64,000 nt of DNA from NCBI GenBank assembly GCA_002690045.1, contig NZDE01000011.1, positions 152,582 to 216,581 of the forward strand, given 5' to 3'. Shown piece after piece: positions 1-64,000 of this stretch. How positions within the stretch are numbered: the first letter of the stretch is position 1; every line of letters starts with the position of its first letter. Under the pieces are notes generated by a model. It had not been told where the DNA came from and did not search any database. It saw only the letters and a program-made list of their open reading frames with translations. This DNA is from Alphaproteobacteria bacterium (GTDB taxonomy: Bacteria; Pseudomonadota; Alphaproteobacteria; Micavibrionales; Micavibrionaceae). Both the position numbers and the translations under genes were made by a program.

Positions 1-174
1 CTAATCTTTGATCGCTTCTATCAGGAGGAAAACCCTGAAATGATGCAATATATAAAAGCGCCAAGCATTTATCAGATGATTAATGCACTGTCTGCTGCGG
101 GCACACGTTGGAATGAAGTGACCTTTAATGCACAGAACGATCAATCACGCCCAAGTTTAAAGCTTGTCAAATAA
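1..174 (+). CDS. C-terminal fragment of an unrecognised protein
   Basis: Frame 1 is open from the first base of the window to a TAA at 172-174, giving the last 57 residues of a protein whose start lies outside. The tail is rich in aromatic and polar residues and ends in Leu-Val-Lys. It does not resemble MutM, the usual upstream neighbour of ubiE in many alphaproteobacteria, and I do not recognise it. It is on the same strand as ubiE, which begins about 50 bases later. That the frame is coding is an inference from the lack of stops and the plausible composition. Confidence 0.5.
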   Translation, partial: LIFDRFYQEENPEMMQYIKAPSIYQMINALSAAGTRWNEVTFNAQNDQSRPSLKLVK

Positions 175-225
175 GTTTATTCCGCTTAACACTCTATACA
201 GTAAAACTTATAGAATTAAAGTGTG

Positions 226-993
226 ATGAATAATACAGAGCATAAAAGCAATCCTGAAAGTGAATGGTTTGGTGAAACCGCTGTAACGCCTAAAGAGAAA
301 ACCGAAAAAGTTTTAGGCGTATTCCACAGCGTGGCCAAGAATTACAACATAATGAACGATGTGATGTCATTAGGCATTCACCGCATGTGGAAGGACCGCT
401 TTGTTGAACTTATCAACCCTAAAGCCGGTTTAAGTTATTTAGATGTTGCTGGCGGTACGGGCGACATTGCCTTTCGTATTCATAAACGCACCGACGATGC
501 CCCAGATATAACCGTATGCGACATTAATACATCCATGTTAAGCGTTGGTCGCGATGAGGCGTTAAATAAAGGCATTATTGATGGCATTGAATGGGTGACG
601 GGAAATGCGGAATCTTTGCCCCTGCCTGACAACAGTAAAGATGTCTACACAATCGCCTTTGGCCTTCGTAACGTCACCCATATTGATAACGCCTTAAAAG
701 AAGCCCACCGTATATTACGCCCAGGTGGACGTTTTTACTGTTTGGAATTTTCCCACCTGCCAGATCCTGCTATGCAAAAAATATATGACAGCTATTCCTA
801 TAATATTATTCCCAAAATGGGTGATATTGTGGCAAAAGACGCGGATAGTTATCAATACTTGGTTGAAAGTATTCGTAAGTTTCCAAAACAGGATGAACTT
901 GTCCGCAGAATCGAGAGTGCTGGTTTTGACAAGGCGGGCTATAAAAACCTAAGCTGCGGCATTGCTGCAATGCACTGGGGCTGGAAACTTTAG
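226..993 (+). CDS. ubiE: Ubiquinone biosynthesis C-methyltransferase UbiE
   Basis: Class I SAM-dependent methyltransferase that C-methylates the benzoquinol ring in ubiquinone synthesis, and the naphthoquinol ring in menaquinone makers. The family glycine-rich motif LDVAGGTGDIAFR sits near residue 75 and the Phe-Gly-Leu-Arg-Asn-Val motif typical of UbiE near residue 145. The length of 255 residues matches the family. A GTG at 223 directly precedes the ATG at 226; I take the ATG. No strong ribosome site is visible. The downstream order lacks ubiB, which often follows ubiE in alphaproteobacteria; a small membrane ORF is found instead. Membrane association is known for the family, not seen here. 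Confidence 0.95.
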   Translation: MNNTEHKSNPESEWFGETAVTPKEKTEKVLGVFHSVAKNYNIMNDVMSLGIHRMWKDRFVELINPKAGLSYLDVAGGTGDIAFRIHKRTDDAPDITVCDINTSMLSVGRDEALNKGIIDGIEWVTGNAESLPLPDNSKDVYTIAFGLRNVTHIDNALKEAHRILRPGGRFYCLEFSHLPDPAMQKIYDSYSYNIIPKMGDIVAKDADSYQYLVESIRKFPKQDELVRRIESAGFDKAGYKNLSCGIAAMHWGWKL

Positions 994-1039
994 AAAAACA
1001 CAAACAATTCTTCCGATAACTTACAAATAAATTAAGTGA

Positions 1040-1057
1040 CAAAATGAAGTCATTTTG
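1040..1057. promoter_or_regulatory. 18-bp palindrome upstream of the small ORF and coaBC
   Basis: The sequence CAAAATGA-AG-TCATTTTG is a perfect inverted repeat with a two-base centre, lying in the AT-rich gap between ubiE and the small ORF at 1158. The very short centre and the lack of a following T run argue for a protein-binding operator rather than a transcription terminator. A poor promoter-like pair (TTGATT at 1074) follows it. The regulator is unknown; the role is inference. Confidence 0.4.
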
Positions 1058-1157
1058 CTAATGTAGATTTATATTGATTTTATATAATTCGATATGATAT
1101 ATATAAGGTTATATAAATATACACAATATAGTTTCTGGAGTAATACAAGGTAAAGTC

Positions 1158-1391
1158 ATGCAACAAATTTATGTCCTCATAGGTGTTCTTGTTGTTTTAT
1201 TGGGGTTCGGTGCCATAGTACACCAAACACAATATCAAAACGCGCGTGATAGCGTTTCTGGAGACTACACAATCGCAAATACGTTGGATAAGCTTGATCC
1301 TGCTGCCGGTATAGGCTACAAAGCTGATAATGAAATATATATACAGGCTTTGGGCGAATTTGATGGCAAACGTATTTACCTCAACAGATAA
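1158..1391 (+). CDS. Small single-pass membrane protein, unknown
   Basis: A 77-residue protein with one hydrophobic segment at about residues 4-22 followed by a polar tail, so probably anchored in the inner membrane with the tail outside or periplasmic. An AAGG sits about ten bases before the ATG. The end of the gene overlaps the start of coaBC by 29 bases in another frame, which suggests translational coupling. I do not recognise the family. It sits where ubiB is often found. The gene is supported by its ribosome site and the hydrophobic N terminus, but its short length leaves room for doubt. Confidence 0.5.
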   Translation: MQQIYVLIGVLVVLLGFGAIVHQTQYQNARDSVSGDYTIANTLDKLDPAAGIGYKADNEIYIQALGEFDGKRIYLNR

Positions 1392-2649
1392 TCCTCAACA
1401 CAAGACTATTCTGTTCATTATATCGGGTGGCGTATCCGCATATAGGGTGCTTGACCTTATTCGTACATTCAAAAAGGATGGCGTATATTGCCCTGCTATC
1501 TTGACCAAGGGTGCACAGGAATTTATCACCCCGCTATCTGTTAGCGCATTAAGCGGCGCGCCTGTTTATACAGACCTATTTTCATTAAAAGACGAACAGG
1601 AAATGGGACATATACGCCTGTCACGAGAAGCTGACTTAATTGTCATTGTACCCGCAAGCGCGGATATGATTGCCCGCACCGCACATGGCATGGCTGATGA
1701 TTTGGCAAGCGCTGTATTACTTGCAGCCGACAAACCGGTTATATGTTGCCCTGCGATGAACCCACAAATGTGGACAAATGCAGCCACGCAAGAAAACATA
1801 GCGACATTATCACGCCGTGGCATAGACATCATTCAGCCAGATCATGGTGAAGTCGCATGCGGCGAAACTGGTCAAGGGCGCTTACCATCTGTTGAAGCCC
1901 TATACAAAACTATCAACAAATCACTAAACCTAACGCAGCATAAACCACTTTCAGGCTATAAAGCATTGGTCACTGCAGGCCCAACTTATGAGAAAATTGA
2001 CCCTGTACGTTTTATTGGCAACCGTTCATCGGGCAAGCAAGGCTACGCCATTGCGGCGGCGCTTGCACAATATGGCGCAGATGTCACATTGGTATCAGGT
2101 CCTACAGCTATCCCCTGCCCACAAAACGTTAAACGTGTAGACCTAGAAAGTGCTACGGACATGTTAAGCGCAGTTGAACAAAACCTTCCCTGCGACATTG
2201 CTGTGTTTACCGCGGCTGTCTGCGACTGGCGCGTTTCTGACGTGAGCGAAAAGAAATTGAAAAAGCGTGATGACCACACGCCACCACATATTACCTTTAG
2301 CGAAAATCCTGATATTTTAAAGACCATTGCAACGCATAAGACTAAACGCCCGCGCCTTGTTATTGGCTTTGCGGCAGAAACCGACAATATACAAGAACAC
2401 GCGCAAGAAAAACTTATCCGCAAAGGCTGCGATATGCTCATTGCTAATCAAGTTGGACATGATAAATGCACCTTCGGCAACGATCATAATGATGTTTATT
2501 TCCTCACCCCTGATACTGACAGCGAAAATTGGGGCTATAAACCGAAGCATGAAATAGCCGATATGCTTGTGTGCAAAGTGATAGAGCATCTTGAAAAGCA
2601 CGAAGCGATAAACCATACTGGCGCGAACATAACGAAATTAGAGGCATAA
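1363..2649 (+). CDS. coaBC: Bifunctional CoaBC (phosphopantothenoylcysteine decarboxylase / ligase)
   Basis: Carries out two successive steps of coenzyme A synthesis: CTP-dependent joining of 4'-phosphopantothenate to cysteine, then FMN-dependent decarboxylation. The N-terminal flavoprotein half has the ISGGVSAYR flavin motif and the conserved CPAMNPQMW substrate clamp. The C-terminal ligase half shows TAGPTYEKIDPVRFIGNRSS and a lysine-rich KKLKKR stretch, as in the family. I chose the ATG at 1363 because homologues start close to the flavoprotein strand; the frame is open further up to an ATG at 1330, inside the small ORF. At 428 residues it is of usual size. dut follows after three bases, so the two are probably cotranscribed. 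Confidence 0.95.
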   Translation: MANVFTSTDNPQHKTILFIISGGVSAYRVLDLIRTFKKDGVYCPAILTKGAQEFITPLSVSALSGAPVYTDLFSLKDEQEMGHIRLSREADLIVIVPASADMIARTAHGMADDLASAVLLAADKPVICCPAMNPQMWTNAATQENIATLSRRGIDIIQPDHGEVACGETGQGRLPSVEALYKTINKSLNLTQHKPLSGYKALVTAGPTYEKIDPVRFIGNRSSGKQGYAIAAALAQYGADVTLVSGPTAIPCPQNVKRVDLESATDMLSAVEQNLPCDIAVFTAAVCDWRVSDVSEKKLKKRDDHTPPHITFSENPDILKTIATHKTKRPRLVIGFAAETDNIQEHAQEKLIRKGCDMLIANQVGHDKCTFGNDHNDVYFLTPDTDSENWGYKPKHEIADMLVCKVIEHLEKHEAINHTGANITKLEA

Positions 2650-2652
2650 GCA

Positions 2653-3153
2653 ATGAACACATCTAACCCCGTGAAGTTGGACGTAAAAGACGGCGTAGAA
2701 CGCGTAGAAATCGCCCTTAAGCCACATGAGCATGCCGTAGGTTTAAACTTACCGACATATGCGACAGAACAATCTGCGGGCATGGACCTATCCGCCGCTC
2801 TTGAAGAAGCATTAGAGCTTGCACCAGGTGAGCGCGCATTAGTGCCAACAGGCCTTACAATCGCCTTGCCCGCCGGGTATGAAGCACAAATTCGTCCACG
2901 ATCTGGCCTTGCTATGAAGCACGGCGTAACTGTTTTAAATAGCCCCGGCACAATTGATGCAGATTATCGCGGTGAGATTAAAGTCCTGCTTGTTAATTTG
3001 GGTCAAGAAGACTTCACAATTGAGCGCGGCATGCGCATTGCGCAAATGGTCATCGCACGCCACGCAAATGTAAGCTGGCGCGTTGTTAAAGATTTAGATG
3101 AAACAGAACGCGGTAGCGGCGGCTTTGGTTCCACAGGTACGCAGCATCAATAA
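2653..3153 (+). CDS. dut: Deoxyuridine 5'-triphosphate nucleotidohydrolase (dUTPase)
   Basis: Hydrolyses dUTP to dUMP and pyrophosphate, keeping uracil out of DNA and supplying dUMP for thymidylate. The trimeric dUTPase motifs are all visible: SAGMDL (motif 1), RPRSGLA (motif 2), the [11 protein letters not shown] catalytic aspartate motif (motif 3), RIAQMV (motif 4) and the [10 protein letters not shown]-terminal arm (motif 5). The 166-residue chain has an N-terminal extension of about 15 residues relative to short dUTPases. GAGG lies before the ATG. The coaBC-dut order is common in proteobacteria. A strong terminator follows. Confidence 0.95.
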
Positions 3154-3167
3154 AATGAAATAATAAT

Positions 3168-3200
3168 AAAAAGCGCCAATATAATCTTGGCGCTTTTTTT
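3168..3200 (+). terminator. Intrinsic terminator after dut
   Basis: The arms AAAAAGCGCCAA and TTGGCGCTTTTTTT form a GC-centred stem followed by a T run, directly after the dut stop codon. The A-rich 5' arm means it can also act on the opposite strand, where the convergent gene at 3203 ends. Confidence 0.85.
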
Positions 3201-3202
3201 GT

Positions 3203-4045
3203 TTAATGAATGCGTTTAATCAACCCTTTTGACACTTCCCATTTATCCGTGCCTGTATTGATTAAGATTGGCAGCTCATACTGCAGGGATAAGAAACTAT
3301 GAATCTCACTAGGGAACGCCGCATAATTGAGCGCGATACGACCATCCTTATCAATAAGGCTTTTATTAACTGGTACGCATAATGTATCGAATGGTTTATA
3401 TTCATTTATTTTTAATTTTCCAGTTTTTGTATCTCTCGCCATCTTCAGAAGGAAATGGCCACCGACAATAACACTCTTATCATGCGGCTCTGCGACCACA
3501 TTATAAACCAAATATTGCCCATCTTCGTGAAGAACGATCATGTTATAATCTAACTGACAAGGCCCCTTAACCGATTTATGTGCCAAGACATAAATATTAT
3601 ACATTTCTTCAATATATTCAGGCACTTTAGGAAAATGCACATATGTCATGCGTTTACCGATGATTTCTACGCCAAAGACACCTTTAAGCCCGCCAGTCAC
3701 GTCCCTACCCAAAAAATGAACAAAGTTTCGTGTCTCTTGCAAATCAACAATTACAGCGTCAATTTCGCCAACATCAACATCTTCATTACGCTTACCCAAG
3801 AACTCATAAGCCTGATTAATCAAATCATTCTTTAAATATAGCTCAACGCCACGCCTTGAAACAGAATGTGACGCGCTAGACTTAACTTTATAATGGTCAT
3901 AGGCCTGTTCCAGAAATATTGATTTATAAACAGGCACAGCCACATCAACAGTCGGATGCTGCGCGAATGATTTACCAGCGCCCAAAATGCACAGCATCGC
4001 TGTACACAGAAAAACAAACATCAGATATTGGCGGCGCATAGACAT
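3203..4045 (-). CDS. Secreted protein of unknown function
   Basis: The protein starts with a short basic stretch, a hydrophobic core at about residues 8-25 and an Ala-Gln after a Ser-Phe, which fits a signal peptidase I site, so export to the periplasm is likely. The rest is mixed alpha/beta in character with several aromatic-rich strands and no motif I know. The longer frame begins at a TTG at 4054; I prefer the ATG at 4045, in front of which a GAAGAG lies about ten bases away. It ends against the dut terminator and its 5' end faces mutS, so it is probably a single-gene unit. Confidence 0.65.
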   Translation of the reverse strand: MSMRRQYLMFVFLCTAMLCILGAGKSFAQHPTVDVAVPVYKSIFLEQAYDHYKVKSSASHSVSRRGVELYLKNDLINQAYEFLGKRNEDVDVGEIDAVIVDLQETRNFVHFLGRDVTGGLKGVFGVEIIGKRMTYVHFPKVPEYIEEMYNIYVLAHKSVKGPCQLDYNMIVLHEDGQYLVYNVVAEPHDKSVIVGGHFLLKMARDTKTGKLKINEYKPFDTLCVPVNKSLIDKDGRIALNYAAFPSEIHSFLSLQYELPILINTGTDKWEVSKGLIKRIH

Positions 4046-4145
4046 GAATTTCAAAGCTCTTCTTTTAGAAAAATAACCACAGAATATAAGTCTAACATAG
4101 TTAAAAAAACTAAGCGAATTGAAAAAAACGCGTTACATATAGGGC

Positions 4146-6875
4146 ATGACACAAAATGCTTTGAAAAAATCCGACCGTCTGGATGCCTTTATTGCCGACG
4201 GACATACACCAATGATGGCACAGTACCATATGATTAAAGAAGATCATCCTGGCTGTTTGCTATTTTACCGTATGGGTGATTTTTATGAGCTTTTCTATGA
4301 TGACGCAATTACTGCATCTAACATTCTTGATATTACACTTACGAAGCGCGGCAAGAATAACGGCGATGACATCGCAATGTGCGGCGTGCCGTTTCATTCT
4401 TATGAGCCCTACCTCGCCAAATTAATTCGCGCAGGCCATAAAGTCGCCATTTGCGAACAAACCGAAACACCAGAGCAAGCCAAAGCCCGTGTCAAAGCGG
4501 AAGGCAAGCCTGCATCAAAGGCACTTGTTAATCGCGAAGTCGCCCGCATTGTTACGCAAGGCACACTAACCGAAGACCATTTGCTAAATGCCAAGGAAAG
4601 CAATTATATTGCCGCGTTATTTGAGCAGCGCGGTGAATATGGACTATCTTGGCTAGAGTTATCAACGGGCGAGTTTTACACACAAAAAGGTAATGAAAGC
4701 GAGATATTTGCTGCAATAGCCCGTACGGACTGTAAAGAACTGCTTATATCTGACCGCTTGATTACTGAACCGCATTTATATGAGCGTCTTGCCCCGTACA
4801 AAGCTGTATTAACGCCGCAAAGCCCCACATTTTTTAATGCCGACAACGCACAGAAGAAGTTAGAAAACCTGTTCGAGGTCGACTCCCTTGACGGGTTTGG
4901 TCAGTTTAGCCGCACCGAAATAGGCGCTGCGGGCGCTGTGCTTGATTATATTATGCGCACACAAAAAGGCCATTTGCCGCATATCCGTCCACCAATAGAG
5001 GTCGTCAGCCACGATGTGATGGAGATTGATGCCGCCACGCGTCAAAATTTAGAAATCTTGCGCACTTTAAACGGCACGCGCCAAGGCGCATTAATCAGCA
5101 TTATTGACCGTACGAAAAGCAATCTCGGCGCGCGTCTCTTGCAAAAACGTTTATCCGCGCCGCTATTTAATAAAGGCGAGATTGAGCAACGTTACAACGA
5201 AACACAATTTTTCTTTGAAAACCGCCGGATATTGGATGAAGTTGAATCAATATTGCAAGCGATACCAGATATTGAACGCGCTTTGTCACGCATTACCATT
5301 GGCCGCGGCGGTCCAAAAGACTTATTAATGATACGCGAGGGCCTAAACAGCGCCCTTAAAACACAAGAAGTTATATTTGAAAAACAATCACTTGAAAAGA
5401 TATGCGAAGATATAACTTTAAAGACACAAACAAACAACCTGAAAGAAAAGCTTAATGTTGCGCTTTCTGATAGTGTACCCCTCTTTGCGCGCGATGGCGG
5501 TTTTGTCAAAGAAGGGTTCGCCCCAAAGGTCGACCAACTCCGCACCCTAAAGAAAAACAGCAAGAAACTAATTGCGAGCCTACAGGCAAAATACGCACAA
5601 GACACAAAGATCGACAGCTTAAAAATAAATTATAACAATGTGCTTGGTTATTTTATTGAAGTGCCATCTAAACGCGCCGCGCCACTAATGCCAAGCAATG
5701 ACGATAGCAAGGGCAATGTCGAATTCATTCACCGCCAGACGATGGCGAATGCTGTACGCTTTACATCCGTAGAGCTGTCTGAATTAGAGCGTGATATATC
5801 TAATGCGAGCGAAAAGCTTGTTGCTCTTGAAATGGAAATTTTCAATCAGTTGATTGACGAAGTCGCGCAAAACGCCCCTGCTATTCAGCGTATTGCACAT
5901 GGTATTGCGGCGCTTGATGTGGCGGCATCTTCCGCGCGCCTCGCACTTGATAACCACTATGTCCGCCCTGAATTGACAGATGGCTATGAATTTGACTTAA
6001 AGGGCGCACGCCACCCAGTTGTTGAGCACGCCTTAAAGAAAAACGAAGGCAAAGACTTCATCCATAATAATTGCCGCCTAGATCAAGATAGCCGCCTATG
6101 GCTGCTCACTGGTCCAAACATGGCGGGTAAATCGACATTCTTACGCCAAAACGCGCTAATTGCCATTATGGCGCAGGCAGGTTTATTCGTCCCTGCGGAA
6201 TATGCTAAAATCGGCCTTGTCGATAAAGTCTTCAGCCGCGTTGGCGCTGCCGATGACCTTGCGCGTGGACGCTCAACCTTTATGGTCGAAATGGTCGAAA
6301 CCGCCGCCATTTTGAACCAAGCCACCGACCGCTCATTGGTTATTCTTGATGAAATTGGCCGCGGTACAGCGACATTTGATGGATTATCCATCGCGTGGGC
6401 GTGCGTCGAACATCTTCACGAAGTTAATAAATGCCGCGCCCTTTTCGCCACGCATTACCATGAATTAACGCATCTTCAAGCATCGCTACCCTATATGGAT
6501 TGTTATTCCATGGCCGTCAAAGAATGGAAAGGCGATATTGTCTTCCTCCACGAAGTCATTCACGGCGCGGCGGATCGTTCATATGGTATCCATGTCGCCA
6601 AAATCGCTGGCCTACCCAAAGCCGTGATTAACCGCGCAAAAGACGTTCTCGGCAGCTTAGAACAAACTGACCAGACGGGCACACTTTCAGCGCTGACCAA
6701 TGATCTCCCATTGTTTAATGCACAAAGCTACGAGGCAGAGAATAGCCAGAGCACTATGAGTGAAGAGCATTTAGCGCTGTTTAAAACCTTAGAAAATCTA
6801 GAGCCTGATAACCTCACACCGCGCGAAGCCCTAGATGCTTTATATCAGTTAAAACAGCAACTTCCAAAAGATTGA
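4146..6875 (+). CDS. mutS: DNA mismatch repair protein MutS
   Basis: Recognises base mismatches and small loops and starts strand-directed repair with MutL. The N-terminal mismatch-binding motif [11 protein letters not shown] is present near residue 40, with the Phe that stacks on the mismatch. The C-terminal ATPase has the Walker [10 protein letters not shown] near residue 656 and the Walker B and signature region [16 protein letters not shown] near residue 736, followed by the helix-turn-helix dimer region. At 909 residues it is full length. No mutL is in the window. The start lacks a good ribosome site, but translation of the preceding bases gives nothing better. Confidence 0.97.
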
Positions 6876-6894
6876 TTTTTTACCGCGTTGCGTC

Positions 6895-7848
6895 ATGACG
6901 GCCCAAACGACTCATGCTATAAACGCGGGTATGGAAAATATATACCCACATAATACGCTTAATGCGATTGGCAATACGCCGCTTGTTGACCTTGGTGAAG
7001 GGATTTTTGCCAAGGCGGAGTTTCTTAACCCTAGTGGTTCAGTTAAAGACCGTATAGCGCTTTATATTATTGAACAGGCAGAGAAAAACGGCCTATTGAA
7101 ACCGGGTGATACGATTGTGGAATCGACATCTGGTAATACTGGCAACGCCCTTTCGATGATCGCCGCGGCGAAGGGTTATAAAATGATTGTGCTGATGCCT
7201 AATGGTTATACGCATGAACGCAGCAATATATCAAAGCTATACGGCGCGGAGCTGCGCCTTGTCGGGGATTTTCATGTCAACCAAGCGCGCGCCGAGGCCA
7301 TCGAGCTCGGACAGCAAGATGGATATTTCTGCCCGCAGCAGTTTGATAATGAATTAAATGTCGAAGAAAACAAAAACTGGCTCGGCAAGGAAGTCATTGC
7401 GCAGCTTGATGAGCGCGGCATTAAAATTGATGCCATCGTCCAAGGCGTTGGTACAGGCGGCACATTGATCGGTAACGCCCTCGCCCTAAAAGAATGGCAC
7501 AACCCTGACCTTAAAGTTTTTGCTATGGAGCCGAGCGAGTCCCGTACAATTGAATGCTGCATTACTGCTTGCCACAATATTGAAGGCATTTCAGATGGTT
7601 TTATTCCAACCATATATGAACGCCACAAACATGTCGTCGATGAAATCATCAATATTGATAGTGAAGAAGCCATTGATACCGCAATGGCGTTTTGTGACAA
7701 GCGCGGCCTGATGGTTGGGCCAAGCAGCGGCGCAAATTATTTAGCGGCGCTTGAAATCAAACGCCGCCATCCACATGTTAAAAATATTCTGACCTTTATG
7801 TGTGACCGGGGGGAAAAATATCTTTCCCTTTATGCGCAGAGGAAGTAA
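6895..7848 (+). CDS. PLP-dependent cysteine synthase family protein
   Basis: Fold-type II PLP enzyme related to CysK/CysM, which make cysteine from O-acetylserine and sulfide. The PLP lysine is Lys51 in NPSGSVKDR, the substrate and phosphate loops are TSGNTGN near residue 78 and GTGGT near residue 188. The second loop, GISDGFIP, differs from the GIGAGF usual in CysK, so another beta-replacement or a cystathionine-synthase-like activity is possible. A second in-frame ATG at 6931 matches where many homologues begin. It follows mutS by 19 bases on the same strand and is probably cotranscribed. The exact symbol is left open. Confidence 0.85.
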   Translation: MTAQTTHAINAGMENIYPHNTLNAIGNTPLVDLGEGIFAKAEFLNPSGSVKDRIALYIIEQAEKNGLLKPGDTIVESTSGNTGNALSMIAAAKGYKMIVLMPNGYTHERSNISKLYGAELRLVGDFHVNQARAEAIELGQQDGYFCPQQFDNELNVEENKNWLGKEVIAQLDERGIKIDAIVQGVGTGGTLIGNALALKEWHNPDLKVFAMEPSESRTIECCITACHNIEGISDGFIPTIYERHKHVVDEIINIDSEEAIDTAMAFCDKRGLMVGPSSGANYLAALEIKRRHPHVKNILTFMCDRGEKYLSLYAQRK

Positions 7849-7860
7849 CCTCTTTTTTAA

Positions 7861-7889
7861 TTGACATAACATCAAGAGCTATCTATACT
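7861..7889 (+). promoter_or_regulatory. Near-consensus sigma-70 promoter
   Basis: TTGACA at 7861-7866 and TATACT at 7884-7889 are separated by exactly 17 bases. The predicted start is just ahead of a good ribosome site (GGAG at 7905-7908) for the gene at 7917. This is the best vegetative-type promoter I found in the window. Confidence 0.75.
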
Positions 7890-7916
7890 CCGCCCAGAAT
7901 TATAGGAGTTATAGAG

Positions 7917-8552
7917 ATGACATATACACTTACCGCAGATCAGTTGATTGATATTCTGTTACAAGCAGAAGAGCGCGTCACGGCCGGTGCACTAGATAAA
8001 CGCAGTATGTTTCAAAAGTTGTCAGACAGCGTTTTCTCATATAAACGTAAGGAAATGGTAGACTACGGCCCGAACAGCCTTCAAAGCCTAAAGCGTTCAT
8101 TAATGATCGAGTTTGATGAAGCTGCTAAAGTTGTAACAGAACATCCTAAATCGTTAAAGAAAGCCATCTTAGAGCTAAAAACACTTGGTTACAGCAACAA
8201 GCAAATACATGATATTACATCTGATGTTAAACGATTTGCGCTATCATATCTGTACGATAATAATCCTGTAAAAACGGCTGTAAAAAAAGATTATCCGAAT
8301 TATTACTTTACGTGGAATGATGAAAGCTTTTTGGGTACTGCGCTTCAGGAACTACCCGGCGAGTTTGATGAGCCACGTTATCATCTATCACTGAACGAAG
8401 TTGATAATGCAACCACCCATAACACGGCATTTACGAGTAGTAACCAAGCGTTAGCAGAGAGCTATTTCCGTGACTATTATAAAGCCACGATTGCGCGTCA
8501 TCCAGAATATCTAACGCCAGAAAAACCAAAAGGTTTAGCTTTAACGCTTTAA
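7917..8552 (+). CDS. Unknown soluble protein
   Basis: A 211-residue, lysine-rich and mostly helical protein with no signal peptide or membrane segment. I do not recognise a domain. It is preceded by a near-consensus promoter and a good ribosome site (GGAG eight bases before the ATG), so it is likely expressed at a fair level as a single-gene unit. Its 3' end converges with the gene at 8562 with a gap of only nine bases and no clear terminator between them. Confidence 0.7.
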   Translation: MTYTLTADQLIDILLQAEERVTAGALDKRSMFQKLSDSVFSYKRKEMVDYGPNSLQSLKRSLMIEFDEAAKVVTEHPKSLKKAILELKTLGYSNKQIHDITSDVKRFALSYLYDNNPVKTAVKKDYPNYYFTWNDESFLGTALQELPGEFDEPRYHLSLNEVDNATTHNTAFTSSNQALAESYFRDYYKATIARHPEYLTPEKPKGLALTL

Positions 8553-8561
8553 CTATATGAT

Positions 8562-8915
8562 CTAAACAGCAGATTCCCTCATCGCAAGCGCCACTTTTTT
8601 GCGGAGGGATTCGCTGATTTGGTCGTTTTCAAGGAATGAGAACAAGGTTTCAAGATTCTTTTTACGGTCGATTGGGACGGTTTCGTCTTCGATCAGGTTT
8701 TTATCCCCGAAGAAAAGTTTATGGACGTCATCATCCTTTTCTGGCAGTGCCTTACGTGCGGCTTCGAGGATTTTCGGGTCAATTGACTGGCGCGTTTTGC
8801 GGATCATCGCCAAAGCTGCGGCGCGAACTGCGGGTGTTTGCTTCTTTTCCTTCGGGGGCTGTTCGCCATCTTTTGCTTTATTTTTGCTTGGGGGAATATA
8901 CACACGTCTTGCCAT
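8562..8915 (-). CDS. Small basic-N-terminal protein, unknown
   Basis: A 117-residue protein with a lysine- and proline-rich, probably disordered N terminus (about residues 1-30) and a helical, charged remainder. No signal peptide, membrane segment or known motif is seen. The composition would suit a nucleic-acid or ribosome-associated protein, but that is only a guess. It is convergent with the gene at 7917 and divergent from waaA. Coding in this frame is favoured over the overlapping plus-strand frames because those give cysteine- and serine-rich, low-quality translations. Confidence 0.6.
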   Translation of the reverse strand: MARRVYIPPSKNKAKDGEQPPKEKKQTPAVRAAALAMIRKTRQSIDPKILEAARKALPEKDDDVHKLFFGDKNLIEDETVPIDRKKNLETLFSFLENDQISESLRKKVALAMRESAV

Positions 8916-8983
8916 TACACACCAACTTCTTTAAATCTATAGCTAATACCAATTCATTGTCGTTTCAGTTTATTTTGGAACAA

Positions 8984-9029
8984 GTCATCCGGAGCGAAGC
9001 CTATTGAACATAGGTGAGCGAAAGAAGAC
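8984..9029. repeat. Degenerate copy of the GTCATCC palindromic repeat
   Basis: The stretch begins GTCATCCGGAGCGAAGCC and ends GAAGAC, with a CCTAT / ATAGG hairpin at its centre. It resembles the palindromic elements at 12233 and 57718, although the arms have diverged. It lies in the gap upstream of waaA. The grouping with the other two is by eye. Confidence 0.4.
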
Positions 9030-9093
9030 GCCGTAAAAAAATCAAACGACATATATATCGTGAAGCAAAGAGCTGAATAAAAGATTAACTACT

Positions 9094-10371
9094 ATGTATT
9101 ATTTATACCGCCTACTCACCCGCCTAAGCGCCAGCGCAGTATTAAAGCGCCGTTTAAAAGCAGGTAAGGAAGATGCAAAACGCATTAATGAACGTATGGG
9201 CAAGGCGAGCCTACGCCGCCCTGACGGTGCGTTGCTTTGGATGCATGGCGCGAGTGTCGGCGAAGTTACGTCATTGATTACACTGACAAAAAAAATAAAA
9301 AAAGCGTACCCGAGCCTAGATGTTTTGATTACATCCGGCACGAAAACATCTGCAAATTTATTGGCGCAGCGTCAAATGGACGGTGTTTTCCACCAATATA
9401 TCCCGCTCGACCACCCCGCTTGGGTGAAAAATTTTCTGGATCATTGGGCACCAGATGCCGCAATTTTGGCAGAATCAGAATTATGGCCGAACTTGCTTAT
9501 GTCGGTTAAGGCGCGTGATATACCGACCGCACTGGTCAATGCACGTCTATCACCAAAATCATTTAAAAATTGGTCAAAGCTGAAAGGTTTTGCAGGGCAA
9601 ATGCTTAGTACATTCAGTGTGATTTTGACACAAACAGACGAAGATAAAACCCACTATACGCAGCTAGGCCACAATAATGTAATCACTGCAGGCAATATTA
9701 AATACAGCGCCCCGCCCTTACCGTATGACGCGGCAGAGCTTGCGCGCCTTCAAACAAAATTCAAAGACCGTCCAATATGGGTCTATGCCAGCACACACGC
9801 AGATGAAGAGGCACTTGCCTGCCGTGTACATGCGCACATCAAAAAAACATTACCCAGTGTATTAACGCTCATTGTACCACGCCACCCTGAACGCCGCGAT
9901 GCCATTGCTGCCAAATGTGACGTCGAAATGGGCGCGCCTGTATTGTTTCGCTCCGCCATGGCGACACCACCTGAAAATACCGAAATATATATCGCCGACA
10001 CGCTCGGGGAACTTGGCCTATTCTATCGTTTGGCTGATATCGCCGTGATTGGCCGCACTTTCAGCAATGATGGCGGCGGCGGGCACAATCCGTTAGAAGC
10101 AGCTCAACTTGGCTGCGTAACGCTCTATGGCCCATTTTTCCAAAATCTGAAAGACATCTTCAACGAAATGCACGATCAAGGCGCGGCCTTTTTAGTGCGC
10201 ACAGAACATGCACTGCAAACCGAGATTCTCAAGTTGTTTTTAGACCCTGTATTACAAAAACAATACCAAGACACCGCATTAAATTATATGAAGGATAAAG
10301 CCGATATTCTTGAAAACACATATCAAGAAATCATCCATATATTACCGCCCTCAATAAAGGGAGGCGCATAA
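9094..10371 (+). CDS. waaA: 3-deoxy-D-manno-octulosonic acid (Kdo) transferase
   Basis: Inner-membrane GT-B glycosyltransferase that adds Kdo from CMP-Kdo to the lipid A precursor, the first step of LPS core assembly. The family signature is seen in LLWMHGASVGE near residue 47, with the catalytic glutamate, and in the C-terminal half in GGHNPLEAAQLG near residue 330, the nucleotide-sugar site. The N terminus (MYYLYRLLTRLSA) is the usual membrane-associated helix. The length of 425 is normal. lpxK follows after one base, and its ribosome site is inside the end of this gene, so the two are translationally linked. Whether it adds one or two Kdo residues cannot be read from the sequence. Confidence 0.95.
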   Translation: MYYLYRLLTRLSASAVLKRRLKAGKEDAKRINERMGKASLRRPDGALLWMHGASVGEVTSLITLTKKIKKAYPSLDVLITSGTKTSANLLAQRQMDGVFHQYIPLDHPAWVKNFLDHWAPDAAILAESELWPNLLMSVKARDIPTALVNARLSPKSFKNWSKLKGFAGQMLSTFSVILTQTDEDKTHYTQLGHNNVITAGNIKYSAPPLPYDAAELARLQTKFKDRPIWVYASTHADEEALACRVHAHIKKTLPSVLTLIVPRHPERRDAIAAKCDVEMGAPVLFRSAMATPPENTEIYIADTLGELGLFYRLADIAVIGRTFSNDGGGGHNPLEAAQLGCVTLYGPFFQNLKDIFNEMHDQGAAFLVRTEHALQTEILKLFLDPVLQKQYQDTALNYMKDKADILENTYQEIIHILPPSIKGGA

Positions 10372-10372
10372 C

Positions 10373-11368
10373 ATGCCATTTAAAACACCATCTTTCTGGT
10401 ATGATGAAACACAAAATAATTTAAAAACAAAATTACTACGCCCATTTGGCGCGTTATATGGGGCGCTTAATGGGGCACGCATGCGCAAACGTGCATCTTA
10501 TGCATCGTCAACCGCTAAGGTCATCTGCATTGGCAATTTAACCGCAGGGGGCGGCGGAAAAACGCCGACCGCAATTGCGACAGGTAACTTACTTGGGCGT
10601 GACCATAGTGTATATTTAACACGCGGCTACGGGCGATCATCAAATACAGCGGATGTTGTCAGTACAGAGCATAGCGCCGCCGACGCAGGGGATGAGGCGT
10701 TATTACTCGCACGTCACCGCCCAACGATTATATCTGCTGACCGCGTGGCGGGTGCGAAAATGGCCGAAAACCATGGCGCAAAGCTAATCATTATGGATGA
10801 TGGTTTGCAAAACCCATCCCTTTATAAAGACTTACGCCTATGCGTGATTGATGGCCCGCGGGGCTTTGGAAATTTACGGTGTATTCCTGCAGGACCGCTG
10901 CGTCAGCCGCTTGAAATTGGACTAACGCAAGTTGATGCCTTTATTGTAATTGGCGCGCCGCGTGATAATATTGCACGTTTATTGCCCAAGGGCTTACCGC
11001 GCTTTAACGCACGTCTTGTGCCCCAGATTAATGCGCTGCCAGAGAATTACAAAACAATCCCCTACACCGCATTTTGTGGCATTGCGCAGCCTGATAAATT
11101 TAAAGAAAGCCTTACGGAAATTGGTGTAAAGTCATTATTTTTAGATGCATTTGCAGATCACCACAGCTTCACTGCTGCTGAATTAACGGCCCTAATGCAA
11201 AAAGCCAAGGCGCAAGGCGGACGTTTAATCACAACCGAGAAAGATTTTGTACGAATCCCTGACGGACCATGGAAAGACATGCTTGACGTTTTACCTGTAA
11301 TATTAGATTTTGAAGATCCTATCGCAGTTAAAACATTTATTGAGCAGCATTTATCAAGTGAAGTGTGA
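10373..11368 (+). CDS. lpxK: Tetraacyldisaccharide 4'-kinase LpxK
   Basis: Phosphorylates the 4' position of the tetraacyldisaccharide-1-phosphate, the sixth step of lipid A synthesis, at the cytoplasmic face of the inner membrane. The atypical P-loop is CIGNLTAGGGGKTPTA near residue 52, followed by RGYGR and the MDDGLQNPSL motif near residue 140 that holds the catalytic Asp. GGGAGG precedes the start. Its stop codon overlaps the ATG of the next gene (TGATG). The gene lies between waaA and an LpxL-type acyltransferase, a coherent lipid A block. Confidence 0.95.
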   Translation: MPFKTPSFWYDETQNNLKTKLLRPFGALYGALNGARMRKRASYASSTAKVICIGNLTAGGGGKTPTAIATGNLLGRDHSVYLTRGYGRSSNTADVVSTEHSAADAGDEALLLARHRPTIISADRVAGAKMAENHGAKLIIMDDGLQNPSLYKDLRLCVIDGPRGFGNLRCIPAGPLRQPLEIGLTQVDAFIVIGAPRDNIARLLPKGLPRFNARLVPQINALPENYKTIPYTAFCGIAQPDKFKESLTEIGVKSLFLDAFADHHSFTAAELTALMQKAKAQGGRLITTEKDFVRIPDGPWKDMLDVLPVILDFEDPIAVKTFIEQHLSSEV

Positions 11369-12219
11369 TGAAAAAAATTAAGTATCTATTCGAAGCATTA
11401 TTACTGTCTTTATTGGTATTAATTTTTAAGCTAATGCCTGCTGAGATGGCGAGCCAGATTGGCGCAAAACTCGCATTGCGCTTTGGTGTAAAGTCAGGCG
11501 CATCACGCACCGCCAAAGCCAATATTGATGCTGCCTTCCCTGAAATGGATAATAATGCGCGTGAACAGATACTTGTAGATATGTGGGATAACCTTGGGCG
11601 TGTTGTCGGTGAATATGCGCATTTGCCCGTGCTTTGTGAAAGTTACTGCGAAATTGAGAATATAGAAATTCTTGAAGACATCGCGGAGAAGCAAAGCCCC
11701 GCCTTATTTATCGGCATGCATCAAGCCAATTGGGAAGTTGCCGCTATGCAGCTTCGCCGTTTTCCTGGTTTAAATGTTGGTGCCGTTTACCGCGCGCCCA
11801 ACAACCCTTACGCTGATAGTATTTTACAGGCGCTTCGTGACTATAAAAAAGGCGAGCCATCATTCGCAAAATCAACGCGCGGGATGCGTGACATGATTGC
11901 GCATTTGAAAAATAACGGACAAATCGGCCTATTAATCGACCAAAAATACAATGAAGGTACGGAAGCCCTCTTCTTTAACCGTCCCGCTATGACCAGCACC
12001 GCCTATATTGAACTTGCCCGTAAATTCGATTGCCCAATCATTCCTGTTCAAATGGAGCGCATAGAAAGCTGCTTTTTCAAAATGACTGTGCATCCGCCGC
12101 TGGAACTCAATTTGAACGCCCCTGATGAAGCGCTTGCCGAGACGCATAAAATGCTCGAAGAATGGATACGTACTAAGCCCGCCGAATGGCTATGGGTGCA
12201 TAAGCGTTGGAAAAAATAA
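11368..12219 (+). CDS. Lipid A acyltransferase (LpxL/HtrB family)
   Basis: Transfers a secondary acyl chain from acyl-ACP to Kdo-lipid A. The catalytic HX4E motif is seen as His-Gln-Ala-Asn-Trp-Glu near residue 118, followed by the substrate region with RAPNNPYAD. There is one N-terminal membrane segment at about residues 8-26, as in the family, and the length of 283 residues is slightly short but normal for alphaproteobacterial members. The ATG overlaps the lpxK stop. LpxL and LpxM cannot be separated from the sequence alone. Confidence 0.9.
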   Translation: MKKIKYLFEALLLSLLVLIFKLMPAEMASQIGAKLALRFGVKSGASRTAKANIDAAFPEMDNNAREQILVDMWDNLGRVVGEYAHLPVLCESYCEIENIEILEDIAEKQSPALFIGMHQANWEVAAMQLRRFPGLNVGAVYRAPNNPYADSILQALRDYKKGEPSFAKSTRGMRDMIAHLKNNGQIGLLIDQKYNEGTEALFFNRPAMTSTAYIELARKFDCPIIPVQMERIESCFFKMTVHPPLELNLNAPDEALAETHKMLEEWIRTKPAEWLWVHKRWKK

Positions 12220-12232
12220 TAACGTCGGCATT

Positions 12233-12260
12233 GTCATCCCGAGCGTAGCTGAGGGATGAC
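12233..12260. repeat. Short GTCATCCC...GGGATGAC palindromic repeat, possible two-way terminator
   Basis: An inverted repeat with eight-base arms GTCATCCC and GGGATGAC around a GAGCGTAGCTGA centre. It lies in the gap between the convergent ends of the lpxL-type gene and gcvH, where no other terminator is seen, so it may serve both. Its sequence equals one arm of the longer element at 57718, and resembles palindromic repeats that are widespread in alphaproteobacteria. Confidence 0.65.
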
Positions 12261-12265
12261 ACTTA

Positions 12266-12640
12266 CTAAGCGTTCTCTGCGCAGAAGGCTTGATAAGCCG
12301 CTTCATCCATCAAGTCAGACAGATCATCCGCGCCGTTCATGCGGATTTTTACAATCCAGCCAGAATCCATATCTTCTTTAACTTGTTCCGGGTTATCTGG
12401 AAGCGCGTCGTTTACTTCGACAATTTCACCGCCGACTGGTGTATAAACTTCAGCTGCAGCTTTCACAGATTCAATGACTGCAAAATCAGCGCCTTTATCA
12501 AATGTCGCGCCAACATCTGGCAGTTCGACAAAAACCAAATCGCCCAGCGCTTCGCCTGCGTGTTTGGTAATCCCAATCCACACAATATCACCGTCAATTT
12601 TGATTTCTTCGTGGTCTTTTGTGTATTTTGTTTCGCTCAT
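12266..12640 (-). CDS. gcvH: Glycine cleavage system H protein
   Basis: Small lipoyl carrier that shuttles the aminomethyl group between the P, T and L proteins. The lipoylation lysine is in the conserved FAVIESVKAAAEVY segment near residue 60. I start it at the ATG at 12640 (MSETKYTK), which gives the usual 124 residues; the frame is open further into gcvT. The gcvT stop codon lies one base upstream of this start, so they are coupled. The P-protein subunits are 43 kb away at 56-61 kb. Confidence 0.95.
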   Translation of the reverse strand: MSETKYTKDHEEIKIDGDIVWIGITKHAGEALGDLVFVELPDVGATFDKGADFAVIESVKAAAEVYTPVGGEIVEVNDALPDNPEQVKEDMDSGWIVKIRMNGADDLSDLMDEAAYQAFCAENA

Positions 12641-12641
12641 C

Positions 12642-13742
12642 TTACGCAGCCTTTCCTTTAGGTGTTGCTGATTTTGTTTTTGCCTCAATAAAGGGCAGTT
12701 TTGTTACAACCGCTTTTAGCTTACGGCCGCGCACATCCAAGAACACATCCGTATCTGCCGCGCTATATTCTGCCAAAACATACCCCATTGCAATGGATTT
12801 ATTGAGGGATGGGCTGTGCCCTCCACTTGTTAATTTGCCGATTTCATTGCCATCCGCATCGGTGATACTAACGCCTTCACGCGCAACACCTTTATCAATC
12901 AGGGTTATGCCCACGCGCTTACGGCTAACGCCATTTGCAACATGTTCCGCAATAACCGCGCCGCCGATATAGTCAGCATCTTTCTTACGAACGACCCATG
13001 ACAAATCAGCCTCAATTGGTGATGTTTCAGCGTCTATATCATGCCCATAGAGCGGATAGCCCATTTCAAGGCGCAGGGAGTCGCGTGCAGCTAAGCCACA
13101 AGGCAAAGCCCCATGGTCATCAATAAGCTTGTTCCATAGCGCAAGTGCATCACCTGCCAGTACCGATATTTCAAAACCATCTTCCCCTGTATACCCAAGG
13201 CGAGATACCCATATATCCCCATAATGCGCCATACGCATATAGCCCAGCGCGGATAGGTCTTGCCCTATGGCTATAGAAAGCGCAGCTTCCGCCTTTGGCC
13301 CTTGTAGCGCGATTAACGCACGGTCATCATAACGTGTCAGTGTTATACCGGCAGGAAGCTGACTTTCAATCCATGCGATGTCTTTTTCCTTACAGCCCGC
13401 ATTAATAACAGCGAAGCAATGATCGTCTGCTAGCTTTGTGATAATCAAATCATCAATTATGCCGCCTTGTTCATTTGTAAGTACTGTGTACTTTGCTGTA
13501 GTCGGCGCGGCCTTCTCCAATGCAGATGGGGTGATGCGCTGAATAAAGTCGATTACCCCGTCCCCCTTTAGAGCAATTTGCCCCATATGGGACACATCAA
13601 ACAGGCCTAAACTTTCTCTTACCGCTTTATGTTCAGCCAGTACGCCGGCCTCGTAATAAAATGGCATCATATAGCCTGCGAACTCACCCATGCTTTTGGC
13701 ATGGTCTTTATGGTACGGATATAGCGCAGTTTGTAATTCCAT
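12642..13742 (-). CDS. gcvT: Aminomethyltransferase (glycine cleavage T protein)
   Basis: Moves the methylene group from the H-protein-bound intermediate to tetrahydrofolate and releases ammonia. The family features are seen in the N-terminal FDVSHMGQI region, where GcvT binds folate, in the central GYTGEDGFEI motif near residue 180 and in GLAARDSLRLE near residue 220 (catalytic Asp region). At 366 residues it is of usual size. AAGGAG sits before the ATG. It lies 26 bases downstream of purC on the same strand and directly upstream of gcvH. Confidence 0.95.
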   Translation of the reverse strand: MELQTALYPYHKDHAKSMGEFAGYMMPFYYEAGVLAEHKAVRESLGLFDVSHMGQIALKGDGVIDFIQRITPSALEKAAPTTAKYTVLTNEQGGIIDDLIITKLADDHCFAVINAGCKEKDIAWIESQLPAGITLTRYDDRALIALQGPKAEAALSIAIGQDLSALGYMRMAHYGDIWVSRLGYTGEDGFEISVLAGDALALWNKLIDDHGALPCGLAARDSLRLEMGYPLYGHDIDAETSPIEADLSWVVRKKDADYIGGAVIAEHVANGVSRKRVGITLIDKGVAREGVSITDADGNEIGKLTSGGHSPSLNKSIAMGYVLAEYSAADTDVFLDVRGRKLKAVVTKLPFIEAKTKSATPKGKAA

Positions 13743-13768
13743 GTCCCTACACTCCTTGTTTAAAATAA

Positions 13769-14626
13769 TTATAACTTACGTGGCTGACTGCCGCGCCCTA
13801 CGCTACGTAGACGGCGGGCACGCGCCAGTTCATTTTCAATACCCTCTAGGCCAGCAGCAAGCTCTTCGTTTACATGGCCTTCTTGTATAAAGCCTTTCTC
13901 AGGTATAATGCCTAGGCGCGCAGCAATTTCTTGATAGCCCTCTATGAGGACAAGGTCTTCCATGTCTATACGGTCACGGCCTAGACGGTCATCAGTCTTA
14001 ATATCCCATATACGGCAATTATCAGGTGATATTTCATCCGCGAGTAGCAAATAGACTTCACCGAACTCACCAAAGATACGCCCAAATTCAATTCTAAAAT
14101 CGACAAGGCGCATATTCACGCCACACATCATCCCGTTTAGGAAGTCATTAATACGCGAAGACATATAGATAATATCTTCAAGCTCAAACGGATCGACAAT
14201 GCCACGTTCAATCGCGTGATATTCATTTATCAGTAAACGTTTACCATTGTCATGTTTAGCGTATAGCTCAAATACAGGCTGATTAAGGATCGTGCCCTCT
14301 TCAACATTGAGGCGCTCACATAACTTACCGGCTGCAACGTTACGTACCATTACCTCCATACCAATAACTTCAACACGGCGGACAAGCTGTTCACGCATGT
14401 TCAGTTGCTTGATAAAGTGTGTTGGCACACCTACTTCTTCAATACGTGTCATGATATGTGCTGATATACGGTTAGTCAGCACACCCTTACCAGAAATACT
14501 CTGTGTTTTCTTCCTGCTACCAGGGCCTACAACATCATCCTTGAAATAGACAATACAATTATTCGGATCATCTGCTTCCAATATTGTTTTTGTTAGGCCT
14601 TCACTAATTACTGTTTTGCGTGCCAT
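13769..14626 (-). CDS. purC: SAICAR synthetase PurC, divergent
   Basis: ATP-dependent ligase of purine synthesis that joins CAIR and aspartate. Conserved parts are GKGVLTNRIS near residue 47, VPTHFIKQLNMREQLV near residue 67, VRNVAAG near residue 94, LVDFRIEFG near residue 174 and ADEISPDNCRIWD near residue 196. Departures are notable. The N-terminal EGKxK motif reads EGLTKTI, the usual DATAFN segment reads DVVGPGS, and the SEEHI region reads NEYHA. A C-terminal tail of about 40 extra residues is present. It could be a true but drifted PurC or a paralogue. The neighbouring DUF1476 gene is the usual partner of purC. Confidence 0.85.
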   Translation of the reverse strand: MARKTVISEGLTKTILEADDPNNCIVYFKDDVVGPGSRKKTQSISGKGVLTNRISAHIMTRIEEVGVPTHFIKQLNMREQLVRRVEVIGMEVMVRNVAAGKLCERLNVEEGTILNQPVFELYAKHDNGKRLLINEYHAIERGIVDPFELEDIIYMSSRINDFLNGMMCGVNMRLVDFRIEFGRIFGEFGEVYLLLADEISPDNCRIWDIKTDDRLGRDRIDMEDLVLIEGYQEIAARLGIIPEKGFIQEGHVNEELAAGLEGIENELARARRLRSVGRGSQPRKL

Positions 14627-14841
14627 ATATACGCCCCAATTAATGTTATAACGCTAAGAATATGGTGGTTATAATAACGGGCATTCAGACCCATGGAAAG
14701 GCTATAACAAAATATTGCGGATTTTGCGCACGTAAGTCTGTATTATTTAGAGATTATTTACTATTATTCTATGTAATAGATATTCTATACGATGCAGCGT
14801 CATCGTGATTTAACATTAAACATTTTAAGGATGATACATAT

Positions 14842-15165
14842 ATGAGTATTGAAGATCGCAAAAAGGCGTTTGAAGATAAATATGCACATGATGCAGAACT
14901 GCACTTCAAGGTCGAAGCGCGGACATGTAAGTTATTCGGCCTATGGCTAGCCAAAGAAATCGGCCTTGATGACGATACGGCAAAAAGCTATGCCGGTGAC
15001 GTTATTGCTGCCAATCTGGAAGAAGCTGGTTATGATGATGTCATCCGCAAGGTACGCCCTGACATTGACTCCAAGGGCCTAGACCTCTCAGACCACGTGC
15101 TTGAAGTAAAACTGGCTGAATTTGAAGCACAGGCAAAAGAACAGCTAATGAATGAAGTTGCATAG
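14842..15165 (+). CDS. DUF1476 protein, F1-ATPase zeta-subunit (inhibitor) family
   Basis: A 107-residue helical protein that matches the alphaproteobacterial DUF1476 family. Its best studied member in Paracoccus is the zeta subunit, which blocks ATP hydrolysis by the F1FO synthase. Family features seen are the N-terminal EDRKKAFEDKYAHDAEL, the ARTCKLFGLWLAKEIGL helix and VIAANLEEAG. A GGAT lies nine bases before the ATG. Divergent from purC across a 215-base gap with no other feature I can support. A terminator follows. Members in other alphaproteobacteria differ in how strongly they inhibit, so activity here is not certain. Confidence 0.85.
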   Translation: MSIEDRKKAFEDKYAHDAELHFKVEARTCKLFGLWLAKEIGLDDDTAKSYAGDVIAANLEEAGYDDVIRKVRPDIDSKGLDLSDHVLEVKLAEFEAQAKEQLMNEVA

Positions 15166-15189
15166 TTAGGCTTTAGAATTATCATTTAA

Positions 15190-15223
15190 GGCACCCTTCC
15201 TGGACAGGATTGGGTGCTTTTTT
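15190..15223 (+). terminator. Intrinsic terminator after the zeta-subunit gene
   Basis: GGCACCC and GGGTGC arms around a 15-base loop, followed by a run of T residues, 25 bases after the stop codon. Confidence 0.75.
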
Positions 15224-15274
15224 ATAGGGATCAAAAAACAAGTTGATATTATGTAAAATTTTGTGTAGTATATG

Positions 15275-15295
15275 CCCTATATTTGATATATAGGG
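15275..15295. promoter_or_regulatory. Palindromic site just upstream of the gene at 15306
   Basis: CCCTATAT and ATATAGGG are perfect eight-base inverted arms around TTGAT, ending ten bases before the start codon. The position would let a bound protein, or a hairpin in the message, block translation or early transcription. No ribosome site is seen between it and the ATG other than GGGAC. The role is inference. Confidence 0.45.
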
Positions 15296-15305
15296 ACTTA
15301 GCATA

Positions 15306-16295
15306 ATGAATACGGAAATAAACAGCATTAATGCGATAGATATTAAATCTGTTGATGAAGATGCAGCGCATGTACTACATAGCGCGGTAATAGCTATAAA
15401 AGCAATAATGGACCTACGCCATAAAATGGATGCCGAAGGAAAGCACGATAAAGCGCTATATGTTCTTGCGGGTGAAGAACACGACAAACCTTCACACCAG
15501 ATATTTAATGCGCTTGTTATAAAAGCCCTTATAGAACATGACGAAAAACCACTTATTACACATGAGTTACATAGCGACCTCCTTATAAAAACTTTACAGG
15601 ACAACTTTCGTGGTATTTATGATGCTGTAAAAGATAAAATTATCCAATTAGGTAATGTACAAACTGCAGCTTTGTCATTTACAAACTCTTTGGCGGACTC
15701 GCCGTATACGTGCCAAGTGTATTACAGATACTTAGCATCAAAGATTAAGAGTAAAGACATTCAGTCCGCCTTCAATGACGCACCAACAAAAGAATATAAA
15801 AAATCAGAAAATAGTTTTATTGATGGCTGCCTAAGCGAAATACGTGCACAATATGGAACTATGACACTTTATGACAGGTTCATAGGTCGTAAGCTGGCCT
15901 ATAGAAATCAATTTATGCATAATGCGGCTATCAAACTAGCGGAAGAGAGTAAAGCAAGAATTGTGTTTCAACACTGCGGGGTAGCTCATATTAATGGTGG
16001 TGATTATACCGATTCTAAGCATGGATTGGTCGCCCTATTTAACGCATCTAATGATACCATTTTACCTTTATATCTTTCGGATAACAGAAAAGACGTTCAA
16101 ACAGAGAACAGTCTGCGTGTTGCATTATCAGGCAAGGCTGCATATTACTCCCCAAAAACAGGCCTTCCATATAAATTCAGTATAGACGTAATGGCACGAA
16201 GACCTGAGTTAAACACGCGTGAGAGCGAAATACGATATACCAATCGTCTATTACAAAATGTCGGCTTACCTGACCTTGTATTGGAAAAAGCATAA
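15306..16295 (+). CDS. Unknown protein, possibly TraB/ChaN-like
   Basis: A 329-residue soluble protein with no signal peptide. Two stretches recall the TraB/ChaN/EreA-like fold. One is a GEEHDKPSH segment at about residue 56, where those families have a Gly-Glu-x-His motif. The other, near residues 205-240, has an Arg-Asn-x-x-Met helix start and then a Gly-Val-Ala-His strand end. The link is by motif pattern only and I give it low weight. The gene has its own palindromic upstream site and a strong terminator, so it looks like an independently regulated single gene. Confidence 0.7.
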   Translation: MNTEINSINAIDIKSVDEDAAHVLHSAVIAIKAIMDLRHKMDAEGKHDKALYVLAGEEHDKPSHQIFNALVIKALIEHDEKPLITHELHSDLLIKTLQDNFRGIYDAVKDKIIQLGNVQTAALSFTNSLADSPYTCQVYYRYLASKIKSKDIQSAFNDAPTKEYKKSENSFIDGCLSEIRAQYGTMTLYDRFIGRKLAYRNQFMHNAAIKLAEESKARIVFQHCGVAHINGGDYTDSKHGLVALFNASNDTILPLYLSDNRKDVQTENSLRVALSGKAAYYSPKTGLPYKFSIDVMARRPELNTRESEIRYTNRLLQNVGLPDLVLEKA

Positions 16296-16310
16296 GGTTA
16301 CAGACAATAA

Positions 16311-16350
16311 AAATCCCCCGAATGCTTATAGCGCATTCTGGGGGTTTTAT
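16311..16350 (+). terminator. Intrinsic terminator after the gene at 15306
   Basis: CCCCCGAATGC and GCATTCTGGGGG form a long stem with one wobble or mismatch and a five-base loop, followed by TTTTATTTTT. It begins 15 bases after the stop codon. Confidence 0.85.
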
Positions 16351-16493
16351 TTTTCCCATTCAACTCGCGTTGTGCCCCCGTTCTTAGCGGGCAGATTTTA
16401 CGCTATACCAAAAAATAGGTTATGCAGAGTCTTTCCTGATTTTTATATATTGTATTTTTGGGGATAAGTTTCAAAGTTTTTTGATTCCCCTGT

Positions 16494-17990
16494 TTAATTC
16501 TGGCGGATAACCTTATACAACTCGCCCACGCGGATGTTCTGCTGCGGTGCAATCAAGCCATTCAGCACGCGGAAATACTCTGAACTATACTTCCCAAACA
16601 CTTTGTTTTGATTTCTGGCTAAGCCATCAATGGTGTCACCTTGCTGCGCCATGACCAGACCAATTGTATCACCTTGACCAACTTCGCCTTTGGAAATGCG
16701 CTGAAAACTAAACGCCATTGCTTTATACGCTTTCTCATCCTCTGCGCTGATCCCTTGCGGCATCGCAATTTGGAAGCGGATGAATGTCTTTGGCGCCCAT
16801 GATAGGGCAATTAAGCGTATTTGCGCCGCGCGGCCATTAATATGGCCTGGGAATACGGCTGTCGCCGCGGGAATGCCGTTGATAGTAATTGGTTCAATCA
16901 ACTGCATGGGTTCTTTTTCCATCCATTCATATTGAATATAGGCCTGCGGGGATACATCTTGTTTAGATACCCCCATATCCATAACAGCAATACCCTGCGC
17001 TGTTTTATCCTTCGGTGAAATTATGACCTCAGTTGGACGGTTAATCACGTTTGCAAATTCTGGTAGATTAAACTTAAAGCCAATTTCAGGGTGAATAAAC
17101 GCGCCATCACGCTCGAAGCCTTGTGCTGCTGAGCTTCCCCAAGCAAGCCCCATAATCTTTTTCAAATAATCACTTTTATTAACGACCATTTGGTTTTGTG
17201 GGTATTTACGCGCTTCCCCTGCAGTCTTGCTCACACGCTCCTGTGTCAGTGGGTGCGTAGAAAAATAATTAACCTGAGGTGCGGCATCTTGCCCGTTTGC
17301 TTTTGCTTCAAGCGCTGAAAATGCACCAAGGCTTGTTAGAAAGCGGTTCATCCCTGATGGATCATAGCCAGCGCGGTGCAAATAACGCACACCAAGCATG
17401 TCAGCTTCGTTCTCCTGCGAGCGTGAATAACTGCTTAAATACAAATTCTGACCAAGATTCGCCGCCCGCGCGACATTAGGGTTATCAACGGCTGCGCCCA
17501 GAATCGCCGCGCCAAGCGATGTTACGACGCCATGGGAATAGCGCTCCGCGCTGTGGCGACCTGTAATATGCCCTATTTCGTGACCAAGGACAGCCGCAAG
17601 TTCAGCCTCATCATTGGCAAGCGCCAAAATACCGCGGGTAATGTATATATAGCCCCCTGGTATAGCGAAGGCGTTTGCCTCAGGCGAATCGAGGAGGAAG
17701 AATTTATACTGCACATCTGGGCGCTCAGTATTCTGTGCCAGTTTCTGCCCAATTTTATTCACATAGTCGGTTAAGGCTTTGTCCTTTACGAGACCACCGA
17801 ACTGTTTAAGAACCTTTTCATGCTCCTGCGCGCCAACTTGGTTTTCCTGCTGCGGTGACATAAAAGATGCAAATTGACGTTCCCCCGTTGCTGGATTAGT
17901 TGAACAGGCAGATAAACTCATGCTAAAGCAGAACAACAGAGCAAAAGAAACACGTGAAGACATAGAGGTTTTAAACAATATGCGGGGCAT
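16494..17990 (-). CDS. M48 family metalloprotease lipoprotein
   Basis: Zinc protease of the BepA/LoiP type, expected at the periplasmic side of the outer membrane where it takes part in protein quality control. The N terminus has a lipoprotein signal ending Leu-Ser-Ala-Cys-Ser, so lipidation of that Cys is likely. The zinc motif HEIGHITGRH lies near residue 128, with the third ligand glutamate in the ENEADMLGV stretch near residue 194. The C-terminal 60 residues look like a LysM-type module (GDTIDGLA). I chose the ATG at 17990, which has AGGAAAG before it; this start overlaps the divergent gene's start. Confidence 0.9.
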   Translation of the reverse strand: MPRILFKTSMSSRVSFALLFCFSMSLSACSTNPATGERQFASFMSPQQENQVGAQEHEKVLKQFGGLVKDKALTDYVNKIGQKLAQNTERPDVQYKFFLLDSPEANAFAIPGGYIYITRGILALANDEAELAAVLGHEIGHITGRHSAERYSHGVVTSLGAAILGAAVDNPNVARAANLGQNLYLSSYSRSQENEADMLGVRYLHRAGYDPSGMNRFLTSLGAFSALEAKANGQDAAPQVNYFSTHPLTQERVSKTAGEARKYPQNQMVVNKSDYLKKIMGLAWGSSAAQGFERDGAFIHPEIGFKFNLPEFANVINRPTEVIISPKDKTAQGIAVMDMGVSKQDVSPQAYIQYEWMEKEPMQLIEPITINGIPAATAVFPGHINGRAAQIRLIALSWAPKTFIRFQIAMPQGISAEDEKAYKAMAFSFQRISKGEVGQGDTIGLVMAQQGDTIDGLARNQNKVFGKYSSEYFRVLNGLIAPQQNIRVGELYKVIRQN

Positions 17991-18942
17991 TTTAACTTTC
18001 CTAACATATATAATTTTTGGGCTAATTGCCGCTAATTGTATCAACGTTGGATATTATAATAAATATGTTTTTGCGCAAGGGCTTCAACATGCCGTGATCA
18101 ATGCACCGCCAAAAGACGATGTCCAAAAAGCCGAAGAAGATGCCGCCAACGCGCCAAACACATATGATAAATACGCCCCCGCAAGCACATTAAAGCGCGA
18201 AACTTTGGAACATGATCTCAAACACTTAAAAACCGTAACATATAAACAGGCAATAGATGCGCAGCGTTTCTTAACGACCGATGGGGACATTGTCTATTTA
18301 GAAGGGCTTTATGTACCAGATACGCAAGACAATGATGTAAACACCATGGCGTTTCTTAACGAACATTTCAAAGATAAAGAAATTGACCTTTATGTTTGTA
18401 AAGAACGTGGCTGCAAACAAAATGACCGCCTTGGGGACATACGCGCGCATGGCGTAACGCAGAAAGATCATATCTGGATACAAGGCCTATTACTGCGTAG
18501 TGGCTTTGCCCAAATGCGCACGCGTAAGGACTGGCCTTATTTAATAGACGCCATGTATGAAGCTGAAAAGATTGGACAGAGCGACAAAAGCGGCCTATGG
18601 AGCACAGATGGGTTTAGCATTTTAGATGCGAAAACCATTACTGACACCCATCGCGGTTATTCAATTGTTGAAGGGCGTGTGTATTCTGTGGCAATGGTCG
18701 ATAACAAGGTTTACCTTAACTTCGCTGACAATTGGCGCAAAGATTTTACGATTGTTGTACCGTCCGATGTGCGCCGTGATTATTCCAAATATGGCGTTGA
18801 TATCATGGGCAGTGGCGGTAAAAAGCTTCGCGTGCGTGGCTGGGTTGATTATTATAACGGCCCGACAATCGAAATCGACCACATGCAACAAATTGAATGG
18901 GTTAACGGTGAAGACAATAAAGATATTGAAAACAATAAATAA
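17980..18942 (+). CDS. Membrane-anchored thermonuclease-like protein, probably non-catalytic
   Basis: The N terminus has a hydrophobic signal or anchor at about residues 4-26, a spacer rich in Ala, Asp and Lys, then a domain with the order of a staphylococcal nuclease fold: DGDIVYLEGLYVPD near residue 101, NDRLGD near 148, then SGFAQ and SGLWS. By alignment with SNase from memory, the catalytic Arg35, Asp40, Glu43 and Arg87 positions read Tyr, Tyr, Asp and Asp here, so nuclease activity is doubtful and a binding role is more likely. A second beta domain follows to residue 320. Start chosen at 17980, so that the anchor is N-terminal; it overlaps the divergent M48 gene by 11 bases. Confidence 0.7.
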   Translation: MRGILTFLTYIIFGLIAANCINVGYYNKYVFAQGLQHAVINAPPKDDVQKAEEDAANAPNTYDKYAPASTLKRETLEHDLKHLKTVTYKQAIDAQRFLTTDGDIVYLEGLYVPDTQDNDVNTMAFLNEHFKDKEIDLYVCKERGCKQNDRLGDIRAHGVTQKDHIWIQGLLLRSGFAQMRTRKDWPYLIDAMYEAEKIGQSDKSGLWSTDGFSILDAKTITDTHRGYSIVEGRVYSVAMVDNKVYLNFADNWRKDFTIVVPSDVRRDYSKYGVDIMGSGGKKLRVRGWVDYYNGPTIEIDHMQQIEWVNGEDNKDIENNK

Positions 18943-18980
18943 GCCTTTTCCCCACGCCAGAAAATGGTACACTATGTGCC

Positions 18981-19943
18981 ATGCAAGATTTGCTTGAACT
19001 ATACCCCGTGATTGACCCCTATGCGTCCGGCTTTTTACAGGTTAGCGACGTACATAATATTTATTGGGAACAATGCGGCAATCCGGATGGTATTCCGGTG
19101 CTTATATTACATGGCGGCCCAGGTGAAGGGTGCAGTCAGTTCCATCGCCGTTTTTTTGATCCGCAAATATTCCGTATCATATTGTTTGACCAACGTGGCT
19201 GCGGGCGCTCATCACCGCATGGCTGTTTGATTGACAACACGCCAGATGCGTTGGTTAAAGACATTGAAGCCCTACGCCATCATTTAGAAATCGATAAGTG
19301 GCATTTATTTGGCGGCTCATGGGGTAGCACGCTTGCCCTGCTCTATACGCTAAAGCATTCTGAACAGGTTTTATCCATGATTTTGCGTGGGATATTCCTG
19401 CTACAAAAAAGTGAAATTGATTGGTTTCTATATGGTTTAAAACATTTCGCGCCAGAAGCATGGGGTAATTTCACCGCAAATATACCCGCGAAGAAACACA
19501 AAAAAATCCTAGAATGGTATGTAAAAGCGCTTGATAGTGCCGATAAAGCTACACAAAAAGCTGCCGCCGCTAAATGGTTCTGTTATGAAAGTGCCTGCGC
19601 AACATTTCACCCTAACCCAAACATTACGCTCACGCCTGACATGGAAAATCAAGCCATCGCCATGGCGCGTATTGAAACACATTATTTCAAAAAATTCTGT
19701 ATGGATGGACGTAAATCTATTCTTTCGAAGCTGTCTAAAATCAAACATATTCCGCTGTCTATCGTACAAGGGCAATATGACTTGATATGCCCCCCTTTAA
19801 GCGCGCAATCTGTTGTTGATATATGGGCTGATGCTCAGTATTATCTGCTCAATAATGCGGGGCATTCAATGTTAGACCCTGAAATTAAAAATAAGTTGCT
19901 GACCATAACTTACAAATTGGCTGAAGATTACAAAACGGCATAA
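18981..19943 (+). CDS. pip: Proline iminopeptidase (prolyl aminopeptidase)
   Basis: Alpha/beta-hydrolase of peptidase family S33 that removes N-terminal proline from peptides in the cytoplasm. The oxyanion motif HGGPGEG is near residue 44, the family DQRGCGRS near residue 70 and the nucleophile Ser113 in GGSWGS. The catalytic Asp is probably in GQYDLICPP and the His in NNAGHSM near the C terminus. At 320 residues it is full length. It is followed by pgk after nine bases and starts the plus-strand series pip-pgk-rimM-trmD. Confidence 0.92.
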   Translation: MQDLLELYPVIDPYASGFLQVSDVHNIYWEQCGNPDGIPVLILHGGPGEGCSQFHRRFFDPQIFRIILFDQRGCGRSSPHGCLIDNTPDALVKDIEALRHHLEIDKWHLFGGSWGSTLALLYTLKHSEQVLSMILRGIFLLQKSEIDWFLYGLKHFAPEAWGNFTANIPAKKHKKILEWYVKALDSADKATQKAAAAKWFCYESACATFHPNPNITLTPDMENQAIAMARIETHYFKKFCMDGRKSILSKLSKIKHIPLSIVQGQYDLICPPLSAQSVVDIWADAQYYLLNNAGHSMLDPEIKNKLLTITYKLAEDYKTA

Positions 19944-19952
19944 GAGGCAAAA

Positions 19953-21158
19953 ATGCAGTACAACAAAATGAATGATCTGGACTTGGCGCATAAAACCGTC
20001 ATTTTACGCGGTGATTTAAACGTTCCCGTACAGAACGGACAGGTGAGTGATTTTACCCGTATCGACCGTCTTAAACCAACCATTGATTATTTACGTGCGC
20101 AAAATGCCCGCATTGTTGTGATGTCACATTTTGGACGCCCAAAAGGTACAGCCAATCCTGAGTTTTCATTATCGTTTCTTACTGCGACGTTAGAAGCGCG
20201 CTGGGGCGCGCCAGTGGCCTTTGCATCGGATTGTATCGGCACAATTGCCGAAGATGCCGTTGGCGCCTTGCATGATGGCGAAATCCTCCTCCTCGAAAAT
20301 CTACGTTTTCATGGGGATGAAGAAAAAAACGACAAAGGATTCGCACAGCAACTTGCCAAGCTTGGCGATGCCTATGTGAATGATGCGTTCTCTGCATCAC
20401 ATCGCGCGCACGCATCTATTGCTGCGATTACGGATTTTTTGCCATCTGGTGCAGGCTTGCTCATCCAGGAAGAGCTTGATAACTTAAATGCTATTCTGGG
20501 TAATGCTGAACGCCCTATGGCTGCAGTTGTTGGCGGCGCTAAAATTTCAACAAAGCTTAGCCTGCTTAGTAACCTTGTGAAAAAGGTTGATTACCTCATC
20601 CTTGGCGGCGGCATGGCAAATACGTTCCTTTTGGCACGCGACATACCTGTCGGCAAATCACTCGTTGAACCTGACATGGTTAATGAAGCACAAAATATTA
20701 TGGCGGCCGCTGATGCGCATAATTGCCAGATCATCTTACCGATTGATGTATCATGTGCCAAAGAATTTGCTGCGAATGTGCCAAACGAAATTCATTCAAC
20801 ATCAACAATTCCTGCTGATCTAATGGTGCTTGATGTTGGCGGTGAAAGCATCAATAACGTAAAAGAGATTTTGCAAGACTGTAAAACTGTCATTTGGAAC
20901 GGCCCTATGGGCGCATTTGAGATTAAACCTTTTGATATTGGTACAAATGAACTTGCCAAAACTGTGGCGCAGCTTACACAATCTGGCGCGCTTAAATCTG
21001 TTGCTGGCGGCGGTGATACCGTTGCGGCGCTTGATGGCACTAACAGTTCAAAAGACTTTACTTACATTTCCACCGCAGGCGGCGCATTCCTTGAATGGCT
21101 TGAAGGTAAAACCCTTCCTGGTATTGCCGCCCTTCTTACCAATAAAAAGGCCGCTTAA
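19953..21158 (+). CDS. pgk: Phosphoglycerate kinase
   Basis: Glycolytic and gluconeogenic kinase that interconverts 1,3-bisphosphoglycerate plus ADP and 3-phosphoglycerate plus ATP. Seen: RGDLNVPVQNGQVSDFTRI at the N terminus (substrate site), SHFGRPKG near residue 54, the nucleotide site GGAKISTKL near 195 and GGGDTVAAL near 350. The length of 401 is typical. AAGAGGC lies before the ATG. tkt and gap are in the same window at 43-46 kb but not adjacent. rimM starts one base after the stop, an uncommon pairing that suggests cotranscription. Confidence 0.97.
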   Translation: MQYNKMNDLDLAHKTVILRGDLNVPVQNGQVSDFTRIDRLKPTIDYLRAQNARIVVMSHFGRPKGTANPEFSLSFLTATLEARWGAPVAFASDCIGTIAEDAVGALHDGEILLLENLRFHGDEEKNDKGFAQQLAKLGDAYVNDAFSASHRAHASIAAITDFLPSGAGLLIQEELDNLNAILGNAERPMAAVVGGAKISTKLSLLSNLVKKVDYLILGGGMANTFLLARDIPVGKSLVEPDMVNEAQNIMAAADAHNCQIILPIDVSCAKEFAANVPNEIHSTSTIPADLMVLDVGGESINNVKEILQDCKTVIWNGPMGAFEIKPFDIGTNELAKTVAQLTQSGALKSVAGGGDTVAALDGTNSSKDFTYISTAGGAFLEWLEGKTLPGIAALLTNKKAA

Positions 21159-21159
21159 C

Positions 21160-21666
21160 ATGGGTAGAATTTGTGTTGCTAAAATACTTAATGCGCATGG
21201 CATAAAAGGGTTCGTCAAAATTAGACCTTATGTTGATGATGTGTCTTTATTACAGGATGATGACATTACACTTTACAAAGATGCAGATGGCACTGAACGC
21301 ATCGTCTTAACGCTTAAAAATGCGCTTAAGGGGGATTATCTTGCCTCTATAGAAGGCGTGAATGACCGTAATGCGGCGGAACTTCTGCGCCATGCAGAAA
21401 TATATATGGATGAAAGTGACCTTCCCGACCTAGATGAAGATGAAATTTACCACAAAGATTTACAGCAAATGGACATCATGGATGAGCAAGGCACAAAAAT
21501 CGGTCAGGTTAAATCAATTCAAAACTTTGGTGCAGGTGATTTGATCGAAGTTAAACCAATTAGCGGCAAAAGTTTCTATATTCCATTTAATGAAAACTAT
21601 GTTTTGGATATTGATACAGAATCCAAACAAATGAAGGTTACTAACTATCAGGACTTTATGGATTAA
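21160..21666 (+). CDS. rimM: Ribosome maturation factor RimM
   Basis: Binds ribosomal protein S19 and assists maturation of the 30S head. The N-terminal beta-barrel has ICVAKILNAHGIKGFVKI and the C-terminal PRC-like barrel has GAGDLIEVKP and YIPFNENYVLDID. The start at 21160 gives 168 residues; the frame is open far upstream inside pgk, but that part is a shadow. Its stop overlaps the trmD ATG by one base. rpsP, the usual upstream neighbour, is missing here. Confidence 0.93.
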   Translation: MGRICVAKILNAHGIKGFVKIRPYVDDVSLLQDDDITLYKDADGTERIVLTLKNALKGDYLASIEGVNDRNAAELLRHAEIYMDESDLPDLDEDEIYHKDLQQMDIMDEQGTKIGQVKSIQNFGAGDLIEVKPISGKSFYIPFNENYVLDIDTESKQMKVTNYQDFMD

Positions 21667-22373
21667 TGAGCTGGCACGTAAACATCCTCACCCTATTCCC
21701 TGAAATGTTCCCATCCATGTTAGGGCAATCATTGGCAGGCAAAGCGTTAGAGCGTGGTGATTGGTCTTATACGATCATTAACCCGCGTGACTTTGCAGAA
21801 GACAAACACAAAACCGTTGATGACACGCCCTTTGGTGGCGGCGCTGGCATGGTGCTGCGTGCTGATATTCTTGAAAAAGCGTTACTTAGCATTAAAAGCC
21901 CAGGGCGTAAAATATATCTCAGCCCACGCGGACAGGTTCTAAACCAACAGCTTGCGGTAAATCTTGCAGAGCGAAGCGAACCAATCACCCTTCTATGTGG
22001 GCGCTATGAAGGCATCGACCAACGTTTCCTTGATGCCCATGACTTTGAAGAGATCAGCATTGGTGATTACGTCTTATCTGGCGGCGAACCTGCTGCACAA
22101 ATTTTAATGGATGCATGCATACGCCTTCTCCCCGGCGTAATGGGTAATGATGAAACTGCTGGCGAAGAAAGCCATAGTGACGGGCTTTTGGAGTATCCAC
22201 ATTACACCCGCCCTGCCGAATGGACGGATTGTTACAATCAAACACATATCGTGCCTGATGTATTACGTTCAGGTCACCACGCAAATGTCGAAAAATGGCG
22301 AAAAAAGCAAGCTGAAGATTTAACGCAGCTACGCCGCCCAGACATGTGGGAAAACTATAAAAAAGAAAGATAA
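21666..22373 (+). CDS. trmD: tRNA (guanine-N1)-methyltransferase TrmD
   Basis: Methylates N1 of G37 in tRNAs with G at position 36, which prevents +1 frameshifting. The trefoil-knot SPOUT signature is visible: FGGGAGMVLR near residue 56, LSPRGQ near 85, CGRYEGIDQR near 110 and SIGDYVLSGGEPA near 130. Length 235 is usual. Overlaps rimM by one base, so translation is coupled. rplS, which usually follows, comes only after a hybrid histidine kinase gene. Confidence 0.96.
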   Translation: MSWHVNILTLFPEMFPSMLGQSLAGKALERGDWSYTIINPRDFAEDKHKTVDDTPFGGGAGMVLRADILEKALLSIKSPGRKIYLSPRGQVLNQQLAVNLAERSEPITLLCGRYEGIDQRFLDAHDFEEISIGDYVLSGGEPAAQILMDACIRLLPGVMGNDETAGEESHSDGLLEYPHYTRPAEWTDCYNQTHIVPDVLRSGHHANVEKWRKKQAEDLTQLRRPDMWENYKKER

Positions 22374-22433
22374 TTTTAAGTTTTAGGCGTTACTGTTGGT
22401 AAATAGTTATATTTTAGTTTGATAAATTAGATC

Positions 22434-24080
22434 ATGGTTGAATACATTACAATTGAAGACGGCTGGACTATGCCATCCCCATCGCAAAATGAGGATGAGC
22501 GCTTAAGTTACCTTTATAGCCTAGGTATACTTGATACAGATAATGATAATAGTTTCGACCAAATCGCGGTATCCATCAGTAAACTTCTTGATGTGCCTAT
22601 TTCACTTATCTCTTTTGTTGATAAGGATAGGCAGTGGTTTAAGTCCTGTATAGGTATAGATGATCATCAGACACCGCGTAATGTATCTTTTTGTGCACAT
22701 GCTGTCGCGACTAAAGAACATCTATATGTTGCGGACACTTATGAAGATGACCGTTTTCGAAATAACCCCTTAGTCATAGAAGAACCACATATTCGATTCT
22801 ATTACGGCATACCTCTTATATCTAACAATGGCTACGCTTTAGGTACGCTTTGCGCAATAGATACTAAGCCGCGCTTCGACGTTACCGATGAGCAAATACA
22901 TATTATGACATCATTTGCCAATTTGGTTGTAAAATTGCTCGAATTACGGATTAGTCATAAGAAGGTCGAAAATGCAGATACGTCTAAATCTGCGTTTTTT
23001 GCTAGTATGAGCCATGAAATTCGCACACCTATGAACGGCATTATTGGTGCTGCAACATTGCTCAAAAACAGTGATCCCAACGACACACAGAGCCGTTATA
23101 TTGACACTATACTAAGTTCGGGACGAATGCTGCTTGAGATCATTGACGAATTACTCGATTTTGCCAAAATTGAAAATAATAGCTTACCACTACATATTAC
23201 ATCCTTTAACTTACGTCGTGCATGTGAACAACAAGTCGATTTGCTACAAACTATTGCCCAAGAGAAGAATATAGAGCTATCTCTTACATTTGATGACAAT
23301 ATTCCTGATATTGTGAAGCTTGATGAAACGCGCATTAAACAGATCCTGTCCAACCTAATTGGTAATGCTATTAAGTTTACCGACCCAAATGGTGAGGTAC
23401 ATCTGTCCCTTACTCAGCTAGAGCATGATCGTTTAAAAATTGAAGTCCGCGATAACGGCGCAGGCATAGCGGAAAAAGAGCTTGATAAAATATTTACGGC
23501 CTATCAGCAAATATTAGAGCATCGTAAAAAAACCAACAAAACAGGTACAGGTCTAGGCCTTGCTATAACCAAGCATCTGGTTGAACGCATGAATGGAACA
23601 ATTGACGTAGAAAGTAAAGTTGGCGTAGGCACAAAATTTACAATCATGCTTCCCTATGAGATCGGAACGAAGGAAGAGGAAATCTTAAGTGGTTATGACA
23701 CGCCAAACCTTAAAGATATAAATTTAGATGCGCATGTCCTACTCGTAGAAGATGTTCTAACCAACCAGTTCATTATTTCAAACATACTAGAAAAACTTGG
23801 ATGCCACGTGGACATTGCAGACAATGGCAAAGTCGCCCTCGATAAAATTCAACAAGTTGAATATGACTTAGTCTTTATGGATTGTAATATGCCTGAAATG
23901 GATGGCTATGAAGCAACACGCCTTATTCGAAAGCTAACGAATATAAAACAGCCCAGAATAATTGCTCTGACAGCACACGCATTTAAAGAAGACGAAGAAA
24001 AATGTTTAAAAGCTGGCATGGACACATTTATGACCAAACCTCTTGAGATTAATAAGGTCATTCAAATTCTAAATGAATAA
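22434..24080 (+). CDS. Cytoplasmic GAF-sensor hybrid histidine kinase
   Basis: A two-component sensor without membrane segments. Order of domains: GAF at about residues 25-170, dimerisation/phosphoacceptor domain with His194 in SMSHEIRTPMNG, catalytic ATPase domain with N box NLIGNAIKF near 307, DNGAGI near 340 and GTGLGLAI near 371, and a receiver domain at about 434-548 with Asp483 in FMDCNMPEMDG and Lys535. GAF domains of this type often bind small ligands or flavin/bilin, but no chromophore cysteine can be assigned. It is inserted between trmD and rplS with no evident output gene next to it. Confidence 0.92.
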   Translation: MVEYITIEDGWTMPSPSQNEDERLSYLYSLGILDTDNDNSFDQIAVSISKLLDVPISLISFVDKDRQWFKSCIGIDDHQTPRNVSFCAHAVATKEHLYVADTYEDDRFRNNPLVIEEPHIRFYYGIPLISNNGYALGTLCAIDTKPRFDVTDEQIHIMTSFANLVVKLLELRISHKKVENADTSKSAFFASMSHEIRTPMNGIIGAATLLKNSDPNDTQSRYIDTILSSGRMLLEIIDELLDFAKIENNSLPLHITSFNLRRACEQQVDLLQTIAQEKNIELSLTFDDNIPDIVKLDETRIKQILSNLIGNAIKFTDPNGEVHLSLTQLEHDRLKIEVRDNGAGIAEKELDKIFTAYQQILEHRKKTNKTGTGLGLAITKHLVERMNGTIDVESKVGVGTKFTIMLPYEIGTKEEEILSGYDTPNLKDINLDAHVLLVEDVLTNQFIISNILEKLGCHVDIADNGKVALDKIQQVEYDLVFMDCNMPEMDGYEATRLIRKLTNIKQPRIIALTAHAFKEDEEKCLKAGMDTFMTKPLEINKVIQILNE

Positions 24081-24226
24081 AACAGTATCAAGGCATCATA
24101 GATGCCGACAGAGCGTATAAAATAAAAAGCCTAAAAATATAAGTTTGTGCTTGCATAATGGCTTTTATTTCTGTAATTATGCTGCGTTAAAACTCGAAAA
24201 AAGATAAATGAGCCGCATGACGTCAC

Positions 24227-24232
24227 TATAAT
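24227..24232 (+). promoter_or_regulatory. Possible -10 element for rplS
   Basis: A TATAAT is found about 60 bases upstream of rplS in the 213-base gap after the hybrid kinase gene. The -35 region at the expected distance is poor (ATAAAT), so the call is weak. The rest of the gap holds an AT-rich stretch with no gene that I can support. Confidence 0.35.
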
Positions 24233-24293
24233 ATAAGGTGTGATATAAGGCGTTATTACGGGCTTTGATAAGGGTCATTGAAAGGAAAAAGAC

Positions 24294-24686
24294 ATGACAA
24301 ACATAGTTGATCGCATTAATGCGAAAGAACAAGCCAAGCTTCTTGAGGGCAAAGATCTTCCTGAATTTGGTGCTGGTGATACATTAAAAGTTCACGTTAA
24401 AATTCGTGAAGGCTCTCGTGAGCGTGTACAGGTTTTTGAAGGCGTTTGTATTGCACGTAAAGGTACAGGCGTTAATGCGAGCTTTACAGTTCGCAAGATC
24501 TCTTTAGGTGAAGGCGTTGAGCGTGTGTTCCCACTACACAGCCCACGTTTAGAAAAAATTGAATTAGTCCGCCGCGGTTCTGTGCGTCGTTCGAAACTTT
24601 ACTACTTGCGTGAGCGTCGTGGTAAGTCTGCACGTATTGCTGAAAGAACTTCTGGTCACGGTATTGAGAAAAAAGCAGCAAAATAA
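24294..24686 (+). CDS. rplS: 50S ribosomal protein L19
   Basis: Ribosomal protein at the 30S-50S interface. The sequence is strongly conserved: [19 protein letters not shown] in the first half and the basic [20 protein letters not shown] segment near residue 88. The length of 130 is normal. AAAGGAAAAAG precedes the ATG. A terminator follows, so it is probably a separate unit from the rimP-nusA block. Confidence 0.97.
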
Positions 24687-24741
24687 TACTTGCTTTCATG
24701 CAGTGTCCACGTTATAAACACTGCATTACATCCATTAAAAT

Positions 24742-24773
24742 GGGTGGGTCCGTAAAAAGACCCGCCTTTTTTG
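24742..24773 (+). terminator. Intrinsic terminator after rplS
   Basis: GGGTGGGTC and GACCCGCC arms (with one G-T wobble) around a seven-base loop, followed by six T residues, between rplS and rimP. Confidence 0.8.
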
Positions 24774-24800
24774 TTACTTAAATTCTGGATTGCAGGTTAA

Positions 24801-25319
24801 ATGAAACAAACGCCACAAGAACGAAAAATAACCGAGATCATCACGCCAGTCGTTGAAGAACAAGGCTTTGCAATTGTTCAGGTTAAACTATCTGGTAAAG
24901 AGACCGGCTATACATTACAAATTATGGCTGAAGACCCAAATACGGGCCGCCTTGGGATTGATGATTGCACAAAACTTTCCCACAGTATTTCTGACATTTT
25001 AGATGTCGAGGACCCTATTAACGGGCAATATAATTTGGAAATCAGCTCCCCTGGCATTGACCGCCCACTTATTAACGACGCGGATTACCTGCGCTTTAAA
25101 GGTTTTGAGTGTAAGGTTGAGCTCGCCATCCCAAGTGAAATTGGTCAGCGCCGTTTCCGTGGCTTTATAGTTGGCTGTGATGATGGAATCGTCACGCTAG
25201 ATACAGACCAAGGCAGCGTCGAATTCGATGTTGGCAACGTAAGTAAGGCAAAATTAATACTAAACGACAAGTTAATCGAGGCCACTAAAAATGGCCCACC
25301 GAAACTTGCCGAAGCATAA
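24801..25319 (+). CDS. rimP: Ribosome maturation factor RimP
   Basis: Binds the immature 30S subunit and helps assembly of its central region. Seen: ITPVVEEQGFAIVQVKL at the N terminus and the family signature LEISSPGIDRPL near residue 77. At 172 residues it is of normal length. It begins the rimP-nusA-ylxR-infB-rbfA-truB-rpsO series, the classical order in proteobacteria, and starts soon after the rplS terminator, so a promoter for the block should lie in the short gap at about 24775-24800 or in the terminator region. Confidence 0.95.
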   Translation: MKQTPQERKITEIITPVVEEQGFAIVQVKLSGKETGYTLQIMAEDPNTGRLGIDDCTKLSHSISDILDVEDPINGQYNLEISSPGIDRPLINDADYLRFKGFECKVELAIPSEIGQRRFRGFIVGCDDGIVTLDTDQGSVEFDVGNVSKAKLILNDKLIEATKNGPPKLAEA

Positions 25320-25360
25320 TTGGTTTTTATTGTTATTAGTTCAAACTAGAGGAATTAAAA

Positions 25361-26917
25361 ATGGAACTACTACAAGTCGCAGATAGTCTGGCACGTGAAA
25401 AAAATATTGATCGTGACATCGTTATTCAGGCCATGGAGGAAGCTATCCAGAAAGCTGGCCGTACAAAATATGGTTACGACCACGATATTCGTGCAAATAT
25501 TGACCGTAAAAGCGGTGAATTGACACTTAAACGTTACCGCGAGGTCTGCGTTGAAGAAGAAATAGAAAACGATGCGGCACAAATTCCTTTAGAAGCAGCA
25601 AAACGCGTTAAACCAGATGCTGAAATTGGCGACTTTCTAGTTGACTCCCTTCCACCACTTGATTATGGCCGTATTGCTGCACAAACAGCGAAACAGGTCA
25701 TCATGCAAAAAGTGCGTGAAGCAGAGCGTGAGAAGCAGTTTGACGAATATAAAGACCGTGTTGGTGAAGTTATCAACGGCGTTGTTAAGCGTGTTGAATA
25801 CGGTAACGTTACTGTTGATATGGGTAAAGCAGAAGCCCTACTTCGTCGTGACGAATGTCTTCCACGTGAACACGTTAAAAATGGCGACCGCATTCGTGCG
25901 ATTATCTATGATGTGCGTCGTGAAACACGCGGCCCACAAATCTTCTTGTCTCGTACACGCCCAGAAATGATGGCGGCATTATTCAAGCAAGAAGTCCCAG
26001 AAATTTATGACGGTATTATCGAGATCAAAGCATGTTCACGTGACCCAGGCAGCCGCGCGAAAATCGCCGTTGTTTCTCGTGAAGGTAGCATTGACCCAGT
26101 TGGCGCATGTGTTGGTATGCGTGGTAGCCGTGTTCAAGCCATCGTTAACGAACTTGGTGGTGAGAAAATCGACATTATTCCTTGGACAGAAGACCTTGGT
26201 AGCCTCGTTATTGGCGCGCTTCAGCCTGCTGAAGTTTCTAAAGTTGTTCTTGATGAAGAAAATGGCCGTATTGAAGTTGTTGTTCCTGATGAGCAACTTT
26301 CTTTGGCGATTGGCCGTCGTGGTCAAAACGTACGTTTGGCGTCTGGTCTTCTTGGTTGGGATATTGATATTCTTACAGAAGCACAAGAATCTGAGCGCCG
26401 TGCGAATGAATTTAAGACACGTTCTAGCCTATTCATGGAAGCGCTTGATGTTGATGATGTTATCGCGCACCTTCTTGTTGCTGAAGGCTTCACACAAATT
26501 GAAGAAATTGGCTACATTGAATTGAGCGAACTTGAAGAAATTGAAGGATTCGACGAAGACGTTGCACAAGAGCTTCAAAACCGTGCCCGCGCATGGTTGG
26601 ATGCACAAGAAAACGCGCTTAAAGACAAGCAGTCTGAACTTGGTATAGCTGATGACCTTATCGAATTAGAAGGCCTAACAGCAAACCTTGCGCTTAAACT
26701 TGGCGAAGCTGGCATTAAAACACGTGATGACCTTGCTGACCTTGCAGGTGACGAACTTGTTGAAATGCTTGGTGACGAAATCATCAACGAAACAGATGCA
26801 AACGCGCTTATCATGAAAGCACGTGAACACTGGTTCGCAGACGAAGCAAATGATGACAACGCTGAAACTTCTGATGAATCTGCAGCAGCAGATAACGCAG
26901 AAGAAAACGCAGCGTAA
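25361..26917 (+). CDS. nusA: Transcription termination/antitermination protein NusA
   Basis: RNA-polymerase-bound factor for pausing, termination and antitermination. Domain order: N-terminal polymerase-binding domain (1-130), S1 domain at about 135-200 (GEVINGVVKRVEYGNV), two KH domains at about 230-345 (CVGMRGSRVQAIVNELGGEK and AIGRRGQNVRLASGLLGWD), then two helix-hairpin repeat units and a very acidic tail rich in Asp, Glu, Asn and Ala. The tail of about 25 residues is low-complexity. AGAGG precedes the ATG. Codon choice is uniform, with many GTT and GAA codons, as expected of a strongly expressed gene. Confidence 0.97.
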   Translation: MELLQVADSLAREKNIDRDIVIQAMEEAIQKAGRTKYGYDHDIRANIDRKSGELTLKRYREVCVEEEIENDAAQIPLEAAKRVKPDAEIGDFLVDSLPPLDYGRIAAQTAKQVIMQKVREAEREKQFDEYKDRVGEVINGVVKRVEYGNVTVDMGKAEALLRRDECLPREHVKNGDRIRAIIYDVRRETRGPQIFLSRTRPEMMAALFKQEVPEIYDGIIEIKACSRDPGSRAKIAVVSREGSIDPVGACVGMRGSRVQAIVNELGGEKIDIIPWTEDLGSLVIGALQPAEVSKVVLDEENGRIEVVVPDEQLSLAIGRRGQNVRLASGLLGWDIDILTEAQESERRANEFKTRSSLFMEALDVDDVIAHLLVAEGFTQIEEIGYIELSELEEIEGFDEDVAQELQNRARAWLDAQENALKDKQSELGIADDLIELEGLTANLALKLGEAGIKTRDDLADLAGDELVEMLGDEIINETDANALIMKAREHWFADEANDDNAETSDESAAADNAEENAA

Positions 26918-26945
26918 CTTAGACCGATGAGGAGCGTAGCTTTAC

Positions 26946-27647
26946 ATGCTGAACCAAAGCAGAAGAACAGAATTAACAAGCGTATCACCGCTGTTGCATG
27001 ACATTGCAACGGACGATACTGCGTGTTCTACACCTTCTGCCCCTTCATCAAAAGCTACGCTAGCATCTGCGCATAAAGAACAAAAAATCGCACAGCGCCG
27101 ATGTATCGTTACCAAAGACAGTACGGATAAAACTGATCTTATCCGTTTTGCTCTATCCCCTGATAATGTCGTTACACCTGATGTTGAAGAGACTTTGCCG
27201 GGACGTGGCGTTTGGGTTAGCGCTAATAAAGATGTTCTAGCCAAAGCCATCGAACAAAAGCTATTCAGCAAAGCGTTTAAAAGCAATGTTATCGCTGATG
27301 AAAAACTCCCCCAGAGTGTCGAAAGCATTCTTAATCAAAAATGCCTAAACTTATTAAGCATGGCGCGCCGTAGCGGCGATGCCATATTGGGTTTTGATAA
27401 GGTACAGAATAGCTGTAAAAAAGATCGCATCGCAGCGTATATCACATGTTCTGCTGAAGGTGCAGACTCCCGTAAAAAAATCACAAATATGCTGCCTAAA
27501 AATGTTGAAGTTGTCACGCTATGGGATGCAGATACTTTATCTGGTCATTTAGGTACAGATAACACTAACCACGCCGTTTTGAAACAAAGCGGCATCGCAA
27601 ATAAATTTATAAAAGAATATAGGAAATTACGCGCGTTTGGCGTATAG
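26946..27647 (+). CDS. YlxR-family RNA-binding protein with L7Ae-like domain
   Basis: The first half is a YlxR (DUF448) domain with RRCIVTK near residue 50 and GRGVWVS near 85. The second half, after about residue 125, looks like an L7Ae/L30e-type RNA-binding domain ([21 protein letters not shown]), the arrangement usual in alphaproteobacteria. It probably binds RNA during ribosome assembly or translation. GGAG is found about ten bases before the ATG. The N-terminal 45 residues are unusually long and low-complexity. The 3' end overlaps in frame-shifted fashion with an upstream extension of the infB frame, but infB itself starts later. Confidence 0.9.
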
Positions 27648-27681
27648 TACGTACAAAGTAAAAGGAAGGCTGTTTATAGCA

Positions 27682-30231
27682 ATGAGTGAAAACAACGAAA
27701 AAAAGACATTAAGCCTAGGTAAAGGTACGTTAAGTCTGAAGTCAAAATCAGGCGGCGCGTCAGCACCTGCACCGAAAAAAGGCGTTGTTGAAGTAAAACG
27801 TAAACGTCAAATTAACATTGGCGGCAATAAAGATGGCGTTTCACCAGCGACAGCATCTGGAGAAGATGATGGCTTGACAACTGAAGAACGCGAGAAGCGT
27901 GCTGCGGTACTTAAACAGGCTCTGATCGACCAGAAGAAAAAAGAAGAGGAAGACGCTGCGCGTAAGATTCAAGAAGAAGCTGACGCGAAAAAGCGCGCTG
28001 AGGAAGAGAAAGAAGCAGCAAAAGCAAAAGGCGATGCACCTGCTAAAGAAGAAACTGGCGGCCGTAGAAAACGGCAGAAACTTTCCGCTGAAGAACTTCG
28101 TCAATTAGAAATCGAAGAAATGGAGCGCATCCAAGGTGAAGAGCGCTCCAAACAAGACCAAGAGCGCAATAAACGCCAAAAAGAGATGGCTGAACAAAAA
28201 GCGCGCATGGCATCTATTCCAACACGTACAGACGGCGAAGATGACGATAACAACTTAAGCTATCGTGATAAAATTAAGAAACAAGCAGCGCGTACTAAGC
28301 CTAATAATGACCGCCGTCGTGGGACAGGTAAAATTACTGTGACGCAGGCGCTTAACGAAGAATATGATCGCGAAAAATCTATCTCTCTTGCTGCACAGAA
28401 ACGTGCACGTGAAAAAGCGCGTTTGAGTGCACAAACAGAAAAAGAGCCTGCGAAAAAAGTTGTACGTGAAGTTGTTGTTCCTGAAACAATCACGGTTCAA
28501 GAGCTTGCAAACCGTATGTCTGAACGTAGCGCGGATATCGTTAAATCCCTCATGAAAATGGGTGTAATGGCGACCATTAACCAAGTTATTGACGCAGATA
28601 CCGCGGAACTTATCGTTGATGAGTTTGGCCACAAAATTTCACGTGTAACCGAAGCTGATGTTGAAATTGGTATTGAAGGCGATGATGACGTTGATGAAAA
28701 TCTAGAACCGCGTCCACCAGTTGTTACCATCATGGGTCACGTTGACCATGGTAAAACGTCCCTTCTTGATGCAATGCGTGAAGCAAACGTTGTTGCAGGC
28801 GAAGCTGGCGGTATTACACAGCATATTGGTGCATATCAGATCCAATCTTCAACGGGTCAGAAAATTACATTCCTTGATACACCGGGTCACGCGGCATTCT
28901 CTGAAATGCGTGCACGTGGTGCAAACGTAACGGATATTGTTATTCTGGTTGTTGCAGCGAACGATTCCATCATGCCACAAACAGTTGAAGCCATTAACCA
29001 CGCGAAGGCCGCTGGCGTTCCGTTAATCGTGGCGATTAACAAAATTGATCTACCTGACTCCGAAGCTTATAAAGTTAAGCAAGACCTTCTTCAATACGAA
29101 GTTGTTGTTGAAGAGCTTGGCGGTGACACACAATGTGTTGAAATTTCAGCGAAAAAGCGTATGAACCTAGACACTCTTGAAGAAGCCATCCTTCTGCAAG
29201 CTGAAGTCCTTGACCTGAAAGCAAACCCTAACCGCGATGCAATCGCTGTTGTTGTTGAATCAAAACAAGAACAAGGCCGTGGTTCTGTTGCGACCGTCCT
29301 TATTGAAAAAGGTACATTGAATATTGGTGACATTTTTGTTGCTGGTACTGAATGGGGCCGCGTTCGAGCAATCCTTGATGATAAAGGCAACCGCATTAAA
29401 GAAGCTATTCCTGGCTTACCTGTTGAGATTCTTGGTCTGAACGGTACACCAGATTCTGGTGAGAAGCTTGTCGTTGTTAAAGACGAAGCCAAGGCTCGTG
29501 AAATTCAAAACTATCGTATTCGTAAAAGACGCGAAAACGCGAACCTTGTTAGTTCTGGTAAGACAGGCTTTGAAGCGCTTCTTGCTAAATCACAAGAAGA
29601 AGGCAGCAAAACTATTCTTCCTGTCCTTATCAAAGCTGATGTGCATGGTTCTGTCGAAGCGATTATGGGCTCACTCGATAAGATTTCTGATGACAACCCT
29701 GATGTTGATGTGAAAGTTCTTCACAACGGCGTTGGCGGCATTACAGAATCTGACATTACCCTTGCGAAAGCATCTAACGCGCTAATCATCGGCTTTAACG
29801 TTCGTGCGAATGCACAGGCACGCGATATGGCCCAGCGTGATGGCGTAGATGTTCGTTACTTCAACGTGATCTATAACATCATTGATGATGTTAAGGCGAT
29901 CCTTGGTGGTATGCTTGATCCAACGCTTCGTGAAGAATATCTTGGCCAAGCAGAAATCCGTGAAGTCTTCAACATTACTAAGGTTGGTAAGGTTGCAGGT
30001 TGTATGGTTTCTGCAGGCGTTGTTAAGCGTGGTTCTAAAGTTCGCTTGCTACGTGATGATGTTGTTATCCATGAAGGCACACTCAAAACCCTTAAACGCT
30101 TCAAAGACGAAGTCAAAGAAGTTCGTGAAGGTATGGAATGTGGTATGGCCTTTGAAAATTATGATGACATCAAGGCTGGCGACGTTATCGAATGTTACGA
30201 TGTAACTGAAGAAGCGCGCGTTCTGGATTAA
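27682..30231 (+). CDS. infB: Translation initiation factor IF-2
   Basis: GTPase that brings initiator tRNA to the 30S subunit. The N-terminal third (about residues 1-260) is charged and repetitive, rich in Lys, Glu, Ala and Gln, as in IF-2. The GTPase domain has [13 protein letters not shown] (G1) near residue 354, DTPGHAAF (G3) near 401 and NKID (G4) near 453, followed by the beta-barrel and the C2 domain that binds fMet-tRNA. The start at 27682 (MSENNEKK) has AAGGAAGG upstream; the frame is open 45 bases further. Length 849 is normal. Confidence 0.96.
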
Positions 30232-30261
30232 GAATAATAAGAATAAATAAGCAGATATACT

Positions 30262-30660
30262 ATGAAACACAGAGAATCAGGCCCTTCTCAGCGTCAATTG
30301 CGCGTTGGTGAACAAATTCGTCATTCAATTGTGCAGACATTACAGCGCGGTAAATTTAACGATGAACTTCTGTTTGAAGTTGCACCGCTTGTTACTGTAG
30401 CTGAAGTGCGCACAACACCTGACCTTAAACAAGCGACGGCATATATTATGCCACTAGGGTTAGATAATGCTGAAGAGATTGTCGATGCACTGAATGAAGC
30501 GGCTTATTACTTCCAAAAGCAAATCAACCAAAGCAGCAATTTAAAATTTACGCCGCGCGTACGTTTTAAAATTGATGACACTTTTGACGAAGCGGCGAAA
30601 ATCGATACGATTTTGCAAAACATTCCTAAATACGCAGAAGATTCTGAAGAAGAAGAATAA
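30262..30660 (+). CDS. rbfA: Ribosome-binding factor A
   Basis: Cold-shock factor for late 30S maturation and 16S 5'-end processing. The KH-type fold is seen in RQLRVGEQIRHSIVQTLQRG, TVAEVRTTPDLKQATAYIMP and TPRVRFKIDDTFDEA; the length is 132. The C terminus is acidic (DSEEEE). It sits between infB and truB, the standard order, and ends 14 bases before truB. Confidence 0.95.
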   Translation: MKHRESGPSQRQLRVGEQIRHSIVQTLQRGKFNDELLFEVAPLVTVAEVRTTPDLKQATAYIMPLGLDNAEEIVDALNEAAYYFQKQINQSSNLKFTPRVRFKIDDTFDEAAKIDTILQNIPKYAEDSEEEE

Positions 30661-30674
30661 GGTCACTCCCCCCA

Positions 30675-31616
30675 ATGGCGCGTAAGAAAAAAGGCAATAA
30701 AATTGATGGTTGGCTAAACATCAACAAACCTTACGATGTGACATCAACTGATGTTGTACGCATTTTAAAGCGTATATTAAAGCCACAAAAGATTGGTCAT
30801 GCAGGTACGCTTGACCCGCTTGCCACAGGCATATTGCCAATTGCTTTGGGCGAAGCGACGAAGACCATTCCTTTTATTCAAGATGCTGAGAAAATATATG
30901 GCTTTACCGCCCGCTGGGGTGAACAGCGTAGCACTGATGATTTAGAAGGTGATGTTATTGCCGAAAGCGATGCACGCCCTTCCCGCGCAGATATTGAGGC
31001 ATTATTGCCGCAGTTCATCGGTACAGTCACCCAGACACCACCGAAATTCTCAGCGATTAAGATTAACGGTGAACGCGCTTACGACCTTGCCCGCGACGGC
31101 GAAGATTTTGAAGTGCCGAGCCGCGAAGTTGAGATATATGATTTAAAAATCATCAGCCATAGTGATGATGAAACCGCTTTTGAAGTATGCTGCGGTAAAG
31201 GTACGTATGTCCGTGCCATTGCGCGTGATATTGGTGCAGCGCTCGGGTGCTATGGCTATGTATCTGCACTTAACCGCAAAAAAGTCGGCTGTTTTGGCCT
31301 TGAAGACGCTTTTTTACTGGACATTTCGCCTGAAATGGATAATAGTGCAGCCCTTGAAGAAGCGATACTTCCATTGCATTACGCGCTAGACGACATCCCG
31401 GCCGTAAACGTCAATGACCAAGAAGCTTCGCGGCTTAAGCAAGGCCAGTCCTTGTCTTTGATATCTAAGCCCGATATACAGCGCCTTACAGCGTGTGGTT
31501 TAGACGTCATGTCATCTGATATTCAAGATGCCGTGGCCATGTATCAAGGCAAAGCGCTCGCCCTGTTGGAAGTTGACCGTGTCAACCTAAAGCCATATCG
31601 CGTTTTCAATATGTAA
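30675..31616 (+). CDS. truB: tRNA pseudouridine(55) synthase TruB
   Basis: Makes pseudouridine 55 in the T loop of tRNAs. The catalytic Asp is in [23 protein letters not shown], near residue 43, and the second family motif [17 protein letters not shown] near residue 120. The C-terminal domain of about 90 residues is present. Length 313 is usual. Its stop codon TAA is followed directly by the leader of rpsO, the next gene. Confidence 0.96.
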
Positions 31617-31642
31617 TGAAACCACAAACAAAGGAGAAGAAG

Positions 31643-31912
31643 ATGTCGATAACTAATGAGCGTAAAGCTGAACTTATTAAAGAATACGCAACTGGCAAAG
31701 ACGATACAGGTTCACCTGAAGTACAAGTTGCAATTTTGACAGAGCGTATCAACGCGCTTTCAGGTCACATGCAAGAGCACAAAAAAGACTTCCACAGCCG
31801 CCGCGGCCTTTTGGCAATGGTTGCACGTCGTCGTAAGCTTCTTGACTACACACGCAAGAAAAGCGAAGACCGTTACCAGAAGCTTATTAAAGCCCTAGGT
31901 ATCCGTAAGTAA
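31643..31912 (+). CDS. rpsO: 30S ribosomal protein S15
   Basis: Ribosomal protein that binds the central domain of 16S rRNA. It matches the family throughout: [33 protein letters not shown] and [11 protein letters not shown]. The ATG at 31643 has AGGAGAAGAAG before it and gives the usual 89 residues; an in-frame ATG further up, at 31616, lies at the end of truB. pnp, the common downstream neighbour, is absent; a terminator follows. Confidence 0.97.
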
Positions 31913-31935
31913 TTCGCTTATATATACAGAATTTC

Positions 31936-31971
31936 AAAAGCCCCTGCGCCGCTGCGTTTGGGGCTTTTCTT
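31936..31971 (+). terminator. Intrinsic terminator after rpsO
   Basis: AAAAGCCCC and GGGGCTTTT arms around a CTGCG-rich loop, ending in T residues, about 25 bases after the rpsO stop. It probably closes the long translation operon. Confidence 0.85.
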
Positions 31972-32008
31972 ATAAGCCTAGTTTATTCTGCTGCTTTTGA
32001 GGTACGTT

Positions 32009-32211
32009 TTAAGAATTTAGAAACTTGTGCAAATGGTATGAGCTGCCATAGCCGGCCAAACCACTAACAATGGATCCAAGAAGAAGGCTTGCCCCACATA
32101 TAACGCGGTCTTCAGGTGCTATCATCGTCGACATGTTGACGGATTGTTAAGCACTTTGCCTGCAACTGTCGCACCGAACATCATTAATAAAAAGCCATGC
32201 TCCTTTTCCAT
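32009..32211 (-). pseudogene. Small membrane ORF split by a frameshift
   Basis: The 393-base gap between rpsO and tolB contains, on the minus strand, a start codon at 32211 with an ideal ribosome site (GGAGGTGA). It opens 29 residues (beginning MEKEHGFLLMMFGATVAG) and stops at 32122. The next frame, from an ATG at 32134, gives 41 residues with a hydrophobic stretch and ends at 32009. Joined, they would form a roughly 65-residue two-segment membrane protein, so a broken gene, a sequencing error or translational coupling of two short ORFs are all possible. I do not recognise the family. Confidence 0.45.
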
Positions 32212-32305
32212 GGGCTCACCTCCGTCTTATTTTGGGTATAGTAAGCCTATCACAAAAGTTAACAAAACGTAAAATTATGAAGATAAAATAAATTATAACA
32301 ACAGG

Positions 32306-33631
32306 TTACTGCGCGTTAATTGGTGACCATGCAGGGTCAGAACCATCAACTGGCGTTTGTAATAAACGTTCATTGTAGCCTGTTAGATCAATTGTGTAGA
32401 GCTTCGCGACTCTGTTGTCCCCTTGTGGGCGTTCTTTGAAGTATGTAAGCACACGGCCATTCGGTGACCAGCTAGGGCCTTCAACGTGGTAAGCACTAGT
32501 AATCAAACGCTCGCCGCTACCATCTGGGCGGATAACGCCGATATAGAATTTACCGCTTAGCATTTTAGTGAAGGCGATTAGGTCGCCACGCGGTGACCAT
32601 ACAGGGTTGGCATAGCGCCCTTTTTCAAATGTAATGCGCTGCGGGTTTGAACCATCGGCATTCATGACATAGAGCTGCTGCGTGCCGCTACGGTCAGATT
32701 CAAACACAATGCGTTTGCCATCAGGCGCATATGACGGCGCCGTTTCAATGGATGGCTGCCCCGTGATTTTCGTTGCCTTACGGGATGCAATATCCATGAC
32801 GTAAATATCGGTATTACCATCTTTAGCGAGTGACATAATGACTTTCTTACCATCAGGTGAGAAACGTGGCGCGAAAGTCATACCAGGAAAATCACCCAAT
32901 ACATCTTGGCGGCCTGTGTTTAGGTCATAAATATAAACACGCGGCTTATTACGGTAGTACGACAAATAAGTGATTGTCTGCATATTCGGTGAAAAGCGCG
33001 GCGTCAGCACCAAATGGCTACCATCAGTCAAATATTGGTGGTTCGCGCCGTCTTGATCCATAATCGCAAGGCGTTTTACACGCGCCGTTGGCAAGCCTTT
33101 TTCAGAGATATAAACGATACGGGAATCGAAATAGCCCTCTTCACCCGTCAGGCGTTTATAAATCACGTCTGAAATAATATGCGCAATACGGCGCCAATTA
33201 TCTTTTGTTGTAGTATAAGCCATACCTGTCAGCTGTTTATGGCCATAAACATCCCAAAGGCGGAATTCAACGCGCGCGCGCCCATCACCCATTTCAGTAA
33301 TTGCACCAGAAACGAGACCTTCAACGCCGAGCGCTTTCCACTCTGCAAAGCGAGGCTGTTCAGATGTTGATTTAGGGTCTTGGATATAAGCCTTCTTGTC
33401 AGGGATATCAAACAGGCCAGTGCGCTCCAAATTCGCGCGGATTACATTCGACATGCCATTGCCAATTGTATATAGGCGTTCGTTTTCGTAATAGAAGTCA
33501 GACACTGCCAGCGGGATTTTCTTTACGATACCGCGGTTAACTTCAACAGATAACTGCGCGTAACTAGATTTTGGTGCCCCCGCTATAGAAAAAGCCAACA
33601 GCAAAGTTGCAAAAATAAATCGAAATAGCAT
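32306..33631 (-). CDS. tolB: Tol-Pal system protein TolB
   Basis: Periplasmic beta-propeller protein that links TolA and Pal to keep the outer membrane drawn in during division. A signal peptide is clear at residues 1-25, ending Ser-Tyr-Ala-Gln. The N-terminal domain is followed by repeated propeller blades with recurring [10 protein letters not shown]- and [12 protein letters not shown]-like motifs. Length 441 is usual. It is the last gene of the yebC-ruv-ybgC-tol series; pal, normally next, is not in the window. Confidence 0.96.
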
Positions 33632-33643
33632 AATAAAATCCCT

Positions 33644-34627
33644 TTATAACATTTCGCTAGGGTCGAACCTGACCGTAATTTCTTTCCATTGATCGTATTT
33701 TCCAGTCGGCAAATTCAATGGCGTACATGCCGGACTATATATACCGCGTACAGCCTGATCTGCCGCAGCTTTAAAAAACGAGTCTGTATTGTAACGTAAG
33801 CCATCGACAATTTCATGCTTCCTAACCGTGCGGTCTGGATTCATATACAACTTAATATCAACGATAAGACGTTTATCAAAATTCGCACCCGCCAACACAT
33901 TCCAACATTGAGCAAGCTGCGAGCGCAAGGCATCTAGTTCAGATATTGTAACGCGGTCGCCCAAATTAAGTGTCTTTGGTGCCGCGGTCTGTGCTTTCTC
34001 TCCTGCCTCTTCTGCCGCGCTACTATTTTCGCTGATTTGCAAATTCTTCAATACAGAATCAAACGCCTTTTGCTGTTGTGCTTCTGTATCTTTTTTAGGC
34101 TCTGGAGGTTCTGGACGCTTGCTTGGTTTGTCTGGCTTTACAGGCGCTAAGACCTTCTCTGGCTTACTTTCTTCGGGCATTGACACGCTGTCATCAGGCG
34201 GCGGCGCGGCGTTCTTACTGTCTTTATTGTCACGGATGGTTAACGGCTGCTCCTGGGCATCAACGGTCGGCGCAGATTTTGGCTTTGGTTTGGCTGGTGT
34301 ATCATTGACGCGTGGTTTTACATCCGGCTTTTGAACTTCTGCACGCGTTTTATCATCCTTATTTTCAGCGCGGCTATGCTCGCGATTGGTTTGTGTAATT
34401 TCTGCGATTTCAACAAATTCAACAGCGACAACACTCTCCATGTCGATGGAATTATTCTTCGGAAGATAAGGCAAACCAAAGGTAAAGAGGATCAAGATGG
34501 ACAAATGAAACACAAGTGATAAAGTCACCGCAACAGGCCCCGCACTTTCAAGCCACGCCCATAAGGACGTGTCCGTGCGGTATTGTTGTAGAGCGTTATG
34601 CTCCTTATGTTGTTCTACACTCAGCAT
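33644..34627 (-). CDS. tolA: TolA-like / TonB C-terminal domain envelope protein
   Basis: An inner-membrane protein with one segment at about residues 30-52, a long Pro/Lys/Glu-rich spacer at about 85-215 that would span the periplasm, and a C-terminal TonB/TolA-like domain from about 225 to 327. The spacer is proline-rich rather than the pure helical type of enteric TolA, which is common in alphaproteobacteria. It lies between tolR and tolB, so the TolA function is expected from context; the symbol is assigned by position as much as by sequence. Confidence 0.88.
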   Translation of the reverse strand: MLSVEQHKEHNALQQYRTDTSLWAWLESAGPVAVTLSLVFHLSILILFTFGLPYLPKNNSIDMESVVAVEFVEIAEITQTNREHSRAENKDDKTRAEVQKPDVKPRVNDTPAKPKPKSAPTVDAQEQPLTIRDNKDSKNAAPPPDDSVSMPEESKPEKVLAPVKPDKPSKRPEPPEPKKDTEAQQQKAFDSVLKNLQISENSSAAEEAGEKAQTAAPKTLNLGDRVTISELDALRSQLAQCWNVLAGANFDKRLIVDIKLYMNPDRTVRKHEIVDGLRYNTDSFFKAAADQAVRGIYSPACTPLNLPTGKYDQWKEITVRFDPSEML

Positions 34628-34638
34628 CTCGGTTAAGC

Positions 34639-35085
34639 TTACTTACTCTTGGTCGAAATAAGGGCGACTTTGTTAAACCCTTCACGGTTAATGCCGCCAA
34701 GAACTTCCATAACTTTTCCGTATTCAAGGCCTTGATCGGCGCGAATATAAATACGGCGGTCTAGGTTACGCATGGTTACCGAACGTAAAAACGGCACAAG
34801 CGCATCACGTTTGATTTCTTGTTCACCGACATAGAGCTTACCGTCTTGTTGCATGGTAATCTCAATCGGGCTTTCATCTTCGTTTTTAAGGGCAGATGCT
34901 TCTGAACGCGGTAGGTCAACGGCCACGCCTGCCGTTAACAGCGGCGCAGACACCATAAAGACAATCAACAACACCAACATAACGTCGACAAATGGCGTAA
35001 CGTTAATTTCAGCCATTGGGCGGTAACCGCGGCGGCCTGAACCGGGGCTACGTTTCCATGACATATTTCCTGTGCTCATCCCCAT
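34639..35085 (-). CDS. tolR: Tol-Pal system protein TolR
   Basis: ExbD/TolR family stator part of the TolQR proton-driven motor. One membrane segment is at about residues 30-50 with the proton-path Asp in INVTPFVDVMLVLLIVFMV. The periplasmic domain includes VDLPRSEA and IRADQGLEYGKV. Length 148 is normal. It starts two bases after the tolQ stop, so it is coupled to it. Confidence 0.95.
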   Translation of the reverse strand: MGMSTGNMSWKRSPGSGRRGYRPMAEINVTPFVDVMLVLLIVFMVSAPLLTAGVAVDLPRSEASALKNEDESPIEITMQQDGKLYVGEQEIKRDALVPFLRSVTMRNLDRRIYIRADQGLEYGKVMEVLGGINREGFNKVALISTKSK

Positions 35086-35087
35086 AG

Positions 35088-35891
35088 TTACGCTGCCTGT
35101 TCTGCTGTTGCTGACGTCGTCATAGATGATGATTTATGCCCCGCTTCGCTTTGGTCAAGGTGACGTGATAGAATTGCGATGAATTCGGTCGTGAAAGCAT
35201 CCAGACGGTCACCGTAGCGGTTCAAGTTCGTTGAAAATACGTTAAAGGCAATAACAGCTGGAATAGCCGCAACCAAACCAAGCGCAGTTGCAAAAAGTGC
35301 CTCAGCAATACCTGGGGCAACAACTGCCAATGATGTATCTTTCGTTGCGGCAATAGCAGAGAATGAATTCATAATCCCCCAAACCGTACCGAACAAACCA
35401 ATAAACGGCGCCGTCGAACCAACAGACGCCAAGAAAGTCATTCCGCGCTCTAATAGCTGCATTTCACGGTTAATGGCAAGGCCCATCGCACGTTCAACGC
35501 GCTGCTTTAATGACGCACGCAAGCTAACCGATGATGGAATACCTGATGATACGCCTGATTGCCATTCTTCCATGCCTGCAGTGAAAGTTGAAAGTAACGG
35601 ATCACCACTGCGCGACTTCACGCGTTCATATAATGTATCGAGTGGTTCGCCTGACCAGAAGGCATCTTCGAAACGGTCGGCGCGTTTGTTTAAAGCATTT
35701 AAACGGCTACGCTTCGTAATGATAATTGACCAACACCATACCGATGCAAAAATCAACATCAGCATTACAATCTTCACAATTGAATCCGCCTGTAAAAACA
35801 GCCCTAACATTGACATGTCATGCGCGGCTACACTACCGCCTAAAGCTGCACCATCGACATTACCGACTGCGGTGCTTACATCATTTGCCAT
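35088..35891 (-). CDS. tolQ: Tol-Pal system protein TolQ
   Basis: MotA/TolQ/ExbB family channel protein of the Tol motor. Three membrane segments are expected at about 30-55, 155-180 and 195-220. The conserved motif VGSTAPFIGLFGTVWGIMNS near residue 155 and the PGIAEALFATALGLVAAIPAV region near 195 are clear. At 267 residues it is somewhat longer than enteric TolQ, with an extra acidic N-terminal stretch. Follows ybgC after 43 bases. Confidence 0.95.
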   Translation of the reverse strand: MANDVSTAVGNVDGAALGGSVAAHDMSMLGLFLQADSIVKIVMLMLIFASVWCWSIIITKRSRLNALNKRADRFEDAFWSGEPLDTLYERVKSRSGDPLLSTFTAGMEEWQSGVSSGIPSSVSLRASLKQRVERAMGLAINREMQLLERGMTFLASVGSTAPFIGLFGTVWGIMNSFSAIAATKDTSLAVVAPGIAEALFATALGLVAAIPAVIAFNVFSTNLNRYGDRLDAFTTEFIAILSRHLDQSEAGHKSSSMTTSATAEQAA

Positions 35892-35934
35892 TATATTTCT
35901 CCATTAATAAAAAACTTTATATTCTTTTCGCTAT

Positions 35935-36327
35935 TCAACTTAATCCATTACGAATGACATCTGGCCATTTCTTCGGGCGTTTATCCGTATCGATACAGAC
36001 CATCACAACGTCCATTTCAAATATTTTTTCACCGTCACGGGTCAATATTTGCTTCATATCCATAGACGCACCGCCAATACGCTCAACGGATGTTGTTAGC
36101 GTGAGCATGTCATCCAATAATGCAGGTAAGAAATAATCAGCCGTTAATTTACGAACAACGAAAAACACGCCATCCGTTTTAAAAATCTCACTGTTGTTAA
36201 CGTTTATGGCGCGTAGAAGTTCCGTTCTGCCGCGTTCACAATATTTCATATAGCTACCATAAAAGACAACGCCGCCGGCATCTGTATCTTCGTAATAGAC
36301 GCGAATATCTATGTTATGAGATTTCAT
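35935..36327 (-). CDS. ybgC: Acyl-CoA thioesterase YbgC
   Basis: Hot-dog fold thioesterase usually located before tolQ. The motif VYYEDTDAGGVVFYGSYMKYCERGRTE near the N terminus contains the family catalytic Asp (DTDAGG). At 130 residues it is normal size. The ruvB stop lies five bases upstream. The physiological substrate is not settled; a link to phospholipid or acyl-ACP is known for the family. Confidence 0.92.
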   Translation of the reverse strand: MKSHNIDIRVYYEDTDAGGVVFYGSYMKYCERGRTELLRAINVNNSEIFKTDGVFFVVRKLTADYFLPALLDDMLTLTTSVERIGGASMDMKQILTRDGEKIFEMDVVMVCIDTDKRPKKWPDVIRNGLS

Positions 36328-36332
36328 TATAC

Positions 36333-37388
36333 TTATTCCTCATCCAGTAAACTTGGCTGCGCGAAAGCGGCTTGGCGCGGTGGGTTTAAGCCCATATAGC
36401 CGTAAGCTGCCTGTGATAACACGCGCCCGCGAGGCGTGCGCTGTATGAAACCTTTTTGTAGCAAGTAAGGTTCGATAACATCTTCGATTACATCACGCTC
36501 TTCTGACAATGCTGCGGCGATGGTATCAACACCGACTGGCCCACCGCCATAATTCTGCGCGATACAGTTGAGATAGAGGCGATCCATTGAATCCAAACCA
36601 TCCGCATCAACTTCAAGACGGCTAAGTGCATTATCTGCGATTTCTGCCGTAACAAGTGCGTCTTCGGATACGGCGGCAAAGTCACGCACGCGGCGTGTTA
36701 GACGGCCTGCAATACGTGGCGTGCCGCGTGAACGGTTGGCAATCTCCAATGCGCCCTCTTCGTCAATCGCCATGTCTAGTTTGTTGGCTAGGCGTAAAAC
36801 AATGCGCGTAAGTTCCTGCGCGTTATAAAATTCCAAACGAACGGGAATACCAAAACGGTCACGCAATGGATTAGTTAGCAAGCCACTACGCGTTGTTGCG
36901 CCAACCAATGTGAATGGTGGCAATTCAATTTGTACGCTGCGCGCCGCTGGCCCTTCACCTATAACAAGGTCAAGCTTGCCGTCTTCCATTGCAGGGTAAA
37001 GGATTTCTTCGACAGCAGGGTTTAGGCGGTGAATTTCATCAATAAACAATACATCATGCGGCTGTAAATTCGTTAGAATTGCAGCAAGGTCACCTGATTT
37101 AGCAATGACAGGGCCTGATGTTGCGCGGAAGCCCACACCTAATTCGCGGGCAATGATTTGTGCCAAAGTTGTCTTCCCCAAACCCGGTGGACCATAAAGC
37201 AAGACGTGATCCATCGCATCAGCGCGTTGTTTGGCTGCCGTTACAAAAATGCGTAAATTTTCACGCGCCTTTTCCTGACCGATAAATTCTTCAATCGATA
37301 AAGGACGCAATGTATTTTCATCGCCGCGCTCTAGCCCCTCAGCCACAGGATCAAATTCGGGTGCGCGCATACCAGTTTCTTGCATCAT
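36333..37388 (-). CDS. ruvB: Holliday junction branch migration ATPase RuvB
   Basis: AAA+ motor that drives branch migration with RuvA at Holliday junctions. Seen: [17 protein letters not shown] (Walker A) near residue 63, [15 protein letters not shown] (Walker B) near 115, [17 protein letters not shown] (sensor I and arginine finger) near 165, and the winged-helix C terminus. The ATG overlaps the ruvA stop by four bases (ATGA). Length 351. Confidence 0.97.
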
Positions 37389-38032
37389 GATGCTAACTCC
37401 TTAAGACCTGCGCTAATGAGAACACCAAGTTCAGGGTCATTTTCAAAGCGGCTGCGTGCCGTGACAACGGCCTTATAAGCCTCAGCGCGGCCATAGCCTA
37501 GATTAACCAAAGCAGAAAGCGCATCTTGATTAAGCTGATTATCATTTTCGCCCGCAGCGACATTAACGCTCGCCCCTGCATTGGCTGTTGCCGGCGCGGC
37601 GCTCATCGTTACACCAGATGATAAATCCATCTTCGCGACTTTGTCTTTAAGCTCGGTTATAATCCGCACGGCAAGTTTAGGGCCAACGCCATCAGCCTGA
37701 CGGATCATGTTTTTATCATCAGACATCACCGCCACAACAAGTTGATCTGCAGGGCATGCACCTAAAATCGCAATACCCACTTTTGCCCCAACGCCTTGCA
37801 CGGATGTAAGCAGGCGAAACCATTTTTGCTCTTCAGCCGAAGCAAAGCCGAATAAAGTCATGCTGTCTTCACGCACCTGCATATCAATGAGGAGTGATAC
37901 ATTACTGCCAATATCACCTATGACAGACAAAGTCTTGGCTGATGCATGCACCATGTAGCCGACGCCATTTACATCAATGATCAAATAATCACTGCCGAGC
38001 GTATCTATCTTACCGGTAAGTTTTGCGATCAT
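37385..38032 (-). CDS. ruvA: Holliday junction DNA helicase subunit RuvA
   Basis: DNA-binding subunit that targets RuvB to junctions. The N-terminal OB-fold ([13 protein letters not shown]) and the helix-hairpin-helix pair ([17 protein letters not shown] near residue 75 and [19 protein letters not shown] near 110) are clear, with a flexible Ala-rich linker and the C-terminal domain with [12 protein letters not shown] near residue 178. Length 215 is slightly above average because of the linker. Follows ruvC after 18 bases. Confidence 0.95.
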
Positions 38033-38050
38033 GTCCTATCCCTTATCCTA

Positions 38051-38560
38051 TTAAAAAGCGCGGCTATTATGCTGCATAATTTTTGATTGTAGATGATGCC
38101 CATGGCATATCGCGACCGCCAAAGCGTCTGCTTCATCTTCACTAATTTTGCCAATGGCGGGCAAAAGGGTTTTTATCATCATACCCATTTGGTCTTTGGT
38201 TGCGCGCCCTGTCCCGACAACTGATTTTTTAATCACGGTTGGCGCGTATTCCCCGACATCAATGCCCGTGCGCGCCGCCGCCATTAAGCATACGCCACGT
38301 GCCTGACCTAATTTTAATGCGGATGCAGGGTTCTGGTTAACAAAGGTTTCTTCGACTGCCGCTTCGTCTACAGCAAAACTCTCAATGACTTTGCGCAATT
38401 CTTCGTCAATCAAAACCAGACGTTTGCCTGTAGCATCAACTGGCTTCGTGCGAATTAAACCACTGCCAATAAAGCGCAGAAGGCCAGAGCGAAATTCAAC
38501 CACGCCCCAGCCTGTTTTATTTAATCCCGGATCAACGCCTAATACGCGCGTAATTTGCAA
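38051..38560 (-). CDS. ruvC: Crossover junction endodeoxyribonuclease RuvC
   Basis: Resolvase that cuts Holliday junctions. Catalytic residues fit: Asp10 in LGVDPGLNKTGWG, the Glu in EETFVNQNPASALKLGQARG and the DEADALAVAICHGH motif near residue 140. The start is a TTG at 38560, four bases after the yebC stop and preceded by GGAGG at a suitable distance, so the non-ATG start is probably real. Length 169. Confidence 0.95.
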   Translation of the reverse strand: MQITRVLGVDPGLNKTGWGVVEFRSGLLRFIGSGLIRTKPVDATGKRLVLIDEELRKVIESFAVDEAAVEETFVNQNPASALKLGQARGVCLMAAARTGIDVGEYAPTVIKKSVVGTGRATKDQMGMMIKTLLPAIGKISEDEADALAVAICHGHHLQSKIMQHNSRAF

Positions 38561-38564
38561 CGGC

Positions 38565-39317
38565 TTACGCCTCCATCAATTTCTGCATAATCTCATCAGT
38601 GACCTCAAGATTACTTGTTACGTTTTGTACGTCGTCACTATCTTCTAAAACTTCGATTAGCTTCATAACGGAAACCGCTTGATCAGGTGTGACTTGTGCA
38701 TCAACATTTGGACGCCACACTAGGCCTTGTTCACGTGGCTCACCAAATTTAGCTTCAAGCGCATCACGCACAGCCGCAAAGTCATCTGGCGCGGTTGTAA
38801 TCTCATGGCTTTCATCATCGCTTTCAACATTTTCAGCGCCTGCTTCTAATGCTGCTTCAAACATTGTGTCTGCATCTGCCGTATCAAGGTCATAAAGAAT
38901 TTCGCCTTTACGGTCGAACATAAACCCAACTGAGCCTGTTTCGCCCAAGTTGCCACCATTTTTTGAGAATGTAGAACGTACTTCTGATGCAGTACGGTTT
39001 TTATTATCAGACAGGCATTCAACAATAACGGCAACGCCACCGGGGCCATAGCCTTCGTAACGAATTTCAAAATAATCATCACCGTCACCTGCACCAACGC
39101 CTTTTTGAATGGCGCGTTCAATACCGTCTTTCGGCATAGACTGCCCGCGTGCCGTTGCTATAGCTAAGCGTAAACGTGGATTCATATCAGGATCACCGCC
39201 GCCTAATTTCGCTGCTACGGTAATTTCACGCCCTAATTTAGAAAAAAGCTTAGAACGTTTTTTATCCTGCGCCCCTTTACGGTGCATAATATTTTTAAAT
39301 TTGGAATGACCTGCCAT
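38565..39317 (-). CDS. yebC: YebC/PmpR family DNA-binding regulator
   Basis: A conserved protein that acts as a transcriptional regulator (some members regulate ruvC-associated or quorum genes) and, in related types, helps ribosomes over proline-rich stretches. Family motifs: [21 protein letters not shown] at the N terminus, [14 protein letters not shown] and [23 protein letters not shown]. The start is the ATG at 39317; a 15-base open extension above it is ignored because the family begins at MAGHS. Length 250. It heads the ruv-tol series. Confidence 0.94.
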
Positions 39318-39527
39318 TTTATAGACCTTCAATTTACGTGTTTAGGTGGTAATTCTATTGAGAGATATATTGCTATAGATCTTTATAATACTGGTTCTAT
39401 GCGGTTTCAAGGAAGGTAGGGCGAAAAAAAGATTTAATTATCAGAAATTTTTTTAATACATTGCTCATAAATCTGTGCCATAATAACCTCTGGTTATATC
39501 AAGGTATTCTTATATTTAAATAATTTC

Positions 39528-40208
39528 ATGGCTTATAATTTTAATTCAGTAACTGTACTGGTTGTCGACGATAATATTCCCATGCTGCAAATCACCAAGT
39601 CGCTTTTGTTGACTTTTGGTGTTGGTAATGTGTTAACAGCAAAAGACGGCGAAGCTGCGTTTGAATTATTTCAGCGCTATGATCCTGATTTAATTATAAC
39701 GGATTGGATGATGCGCCCAATGGACGGCATTACCCTTGCCAAAAAAATTCGCCGCGATAAAACGGCCAAAAATCCTTACGTGCCTATTATTCTGATGACG
39801 GGTTTTTCAGAAAAGCACCGTATTTTCGAAGCCCGCGATGAAGGCATTACAGAAATTCTCGTAAAACCGTTTAAGGCGCGTGACCTTTATAAGCGCTTGT
39901 TCCAAATCATCGAGAAGCCACGCCAGTTTGTACGCTCCGAAAATTTCTTTGGCCCTGACCGCCGTCGCAATAACGGTGAATATCAAGGCCCACGCCGCAG
40001 ACAAGAAGATGTTGCAAAAATGTTCCCTGAGGGGCGCGTTGAGATGTCCCACGCAACGAAAAAAGATTTGGAAAATGCACGAAAGCATTTAGATGAAGTT
40101 CGTAGTAAGGCTGGCATAGCTGAGAATGAAGAAATTACCATTACAGATTACAATATAGAAGTTGACTTTGTCGAAGCGAAGGATGATGATGATAACAATA
40201 ACGAATAA
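39528..40208 (+). CDS. Response regulator with short C-terminal tail
   Basis: A receiver domain at residues 8-127 with Asp59 in LIITDWMMRPMDG as phosphoacceptor, Thr91 and Lys113 as the switch residues, and no DNA-binding domain. The tail of about 95 residues contains an RRR-rich stretch (GPDRRRNNGEYQGPRRRQ) seen in alphaproteobacterial stand-alone regulators. A promoter-like AT-rich region of 210 bases precedes it. The next gene is an unknown protein on the same strand with 54 bases between them, possibly its partner. No histidine kinase is adjacent. Confidence 0.9.
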   Translation: MAYNFNSVTVLVVDDNIPMLQITKSLLLTFGVGNVLTAKDGEAAFELFQRYDPDLIITDWMMRPMDGITLAKKIRRDKTAKNPYVPIILMTGFSEKHRIFEARDEGITEILVKPFKARDLYKRLFQIIEKPRQFVRSENFFGPDRRRNNGEYQGPRRRQEDVAKMFPEGRVEMSHATKKDLENARKHLDEVRSKAGIAENEEITITDYNIEVDFVEAKDDDDNNNE

Positions 40209-40262
40209 AAGCTTTACATCCACGCATAAAGACAATCTCAAAAAAATAAAAAGAGCTTATTC

Positions 40263-40835
40263 ATGACACAGTCCGACAATAAACCTGCAGCTACACATTA
40301 TAATCAAAAGCCGATACGTCGCGCTGAATTTATCAAGCCACCGAATATTCTTAAATCAAAAGTCGGCTCAGGTGGCCTTAGTCAGAGCATCCTATCAAAA
40401 GCGCAAGATTTACTTGAAAACAATACGGTTGATTTTCGCCCTTTGGGTGAAATGTATCTAAACCAATTGCAGGAAGGGATTGATCTTTCTGCTATCGATC
40501 TCGACAGCCCTGAAGAGGATCGTCATGGTGAAAAAAATATTCGTCAAATGCTGTATCCAAGTATGCAATTGAAAGCCAATGGCGGAATGTTTCATTATGA
40601 TCTAGTAACAATAATTGGCGATAAATTGGTACAGTTTTTAGAGGTCATAGAACGGCCAGATCTTGAGGCATTAGAGATCGTACAGGCCTTTCATACTACT
40701 ATTCGGGCAGTTCTGCTTGGACAAATCCAAGGCAGCGGCGGACGCTATGGTAACGAACTTGTGCAAGCCCTTGATGACGCGTGCTATCGTTATTTCATAA
40801 AGTACCCTGATAATATCGATCCACACAAACGATAA
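40263..40835 (+). CDS. Unknown protein next to the response regulator
   Basis: A 190-residue soluble protein. The first 60 residues are basic and Pro-rich and probably disordered. The remainder is alpha-helical with conserved-looking pieces such as MLYPSMQLKANGGMFHYDL and AVLLGQIQGSGGRYG. I do not recognise a domain. A purine-rich AAAAAGAGC lies before the ATG. Close linkage suggests it works with the CheY-like protein, but this is inferred only from position. Confidence 0.65.
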   Translation: MTQSDNKPAATHYNQKPIRRAEFIKPPNILKSKVGSGGLSQSILSKAQDLLENNTVDFRPLGEMYLNQLQEGIDLSAIDLDSPEEDRHGEKNIRQMLYPSMQLKANGGMFHYDLVTIIGDKLVQFLEVIERPDLEALEIVQAFHTTIRAVLLGQIQGSGGRYGNELVQALDDACYRYFIKYPDNIDPHKR

Positions 40836-40844
40836 AAACAGCCT

Positions 40845-41654
40845 TTATCGCGTTTCATGTAAATGTGGGCCAAGACGTATAGGGTCAGCTTTCACTGCGA
40901 GTCCAGTTTTATCATCTGTTTCAACGAATGTACCGCAAACCGTGCCTTCACCATCCGCAGGCGCCATGCGTGGCGATGCATATTTACGTGTAAAGCGCGG
41001 CGCCGCTGTTTCATAGGTTGCGCCAATAACGCTGTTATAATCCCCGCACATACCTGCATCTGTTTGATAGGCCGTGCCATGTTGCAAAATACGTGTATCC
41101 GCCGTTGGTATATGTGTGTGCGTACCAACAACAAAACTTGCCTGCCCATCAACCATCATGCCCATAACCATTTTCTCGCTCGACGCTTCGCCGTGGATGT
41201 CAATGAGTACGGCATCAGCCTTTTTGGTTTTTAGTGGATTATCCTTCAAAACATTTTGAACGGCCGCGAATGGGTCATCTAACGGATCCATAAACAAACG
41301 CGCCATAACATTAATTACGCGAATAGTGCGACCGTCTTTTAGACGGTAATTCACCACACCATTACCCGGCGCACCTTCAGGGAAGTTTATCGGGCGTAAT
41401 ACGCGCTCTTCTTTTTCAAGATAAGGCATAATTTCACGCTGATCCCAGACATGGTTACCGGTGGTAATAACATCAACGCCCATATCAAAGAAGTCCTTAC
41501 ACATTTGCTGTGTAATGCCGATACCATGCGCCGCATTTTCACCGTTCAGAACAATAACATCAGGCTTATAATGTTCACGTATATATGGCATTTCACGGCT
41601 AACGGCTTTACGGCCTGATTTACCGAAAACATCCCCTAAAAAAACAATACGCAT
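40845..41654 (-). CDS. YmdB-family metallophosphoesterase
   Basis: A binuclear-metal phosphodiesterase of the TIGR00282/YmdB type; a Bacillus member hydrolyses 2',3'-cyclic nucleotides. Metal ligands fit: Asp8 in LGDVFG, Glu39-Asn40 in NGENAAHG, Asn67 and His68 in TGNHVWD, His154 in DIHGEASSE and His179 and His181 in GTHTHIP. The length of 269 is typical. It is followed on the same strand by nothing close; upstream, the cyclo-ligase ends 19 bases before it, so the two are probably cotranscribed. Confidence 0.9.
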   Translation of the reverse strand: MRIVFLGDVFGKSGRKAVSREMPYIREHYKPDVIVLNGENAAHGIGITQQMCKDFFDMGVDVITTGNHVWDQREIMPYLEKEERVLRPINFPEGAPGNGVVNYRLKDGRTIRVINVMARLFMDPLDDPFAAVQNVLKDNPLKTKKADAVLIDIHGEASSEKMVMGMMVDGQASFVVGTHTHIPTADTRILQHGTAYQTDAGMCGDYNSVIGATYETAAPRFTRKYASPRMAPADGEGTVCGTFVETDDKTGLAVKADPIRLGPHLHETR

Positions 41655-41673
41655 ATATAAAACTTTCTAATCT

Positions 41674-42291
41674 TTATTTCTGTTCTGGCGCACGCGCGGA
41701 AAAACGTGTGTACCCATTTGGGTTTAAAACACAATCAAGTGGTATATCATGTGGTTCAGCAGGCAATGGATACAAACAGATTTGTTCCATATATGCAATG
41801 CCTATTCGCAATGGGTCATGCCCTTGTGCCTTTAGACTTTCGATATAGCGATCATAATGCCCTGCGCCGTAGCCCAAACGATTACCCTTTCGGTCGTAAG
41901 CCAATAATGGTAATAACAGTGCGTCTGGGGTAACAGCATCACCAAATTGGCCAAGTTTCACATCAGGATGCATCGCACCAAATGCGCTTTGTGTCAAAGG
42001 CATGTCTTGTGTCCATATATAAAAATCCAATGCCGCACCGCCTGCGTGAATATAAGGCAGCGCGACTTTATACCCCTTCGCAAGCAAATCATCAATCAAC
42101 GGCAAAGTGTCACATTCTTTGCCCAGCGGCCAGTAAAGCCCTATGACACTATCTGTTGTAATGCGCGGTGCAAATATATCAAAGAAACGCGCTGATAGAT
42201 GCTCACCAGCATCCCCGTCAATATGTAGCATATTGCGTGTCTTTTTAGCCTGTTCCCTAATAAGGATTTTTTCTTCTCTATTCAACGTCAT
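41674..42291 (-). CDS. 5-formyltetrahydrofolate cyclo-ligase
   Basis: Converts 5-formyl-THF to 5,10-methenyl-THF with ATP. The family pieces are IGLYWPLGKECDTLPLI in the first half and the C-terminal LLPLLAYDRKGNRLGYGAGHYDRY with the ATP-binding loop. The start at 42291 (MTLNREEK) gives 205 residues; the frame extends further up without support. Its location next to a 6S-like RNA and zapA is the classic proteobacterial arrangement (E. coli ygfA). It may be cotranscribed with the RNA. Confidence 0.9.
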   Translation of the reverse strand: MTLNREEKILIREQAKKTRNMLHIDGDAGEHLSARFFDIFAPRITTDSVIGLYWPLGKECDTLPLIDDLLAKGYKVALPYIHAGGAALDFYIWTQDMPLTQSAFGAMHPDVKLGQFGDAVTPDALLLPLLAYDRKGNRLGYGAGHYDRYIESLKAQGHDPLRIGIAYMEQICLYPLPAEPHDIPLDCVLNPNGYTRFSARAPEQK

Positions 42292-42361
42292 GGACAGACA
42301 TAATAAAGGGCAAAAAGAAGAAAGACAAGCCGCCCCTACCATGTACTTAAGTATCCTCGTG

Positions 42362-42500
42362 TGGCCCAGTTAAACTAGGTGGGCGCCGTGATGTCTAAGT
42401 CCGCAAACCTAAACAGGGACAGCTCCCTTACGAGAACGCATCGGCCTCCGGGATAAATGTTGTATCACGCATAGCGCAGCCTGTCTTCCCATGTGATATA
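42362..42500 (-). ncRNA. ssrS: 6S-like regulatory RNA (candidate)
   Basis: The gap between zapA and the cyclo-ligase gene, transcribed on the minus strand, holds about 140 bases with no good ORF. It has a long double-stranded layout: the 5' third GACAGGCTGCGC, an internal CCGGAGGCC region, a GGGAGCTGTCCC hairpin, and a 3' part with GGCGCCCACCTAG and a GCCCA / TGGGC hairpin. The zapA-6S-cyclo-ligase order is well known in proteobacteria. 6S RNA binds the sigma-70 holoenzyme. Ends are approximate; I inferred the 5' end from a TATAAT on this strand at 42507-42512. Confidence 0.7.
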
Positions 42501-42506
42501 GTACAT

Positions 42507-42512
42507 ATTATA
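42507..42512 (-). promoter_or_regulatory. -10 element for the 6S-like RNA
   Basis: On the minus strand TATAAT lies about seven bases upstream of the inferred 6S start, in the zapA end region. A good -35 cannot be fixed. The position fits independent transcription of the RNA. Confidence 0.5.
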
Positions 42513-42559
42513 GCACAAATGGAAGATAAATTTTCAAGATGAAAGTTAAATATTCTAAA

Positions 42560-42907
42560 TTAGACTTTTTCAAGACGCGTAGCGAGAGAATCAATACGGA
42601 TCGCCATTTGATTAATCGCCTCGGCAAGTGCTTCTGTTTCTTCGGCGCTTACGCCGTTCTCATCTTGCACTACGCTTGTAGCCGGCGAAGCCTTTTGTAC
42701 GACATTGAGCTGATCTTTTGTTTCAAAAAGCTCATCAGCAAGCATAAGAGAAGCCAGCATTAAACGCTGCCCTTCATTCATCGCGCCGCCAAGCTCTTTG
42801 GCCTTCTGGTCAACATACATGCCAAGGTCTAGGATACGTTGCTCCTGACCTGGGTCACAATCAAGGCTGTATTCTTTACCATGTATAACAAGTTTAACTT
42901 CAGACAT
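42560..42907 (-). CDS. zapA: Cell division protein ZapA
   Basis: Small coiled-coil protein that bundles FtsZ filaments. The N-terminal domain reads VKLVIHGKEYSLDCDPGQEQRIL and the helix AMNEGQRLMLASLMLADELFE is typical of ZapA; the rest is coiled-coil. Length 115. It lies two bases after the upstream small gene and just before the 6S-like RNA. A coiled-coil partner gene upstream of zapA is often seen in alphaproteobacteria. Confidence 0.9.
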   Translation of the reverse strand: MSEVKLVIHGKEYSLDCDPGQEQRILDLGMYVDQKAKELGGAMNEGQRLMLASLMLADELFETKDQLNVVQKASPATSVVQDENGVSAEETEALAEAINQMAIRIDSLATRLEKV

Positions 42908-42909
42908 AA

Positions 42910-43146
42910 TTACTGCCCTTCTGCCAGTAGATTTTCGACCTTTTCAATCGCTGCGTCCAAGCGCCCTGCAATAACATCAGCATCAATAGACGCATCATTG
43001 CTTGCCTCAACTGGCGGCATATCGCCTGCAAACAGATCACGCTGCGCACCTCGAAGCTTACCCTCAACAATGGGTAATACTTTTTCTAAATTCGCTACAG
43101 CGCTGTCTAAGCTAATTAGCGCATTTTTAAGGACGTCTCTGCTCAT
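42910..43146 (-). CDS. Small helical protein upstream of zapA
   Basis: A 78-residue, mostly helical protein with heptad-like spacing of Leu, Val and Ile, so a coiled coil is likely. The gene is directly upstream of zapA with two bases between them, and a partner role in cell division is plausible. A DUF4164-like identity is possible but not verified. The ATG is at 43146. Confidence 0.65.
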   Translation of the reverse strand: MSRDVLKNALISLDSAVANLEKVLPIVEGKLRGAQRDLFAGDMPPVEASNDASIDADVIAGRLDAAIEKVENLLAEGQ

Positions 43147-43248
43147 AGGCCCCTCGATACATAATAACTAATAAAATCGGATATTGCCTACTATCCACTT
43201 TTTAAAGATAAGGTCAATAGTCACTGATCCAAATATCCCCATTCTCTG

Positions 43249-43277
43249 TTGACCAATTCATTAAAACAAAGCATTCT
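43249..43277 (+). promoter_or_regulatory. Probable promoter of tkt
   Basis: TTGACC at 43249-43254 and CATTCT at 43272-43277 are separated by 17 bases, 34 bases before the tkt start. The only gap between the divergent small gene and tkt is 164 bases, so the promoter must be here. Confidence 0.5.
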
Positions 43278-43310
43278 TAGTGCGCAAAATTCAAAAGGAA
43301 GGTATAGTCC

Positions 43311-45344
43311 ATGAGCATAAATAGTGCAGCCCAAGCAGCCAATACAAATGAGGTAAGCGTAGCAATGAACCTAAATACCGAACAATTAAAGAAAATGTCT
43401 AACGCCGTACGTGCCCTTGCAATGGATGCCGTACAGGCCGCGAACTCTGGCCACCCTGGCATGCCTATGGGCATGGCGGATGTTGCAACCGTTCTATACA
43501 GCAAATTCATGAAATTTGATGCTGCAGCGCCTGTATGGCCGAACCGTGACCGTTTTATCCTTTCTGCGGGTCACGGCTCTATGCTGCTTTACGCGATTAA
43601 CTATCTTTGCGGTTATGAAAAAATTTCAATTGATGAAATTAAGAACTTCCGTCAGTTAAAAGCGCTGACAGATGGCCATCCTGAATATTACCCTGGCGCA
43701 GGCATTGAAATGACTACAGGCCCATTGGGGCAAGGTATATCCCACGCTGTTGGTTTTGCTTTGGCTGAACGTGTTTTGAACAAAATGCATGATGGCAAAT
43801 ATATTGACCACTACACTTATGTTATTGCCAGTGACGGTGACTTGATGGAGGGCATTAGCCACGAGGCATGCTCATTTGCAGGAACACAGAAGCTCTCTAA
43901 ATTAATTGTCCTTTATGATGATAACGGCATTACCATTGATGGTAAAACTGACCTATCCTTCACGGAAGATGTCGGTAAGCGTTTTGACGCCTATGGCTGG
44001 GCTGTACAAAAAGTTGACGGCCACGACCACGCCGCAATTGAAGCAGCCATTGCCGAAGCACAAAAATCAGATAAGCCAAGCCTTATATGCTGCAAAACAA
44101 AAATCGGCTTTGGTGCACCAACAAAAGAAGGAAAATCATCTTCACATGGTTCACCACTCGGCGCAGAAGAAATTGAAGGCGCACGTAAAAATCTTGATTG
44201 GGATGCGCCAGCATTTGAAATTCCTGAAGATATTCTCAACCTATGGCGCGGCGTTGGCAGTGCCCATAGCGCAGAATGCAAAGCATGGTATAGCCAAGAT
44301 AACATCCAAAACTTTGAAATCGCTATTTCAGCGGATATTAGCGATGTTGTTGATGATGCGATTGCAAATGCCAAAGCTGAATTCCTTAAAGACAAGCCAA
44401 GTGTTGCCACACGTAAGGCATCAGGCATGGTTCTTGAACATCTTGTTCCTGAACTTCCAATTTTAATTGGTGGGTCAGCCGACTTAACAGGATCAAACAA
44501 TACAAAAACATCACATCACGATAAATTCATCTGCCCTGAAACGGGTTATGATGGGCAGTATATTAATTATGGTGTGCGTGAACATGGTATGGCTGCTGTG
44601 ATGAACGGCATGGCGCTGCATGGTGGTATTGTGCCTTATGGCGGGACGTTCTTGTGTTTCGCTGATTATTGCCGCCCGTCTATCCGCCTTGCCGCTTTAA
44701 TGGAAACGCGCAGTATATATGTGATGACGCACGATTCCATCGGCCTAGGTGAAGACGGTCCGACACACCAGCCTATTGAACATTTAGCATCGCTTCGCGC
44801 GATGCCAAATGTCCACTTATTCCGCCCATGTGATGGAATAGAAACTGCCGAAGCATGGCAGTTGGCGCTGAATAACCAACATGGCCCGTCCGTGATCGTG
44901 CTTACGCGTCAGAACTTGCCTACACTACGTAGTGAAGCGGATGCGGCTGAAAACCTATCTGCTAAAGGCGCGTATATATTGCGTACAGCAAGCAGCGTAC
45001 CGAAAGCGGTTCTTTACGCAAGTGGCTCTGAAGTCGAAATCGCCGTTGGCGCCGCTGAAAAGCTTGAGGCAGAAGGCATACCGACACAAGTAGTATCTGT
45101 GCCATGCTTTGAAACATTCCACAAACAGGATGATGCTTACAAAGCAAATATCTATGTTGATAGCGCGCCAGCGCATGTGGCAATTGAAGCTGCCTGTAAA
45201 ATGGGCTGGGAAGAATTCATTGGCCGTAAAGGTAAATTCGTCGGCATGAAAGGTTTTGGTGCATCTGGCCCTGCCGAAGAACTATATGTACATTTCGGCA
45301 TTACGGTTGACGCAACCGTAAAGGCCGTGAAAGACCAACTGTAA
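43311..45344 (+). CDS. tkt: Transketolase
   Basis: Thiamine-diphosphate enzyme of the pentose phosphate pathway that moves two-carbon units between sugar phosphates. Seen: NSGHPGMPMGMADVA near residue 43, GPLGQGISHAVG near 120, the ThDP motif starting GDGDLMEGISHEA as ASDGDLMEG near 162, the pyrimidine-domain region YINYGVREHGMAA near 408 and ETRSIYVMTHDSIGLGEDGPTHQP near 463. Length 677. AAGGAAGG precedes the ATG at 43311. gap follows after 22 bases, an operon arrangement for central carbon metabolism. Confidence 0.97.
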   Translation: MSINSAAQAANTNEVSVAMNLNTEQLKKMSNAVRALAMDAVQAANSGHPGMPMGMADVATVLYSKFMKFDAAAPVWPNRDRFILSAGHGSMLLYAINYLCGYEKISIDEIKNFRQLKALTDGHPEYYPGAGIEMTTGPLGQGISHAVGFALAERVLNKMHDGKYIDHYTYVIASDGDLMEGISHEACSFAGTQKLSKLIVLYDDNGITIDGKTDLSFTEDVGKRFDAYGWAVQKVDGHDHAAIEAAIAEAQKSDKPSLICCKTKIGFGAPTKEGKSSSHGSPLGAEEIEGARKNLDWDAPAFEIPEDILNLWRGVGSAHSAECKAWYSQDNIQNFEIAISADISDVVDDAIANAKAEFLKDKPSVATRKASGMVLEHLVPELPILIGGSADLTGSNNTKTSHHDKFICPETGYDGQYINYGVREHGMAAVMNGMALHGGIVPYGGTFLCFADYCRPSIRLAALMETRSIYVMTHDSIGLGEDGPTHQPIEHLASLRAMPNVHLFRPCDGIETAEAWQLALNNQHGPSVIVLTRQNLPTLRSEADAAENLSAKGAYILRTASSVPKAVLYASGSEVEIAVGAAEKLEAEGIPTQVVSVPCFETFHKQDDAYKANIYVDSAPAHVAIEAACKMGWEEFIGRKGKFVGMKGFGASGPAEELYVHFGITVDATVKAVKDQL

Positions 45345-45366
45345 AACACGAAAACGGAGTTATATT

Positions 45367-46377
45367 ATGAGTGTAAAAGTCGCTATTAATGGTTTTGGAC
45401 GTATTGGCCGTTTGGTTTACCGCGCCCTTATCGAATCAGGCCGTACAGATATGGAAGTTGTCGCAATTAACGACCTTGCTGATTCCAACACCAACGCGCA
45501 TTTGTTGAAATATGATAGTGTGCATGGCGTATCAACAGCTGATATTTCAGTATCTGGCAAGGACATTGTTGTTAACGGCAAAACCGTTAAAGCCTTCCAA
45601 GAACGTGATCCTGCAGCTTTACCTTGGGGTGAGTTAGGCATTGATATCGTGTTTGAATGTTCAGGCATTTTCACAAAACGCGATATGGCGGGTAAACACC
45701 TTGAAGCTGGTGCAAAGAAAGTTCTTATCTCCGCCCCTGCGACAGATGAAGACCTAACTGTTGTCTATGGCGTAAACTCTGATGCGCTAACAGCCGATCA
45801 TAAAATCGTTTCAAACGCATCTTGTACAACAAACTGCCTTGCACCATTCGCACATGCTATTCACAATGCGATTGGTATTGAGACAGGTTTCATGACGACT
45901 ATTCACGCCTATACAGGTGACCAGCGTACTGTTGATACAATGCATAGCGACCTTCACCGTGCACGTGCAGCAGCCGTGAACATGATACCAACATCAACTG
46001 GCGCAGCGAAAGCTGTTGGTAAGGTTCTTCCTGCCCTTAATGGCAAGCTAGATGGCGTAGCTATACGTGTCCCGACACCGAACGTGTCTTTGGTTGACTT
46101 GAAGTTCACAGCAAGCCGCGCGACTAGCGTTGAGGAAATAAACGATGCGGTTAAAGCAGCAGCGTCTGGTCCACTTAAAGGTGTTCTTGATGTCTATGAT
46201 GCACCACTTGTATCAAGCGACTTTAACCACAACCCACATTCATCTATATTCTCCCTTGCGGGTACAAAAGTTATGGATGGCACATTCGTCCGTGTAATGA
46301 GCTGGTATGACAATGAATGGGGCTTCTCTAACCGTATGTTAGACACAGCCGCTAAAATGCATGCTGTGGGGTATTAA
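45367..46377 (+). CDS. gap: Type I glyceraldehyde-3-phosphate dehydrogenase
   Basis: NAD(P)-dependent oxidation and phosphorylation of glyceraldehyde-3-phosphate. The Rossmann start KVAINGFGRIGRLVYRA, the catalytic Cys153 in SNASCTTNC and the C-terminal SWYDNEWGFSNRM are all present. Length 336. ACGGAG is found before the ATG. Whether the enzyme prefers NAD or NADP cannot be settled from what I see. A clear terminator follows. Confidence 0.97.
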   Translation: MSVKVAINGFGRIGRLVYRALIESGRTDMEVVAINDLADSNTNAHLLKYDSVHGVSTADISVSGKDIVVNGKTVKAFQERDPAALPWGELGIDIVFECSGIFTKRDMAGKHLEAGAKKVLISAPATDEDLTVVYGVNSDALTADHKIVSNASCTTNCLAPFAHAIHNAIGIETGFMTTIHAYTGDQRTVDTMHSDLHRARAAAVNMIPTSTGAAKAVGKVLPALNGKLDGVAIRVPTPNVSLVDLKFTASRATSVEEINDAVKAAASGPLKGVLDVYDAPLVSSDFNHNPHSSIFSLAGTKVMDGTFVRVMSWYDNEWGFSNRMLDTAAKMHAVGY

Positions 46378-46422
46378 GTTTTAATTATAGACAATTAAAG
46401 CTTAGTAACTTTATAATTTCCT

Positions 46423-46456
46423 AAAGCAACGTATCTGTGTGATATGTTGCTTTTTT
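46423..46456 (+). terminator. Intrinsic terminator after gap
   Basis: AAAGCAAC and GTTGCTTT arms, extended by a GTAT / ATAT pairing, around a short loop, then six T residues. It lies 46 bases downstream of the gap stop codon. Confidence 0.8.
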
Positions 46457-46481
46457 AATAGCTAATTAGCCGAGTAAAAAA

Positions 46482-48284
46482 ATGGAATCTTTATCTTTTC
46501 AAATTATCCTTATTGCCACTTTTGCCATTGCATCACAGTGGATTGCGTGGCGTTTAAAAATTCCAGCTATTCTATTTCTACTTGGTAGCGGCTTCCTCCT
46601 TGGCCCCGTGCTCGGCGCGCTTAACCCACATGAGTTAATGGGTGACTTCTTAAAACCCGCCATTGCCGCAGCAGTGGCGATTATTCTTTTTGAAGGCAGC
46701 CTACAGCTTCATTTTCATGAATTACGCGATTCACAGCGCGTGGTGCGGCGGATTACCCTTTATGGTGCACCGATTGGCTGGTTTCTAATTAGTGTTACCG
46801 CCCATTATATTATAGGTCTAGACTGGCCAACAGCCATTACGCTTGGCGGTATATTAGTTGTGACAGGCCCGACGGTTGTTATGCCAATGTTAAAACAAGC
46901 ACGCTTAAACAAGCGCATAGGCTCTATGCTTAAATGGGAAGGCATCGTGAATGACCCGCTTGGAGTTATTTTTGCCATTCTTGCCTATGAATATTTTGTA
47001 TCAACGACGCAGGGCGTGTCTGGCTTATCGTTCTTTGCTGAAAATGGCGTAACGCTGCTTATTATTACGGCGATTAGTTTCGGCCTCGCGCATTTAACCA
47101 AGCGTATTTTTGAACGTGGCCATATGCCAGAATATTTAAAGGCCCCCTTCTTGGTTTGTCTTGTTTTAACGGTATTCTTTTCCTGTAATGCGCTGCTTTA
47201 TGAATCTGGTCTAATCGCCGTGACGATCTTAGGGGTTACCCTAACCAATATTCACACGCGCAGTATTGAAGAAATCAAACGCTTTAAAGAAACAACAACT
47301 TTGCTCCTCGTCTCAGGGCTATTCCTCCTGCTGACAGCGGATCTAGAGCTAGAGGCACTGCTTAACCTGAACTGGCGAAGTTTTATTTTTATTCTTATGT
47401 TGCTGTTTATTGTGCGCCCGTTAACAATATTCATCTCGACGCTTGGCACGAATATTACCATCAGCGAAGCCTTATTTGCTGGCTTAATTGCCCCGCGAGG
47501 GATCGTGTGCGCCGCTATGGCTGGTATTATTGGCCCACTCCTAGTCAAGAGCGGCTTTGAAAGTGGCGAGCAAATATTCCCCATTGCCTTTGCCATTGTT
47601 GTGGTCAGCGTGACGCTACACAGTTTTATGATTAAGCCACTTGCCGAAAAGCTTAAGCTGACTTCTCCTGAACAGAACGGCGTTATAATTGTTGGTAGTT
47701 ACACATGGTCGATACAGCTTGCACAAGTCTTCAAAGCCCGTGAGGTCCCTGTCATTATAGTTGATAATAATTGGTCATCATTAAGCAAGGCGCGCCTTGC
47801 GGATATACCAGTCTATCATGGAGAGCTGCTATCTGATGAGGCTGAGTTTAGCCTTGACTTCACCGCCTATAACACCTTAATTGCCGCGAGCGCAAACCCC
47901 GCCTATAACGCCCTCCTCTGTGAAAATTTAGGGTATGAATTTGGATCAGAGCGCGTCTTTAGTGTTGCACCCGCAGAAGACAGCAAGTCCGAGCACCGCA
48001 AAATATCACACAGCGTACAAGGCCAGCCGCTTATAAGTAACTCTGTCACTTTAGAAAGCCTTTATCAGCAATTTGAAGACGGGTATAAATTTAAAATTGC
48101 CCGTGTTGGTAAGAAAGATGATGAACTCATCATGCCTGAAAATAATGATACAAATATTCATGCGGGTATCATTACAAAATCAGGTGTGGTTAGCCTTTAT
48201 ACAAATGATCCAATATCACAAATTACTCCACGTAAAGATGATTTTATTATCACATTCAGCAAAGGTGAAGCTGAGGATATATAG
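46482..48284 (+). CDS. Cation/proton antiporter (CPA1 type) with C-terminal TrkA-like domain
   Basis: Residues 1-390 contain about 12 hydrophobic segments with CPA-type landmarks: FLLGSGFLLGPVLG in the second segment and GGILVVTGPTVVMPML and VNDPLG in the core, the last including the proton-binding Asp of the ND motif. From about residue 395 a TrkA-N-like Rossmann domain starts at VIIVGSYTWSIQLAQVFKA, but the usual glycine pattern is altered (GSYTWS), so nucleotide binding is unsure. A TrkA-C-like part follows. It moves Na+ or K+ against H+; which cation is open. It has no gene partner. Confidence 0.88.
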   Translation: MESLSFQIILIATFAIASQWIAWRLKIPAILFLLGSGFLLGPVLGALNPHELMGDFLKPAIAAAVAIILFEGSLQLHFHELRDSQRVVRRITLYGAPIGWFLISVTAHYIIGLDWPTAITLGGILVVTGPTVVMPMLKQARLNKRIGSMLKWEGIVNDPLGVIFAILAYEYFVSTTQGVSGLSFFAENGVTLLIITAISFGLAHLTKRIFERGHMPEYLKAPFLVCLVLTVFFSCNALLYESGLIAVTILGVTLTNIHTRSIEEIKRFKETTTLLLVSGLFLLLTADLELEALLNLNWRSFIFILMLLFIVRPLTIFISTLGTNITISEALFAGLIAPRGIVCAAMAGIIGPLLVKSGFESGEQIFPIAFAIVVVSVTLHSFMIKPLAEKLKLTSPEQNGVIIVGSYTWSIQLAQVFKAREVPVIIVDNNWSSLSKARLADIPVYHGELLSDEAEFSLDFTAYNTLIAASANPAYNALLCENLGYEFGSERVFSVAPAEDSKSEHRKISHSVQGQPLISNSVTLESLYQQFEDGYKFKIARVGKKDDELIMPENNDTNIHAGIITKSGVVSLYTNDPISQITPRKDDFIITFSKGEAEDI

Positions 48285-48367
48285 CTCTTACAACACATCC
48301 TGTTTATATATTGACAGACGTGAGGCATTATGTTAAACCTGTCTTTTCGAATAAAAGGATGAATAAA

Positions 48368-48712
48368 ATGAGTAACAAATCAATCTGGGATCATACCGCT
48401 ATAAAAGTCGGCATCCCGCTTACGTTGGTATTTGGCGTATATAGCTTTTTTGGACAATTTGTTACAACACAAGAACGTGGGCAGGATTTTCTAATTTCAC
48501 AGGGATATAACAATGTAACCGGCGGTGACAACGTAAGTCGTTTTTTGAATCATTGTGGACACGGCGCCTATTCCCGCGATTACCAAGCAACTACAGCACA
48601 CGGTGAAACTAAAAACTTACGCGTATGTATGTCTTCAGGGCAGAATAGTTATTTTGATTTAGACAAATACAACGAAGCCAATAAAAAAGCGCCTGCTCCA
48701 CGCAGACGCTAA
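48368..48712 (+). CDS. Small membrane protein, unknown
   Basis: Residues about 12-30 are hydrophobic (VGIPLTLVFGVYSFFG), with a polar tail holding several Cys and ending in a basic PRRR run. I start it at 48368 (MSNKSIWDH), preceded by AAAGGATGAATAAA; the open frame runs further up. Two in-frame ATGs at 48359 and 48368 are both possible. I do not recognise the family. Its last codons form part of a minus-strand terminator for the convergent fab genes. Confidence 0.65.
   Translation: MSNKSIWDHTAIKVGIPLTLVFGVYSFFGQFVTTQERGQDFLISQGYNNVTGGDNVSRFLNHCGHGAYSRDYQATTAHGETKNLRVCMSSGQNSYFDLDKYNEANKKAPAPRRR
48682..48710 (-). terminator. Intrinsic terminator of the fabA-fabB-fabI series inside a convergent gene
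   Basis: On the minus strand AGCGTCTGC and GCAGGCGCT pair with one mismatch around a short loop, followed by a TTTTTT run (complement of bases 48683-48688). This lies 28 bases after the fabI stop and inside the last codons of the convergent small gene. Confidence 0.65.
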
Positions 48713-48737
48713 TTAAAAAAAAACATATTTATACGAA

Positions 48738-49544
48738 TTAAGAAAGCTCTTCCCAATATTCAGTTGGGCACATGCCGACAGCGTTAAAGCCGCAATCAAC
48801 ATAGTGAACTTCGCCTGTGACCGCGCCCGAAAGTTCGCTTAACAGATATACACCCGTGCCGCCTATCTCTTTAAGCTCTACACTGCGATGAAGTGGTGAT
48901 GTAAGTTCACTATATTTGAAAATCTTGCGCGCGCTGCCGATGGCAGAGCCTGCTAGGGTACGCATTGGCCCCGCAGAAATTGCATTAACGCGAATGTTCT
49001 TACGACCTAGATCAGCTGCCAAGTAACGTGTTGACGCTTCAAGCGCGGCTTTTGCAACGCCCATTACGTTGTAGTTCGGCATAACTTTTTCCGCGCCATA
49101 ATAACTTAGCGTTACCGCAGAACCGCCATTTTCCATTAACGGTTCAGCATGTTTCATGACTGACGTGAACGAATAACAAGAAATATGCATTGTATGCAGG
49201 AAGTTTTCCAAAGTCGTATCAACGTAACGGCCTTTTAGTTCTTCCTTATTTGAATATGCAACCGCGTGGATAATAAAATCAATGCTGCCCCATTCTTTCT
49301 TGAGCGTTTCAAATACATTTGCGATGTCTTCTTCCTTGCTAACATCACATGGCATAATAAGATCAGAGCCATAAGGTGCAACGAGGCCTTCTACGCGCTT
49401 TTTAAATGCATCGCCTTGATATGTGTAGGCAATTTCAGCGCCATGCTCATATAGTGCCTGTGCCATGCCCCATGCAATGGATTTATCATTGGCAACGCCC
49501 ATAATGAGGCCACGTTTACCTGAAAATAATTTTGAATCGCTCAT
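48738..49544 (-). CDS. fabI: Enoyl-[acyl-carrier-protein] reductase FabI
   Basis: NADH-dependent reductase of the last step of each fatty acid elongation round, and the target of triclosan-type inhibitors. It has the SDR fold with GLIMGVANDKSIAWGMA, AYTYQGDAFKKRVE, and the catalytic Tyr-x6-Lys arrangement in LSYYGAEKVMPNYNVMGVAK, with Tyr and Lys near residues 155-165. Length 268 is normal. It follows fabB on the same strand with 30 bases between. Confidence 0.96.
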   Translation of the reverse strand: MSDSKLFSGKRGLIMGVANDKSIAWGMAQALYEHGAEIAYTYQGDAFKKRVEGLVAPYGSDLIMPCDVSKEEDIANVFETLKKEWGSIDFIIHAVAYSNKEELKGRYVDTTLENFLHTMHISCYSFTSVMKHAEPLMENGGSAVTLSYYGAEKVMPNYNVMGVAKAALEASTRYLAADLGRKNIRVNAISAGPMRTLAGSAIGSARKIFKYSELTSPLHRSVELKEIGGTGVYLLSELSGAVTGEVHYVDCGFNAVGMCPTEYWEELS

Positions 49545-49574
49545 ATTTTTGTTTTTCTTGTTATATCAATATAA

Positions 49575-50816
49575 TTATTCGACTTTAGAGAACGCCAAAC
49601 AACAATTCGTACCACCAAAGCCAAAGCTGTTGGATAATACAGTATTCAGCTCAACACCTTCACGACATTCTGTGACAAGGTCGAGGCCTTCAGCGCCTTC
49701 ATCTTTGTTTTCAACATTGATGCTTGGGCAGATAAAGCCATGCTTCATCATCAACAAGCTATAAATAGCTTCCTGTGCAGATGTACCGCCAAGTGAGTGG
49801 CCTGTCATAGATTTTGTTGAGCTGAATGCTGGTACAGCTTCGCCACGGCCTTCAAATACCTTACGGATGCCTTCAAGCTCCGTAATGTCACCGACTGGCG
49901 TAGATGTACCATGCGTATTGATGTAATCAACATTGCCTTCAACTGTTTCAAGGGCTTGCTGCATACAACGCACAGCACCTTCACCGCTTGGGGCAACCAT
50001 GTCGTGACCGTCTGATGTCGCGCCGTAGCCTGTAAGTTCAGCATAAATTTTTGCGCCGCGTGCCTTTGCATGTTCATATTCTTCAAGAACAAGAATACCT
50101 GCGCCGCCCGCAATAACAAAACCATCACGACCTGAGTCGTATGCACGTGATGCGCGCTCTGGTGTGTCATTATATTTAGATGACATTGCGCCCATACCGT
50201 CAAACAAACATGATAGTTCCCAGCTAAGCTCTTCACCGCCGCCAGCAAAAACAATGTCTTGCTTACCATACATGATTTGTTCAGCTGCATTACCAATACA
50301 GTGACCAGATGTCGAGCATGCCGATGAAATTGAGTAATTCACACCCTTAATCTTCATATATGTCGACAATGTCGCACTTGCAGTTGAAGACATACAACGT
50401 GGCACTTGATAAGGGCCTACGCGCTTAGGTGTTTTTTCTTTCGCAGTATTTGCCGCCAAAACTTGGTTAGCCGCAGATGGGCCGCCTGTGCCAATGATAA
50501 GGCCTGTGCGTGGGTTTGAAACCTGATCTTCATCCAAACCTGAATCTTTAATCGCATCGCTCATCGCGACATAGCAATATTGGGCACCTTCACCCATGAA
50601 GCGGCGCATACGGCGATCAACCAACTCTTCTAAATCAATGTTTGGCTTACCGTACACTTGAGAACGGAATCCTAAATCAGCATATTCTTGAGAAAAACTA
50701 ATACCTGATTTGCCGGATTTCAAAGACGCAATCACTTCATCTTGAGAATTCCCGATACAGGAAACGATCCCAAGACCAGTGACCACAACACGACGCGGTG
50801 TAATTGGTTTCATCAT
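49575..50816 (-). CDS. fabB: 3-oxoacyl-[acyl-carrier-protein] synthase I (FabB)
   Basis: Condensing enzyme needed for the unsaturated branch after FabA. The catalytic Cys is residue 167 in [15 protein letters not shown], with His in [11 protein letters not shown] near residue 305 and [11 protein letters not shown] near 340. Two ATGs in a row (50816 and 50813) are possible starts. Length 413 fits. Located between fabA and fabI. FabF is not in the window. Confidence 0.95.
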
Positions 50817-50876
50817 TTTCTACTCTTTTCGTTGATTTGAAAGTTTACATTTACGCAAAAGCGCAAAAGCCTTAAC

Positions 50877-51434
50877 TTACGCGGCATCTTTCTTTGAATT
50901 ATCAAACAAGCCGACTTTAAGGTCTTTTGCTTCGTAAATAACTTTACCGTCTGCAATGACCTTACCATCGGCAATACCCATTACAAGGCGGCGGTTAATT
51001 ACGCGCTTAAAGTTAATTTCGTATTTGACGAGCTTTGTTGTTGGCAGAATTTGATCTGACAATTTAAGCTCACCCAAGCCAAGCGCACGGCCCGAACCTG
51101 GTGCACCAAGCCAACCAAGGTAAAAACCAACAAGCTGCCATAGCGCATCAAGCCCTAAACAACCAGGCATTACAGGGTCGCCTTTAAAGTGACAATCAAA
51201 AAACCATAGGTCTGGTTTAATATCAAATTCTGCAACAATTTGACCTTTACCATACTCGCCACCTTCTTCTGACACATGTGTGATGCGATCAAACATCAAC
51301 ATAGGTGGAAGCGGAAGCTGTGCGTTACCTGGGCCAAACATTTTGCCTTCGCCACAGGTGATAATTTCTTCATATGAATAAGAAGATTTTTGCTCAAAAG
51401 TCATATCGTCTATTTTTTCTGTTTGTACTGACAT
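50877..51434 (-). CDS. fabA: 3-hydroxydecanoyl-ACP dehydratase/isomerase FabA
   Basis: Dehydrates and isomerises C10 acyl-ACP, which starts anaerobic unsaturated fatty acid synthesis. The catalytic His82 and Asp96 are in [39 protein letters not shown] near residue 33 is a family signature. The start at 51434 (MSVQTEK) or at the in-frame ATG 30 bases later are both possible; neither has a good ribosome site, and one promoter-like pair would give a very short leader. Length 185. First of the fabA-fabB-fabI series. Confidence 0.95.
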
Positions 51435-51488
51435 GCGTTTTTTATACTGTTAGTTCGTAATCGGCGCAAACATTTTTTATCAAAAAAA

Positions 51489-51517
51489 ATAATCTATCTG
51501 CCAATAACAATACGCAA
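51489..51517 (-). promoter_or_regulatory. Possible promoter for fabA
   Basis: On the minus strand TTGCGT (51512-51517) and GATTAT (51489-51494) are 17 bases apart, about 55 bases before fabA. A second pair, TTGCGC-17-TATAAA, lies closer and would start transcription near the ATG. Either is weak evidence. Confidence 0.35.
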
Positions 51518-51584
51518 TGCGCTCAAAGCCCCGTGAATAAAGGGTTATACGACGTTATTCCGTCCACAAATTATATAAAGAGAA

Positions 51585-52628
51585 TTAAGCCATACTGCTT
51601 TTATACATTTCCATCATCGCAGCAAGCGCTAATGGTTTTGATATAACCGGCGCAATTTCAGGCTCTTCGCCGCCCGATACAACGGCAATCATACGCCCAG
51701 CAGCTTTGGCACAAGCAACTGCATAATCGCAGCCCTTATCCATGCGTAGTATAGGCAGCAAACTATCGCAATATGGTGAAAATGACTTCACAACATCGAC
51801 TGGTGCATATGCTGGGCAATCATTTGCAGCCAGACCACCACGCCAATCTTCGCCGTTTGTTACGCCATGACGTGCCGCTTCACGGGTCATCACATAAACG
51901 ACTTCATCAAACTGCACAGGGAAACGCATACCCGTAAATTCACCAACATATAAACGATCTTCAGGAGACTTCTCTGCGCGCCCGCTGTGGTCTTTACTTA
52001 AATAATGCCCTGCCGCACCACTTAGGGACACTAAACAATCTGCAAGTTCCCATTCCTGCTTAATCATCATGTGGTCGAGCGAAGCGTCACAAAGCTCCTG
52101 CGCGGCAATTTCATAAGCCATAGCGCGCCATGCACATTCAATGATCAAGCGACTGCTTTCATCAAGCGGGATGTCCTGATTATCCCACTCACACAAATTG
52201 TGATAGGTCAGATAAGTGATTAAATCAACAAAGCCATAAATGTCATGCTCCCAGTCACACATTAATTGGCGGGCAAGTTCACGTCCGCGCTCTGCGTTAT
52301 CCTCAACAATATATGCTGGCGGGCAAACAAACAGCGGTAAATTACCGCTGTAAGGCTTTTTTGGCATGCGCGCTGTGAATTTCTCAAGGATCGATTCAAG
52401 CGCGTCTAGTGGCGATTCAAAATAAAGTGCGGCTTCAACCATCACACCGGCATATAGCTGCAAGGCCATAAACACATCAATGCCTTTACCGCGCACATAT
52501 GACAGTGTTGCCACATAACGTGTCATTTCAAGCGCCGTATTGGCTTTTATATTGGACTCATATGCTAAAGACATAGCTATGCTTAATCTGCGCGAAATGC
52601 GCTTTGGAGTTTCTAGTGCTTTGGTCAA
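51585..52628 (-). CDS. Unknown helical protein
   Basis: A 347-residue soluble protein without signal peptide, rich in helices and with many Trp, Cys and Glu residues; for instance CDWEHDIYGFVDLITYLTYH near residue 127. I do not recognise the family. The longest frame starts at a TTG at 52628 with only a weak AGATGAG upstream; an ATG at 52574 would remove the first 18 residues. It lies 150 bases upstream of fabA on the same strand and is probably a separate unit. Confidence 0.65.
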   Translation of the reverse strand: MTKALETPKRISRRLSIAMSLAYESNIKANTALEMTRYVATLSYVRGKGIDVFMALQLYAGVMVEAALYFESPLDALESILEKFTARMPKKPYSGNLPLFVCPPAYIVEDNAERGRELARQLMCDWEHDIYGFVDLITYLTYHNLCEWDNQDIPLDESSRLIIECAWRAMAYEIAAQELCDASLDHMMIKQEWELADCLVSLSGAAGHYLSKDHSGRAEKSPEDRLYVGEFTGMRFPVQFDEVVYVMTREAARHGVTNGEDWRGGLAANDCPAYAPVDVVKSFSPYCDSLLPILRMDKGCDYAVACAKAAGRMIAVVSGGEEPEIAPVISKPLALAAMMEMYKSSMA

Positions 52629-52710
52629 CTCATCTTGAATTGGCGAATGCCAGATAAGCTGGGAATTTTTGTATGATTCATGCCATTGACGTAAGAATCA
52701 TATAAAAACG

Positions 52711-53262
52711 TTACTCAATAACTTCATCAGGGTAAATGCCCCATATATATTTTTTTTCAACCCATCCCCGATAAGCTTTAAAATCAAGCTGGCAATACCG
52801 CATATCGCATTTCTTAATCTCCCCAAGCGCGGCGTTCTCTAACGCGAGGACGCGGCGGCTTTGTGAATCGGCTTTTTTATATGCAGGTGCTGTTTCCATT
52901 TCACCATCAATATTGTGGATAAGCCCCATACGCTGCCCTGACAGAAGTGAGCTATGCACCCAGCTTATTGATCCATCCATATCCCTAATCTGCCGCCATG
53001 CATCAAATTCAGCTGTAACTTCTACGGGCAAGTTATCGCGCTTATATACCCATTGGATCGGGTAACGTAATGCAGGGCCGGTACGTGCGTTAACCTTAGA
53101 TGAACGCAATGTCACAAAGCGTGGAATTGGTAATCCTGTCACTTTGCCCAGCTTTGATTCTGCGGCATAAGCCGCTTTAAATGTACTAAATAGCGACACG
53201 CCCTCCACTAAAGAGAGCATTAAAAAAGCTGATAATATAAGGCGCAACGCGGTATTCGGCAT
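52711..53262 (-). CDS. Periplasmic SH3-domain protein
   Basis: An N-terminal signal peptide (about residues 1-33, ending Ala-Tyr-Ala-Ala) and a bacterial SH3-like region at about 48-115 with the pattern VNARTGPALRYPIQWVYKR and SWVHSSLLSGQR. A second, shorter SH3-like piece lies near residues 140-180 (VEKKYIWG). This is the DUF1058-type domain order found in alphaproteobacteria, often linked to cell wall binding; function is unproven. Divergent from dusA with an 87-base gap. Confidence 0.8.
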   Translation of the reverse strand: MPNTALRLILSAFLMLSLVEGVSLFSTFKAAYAAESKLGKVTGLPIPRFVTLRSSKVNARTGPALRYPIQWVYKRDNLPVEVTAEFDAWRQIRDMDGSISWVHSSLLSGQRMGLIHNIDGEMETAPAYKKADSQSRRVLALENAALGEIKKCDMRYCQLDFKAYRGWVEKKYIWGIYPDEVIE

Positions 53263-53349
53263 ATTCTTTTCTTGACTTTACTGTTTTATAGAAAATATAA
53301 CACTGATACTTAATAGTTAAGAAGCAAAGCCCAACGGTCAAGTACAAAT

Positions 53350-54363
53350 ATGGATAATAAACAGGAAATAAACAGCAAAGCGGATATTCGCATCGCACCA
53401 ATGATTGATTGGACAGATCGTCATTGCCGCTATTTCCTGCGCCAAATTTCTCCAAATGTCATGCTTTACACTGAAATGATTACATGCGGTGCATTACTGC
53501 ATGGCGATATTGACCGTCATTTACGTTTTAATGATGAGGAACACCCGATCGCCCTTCAGCTTGGCGGGTCAAATCCATCAGACCTCGCAAAATGTACCGA
53601 ATTAGCCAATCAATATGGTTATGATGAAATAAACCTCAATTGTGGCTGCCCGAGTGACCGCGTACAAAGCGGCGCGTTTGGTGCATGTTTAATGAAAACA
53701 CCCGAAAAAGTGCTTGAGTGTCTAAGTGCTATGCGCAGCGCGACAGATAAGCCTGTTACATTAAAGTGCCGTATTGGTGTTGATGAATTTGATGATTATG
53801 AATTTTTAAAAGAATTTATTGCCACTACAGCCGAATCTGGCTGCGACACATTTATCATCCATGCCCGTAAAGCATGGCTAAAAGGCCTAAGCCCAAAACA
53901 GAATCGTGAAATCCCCCCGCTACGCTATGATGTTGTCCATCAATTAAAGCAAGACTTCCCTGCCCTGAAATTCTTAATTAATGGCGGCATCCAAACTTTG
54001 CCGCAAATGGAAGAACAGCTGGCCTTAACCGACGGCATAATGATTGGACGTGAAGCCTATCAAAACCCGTATATACTCGCCGACATAGAGCGCCAGATAT
54101 ATAGCAGCGCCAATATATTATCCCGCGAAGAGATTGCCCTCAAAATGATTGATTATGCACGCGGGCAGTACGAAAACTACGGTACACCTGTTAAATCTAT
54201 CACGCGTCATATATTAGGTTTATACCAAGGCCAAAAAGGCGCAAAGATTTGGCGCCGTACATTATCCGAAGCGCATAAAGTTGCGGAAGATCACTTCACA
54301 TTGATCCAAGATGCCCTAGATAATATGCACAGCAAAAAGGCACAAAGTTGCATCGCAGCTTGA
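53350..54363 (+). CDS. dusA: tRNA-dihydrouridine(20/20a) synthase DusA
   Basis: FMN enzyme that reduces uridine to dihydrouridine in the tRNA D-loop. The N-terminal IAPMIDWTDRHCRYFLR, catalytic Cys in NLNCGCPSDRVQSGAFGACLM and the HARKAWLKGLSPKQNREIPPL segment are characteristic of DusA rather than DusB or DusC. Length 337. No close gene partners. Confidence 0.93.
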   Translation: MDNKQEINSKADIRIAPMIDWTDRHCRYFLRQISPNVMLYTEMITCGALLHGDIDRHLRFNDEEHPIALQLGGSNPSDLAKCTELANQYGYDEINLNCGCPSDRVQSGAFGACLMKTPEKVLECLSAMRSATDKPVTLKCRIGVDEFDDYEFLKEFIATTAESGCDTFIIHARKAWLKGLSPKQNREIPPLRYDVVHQLKQDFPALKFLINGGIQTLPQMEEQLALTDGIMIGREAYQNPYILADIERQIYSSANILSREEIALKMIDYARGQYENYGTPVKSITRHILGLYQGQKGAKIWRRTLSEAHKVAEDHFTLIQDALDNMHSKKAQSCIAA

Positions 54364-54469
54364 TCCGTTATATATATTGATTATATTATTCAGGGTCTGT
54401 CCCCTAGGCAGGCAATAGACATGTTCATTTTTTCTTTGGCGTATCACGTCGAAGCTAGGTTATTACTAT

Positions 54470-55078
54470 ATGGATTGGCAACGTTTAGACCGTAAAGCAA
54501 CAGAAGACCTGATTCAGAAAGCTGGATCAGCATCTGTATTGTTTTCTCCTCAAACAAGCGAAGCGCGCCGTGCAACTTTATCATTTCTTGATAATTATGC
54601 GCTCTACCGCCTGACAAACTATGCAGCACTGCCAATGATCTCGCTTGATTATTTGGTTAATGAAAACACCACAAGTGGCGGCAGTGTGTTTTATCTAGAC
54701 GGTTCCACAGCACCTATTTTTCATGCCATACGTAATGATACGTTTAATTTAAGTGACGAAACCGTCATTTCCTATGTGAACTTCTTTTATAAGAATGCAC
54801 CAGACCCCGATGGCGATATCTATATCATTCAGGATCTTGAAAGCCTTGTATTCTTTGACCTGCTTGAGAGCGATCAACAGGCCCTTTTGCAAAGCAACTT
54901 CACAGCACCGCAAATTCAGCCCCATGGTGATGGCAGCGTAGAAATAAAAGCATGTCTTGTTTATCAAGGCAGCCTTGTTAAAGCGGACGTTTTTGTCAGC
55001 AAGGATGGTTCGGTCAAAATAAACAATATTCAAATGATGCTGCGCTCCACCCCCGCTTATCATAAGATGGACAATTAA
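54470..55078 (+). CDS. Unknown soluble protein
   Basis: A 202-residue protein with a helical first 60 residues and a mixed beta-rich rest (GSVFYLDGSTAPIFHAI near residue 73). No signal peptide and no motif that I know. The ribosome site is poor. It is followed after 55 bases by another unknown gene, with which it may form a unit. The 105-base gap before it holds GGGTCTGTCCC, which I do not regard as a terminator. Confidence 0.55.
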   Translation: MDWQRLDRKATEDLIQKAGSASVLFSPQTSEARRATLSFLDNYALYRLTNYAALPMISLDYLVNENTTSGGSVFYLDGSTAPIFHAIRNDTFNLSDETVISYVNFFYKNAPDPDGDIYIIQDLESLVFFDLLESDQQALLQSNFTAPQIQPHGDGSVEIKACLVYQGSLVKADVFVSKDGSVKINNIQMMLRSTPAYHKMDN

Positions 55079-55133
55079 AAAGACCGCATAAACCGATAAG
55101 AATTTAGTTTTAAGTTGAGAGAGATAACTATTT

Positions 55134-55748
55134 ATGAACACAGATAACAACGCAAAAACGGAAAGTGAACTTCAAGGTCCCTTCTCTCAAATGGGTCAGC
55201 CTGGCGCTTTGGACGCATTACGCCATGAGCATCATGATGTAATTGTGCAAAAAGCCCGCGAAAGCCTGAACAAAGTGCCTACAGGTCAGGCACTATTAAA
55301 GTTACTTGAGCGCTATAAGTTCCCTATTAACGTTCTGAAGGGCAAAGAGATTACCTATATTAGCCCTGATGAAAAAAGCCTGACAATATTTGCACCACCT
55401 GAGTATAAAAACCTTGAGAGCATCTTAGCTATGGCGCTTGGCCTTGGTCTACGTGAGCTAGAACAAGCGTTAATGGGGATTACACGCCCGAGTGAAGAGA
55501 TGGATGATATTACATATTGCCAACGCGTCCTTACGAAAAGTGTTGACATAACTAAATATATGTGTATAATTGCTAATGAATTCCATGAGAAACTTAATGA
55601 TAAGAAGCCTCTTGACAAGGTTATTGAATTAGGACATGGTGACGTATATACCGCATACGTAAATAAAGTTTCATATGAAGAGTTCGTAGACATCTTTGTC
55701 GAGAACGATATAGAGGCATATGAAAAAAGTACAGGTAATAGTGAGTAA
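55134..55748 (+). CDS. Unknown soluble protein, basal to the small-ORF pair
   Basis: A 204-residue mostly helical protein; the best folded-looking segment is ALLKLLERYKFPINVLKGKE near residue 50 and MALGLGLRELEQALMG near 100. No motif recognised. GAGAGATAACTATTT precedes the ATG. A 48-residue ORF begins 19 bases after the stop, so it is likely translated from the same message. I cannot give a function. Confidence 0.6.
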   Translation: MNTDNNAKTESELQGPFSQMGQPGALDALRHEHHDVIVQKARESLNKVPTGQALLKLLERYKFPINVLKGKEITYISPDEKSLTIFAPPEYKNLESILAMALGLGLRELEQALMGITRPSEEMDDITYCQRVLTKSVDITKYMCIIANEFHEKLNDKKPLDKVIELGHGDVYTAYVNKVSYEEFVDIFVENDIEAYEKSTGNSE

Positions 55749-55767
55749 GTAGAAAGTAAGGTGCAAT

Positions 55768-55914
55768 ATGACACGTGCAGGTAACACAACTACACATTTA
55801 ATGAATATGAAAAGCGCATTAGCGCCGTCTATGTTGAATAAACTTCGTGTTTCTTCAATTCCAGAGACTGGTAACAGCATTCATGCTCATAAACGCCCTT
55901 CACTACGCATTTAA
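55768..55914 (+). CDS. 48-residue small protein, first of a paralogous pair
   Basis: A short ORF just downstream of the gene at 55134, with AAGG ahead of the ATG. Its C-terminal half has Leu-Asn-x-Leu-Arg, Ile-Pro-Glu-Thr-Gly at residues 31-35, His-Ala and Pro-Ser-Leu-Arg-Ile. The small ORF at 56117 carries the same pattern, and both starts lie in the same AGGTGCA-x-TATGA context. No signal peptide or membrane segment is evident. The IPETG string recalls a sortase signal, but the protein lacks the hydrophobic tail. A good terminator follows. I do not recognise the family. Confidence 0.5.
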   Translation: MTRAGNTTTHLMNMKSALAPSMLNKLRVSSIPETGNSIHAHKRPSLRI

Positions 55915-55942
55915 TATAGCGTAGGTTATATATAGAATTTTG

Positions 55943-55970
55943 AAAAGCCGCCCGCATGGGCGGTTTTTCT
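55943..55970 (+). terminator. Intrinsic terminator after the first small ORF
   Basis: CCGCCC and GGGCGG arms around GCAT, flanked by AAAAG and TTTTT, 28 bases after the stop codon of the small ORF. Confidence 0.85.
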
Positions 55971-56051
55971 TATGCGTCAACACAGCGCGTAATAAAATTA
56001 CCCATCAAAAATAGTTATTAACATTATATTTCATTATTTTCTTTTTGCGCA

Positions 56052-56080
56052 TTGACAGGCGTTTCAAAACGAGTCATGGT
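56052..56080 (+). promoter_or_regulatory. Possible promoter of the second small ORF
   Basis: TTGACA at 56052-56057 and CATGGT at 56075-56080, 17 bases apart, lie 37 bases upstream of the ORF at 56117. The -35 is perfect; the -10 is poor. Confidence 0.4.
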
Positions 56081-56116
56081 TAAGGTAACGATAATTAAAA
56101 ACATAAGAGGTGCAGT

Positions 56117-56278
56117 ATGAAAGCAGGACTTATTTCAGAGAGTTGTAAAAATCTAGGAAAGATTGACACACTTAACGCCCTACGTGCCGTTGCACAAGAG
56201 TGCTATGCTCTTCCAGCAACAGGTTCCCTAACTATGGATAACCGCGTGCATGCTGCGCCAAGCGTGAAAGTCGCTTAA
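56117..56278 (+). CDS. 53-residue small protein, second of a paralogous pair
   Basis: Has the same leader as the first (AGGTGCA-x-TATGA with GAGG as ribosome site) and a similar residue pattern: Leu-Asn-Ala-Leu-Arg, then Leu-Pro-Ala-Thr-Gly at 32-36, His-Ala and Pro-Ser-Val-Lys-Val. Two Cys residues (10 and 29) are present only in this copy. No membrane segment is seen. It has its own promoter-like and terminator sequences, so it is an independent unit. The gap from 55915 to 56116 holds nothing more that I can support. Confidence 0.5.
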   Translation: MKAGLISESCKNLGKIDTLNALRAVAQECYALPATGSLTMDNRVHAAPSVKVA

Positions 56279-56299
56279 GATTTTATATCAGAATTCAAT

Positions 56300-56332
56300 A
56301 AAACCGCTCTGTGCAAACAGGGCGGTTTTTGT
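56300..56332 (+). terminator. Intrinsic terminator after the second small ORF
   Basis: ACCGCTCTG and CAGGGCGGT arms (one G-T wobble) around TGCAAA, with a T run after, 22 bases past the stop codon. Confidence 0.85.
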
Positions 56333-56430
56333 TTGTGCATAATGCACGGCTTGTACCGCGCCGCAGCTTGCCCTTCATCACATATAATTTATTATACCCC
56401 TATTCTAATTATTTGTTTGAGAGGTCACCT

Positions 56431-57699
56431 ATGCGTTATTTACCATTATCCGCCCAAGACCGCGAAGATATGCTATCCACAAGCGGCGCTAAAAATATTC
56501 GCGCGCTTTATGAAGATGTGCCAGATAGCGCCTATAATGACGCATTAATCCCGACCTTACCTGCACACAAAACGGAAATGGCGGTTGAAAAACATCTGGT
56601 TCGTTATTCGAACCAAAATATTGACGCCGCACATGCACCATTTTTCTTAGGGGCAGGTGTATATAACCACCACATCCCCGCAAGCGTGGATTACGTGATA
56701 CAGCGCAGTGAGTTCTTAACGGCCTATACACCTTATCAACCAGAAATCGCCCAAGGCACGTTACAAGTCATCTATGAGTTTCAAACGATGATTGCAAAAC
56801 TTACAGGGCAAGATGTTGCCAATGCATCACTTTATGACGGCGCAACAGCTTTGGCTGAAGCCGCCCTGATGGCGATGCGCGTTACACGTAAAAACAAGGT
56901 CATTATTGCCAATGACATTAACCCTGATTATCAAGAAACCCTGAGCACCTATTTAAAAGATGACGCAATTGTTGACGCAGATACAAGCGATGACATTGCC
57001 GCCATCATCATACAGTCCCCTGACTTTTACGGCCGCCCTGAAAAATACCTAGCATGGCGTAAAAAAGCCGATGCGCTCGGCGCGTTATTAGTCGTTGTGA
57101 TTACTGAAATCATTTCCCTTGGTATGCTGCCTGCACCTGATATGGCGGATATTGTCTGTGGCGAAGGCCAAAGCATTGGCCTGCCGATGAGCTTCGGCGG
57201 CCCACATCTGGGCTTCTTTGCCTGCCGTAATGATTACCTACGCCAAATGCCCGGCCGCCTATGTGGTAAAACCGTTGATGCAGACGGTAAAGACAGCTAC
57301 GTCCTAACCCTATCAACACGTGAACAGCACATCCGCCGCGATAAAGCAACATCGAATATTTGTACGAACCAAGGCCTATGCGCCCTTGCCTTCACAGTGC
57401 ATATGGCGCTGCTTGGTGACCTCGGCTTCCGTCAATTGGCACAGCTTAACCATGAACGCGCCGTGATGCTTGCGGATAAGTTATCTGCCGTTAAAGGCAT
57501 TGCCGTAGAGAACGAAACATTCTTCAATGAATTCGTCATCACCCTGCCCGAAAATGCCGAAAAAGTCGTCAACACCCTCGCCGCCCAAGGCATCATCGCC
57601 GGCTTACCGCTAAACGATAACCGCCTACTTATCTGCGCCACAGAAAAAACCGAAGACGCCGATATGGACATTTTGATTGAGGCGCTCAGTACACTATAG
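56431..57699 (+). CDS. gcvPA: Glycine dehydrogenase (decarboxylating) subunit 1, GcvPA
   Basis: One of two subunits of the split P protein that decarboxylates glycine with PLP and passes the aminomethyl group to GcvH. The N-terminal MRYLPLSAQDREDML and the FLGAGVYNHHIP and TPYQPEIAQGTLQ motifs are diagnostic, with GEGQSIGLPMSFGGPHLGF near residue 245. This subunit lacks the PLP lysine. The start at 56431 has GAGG before it; upstream open frame is ignored. At 422 residues it is slightly short for GcvPA (about 440-450). Subunit 2 is at 59330, after two unrelated genes. Confidence 0.94.
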   Translation: MRYLPLSAQDREDMLSTSGAKNIRALYEDVPDSAYNDALIPTLPAHKTEMAVEKHLVRYSNQNIDAAHAPFFLGAGVYNHHIPASVDYVIQRSEFLTAYTPYQPEIAQGTLQVIYEFQTMIAKLTGQDVANASLYDGATALAEAALMAMRVTRKNKVIIANDINPDYQETLSTYLKDDAIVDADTSDDIAAIIIQSPDFYGRPEKYLAWRKKADALGALLVVVITEIISLGMLPAPDMADIVCGEGQSIGLPMSFGGPHLGFFACRNDYLRQMPGRLCGKTVDADGKDSYVLTLSTREQHIRRDKATSNICTNQGLCALAFTVHMALLGDLGFRQLAQLNHERAVMLADKLSAVKGIAVENETFFNEFVITLPENAEKVVNTLAAQGIIAGLPLNDNRLLICATEKTEDADMDILIEALSTL

Positions 57700-57717
57700 T
57701 TATCCCCACTCCCAATC

Positions 57718-57791
57718 GTCACCCCAAGCGTAGCCGAGGGATCTACCCCAGTGGCAACCAGTCAAGATCTCTCCACTTCGGTCGAGATGAC
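57718..57791. repeat. 74-base GTCACCCC...GATGAC palindromic element
   Basis: Two imperfect inverted arms of about 27 bases, starting GTCACCCCAAGCGTAGCC and ending GGTCGAGATGAC, around a centre of about 20 bases with CCCCAGTGGCAACC. It resembles the GTCATCCCGAGCG... GGGATGAC repeat family found in many alphaproteobacterial genomes, and matches the short copy at 12233. It lies after gcvPA, where it may also act as a terminator; the remaining gap to 57902 holds nothing else clear. Confidence 0.7.
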
Positions 57792-57902
57792 TGTTGTGCG
57801 TGCAACATCTTTTGCAATAAAAAAACGCCTGATATACATTGGCAATAAATACTATTGTTGATATAGTTATAATCTTTAGATACATGAAGGACTTAGAATT
57901 AG

Positions 57903-58217
57903 ATGAAACACTTTAATAAATTATTAGTAGTGTGCAGTACTATACTTGTTGCTGGTTGCGCTACTAACGTAACGCCAACACCCATAGGTGGAAGTAAAGC
58001 AGATGGAACTGTAACCCTAGCATTCCAATACAGTATGTTTGAGCAACCTGTCGTTGATTGGCCAACAGCCCAAGTACAAGCTGTTAGTCGATGTAAAGCT
58101 TGGGGTTATAAAGATGCAGATTCATTTGGTGGACAGCAAAATCAATGCTTAGCATATAATGGATACGGTAGTTGTGTTAACACTCAAGTTAGCATTACTT
58201 ACCAATGCACCAACTGA
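57903..58217 (+). CDS. YecR-like lipoprotein
   Basis: A 104-residue protein with a lipoprotein signal (MKHFNKLLVVCSTILVAGCA; the Cys is residue 19 or so) and the YecR-family body with GGSKADGTVTLAF near residue 29, CKAWGYKDADSFGG near 68 and CLAYNGYGSCV near 82, where paired Cys may form disulfides. In enterics YecR is linked to flagellar regulation, but the family is wide and its function is unknown. Sits alone between gcvPA and a hydrolase-like gene. Confidence 0.85.
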   Translation: MKHFNKLLVVCSTILVAGCATNVTPTPIGGSKADGTVTLAFQYSMFEQPVVDWPTAQVQAVSRCKAWGYKDADSFGGQQNQCLAYNGYGSCVNTQVSITYQCTN

Positions 58218-58421
58218 ATAAAGAAACTCACTTAAAGTTACACCTAAAGCCCCAATTCTCAAGGGGGCTTTATAATACAAATTATCCCGTTGATAACTCT
58301 AACCACATATTTGAGCCCTGCGCACTCTCGCGGTAAAATGGAATGGTCATAAGATTCCTTTGTGACGTTCTTTTTAAAGCATTCGCTTTGTACATCCGTA
58401 TTATTCAAATGGGTATTTCAT

Positions 58422-59255
58422 ATGTCGATCAGCAGCCTAGACCGCGCCTATAGCCTTACAACCAAAGACCATTACAGCATTCATGGGATTATCAATACAC
58501 CTGCCCGCTTATCTGGTCAGGTGAATATTGGTAAAGTCGTGTTACTGCCCGTTATATGCGAACAAGACATGCACAGCCATATGGCACAGAGCCAGCGCAA
58601 ATATTTTAACAACAACGGTTATGACGTTATCCGCATTGCGCTTAGCCATAGCGCGCAAGATGCCCGCGCCTTTGATAATATTACATTAGGCCACATGGCC
58701 GAAGATTTACGCCAAATTTGTGAACAACTGCGCATTTATTACAAAAACATTCACATTATGGCGCATGGCTTAGTCGCCTTTGCCGCAGCATTATCCAATG
58801 CCGATTGTGATGGGCAAAGCTTGATTGAACCATGCTTTGTGCCTTATGAGAATTTCGTTGAATCAGGCTACAGCTATCGCCGTGAATTGGGGGTATATCA
58901 GAATCTGATTAACCCGCTTTCTTACCTAAGCCCGTCATTGGTTGAAAGCTGCAAACTGTTTGACCATCAGTCTTGCCGTTATATGATTGAATCCATTGAC
59001 CGTCCAACGCAATTTATTTGGGCGCAATATGGCTTTGGTGAGAACTTCTCTCAGCTTTATAAGGCATATTTAAACACCCATGCGGAAAGCGTGATTATTG
59101 AGCATGCGGATCATAATTTCCAAATCGCTGATACAATCGACCACGTTGCTGAAAAAGGCCTAGAGTGGTTTAGTTATTGCGGGCATATGTATGACCTTTC
59201 TGCCATGGGTATGCTTGGCGCCGCGCCGGCATCTATGCACAAGAGTGTTAATTAA
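58422..59255 (+). CDS. Alpha/beta-hydrolase-like protein lacking the nucleophile serine
   Basis: A soluble 277-residue protein with the layout of a small alpha/beta hydrolase: VVLLPVICEQD at residue 39, DVIRIALSHS near 68, a nucleophile-elbow-like HIMAHGLVAFAAA near 111 and a late EHADHNFQIAD near 227 that would hold the catalytic His. At the elbow the serine position (residue 116) is Gly, so a classical esterase mechanism is not possible. It resembles LuxD-type thioesterases in size. The start at 58422 is chosen because the longer frame adds an unlikely N terminus. It lies 75 bases before gcvPB. Confidence 0.6.
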   Translation: MSISSLDRAYSLTTKDHYSIHGIINTPARLSGQVNIGKVVLLPVICEQDMHSHMAQSQRKYFNNNGYDVIRIALSHSAQDARAFDNITLGHMAEDLRQICEQLRIYYKNIHIMAHGLVAFAAALSNADCDGQSLIEPCFVPYENFVESGYSYRRELGVYQNLINPLSYLSPSLVESCKLFDHQSCRYMIESIDRPTQFIWAQYGFGENFSQLYKAYLNTHAESVIIEHADHNFQIADTIDHVAEKGLEWFSYCGHMYDLSAMGMLGAAPASMHKSVN

Positions 59256-59329
59256 AATTCACGGCATCTAGGCAAAATATCTGCGGCGTTTTATACTTGC
59301 ACCCAGAATTCAAATATATGGTGAAAGTA

Positions 59330-60859
59330 ATGAGCGCAGATATGGCTGTTGATTATAAAACTGATTCTAATCCGACAAAATTCGATGTTGAGGCCGACCA
59401 AAACCGTGCCCTGCATTACGAAGAAAAATTCTTATGGGATCATCAACAAACCGACCATAGCGGCGTTGATTTACCTGCCGTTGATGGCAGCATCAATAAA
59501 ACAGGTATCACCGCGCGCGCCGCCACTGGCCTACCGAATTTAAGTGAACCACAAATTTTGCGTCACTTTGTCCGCCTATCGACATTGAATTATTCAATCG
59601 ATCACGGATTTTTCCCGCTTGGGTCATGTACCATGAAGCATAACCCGCGCCTCAATGAAAAAATGGCGCGCCTCCCAGGTTTTGCGCATATTCATCCTTT
59701 GCAGCCTGAACAAACTGTACAGGGCGCATTGGGCGTAATGTATGAACTGCAAGACTGGCTCGCGCAGCTAACGGGCTTACCGGGCGTTGCGCTATCCCCT
59801 GCCGCGGGCGCGCATGGTGAATATGCGGGCATAATGGTTATACGTGCAAAATTGCGTGATGCGGGTATGCATCATAAGGATACTTTGCTTATTCCCGATT
59901 CAGCGCACGGCACAAACCCTGCGACTGCGGCGATGTGTGGATTTAAAGTCAAAACCATTTCAACCAAAGAAACAGGCCGCTTGACGCTTGAGGCATTCAA
60001 AGACGCGCTTGGTGACGGCGAAAACATTGCCGGTATGATGGTGACCAACCCGAACACATGTGGCTTGTTTGAGCGTGATATTGTTGAAATATCCAAACTT
60101 CTACATGCAGCGGGTGGTTATTTCTATTGCGATGGCGCGAACTTCAACGCCCTAGTTGGCCGCATTAAACCGGCTGATTTTGGCGTTGATGTAATGCATA
60201 TCAACCTGCATAAAACATTCTCCACCCCACATGGCGGCGGCGGCCCAGGGTCTGGCCCAATCTGCTGTACAGAAGAGCTTGCCCCCTATCTGCCAATCCC
60301 ATTAGTTGGTAAATCAGATGATGGTTTTTATAAACTGCTTCGTAAAGATGACTGTCCAAAGACACTCGGCCGCCTGCGCGGCTTTAATGGACAATTTGGC
60401 ATGCATGTCCGCGCGCTTAGCTATATGCTGTCCCACGGCAATGACGGGCTGCGCCAAGTATCTGGTGATGCTGTGCTTGCCGCGAATTATATTCTTAGCC
60501 AACTTAAGGACGATTATCACGTTCCGTTTGAAGGACGCTGTATGCATGAAGCGCTCTTCTCAGAAAAATGGCTGAAAGACCACGGCGTAACCACATTGGA
60601 CGTTGCCAAAGCGCTGATCGAATTTGGTATGCACCCAATGACAGTTTACTTCCCACTCGTTGTCAGCGGCGCAATGCTGGTTGAACCAACAGAGACCGAA
60701 ACGAAGGAAAGTATCGACCGTTTTATTGCTGTGATGAAACATATTGCTGAGCTAGCAAAGAATGGCGAAGGTGATATATTCCACAGCTATCCAATCAGTG
60801 CGCCACGCAAGCGCTTAGACGAGGTGCTTGCCGCCCGCAACCCTATTCTGAACGGCTAG
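59330..60859 (+). CDS. gcvPB: Glycine dehydrogenase (decarboxylating) subunit 2, GcvPB
   Basis: Catalytic PLP-binding subunit of the split P protein. Seen: SIDHGFFPLGSCTMKHNPRL near residue 98, SAGAHGEYAG-like LSPAAGAHGEYAG near 155, and the PLP lysine in INLHKTFSTPHGGGGPGSGP near residue 290. The start at 59330 (MSADMAVDY) has GGTGAAAG upstream; an in-frame ATG at 59297 has none. Length 509. Works with GcvPA at 56431 and GcvT/GcvH at 12-14 kb; a lipoamide dehydrogenase (L protein) is not in the window. Confidence 0.94.
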   Translation: MSADMAVDYKTDSNPTKFDVEADQNRALHYEEKFLWDHQQTDHSGVDLPAVDGSINKTGITARAATGLPNLSEPQILRHFVRLSTLNYSIDHGFFPLGSCTMKHNPRLNEKMARLPGFAHIHPLQPEQTVQGALGVMYELQDWLAQLTGLPGVALSPAAGAHGEYAGIMVIRAKLRDAGMHHKDTLLIPDSAHGTNPATAAMCGFKVKTISTKETGRLTLEAFKDALGDGENIAGMMVTNPNTCGLFERDIVEISKLLHAAGGYFYCDGANFNALVGRIKPADFGVDVMHINLHKTFSTPHGGGGPGSGPICCTEELAPYLPIPLVGKSDDGFYKLLRKDDCPKTLGRLRGFNGQFGMHVRALSYMLSHGNDGLRQVSGDAVLAANYILSQLKDDYHVPFEGRCMHEALFSEKWLKDHGVTTLDVAKALIEFGMHPMTVYFPLVVSGAMLVEPTETETKESIDRFIAVMKHIAELAKNGEGDIFHSYPISAPRKRLDEVLAARNPILNG

Positions 60860-60942
60860 TACAATTTAGAAGTTGAAGACATAATCGCGATATGCTACTT
60901 AATATTTAAATAAATATAAAAAATAATTATAAGAACAGGGAT

Positions 60943-61551
60943 ATGGGAGAAAAAAACAAACTCTCATCACAATTCAATCCAAACGCAATGCGCATTAGGT
61001 ATATCATCCTGCCGCGCAGCCTTTATGACGCCTATTTTGAATTTTATAAACTGGCGCAAGACGCTATGTTTAAAGCCGAAGAAACTATGCTTGATGGTAT
61101 ACACCAACATGCGATGGTGACTGGCCGCCGTCATTTTGAGAACATGCCAGATGAAAAACTTTTCATTCAGCGTATATATAATATGCAGGAGCGCTTAAAG
61201 GAACATAAGGCCTATATTCGTTATGCGCGCGTTAAAGAGCGTTTAGGGCATGATGAGCCCACTGAGTATGTCTATCTGACCCCTGAACAAGCGATAGAGT
61301 TTGATAATTTGCTCAAAGATTCCGCCGCTCTATTCAACGACACAATTTATGGTGTTTGGAAAACAGATTATTTGCGCAATATGACACGTTTAAAAAACGA
61401 AGGCCGCCCTTATAACGGAAAAACATGCCTACAAGAAATTATTAACATGGCCGTTGGCATCATACGTGTACAACACATGACACAAGAACTTGTGAATGAT
61501 GGGAAGATCATTCCCGAATGGAAGACGTTGATTAACGGCCCAGCGCGTTAA
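60943..61551 (+). CDS. Unknown helical protein
   Basis: A 202-residue protein without signal or membrane segment, with long amphipathic helices (MFKAEETMLDGIHQHAM near residue 43; LYDAYFEFYKLAQ near residue 27) and many Tyr, Arg and His. I do not recognise a domain. It has AGGG close to the ATG, follows gcvPB by 83 bases and is followed by a weak terminator. Confidence 0.6.
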   Translation: MGEKNKLSSQFNPNAMRIRYIILPRSLYDAYFEFYKLAQDAMFKAEETMLDGIHQHAMVTGRRHFENMPDEKLFIQRIYNMQERLKEHKAYIRYARVKERLGHDEPTEYVYLTPEQAIEFDNLLKDSAALFNDTIYGVWKTDYLRNMTRLKNEGRPYNGKTCLQEIINMAVGIIRVQHMTQELVNDGKIIPEWKTLINGPAR

Positions 61552-61612
61552 ATTTATGTTGACCGCAATGGGGGTTAGTCAGTAATCTAGCCTTTCATTC
61601 ATGAAATAACCG

Positions 61613-61637
61613 CGCCCTGTACGGGGCATTTTTTTAT
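61613..61637 (+). terminator. Probable terminator before greA
   Basis: GCCC and GGGC arms around TGTACG, then a run of seven T residues. The stem is short, so it is weaker than the others. Confidence 0.6.
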
Positions 61638-61660
61638 TAAAAACGAATGGTGAATATAAA

Positions 61661-62137
61661 ATGGAAAAAATTCCAGTAACTAAACAAGGTCACGCCGTAT
61701 TGGAAGCCGAATTAAAAGATCTAAAATCTGTACAGCGCCCTAAGGTGATTGAGGCGATTGCCACTGCGCGTGAACATGGCGATTTATCAGAAAACGCTGA
61801 ATATCATGCTGCCCGAGAGCAACAAAGCTTTATTGAAGGCCGTATTATGGAGCTAGAAGCCGTAATATCACGCGCGCAGATTATTGACCCTATAACATTG
61901 CATGGCAGTGAAACAGTTAAATTCGGCGCAACGGTTCTGGTCATTGACGAAGACACCGAAGAAGAAACAGAATACCAAATCGTTGGTGAACACGAAGCCA
62001 ATGCGGATAAAGGTAAACTATCCATCACCGCACCAATTTGCCGCGCAATGATCGGCAAAAGCGAAGGTGATAGTATTTCGGTTAAAACACCAAAAGGTGA
62101 AAAAGACTATGAGATTTTGAAAATTTCATATGTGTAA
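61661..62137 (+). CDS. greA: Transcription elongation factor GreA
   Basis: Rescues backtracked RNA polymerase by stimulating transcript cleavage. The N-terminal coiled-coil has [40 protein letters not shown] (acidic tip, residues 38-45), and the C-terminal FKBP-like domain has SPIGRALIGK-type [18 protein letters not shown]. Length 158. A strong terminator follows. Confidence 0.96.
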
Positions 62138-62155
62138 GATAGTTATAAGAACAAC

Positions 62156-62190
62156 AAAAAGCCGCGCAGAACATACTGCGCGGCTTTTTT
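62156..62190. terminator. Two-way intrinsic terminator between greA and add
   Basis: AAAAAGCCGCGCAG and CTGCGCGGCTTTTTT form a 14-base stem with a six-base loop. The A tract on one side and T tract on the other let it serve greA on the plus strand and add on the minus strand. Confidence 0.9.
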
Positions 62191-62208
62191 AATTCTCAAT
62201 TTAACACA

Positions 62209-63318
62209 TTAGCATTTAAGCACTGGCTGATCCGCGACATTTCCTGAACCACGTTTTGCAACAACATCCTGACGTGTGAAGTTATACGCGTTTTCAATTA
62301 ACTGATAAGCACGCTCTACGGCCTTTGCTTTACATGAGTCTTCAGCGAAAGAATCTTCAATCGCCATTAATGTAATATCCACCAACTGCATATCGGTTAA
62401 GCCAAATACATCTTGTGCAATTTGGTATTCTTTACCAATTGTCGTGAAGAAGAATGTTGGATCATCCGTATTTAGTGAAATACGTACGCCTGCATTATAA
62501 ATGTCTGTCAGGCGATGATCTTCCAATTTCGGTACAGCTTTAGAAAACGCGTTACTTGATAGGCATATTTCACCGTGGAATTTGCTGTCGACAACTTTTT
62601 TAAGCAAGGCAGGGTCATCCATAATACAAGTAATATGACCTGCGCGCTTAGCGCCTGCATCCATCGCGTCCTGAATATTCTGTGGCCCAGCATTTTCACC
62701 AGCGTGCATAGAGACGAGCAGCGGCTTTTTCGCATTATCTTTTATGAAATCAAACAAAGATTGATGCCCTGGGATATCACCAAGCTGTTCGTAATTCGCG
62801 AGGTCTAGACCGACCAAATATGGGTGACCTGAATTTGCAACAATCTGTTTTGCTGCCCACCAGTTTTTATCTACGGCCTCAGGGCTGTCGCCGCGCTCTA
62901 ATGTCGCTTTACAGCGGGCATATACACCAAAATCTTTTTCCGCGCGGTCTATACCACGCTCAAACGCCGCCATCATGTCCGCGAAGTCGTATTCATCTGA
63001 CTTATGCCACATGCCTGGGCACACAATCATTTCACAGTATACAAGCCCTTCCGCAGCGGCGTTTTTAAGATAGCTATAGGTAAGCGTTTCGTAATCATCT
63101 GGTGTTTGCAGCGTTAATGGTGCGACCGTATCAATACAATTCAAGAAACCGATAAAGTCATCATAGTTATATTCAACCTCACCTTTATCATTGGTGCGGA
63201 ACAGCTCATCAAGGCGTTCTGGACATGCTTTCTTAACAACATCATAGCCGACCGATGCCTCAATCGCACCGTCAATATGCATATGGAGTTCAGCTTTTGG
63301 GAGCGCTTGTACTGACAT
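62209..63318 (-). CDS. add: Adenosine deaminase family protein
   Basis: Zinc enzyme that converts adenosine to inosine, in purine salvage. The zinc HxH is in ELHMHIDGAIE near the N terminus; SMHAGE (with the catalytic Glu) is near residue 205 and SLNTDDPTFF near residue 281. The usual RIGHG motif reads RAGHI, keeping the His. Length 369 is a little above E. coli Add. GGAAAACTAA lies before the ATG. An adenine deaminase of the same superfamily is a possible alternative. Confidence 0.88.
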   Translation of the reverse strand: MSVQALPKAELHMHIDGAIEASVGYDVVKKACPERLDELFRTNDKGEVEYNYDDFIGFLNCIDTVAPLTLQTPDDYETLTYSYLKNAAAEGLVYCEMIVCPGMWHKSDEYDFADMMAAFERGIDRAEKDFGVYARCKATLERGDSPEAVDKNWWAAKQIVANSGHPYLVGLDLANYEQLGDIPGHQSLFDFIKDNAKKPLLVSMHAGENAGPQNIQDAMDAGAKRAGHITCIMDDPALLKKVVDSKFHGEICLSSNAFSKAVPKLEDHRLTDIYNAGVRISLNTDDPTFFFTTIGKEYQIAQDVFGLTDMQLVDITLMAIEDSFAEDSCKAKAVERAYQLIENAYNFTRQDVVAKRGSGNVADQPVLKC

Positions 63319-63369
63319 TTAGTTTTCCTTTTCTAATAAAATATATTCTTTTTATATGTAACTTACCGC

Positions 63370-63945
63370 TTATAAGTCAAACGCTTTACGGTCACGTTCA
63401 CGTTTGGCGATTTTAGATTCTGCCCTACGGCGTTTTATTGCACCGAAACCATAGAGACCTGAATAAATAAATACAGCACTAAGCTGCCCAAATCCTATAG
63501 CTCCTGCTGTAAAATCAGGGTTTTTAAGGTCATTTAAATAGTCTTCGCGCATGTCTTCAGTTTGAAACTTGTCATCTTGGCATTCTTCAACGGATCCTGC
63601 GTATTTATCTACAATTTCTTCATGGCTCATATCGTCCAAAACATCAGCGCTTACATTAGAGCTTTCGAGCAACTCATCTTTTATGCACTCAGCTTGCTCA
63701 CTTACAAAGAATTCAGCAGGAACAACAAGCGTGCCTTTCTTTTGTTGTTCTAGAGCGTCATTATATGGCTCTTCATCATGAAGTGGATTAACGATACCAA
63801 ATTGAATAGCAAGAGATAGAGATCCGACAAATATTGCAGCCCCTATCAATTCTTTTCCAGTATTAGCAAGCCTGTCCCCAAAGGATTTTTTACCATTTAA
63901 CTTACTTAGATCTTTGTTAATTTCATCAATGATGTCATCACTCAT
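63370..63945 (-). CDS. Unknown two-segment membrane protein, tandem paralogue
   Basis: A 191-residue protein with a hydrophobic segment at about residues 34-52, an acidic central part with Cys87 and Cys118 or so, a second hydrophobic segment at about 150-170, and a highly basic tail with IAKRERDRKAFDL. It is preceded by AAAGG. The next gene upstream, cut by the window edge, ends in the same tail, so the two are tandem paralogues. Not recognised. Confidence 0.6.
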   Translation of the reverse strand: MSDDIIDEINKDLSKLNGKKSFGDRLANTGKELIGAAIFVGSLSLAIQFGIVNPLHDEEPYNDALEQQKKGTLVVPAEFFVSEQAECIKDELLESSNVSADVLDDMSHEEIVDKYAGSVEECQDDKFQTEDMREDYLNDLKNPDFTAGAIGFGQLSAVFIYSGLYGFGAIKRRRAESKIAKRERDRKAFDL

Positions 63946-63957
63946 ATTGTTTTACCT

Positions 63958-64000
63958 TTATATATCAAACGCCTTACGGTCGCGTTCACGTTTTGCAATT
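63958..64000 (-). CDS. C-terminal end of a second copy of the tandem membrane protein
   Basis: The minus strand from the window edge gives the last 13 residues IAKRERDRKAFDI and a TAA at 63958. These match the tail of the gene at 63370, except for the last residue (Ile here, Leu there). The rest lies outside the window. Confidence 0.6.
   Translation of the reverse strand, partial: IAKRERDRKAFDI

What the first reader, a model, noticed from the sequence alone, without database searches (positions are those of the whole stretch)
55768..56278. Two tiny paralogous ORFs with a shared leader and residue pattern
The ORFs of 48 and 53 residues both start in AGGTGCA-x-TATGA, and their C-terminal halves share Leu-Asn-x-Leu-Arg, Ile/Leu-Pro-x-Thr-Gly, His-Ala and Pro-Ser-Leu/Val-Arg/Lys-Ile/Val in the same order. 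Each is followed by its own strong terminator. That is more agreement than short random ORFs should show. I know of no described family like it. The second has its own promoter-like pair; the first is probably read through from the gene at 55134.
Basis: partly seen in the sequence, partly recalled or inferred. Interest (0 to 1): 0.7.

Follow-up and report, generated by a model that had tools for sequence, protein, structure and literature searches.

The report
Hypervariable small genes beside dead peptidase
Two tiny genes in a Micavibrio-type bacterium are real protein-coding genes, and the first belongs to an undescribed, fast-changing kind of small gene found behind the same partner gene in most related loci examined, although what its protein does is not yet known.

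Summary
Both ORFs exist as described. Each keeps its frame in the two same-genus genomes with dN/dS 0.20-0.42 (ORF1) and 0.36-0.50 (ORF2), so they are genes. The 'paralogous pair' reading is not supported: ORF1/ORF2 resemblance is p = 0.0003 in the window, 0.006 in G001 and 0.40 in G002, and the shared leader is a ribosome-binding-site variant also used by ordinary genes.

The larger finding: ORF1 ('C') is one copy of a position-locked small gene. In 55 of 77 loci examined (shuffled control: mean 2.4, maximum 6), a strict ribosome-binding site and short ORF follow the gene at 55134 ('B'). B is a degenerate DUF6782 relative without the HExxH motif. In 4 of 13 same-genus pairs the C interior is at or near shuffled similarity although the end of B is 88-97% identical; in 4 it is 87-98% identical; 5 lie between. 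B holds a perfect promoter-like site pointing at ORF1, moderately supported in 7 of 31 genera. I infer, without test, that C is a diversifying small protein bound by the A-B proteins.

The parts
54470..55078 (+). Gene A, 202 aa, unknown; joined to B in one protein in some genera (for example L028)
   Evidence: No Pfam/NCBIfam match at E <= 1; hhalign to the N-terminal half of the fused protein L028, probability 99.3; paralogue beside a DUF6782 pair in the same genome, probability 97.3; model pLDDT 86.6
55134..55748 (+). Gene B, 204 aa, degenerate DUF6782 relative without HExxH
   Evidence: hhalign to a DUF6782 profile, probability 95.9, E 6.4e-9; model pLDDT 83.8; matches in 92 of 137 genomes of the order
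55543..55570 (+). Promoter-like site inside B (TTGACA-N16-TATAAT), ahead of ORF1
   Evidence: 12 of 12 matches; kept as DNA in g4 and g19 loci L071 and L073, not in L072; codon-shuffle test moderate, 7 of 31 genera
55768..55914 (+). ORF1 = small gene C1, 48 aa
   Evidence: dN/dS 0.20, 0.32, 0.42; SD plus short ORF in 55 of 77 loci against 2.4 shuffled
55942..55969 (+). Terminator-like hairpin after ORF1
   Evidence: -24.7 kcal/mol for 55915-55985, z -4.06; not listed by the pattern scan
55996..56116 (+). Conserved region ahead of ORF2; no good promoter pair found
   Evidence: 106 of 120 bases identical in G001; no site of 9/12
56117..56278 (+). ORF2 = second small gene C2, 53 aa
   Evidence: dN/dS 0.36, 0.42, 0.50; 3 of 58 genomes, own included, below E 1e-6
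56300..56329 (+). Terminator-like hairpin after ORF2
   Evidence: -20.5 kcal/mol, z -4.04

Best explanation
Shown: ORF1 (C1) and ORF2 (C2) are small protein genes. C1 is the third gene of an A-B-C unit of the Micavibrio order. B descends from the DUF6782 family but lacks its HExxH motif, so it is probably not an active peptidase. C follows B closely with its own ribosome-binding site; its interior has been replaced beyond recognition in some close pairs and is held by purifying selection in others. Inferred: in part of the family C is also transcribed from a promoter inside B; the C protein is largely disordered and is a ligand or client of A-B, with B holding a peptide instead of cutting it; C diversifies because difference itself is selected (recognition, signalling or an arms race). 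C2 is an additional small gene in this genus.
For: Reality of C: 55 of 77 loci against shuffle mean 2.4, maximum 6; purifying selection, e.g. 27 synonymous to 2 nonsynonymous changes in G012/G117. Replacement: G093/G094, end of B 97% identical, C interior 0.59 against shuffled 0.55, while dS of B is 0.21; mosaic G076 (N-terminal part like G012, C-terminal part like G013). B. Promoter; synonymous conservation of the last 57 codons of B in several genera. Disorder-type composition, Ala 14.8, Ser 9.5, Gly 8.6, Pro 7.3%. A goes with DUF6782-type proteins at a second locus and by fusion.
Against: No binding, expression or peptide data. B hardly changes where C is replaced (G093/G094 dN of B 0.017), which is not what a tightly co-evolving receptor would show. 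In 24 of 31 genera the promoter site has no clear excess, and part of it follows from the protein motif. The extra conservation of B's 3' end is absent in g8, g11, f3g42 and G136/G137. No common RNA structure. Five f3g48 genomes have B without a convincing C. 5 of 13 pairs are neither conserved nor replaced. No disorder predictor was run.
Confidence: 0.4

Rival explanations
1. Precursor peptide and modifying enzyme: C is, or descends from, a ribosomally made precursor peptide, and B is a worn-down relative of peptide-modifying HExxH enzymes that now only binds it.
For: Best structural match of the B model is the HExxH domain of ChlB (8s5f_E, Z 10.1, 153 residues, 4.0 A), then SjiH (22ob, Z 8.3), then BlaR1 at 6.8. 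Such alpha-ketoglutarate HExxH enzymes act on precursor peptides (PMC12636437, passages).
Against: HExxH is lost in B. Foldseek has 0 of 239 matches at E <= 0.001. No constant leader in C. No other peptide-modifying gene or transporter seen by eye beside L069-L073.
Confidence: 0.15
2. Only the act of translating C matters (mRNA stability or coupling); its sequence is nearly free.
For: Sequence differs beyond recognition between genera; interior at shuffled level in 4 of 13 pairs.
Against: dN/dS 0.01-0.05 in g11 where it could be computed (G012/G117, G117/G116) and 0.11 in G024/G079; free drift does not outrun the synonymous rate of B as in G093/G094.
Confidence: 0.15
3. C is a toxin or antitoxin of a small two-part system with A-B.
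For: Small, close behind a partner gene, rapidly diverging.
Against: One locus per genome in a conserved chromosomal place and no hit outside the family in 387 class genomes, unlike mobile toxin-antitoxin pairs. The PADLOC library was not searched.
Confidence: 0.08
4. ORF1 and ORF2 are paralogues with a shared residue pattern.
For: Global alignment p = 0.0003 in the window and 0.006 in G001; AGGTG[CT]A before both ORFs in all three genomes.
Against: p = 0.40 in G002; part of the match is derived in the window's lineage; the leader is a ribosome-binding-site variant.
Confidence: 0.12

Closest known systems
DUF6782 (Pfam PF20573), putative metallopeptidase family
   Same: B aligns over 140 columns with DUF6782 proteins of these genomes; the A-type partner recurs beside a DUF6782 pair
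   Different: B lacks HExxH and scores below Pfam's cut-off; only 1 of 21 members reaches even E 0.0041
alpha-ketoglutarate HExxH enzymes of RiPP pathways (ChlB HExxH domain; IPR026337 as cited in PMC12636437)
   Same: Best structural match of the B model (Z 10.1); enzymes of this kind act on small peptides
   Different: No HExxH in B, no significant Foldseek match, no RiPP neighbours seen by eye
Peptide signal and receptor pairs such as Rap-Phr or AimR-AimP (recalled, no call)
   Same: Small, quickly diverging ORF just behind a larger partner gene, with a promoter-like site inside that gene
   Different: B is a peptidase-like fold, not a TPR protein; no export signal seen by eye in C1 or C2; B does not change with C in G093/G094

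Membership tests
DUF6782 (PF20573) | Profile similarity over the domain | tested here: met
   hhalign probability 95.9, E 6.4e-9 against 12 DUF6782 proteins; direct Pfam scan only E 0.0041 in 1 of 21
DUF6782 (PF20573) | HExxH motif of a metallopeptidase | tested here: not met
   HELRH in L075, L076 and HELRHH in L057; GLREL in B. Other DUF6782 relatives here have lost it too
alpha-ketoglutarate HExxH peptide hydroxylases | HExxH iron-binding motif | tested here: not met
   absent in B
alpha-ketoglutarate HExxH peptide hydroxylases | Fold of the HExxH domain | tested here: inconclusive
   Z 10.1 to 8s5f_E, but a best Z of 7-8 is typical without any true relative (note); Foldseek not significant
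RiPP precursor peptide | Constant leader with variable core | tested here: not met
   start region kept in some pairs only; no common leader across genera
RiPP precursor peptide | Post-translational modification | not testable with these tools
   needs mass spectrometry
Peptide signal and receptor pair (Rap-Phr, AimR-AimP type) | Secreted, processed peptide read by a cognate receptor | not testable with these tools
   no export signal by eye in C1 or C2; two g35 proteins (G060, G067) have a signal-like start by eye
Toxin-antitoxin pair | Growth inhibition relieved by the partner | not testable with these tools
   no assay
ORF1/ORF2 paralogue family | Resemblance kept between orthologous pairs of relatives | tested here: not met
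   p 0.0003, 0.006, 0.40 in G000, G001, G002

The most novel reading that the evidence does not exclude
The A-B-C locus is a peptide-identity system of the Micavibrio order: a catalytically dead peptidase fold binds a small protein whose interior is swapped like an allele between species, giving each lineage its own recognition or effector peptide.
Probability: 0.2. Interest if true: 0.85.

Novelty: new variant of a known kind. Interest (0 to 1): 0.58.

Why it matters
A small gene held in place across an order but replaced wholesale between some close relatives suggests selection for difference. Its function is unknown, and the one library search for DUF6782 found no paper. What appears to be M. 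aeruginosavorus ARL-13, an obligate epibiotic predator with published attack- and attachment-phase RNA-seq (PMC3189940, passages seen), carries the unit, so expression could be checked from existing data.

Tried and rejected
Paralogy of ORF1 and ORF2: not supported. More paralogues in the genome: none with the 48-aa protein at E <= 10 or the 53-aa protein at E <= 1. AGGTG[CT]A as a special leader: rejected, it also stands before ordinary ORFs; against that, 0 of 56 ATG ORFs of 150 aa or more in the window has AGGTG there (these are mechanical ORFs, not all genes). RNA family at the locus: only 6S RNA elsewhere in the window. Common RNA structure in the B-C leader: none convincing in three genus sets and one mixed set. 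Function of A by fold: best Z 5.3. Family of C: for 8 C-type proteins of other genera no Pfam match reached its cut-off. Below the top rows, the structural lists for B hold many clostridial neurotoxin light chains and anthrax lethal factor at Z 5-6; I take these as the general zinc-peptidase fold, crowded in the PDB, with no claim of kinship. Papers: DUF6782, 0 papers; 'Micavibrio' with 'small protein', 5 papers, none on this by title (listing only).

Full report
Setting. The window is 152582-216581 of contig C11 of a 2.88 Mb genome. Named loci close to it are Micavibrio sp. UBA2705 (B 80% identical) and Alphaproteobacteria bacterium BWSM_8 (88%), so this is a Micavibrio-type alphaproteobacterium. 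The gene order is an SH3-type gene (-), dusA (+), A (54470), B (55134), ORF1 (55768), ORF2 (56117), gcvPA (names of SH3, dusA and gcvPA are by eye).

Observation. ORFs, leaders, residue order and terminators are there. The promoter statement is the wrong way round: the perfect sigma-70 pair (55543-55570) lies in B ahead of ORF1, and no site of 9 of 12 or better is listed for ORF2, although the stretch ahead of ORF2 is well conserved (106 of 120 bases in G001).

Genes. By sequence, ORF1 and ORF2 are each found below E 1e-6 in 3 of 58 genomes, the own and the two same-genus ones; all other rows are E 0.05 or worse. dN/dS is 0.20, 0.32, 0.42 for ORF1 and 0.36, 0.42, 0.50 for ORF2, and length differences keep the frame.

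Paralogues? Not on this evidence. The resemblance goes from p = 0.0003 to 0.006 to 0.40 across the three genomes, and ORF1's PSLRI is GPAPR in both relatives. The AGGTG[CT]A leader also stands before ordinary ORFs.

The unit ORF1 belongs to. B has matches in 92 of 137 genomes of the order at E <= 1e-5 (a few weak rows, such as G071 with a 449-aa frame, may be true DUF6782 proteins) and in 5 of 387 genomes drawn across the class at E <= 1e-12, all five in the window's family. In 77 of the 92 I read what follows B: 74 have an ATG ORF of 25-110 aa within 125 nt, 66 with an SD-like word, 55 with a strict 5-base SD word, against a mean of 2.4 and maximum of 6 with shuffled downstream DNA (the shuffle moves blocks of two bases, so it keeps dinucleotides only roughly). 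Five f3g48 genomes read by eye have nothing convincing. Outside the genus ORF1 is not found by similarity, so the family shows only by position. The frame is confirmed in other genera: synonymous to nonsynonymous changes 27 to 2 in G012/G117, 3 to 0 in G136/G137, 7 to 3 in G024/G079. In L071-L073, the three loci outside the genus that I read through, genes that look like erpA, sufT and sufS follow on the other strand (names by eye). A second small ORF also follows C in both f2g36 genomes, the two only weakly alike (p 0.016).

Variability. Thirteen same-genus pairs were measured. In four (G136/G137, G024/G079, G000/G001, G012/G117) the C interior is 87-98% identical. In four the last 170 nt of B are 88-97% identical but the C interior is at or near shuffled sequence: G093/G094 0.59 (control 0.55), G096/G099 0.50 (0.46), G136/G038 0.59 (0.60), G063/G066 0.62 (0.59). 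Five lie between, for example G093/G095 at 0.74 (0.55). The ribosome-binding site and hairpin region are recognisable on both sides, although bulk downstream identity is 0.55-0.99. For G093/G094 the synonymous divergence of B is 0.21, so ordinary drift is a poor explanation. G093's C is closer to G095's than to that of G094, its nearer relative by B. G076's C joins an N-terminal part like G012's to a C-terminal part like G013's. Replacement or recombination with selection is the simplest reading; I have no strain-level data.

B and A. B aligns with the DUF6782 proteins of these genomes (probability 95.9, E 6.4e-9) but falls short in Pfam itself. HELRH of L075 is GLREL in B; several other DUF6782 relatives here have also lost the motif. 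The B model (mean pLDDT 83.8) looks like a zinc-peptidase fold. Its best structural match is the ChlB HExxH domain, Z 10.1, then SjiH 8.3, then BlaR1 6.8, with nothing significant in Foldseek. A and B form one protein in some genera (open frames of 356-420 aa; L028), and an A paralogue lies beside a DUF6782 pair elsewhere in the genome.

Transcription. The site inside B is kept as DNA in L071 and L073, not L072, and by codons such as CTT GAC ATA and ATG TGT AAA ATA, also in some genomes with third-position GC above 0.6. Against codon shuffles it stands out in g1, g3, g4, g19, g20, g23 and g24, with 10-12 of 12 matches and p 0.003-0.30 per genome, except G097 (9 matches, p 0.43) and G114 (8, p 0.86); the other 24 of 31 genera show no clear excess. 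Part of the signal follows from the protein motif, so I rate it moderate. The last 57 codons of B are more conserved at synonymous positions than the rest in g1, g4, g23, g35 and G136/G038 and in most g3 pairs, not in g8, g11, f3g42 or G136/G137. A functional RNA leader or recombination around C would both do this.

Mechanism. I judge it most likely that C is a small, mostly disordered protein bound by A-B and selected to differ. Binding, disorder and purpose are inferred. 

Noticed in passing
42323-42485, strand -: 6S RNA (RF00013, 57.4 bits).
   Followed up: no
57903-58217, strand +: YecR-like lipoprotein (PF13992, E 1.8e-21) between two genes that look like the glycine decarboxylase subunits (by eye).
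   Followed up: no
L074 (G000:C8:133000-138000): A pair of DUF6782 proteins without HExxH beside an aroE-like gene, with a paralogue of gene A next to them; G002 has the same arrangement (L078).
   Followed up: partly
L021 and L027 (f2g36 genomes G037 and G042): A second SD-preceded small ORF follows C, as in the window; the two proteins are weakly alike (p 0.016).
   Followed up: partly
f3g48 loci L127, L128, L130, L134, L135: B is present but no convincing small ORF follows; other sequence stands in its place.
   Followed up: no
L085 and other g35 loci; G060 and G067 C proteins: C of G060 and G067 begins with a signal-peptide-like stretch by eye, unlike the window's ORFs.
   Followed up: no
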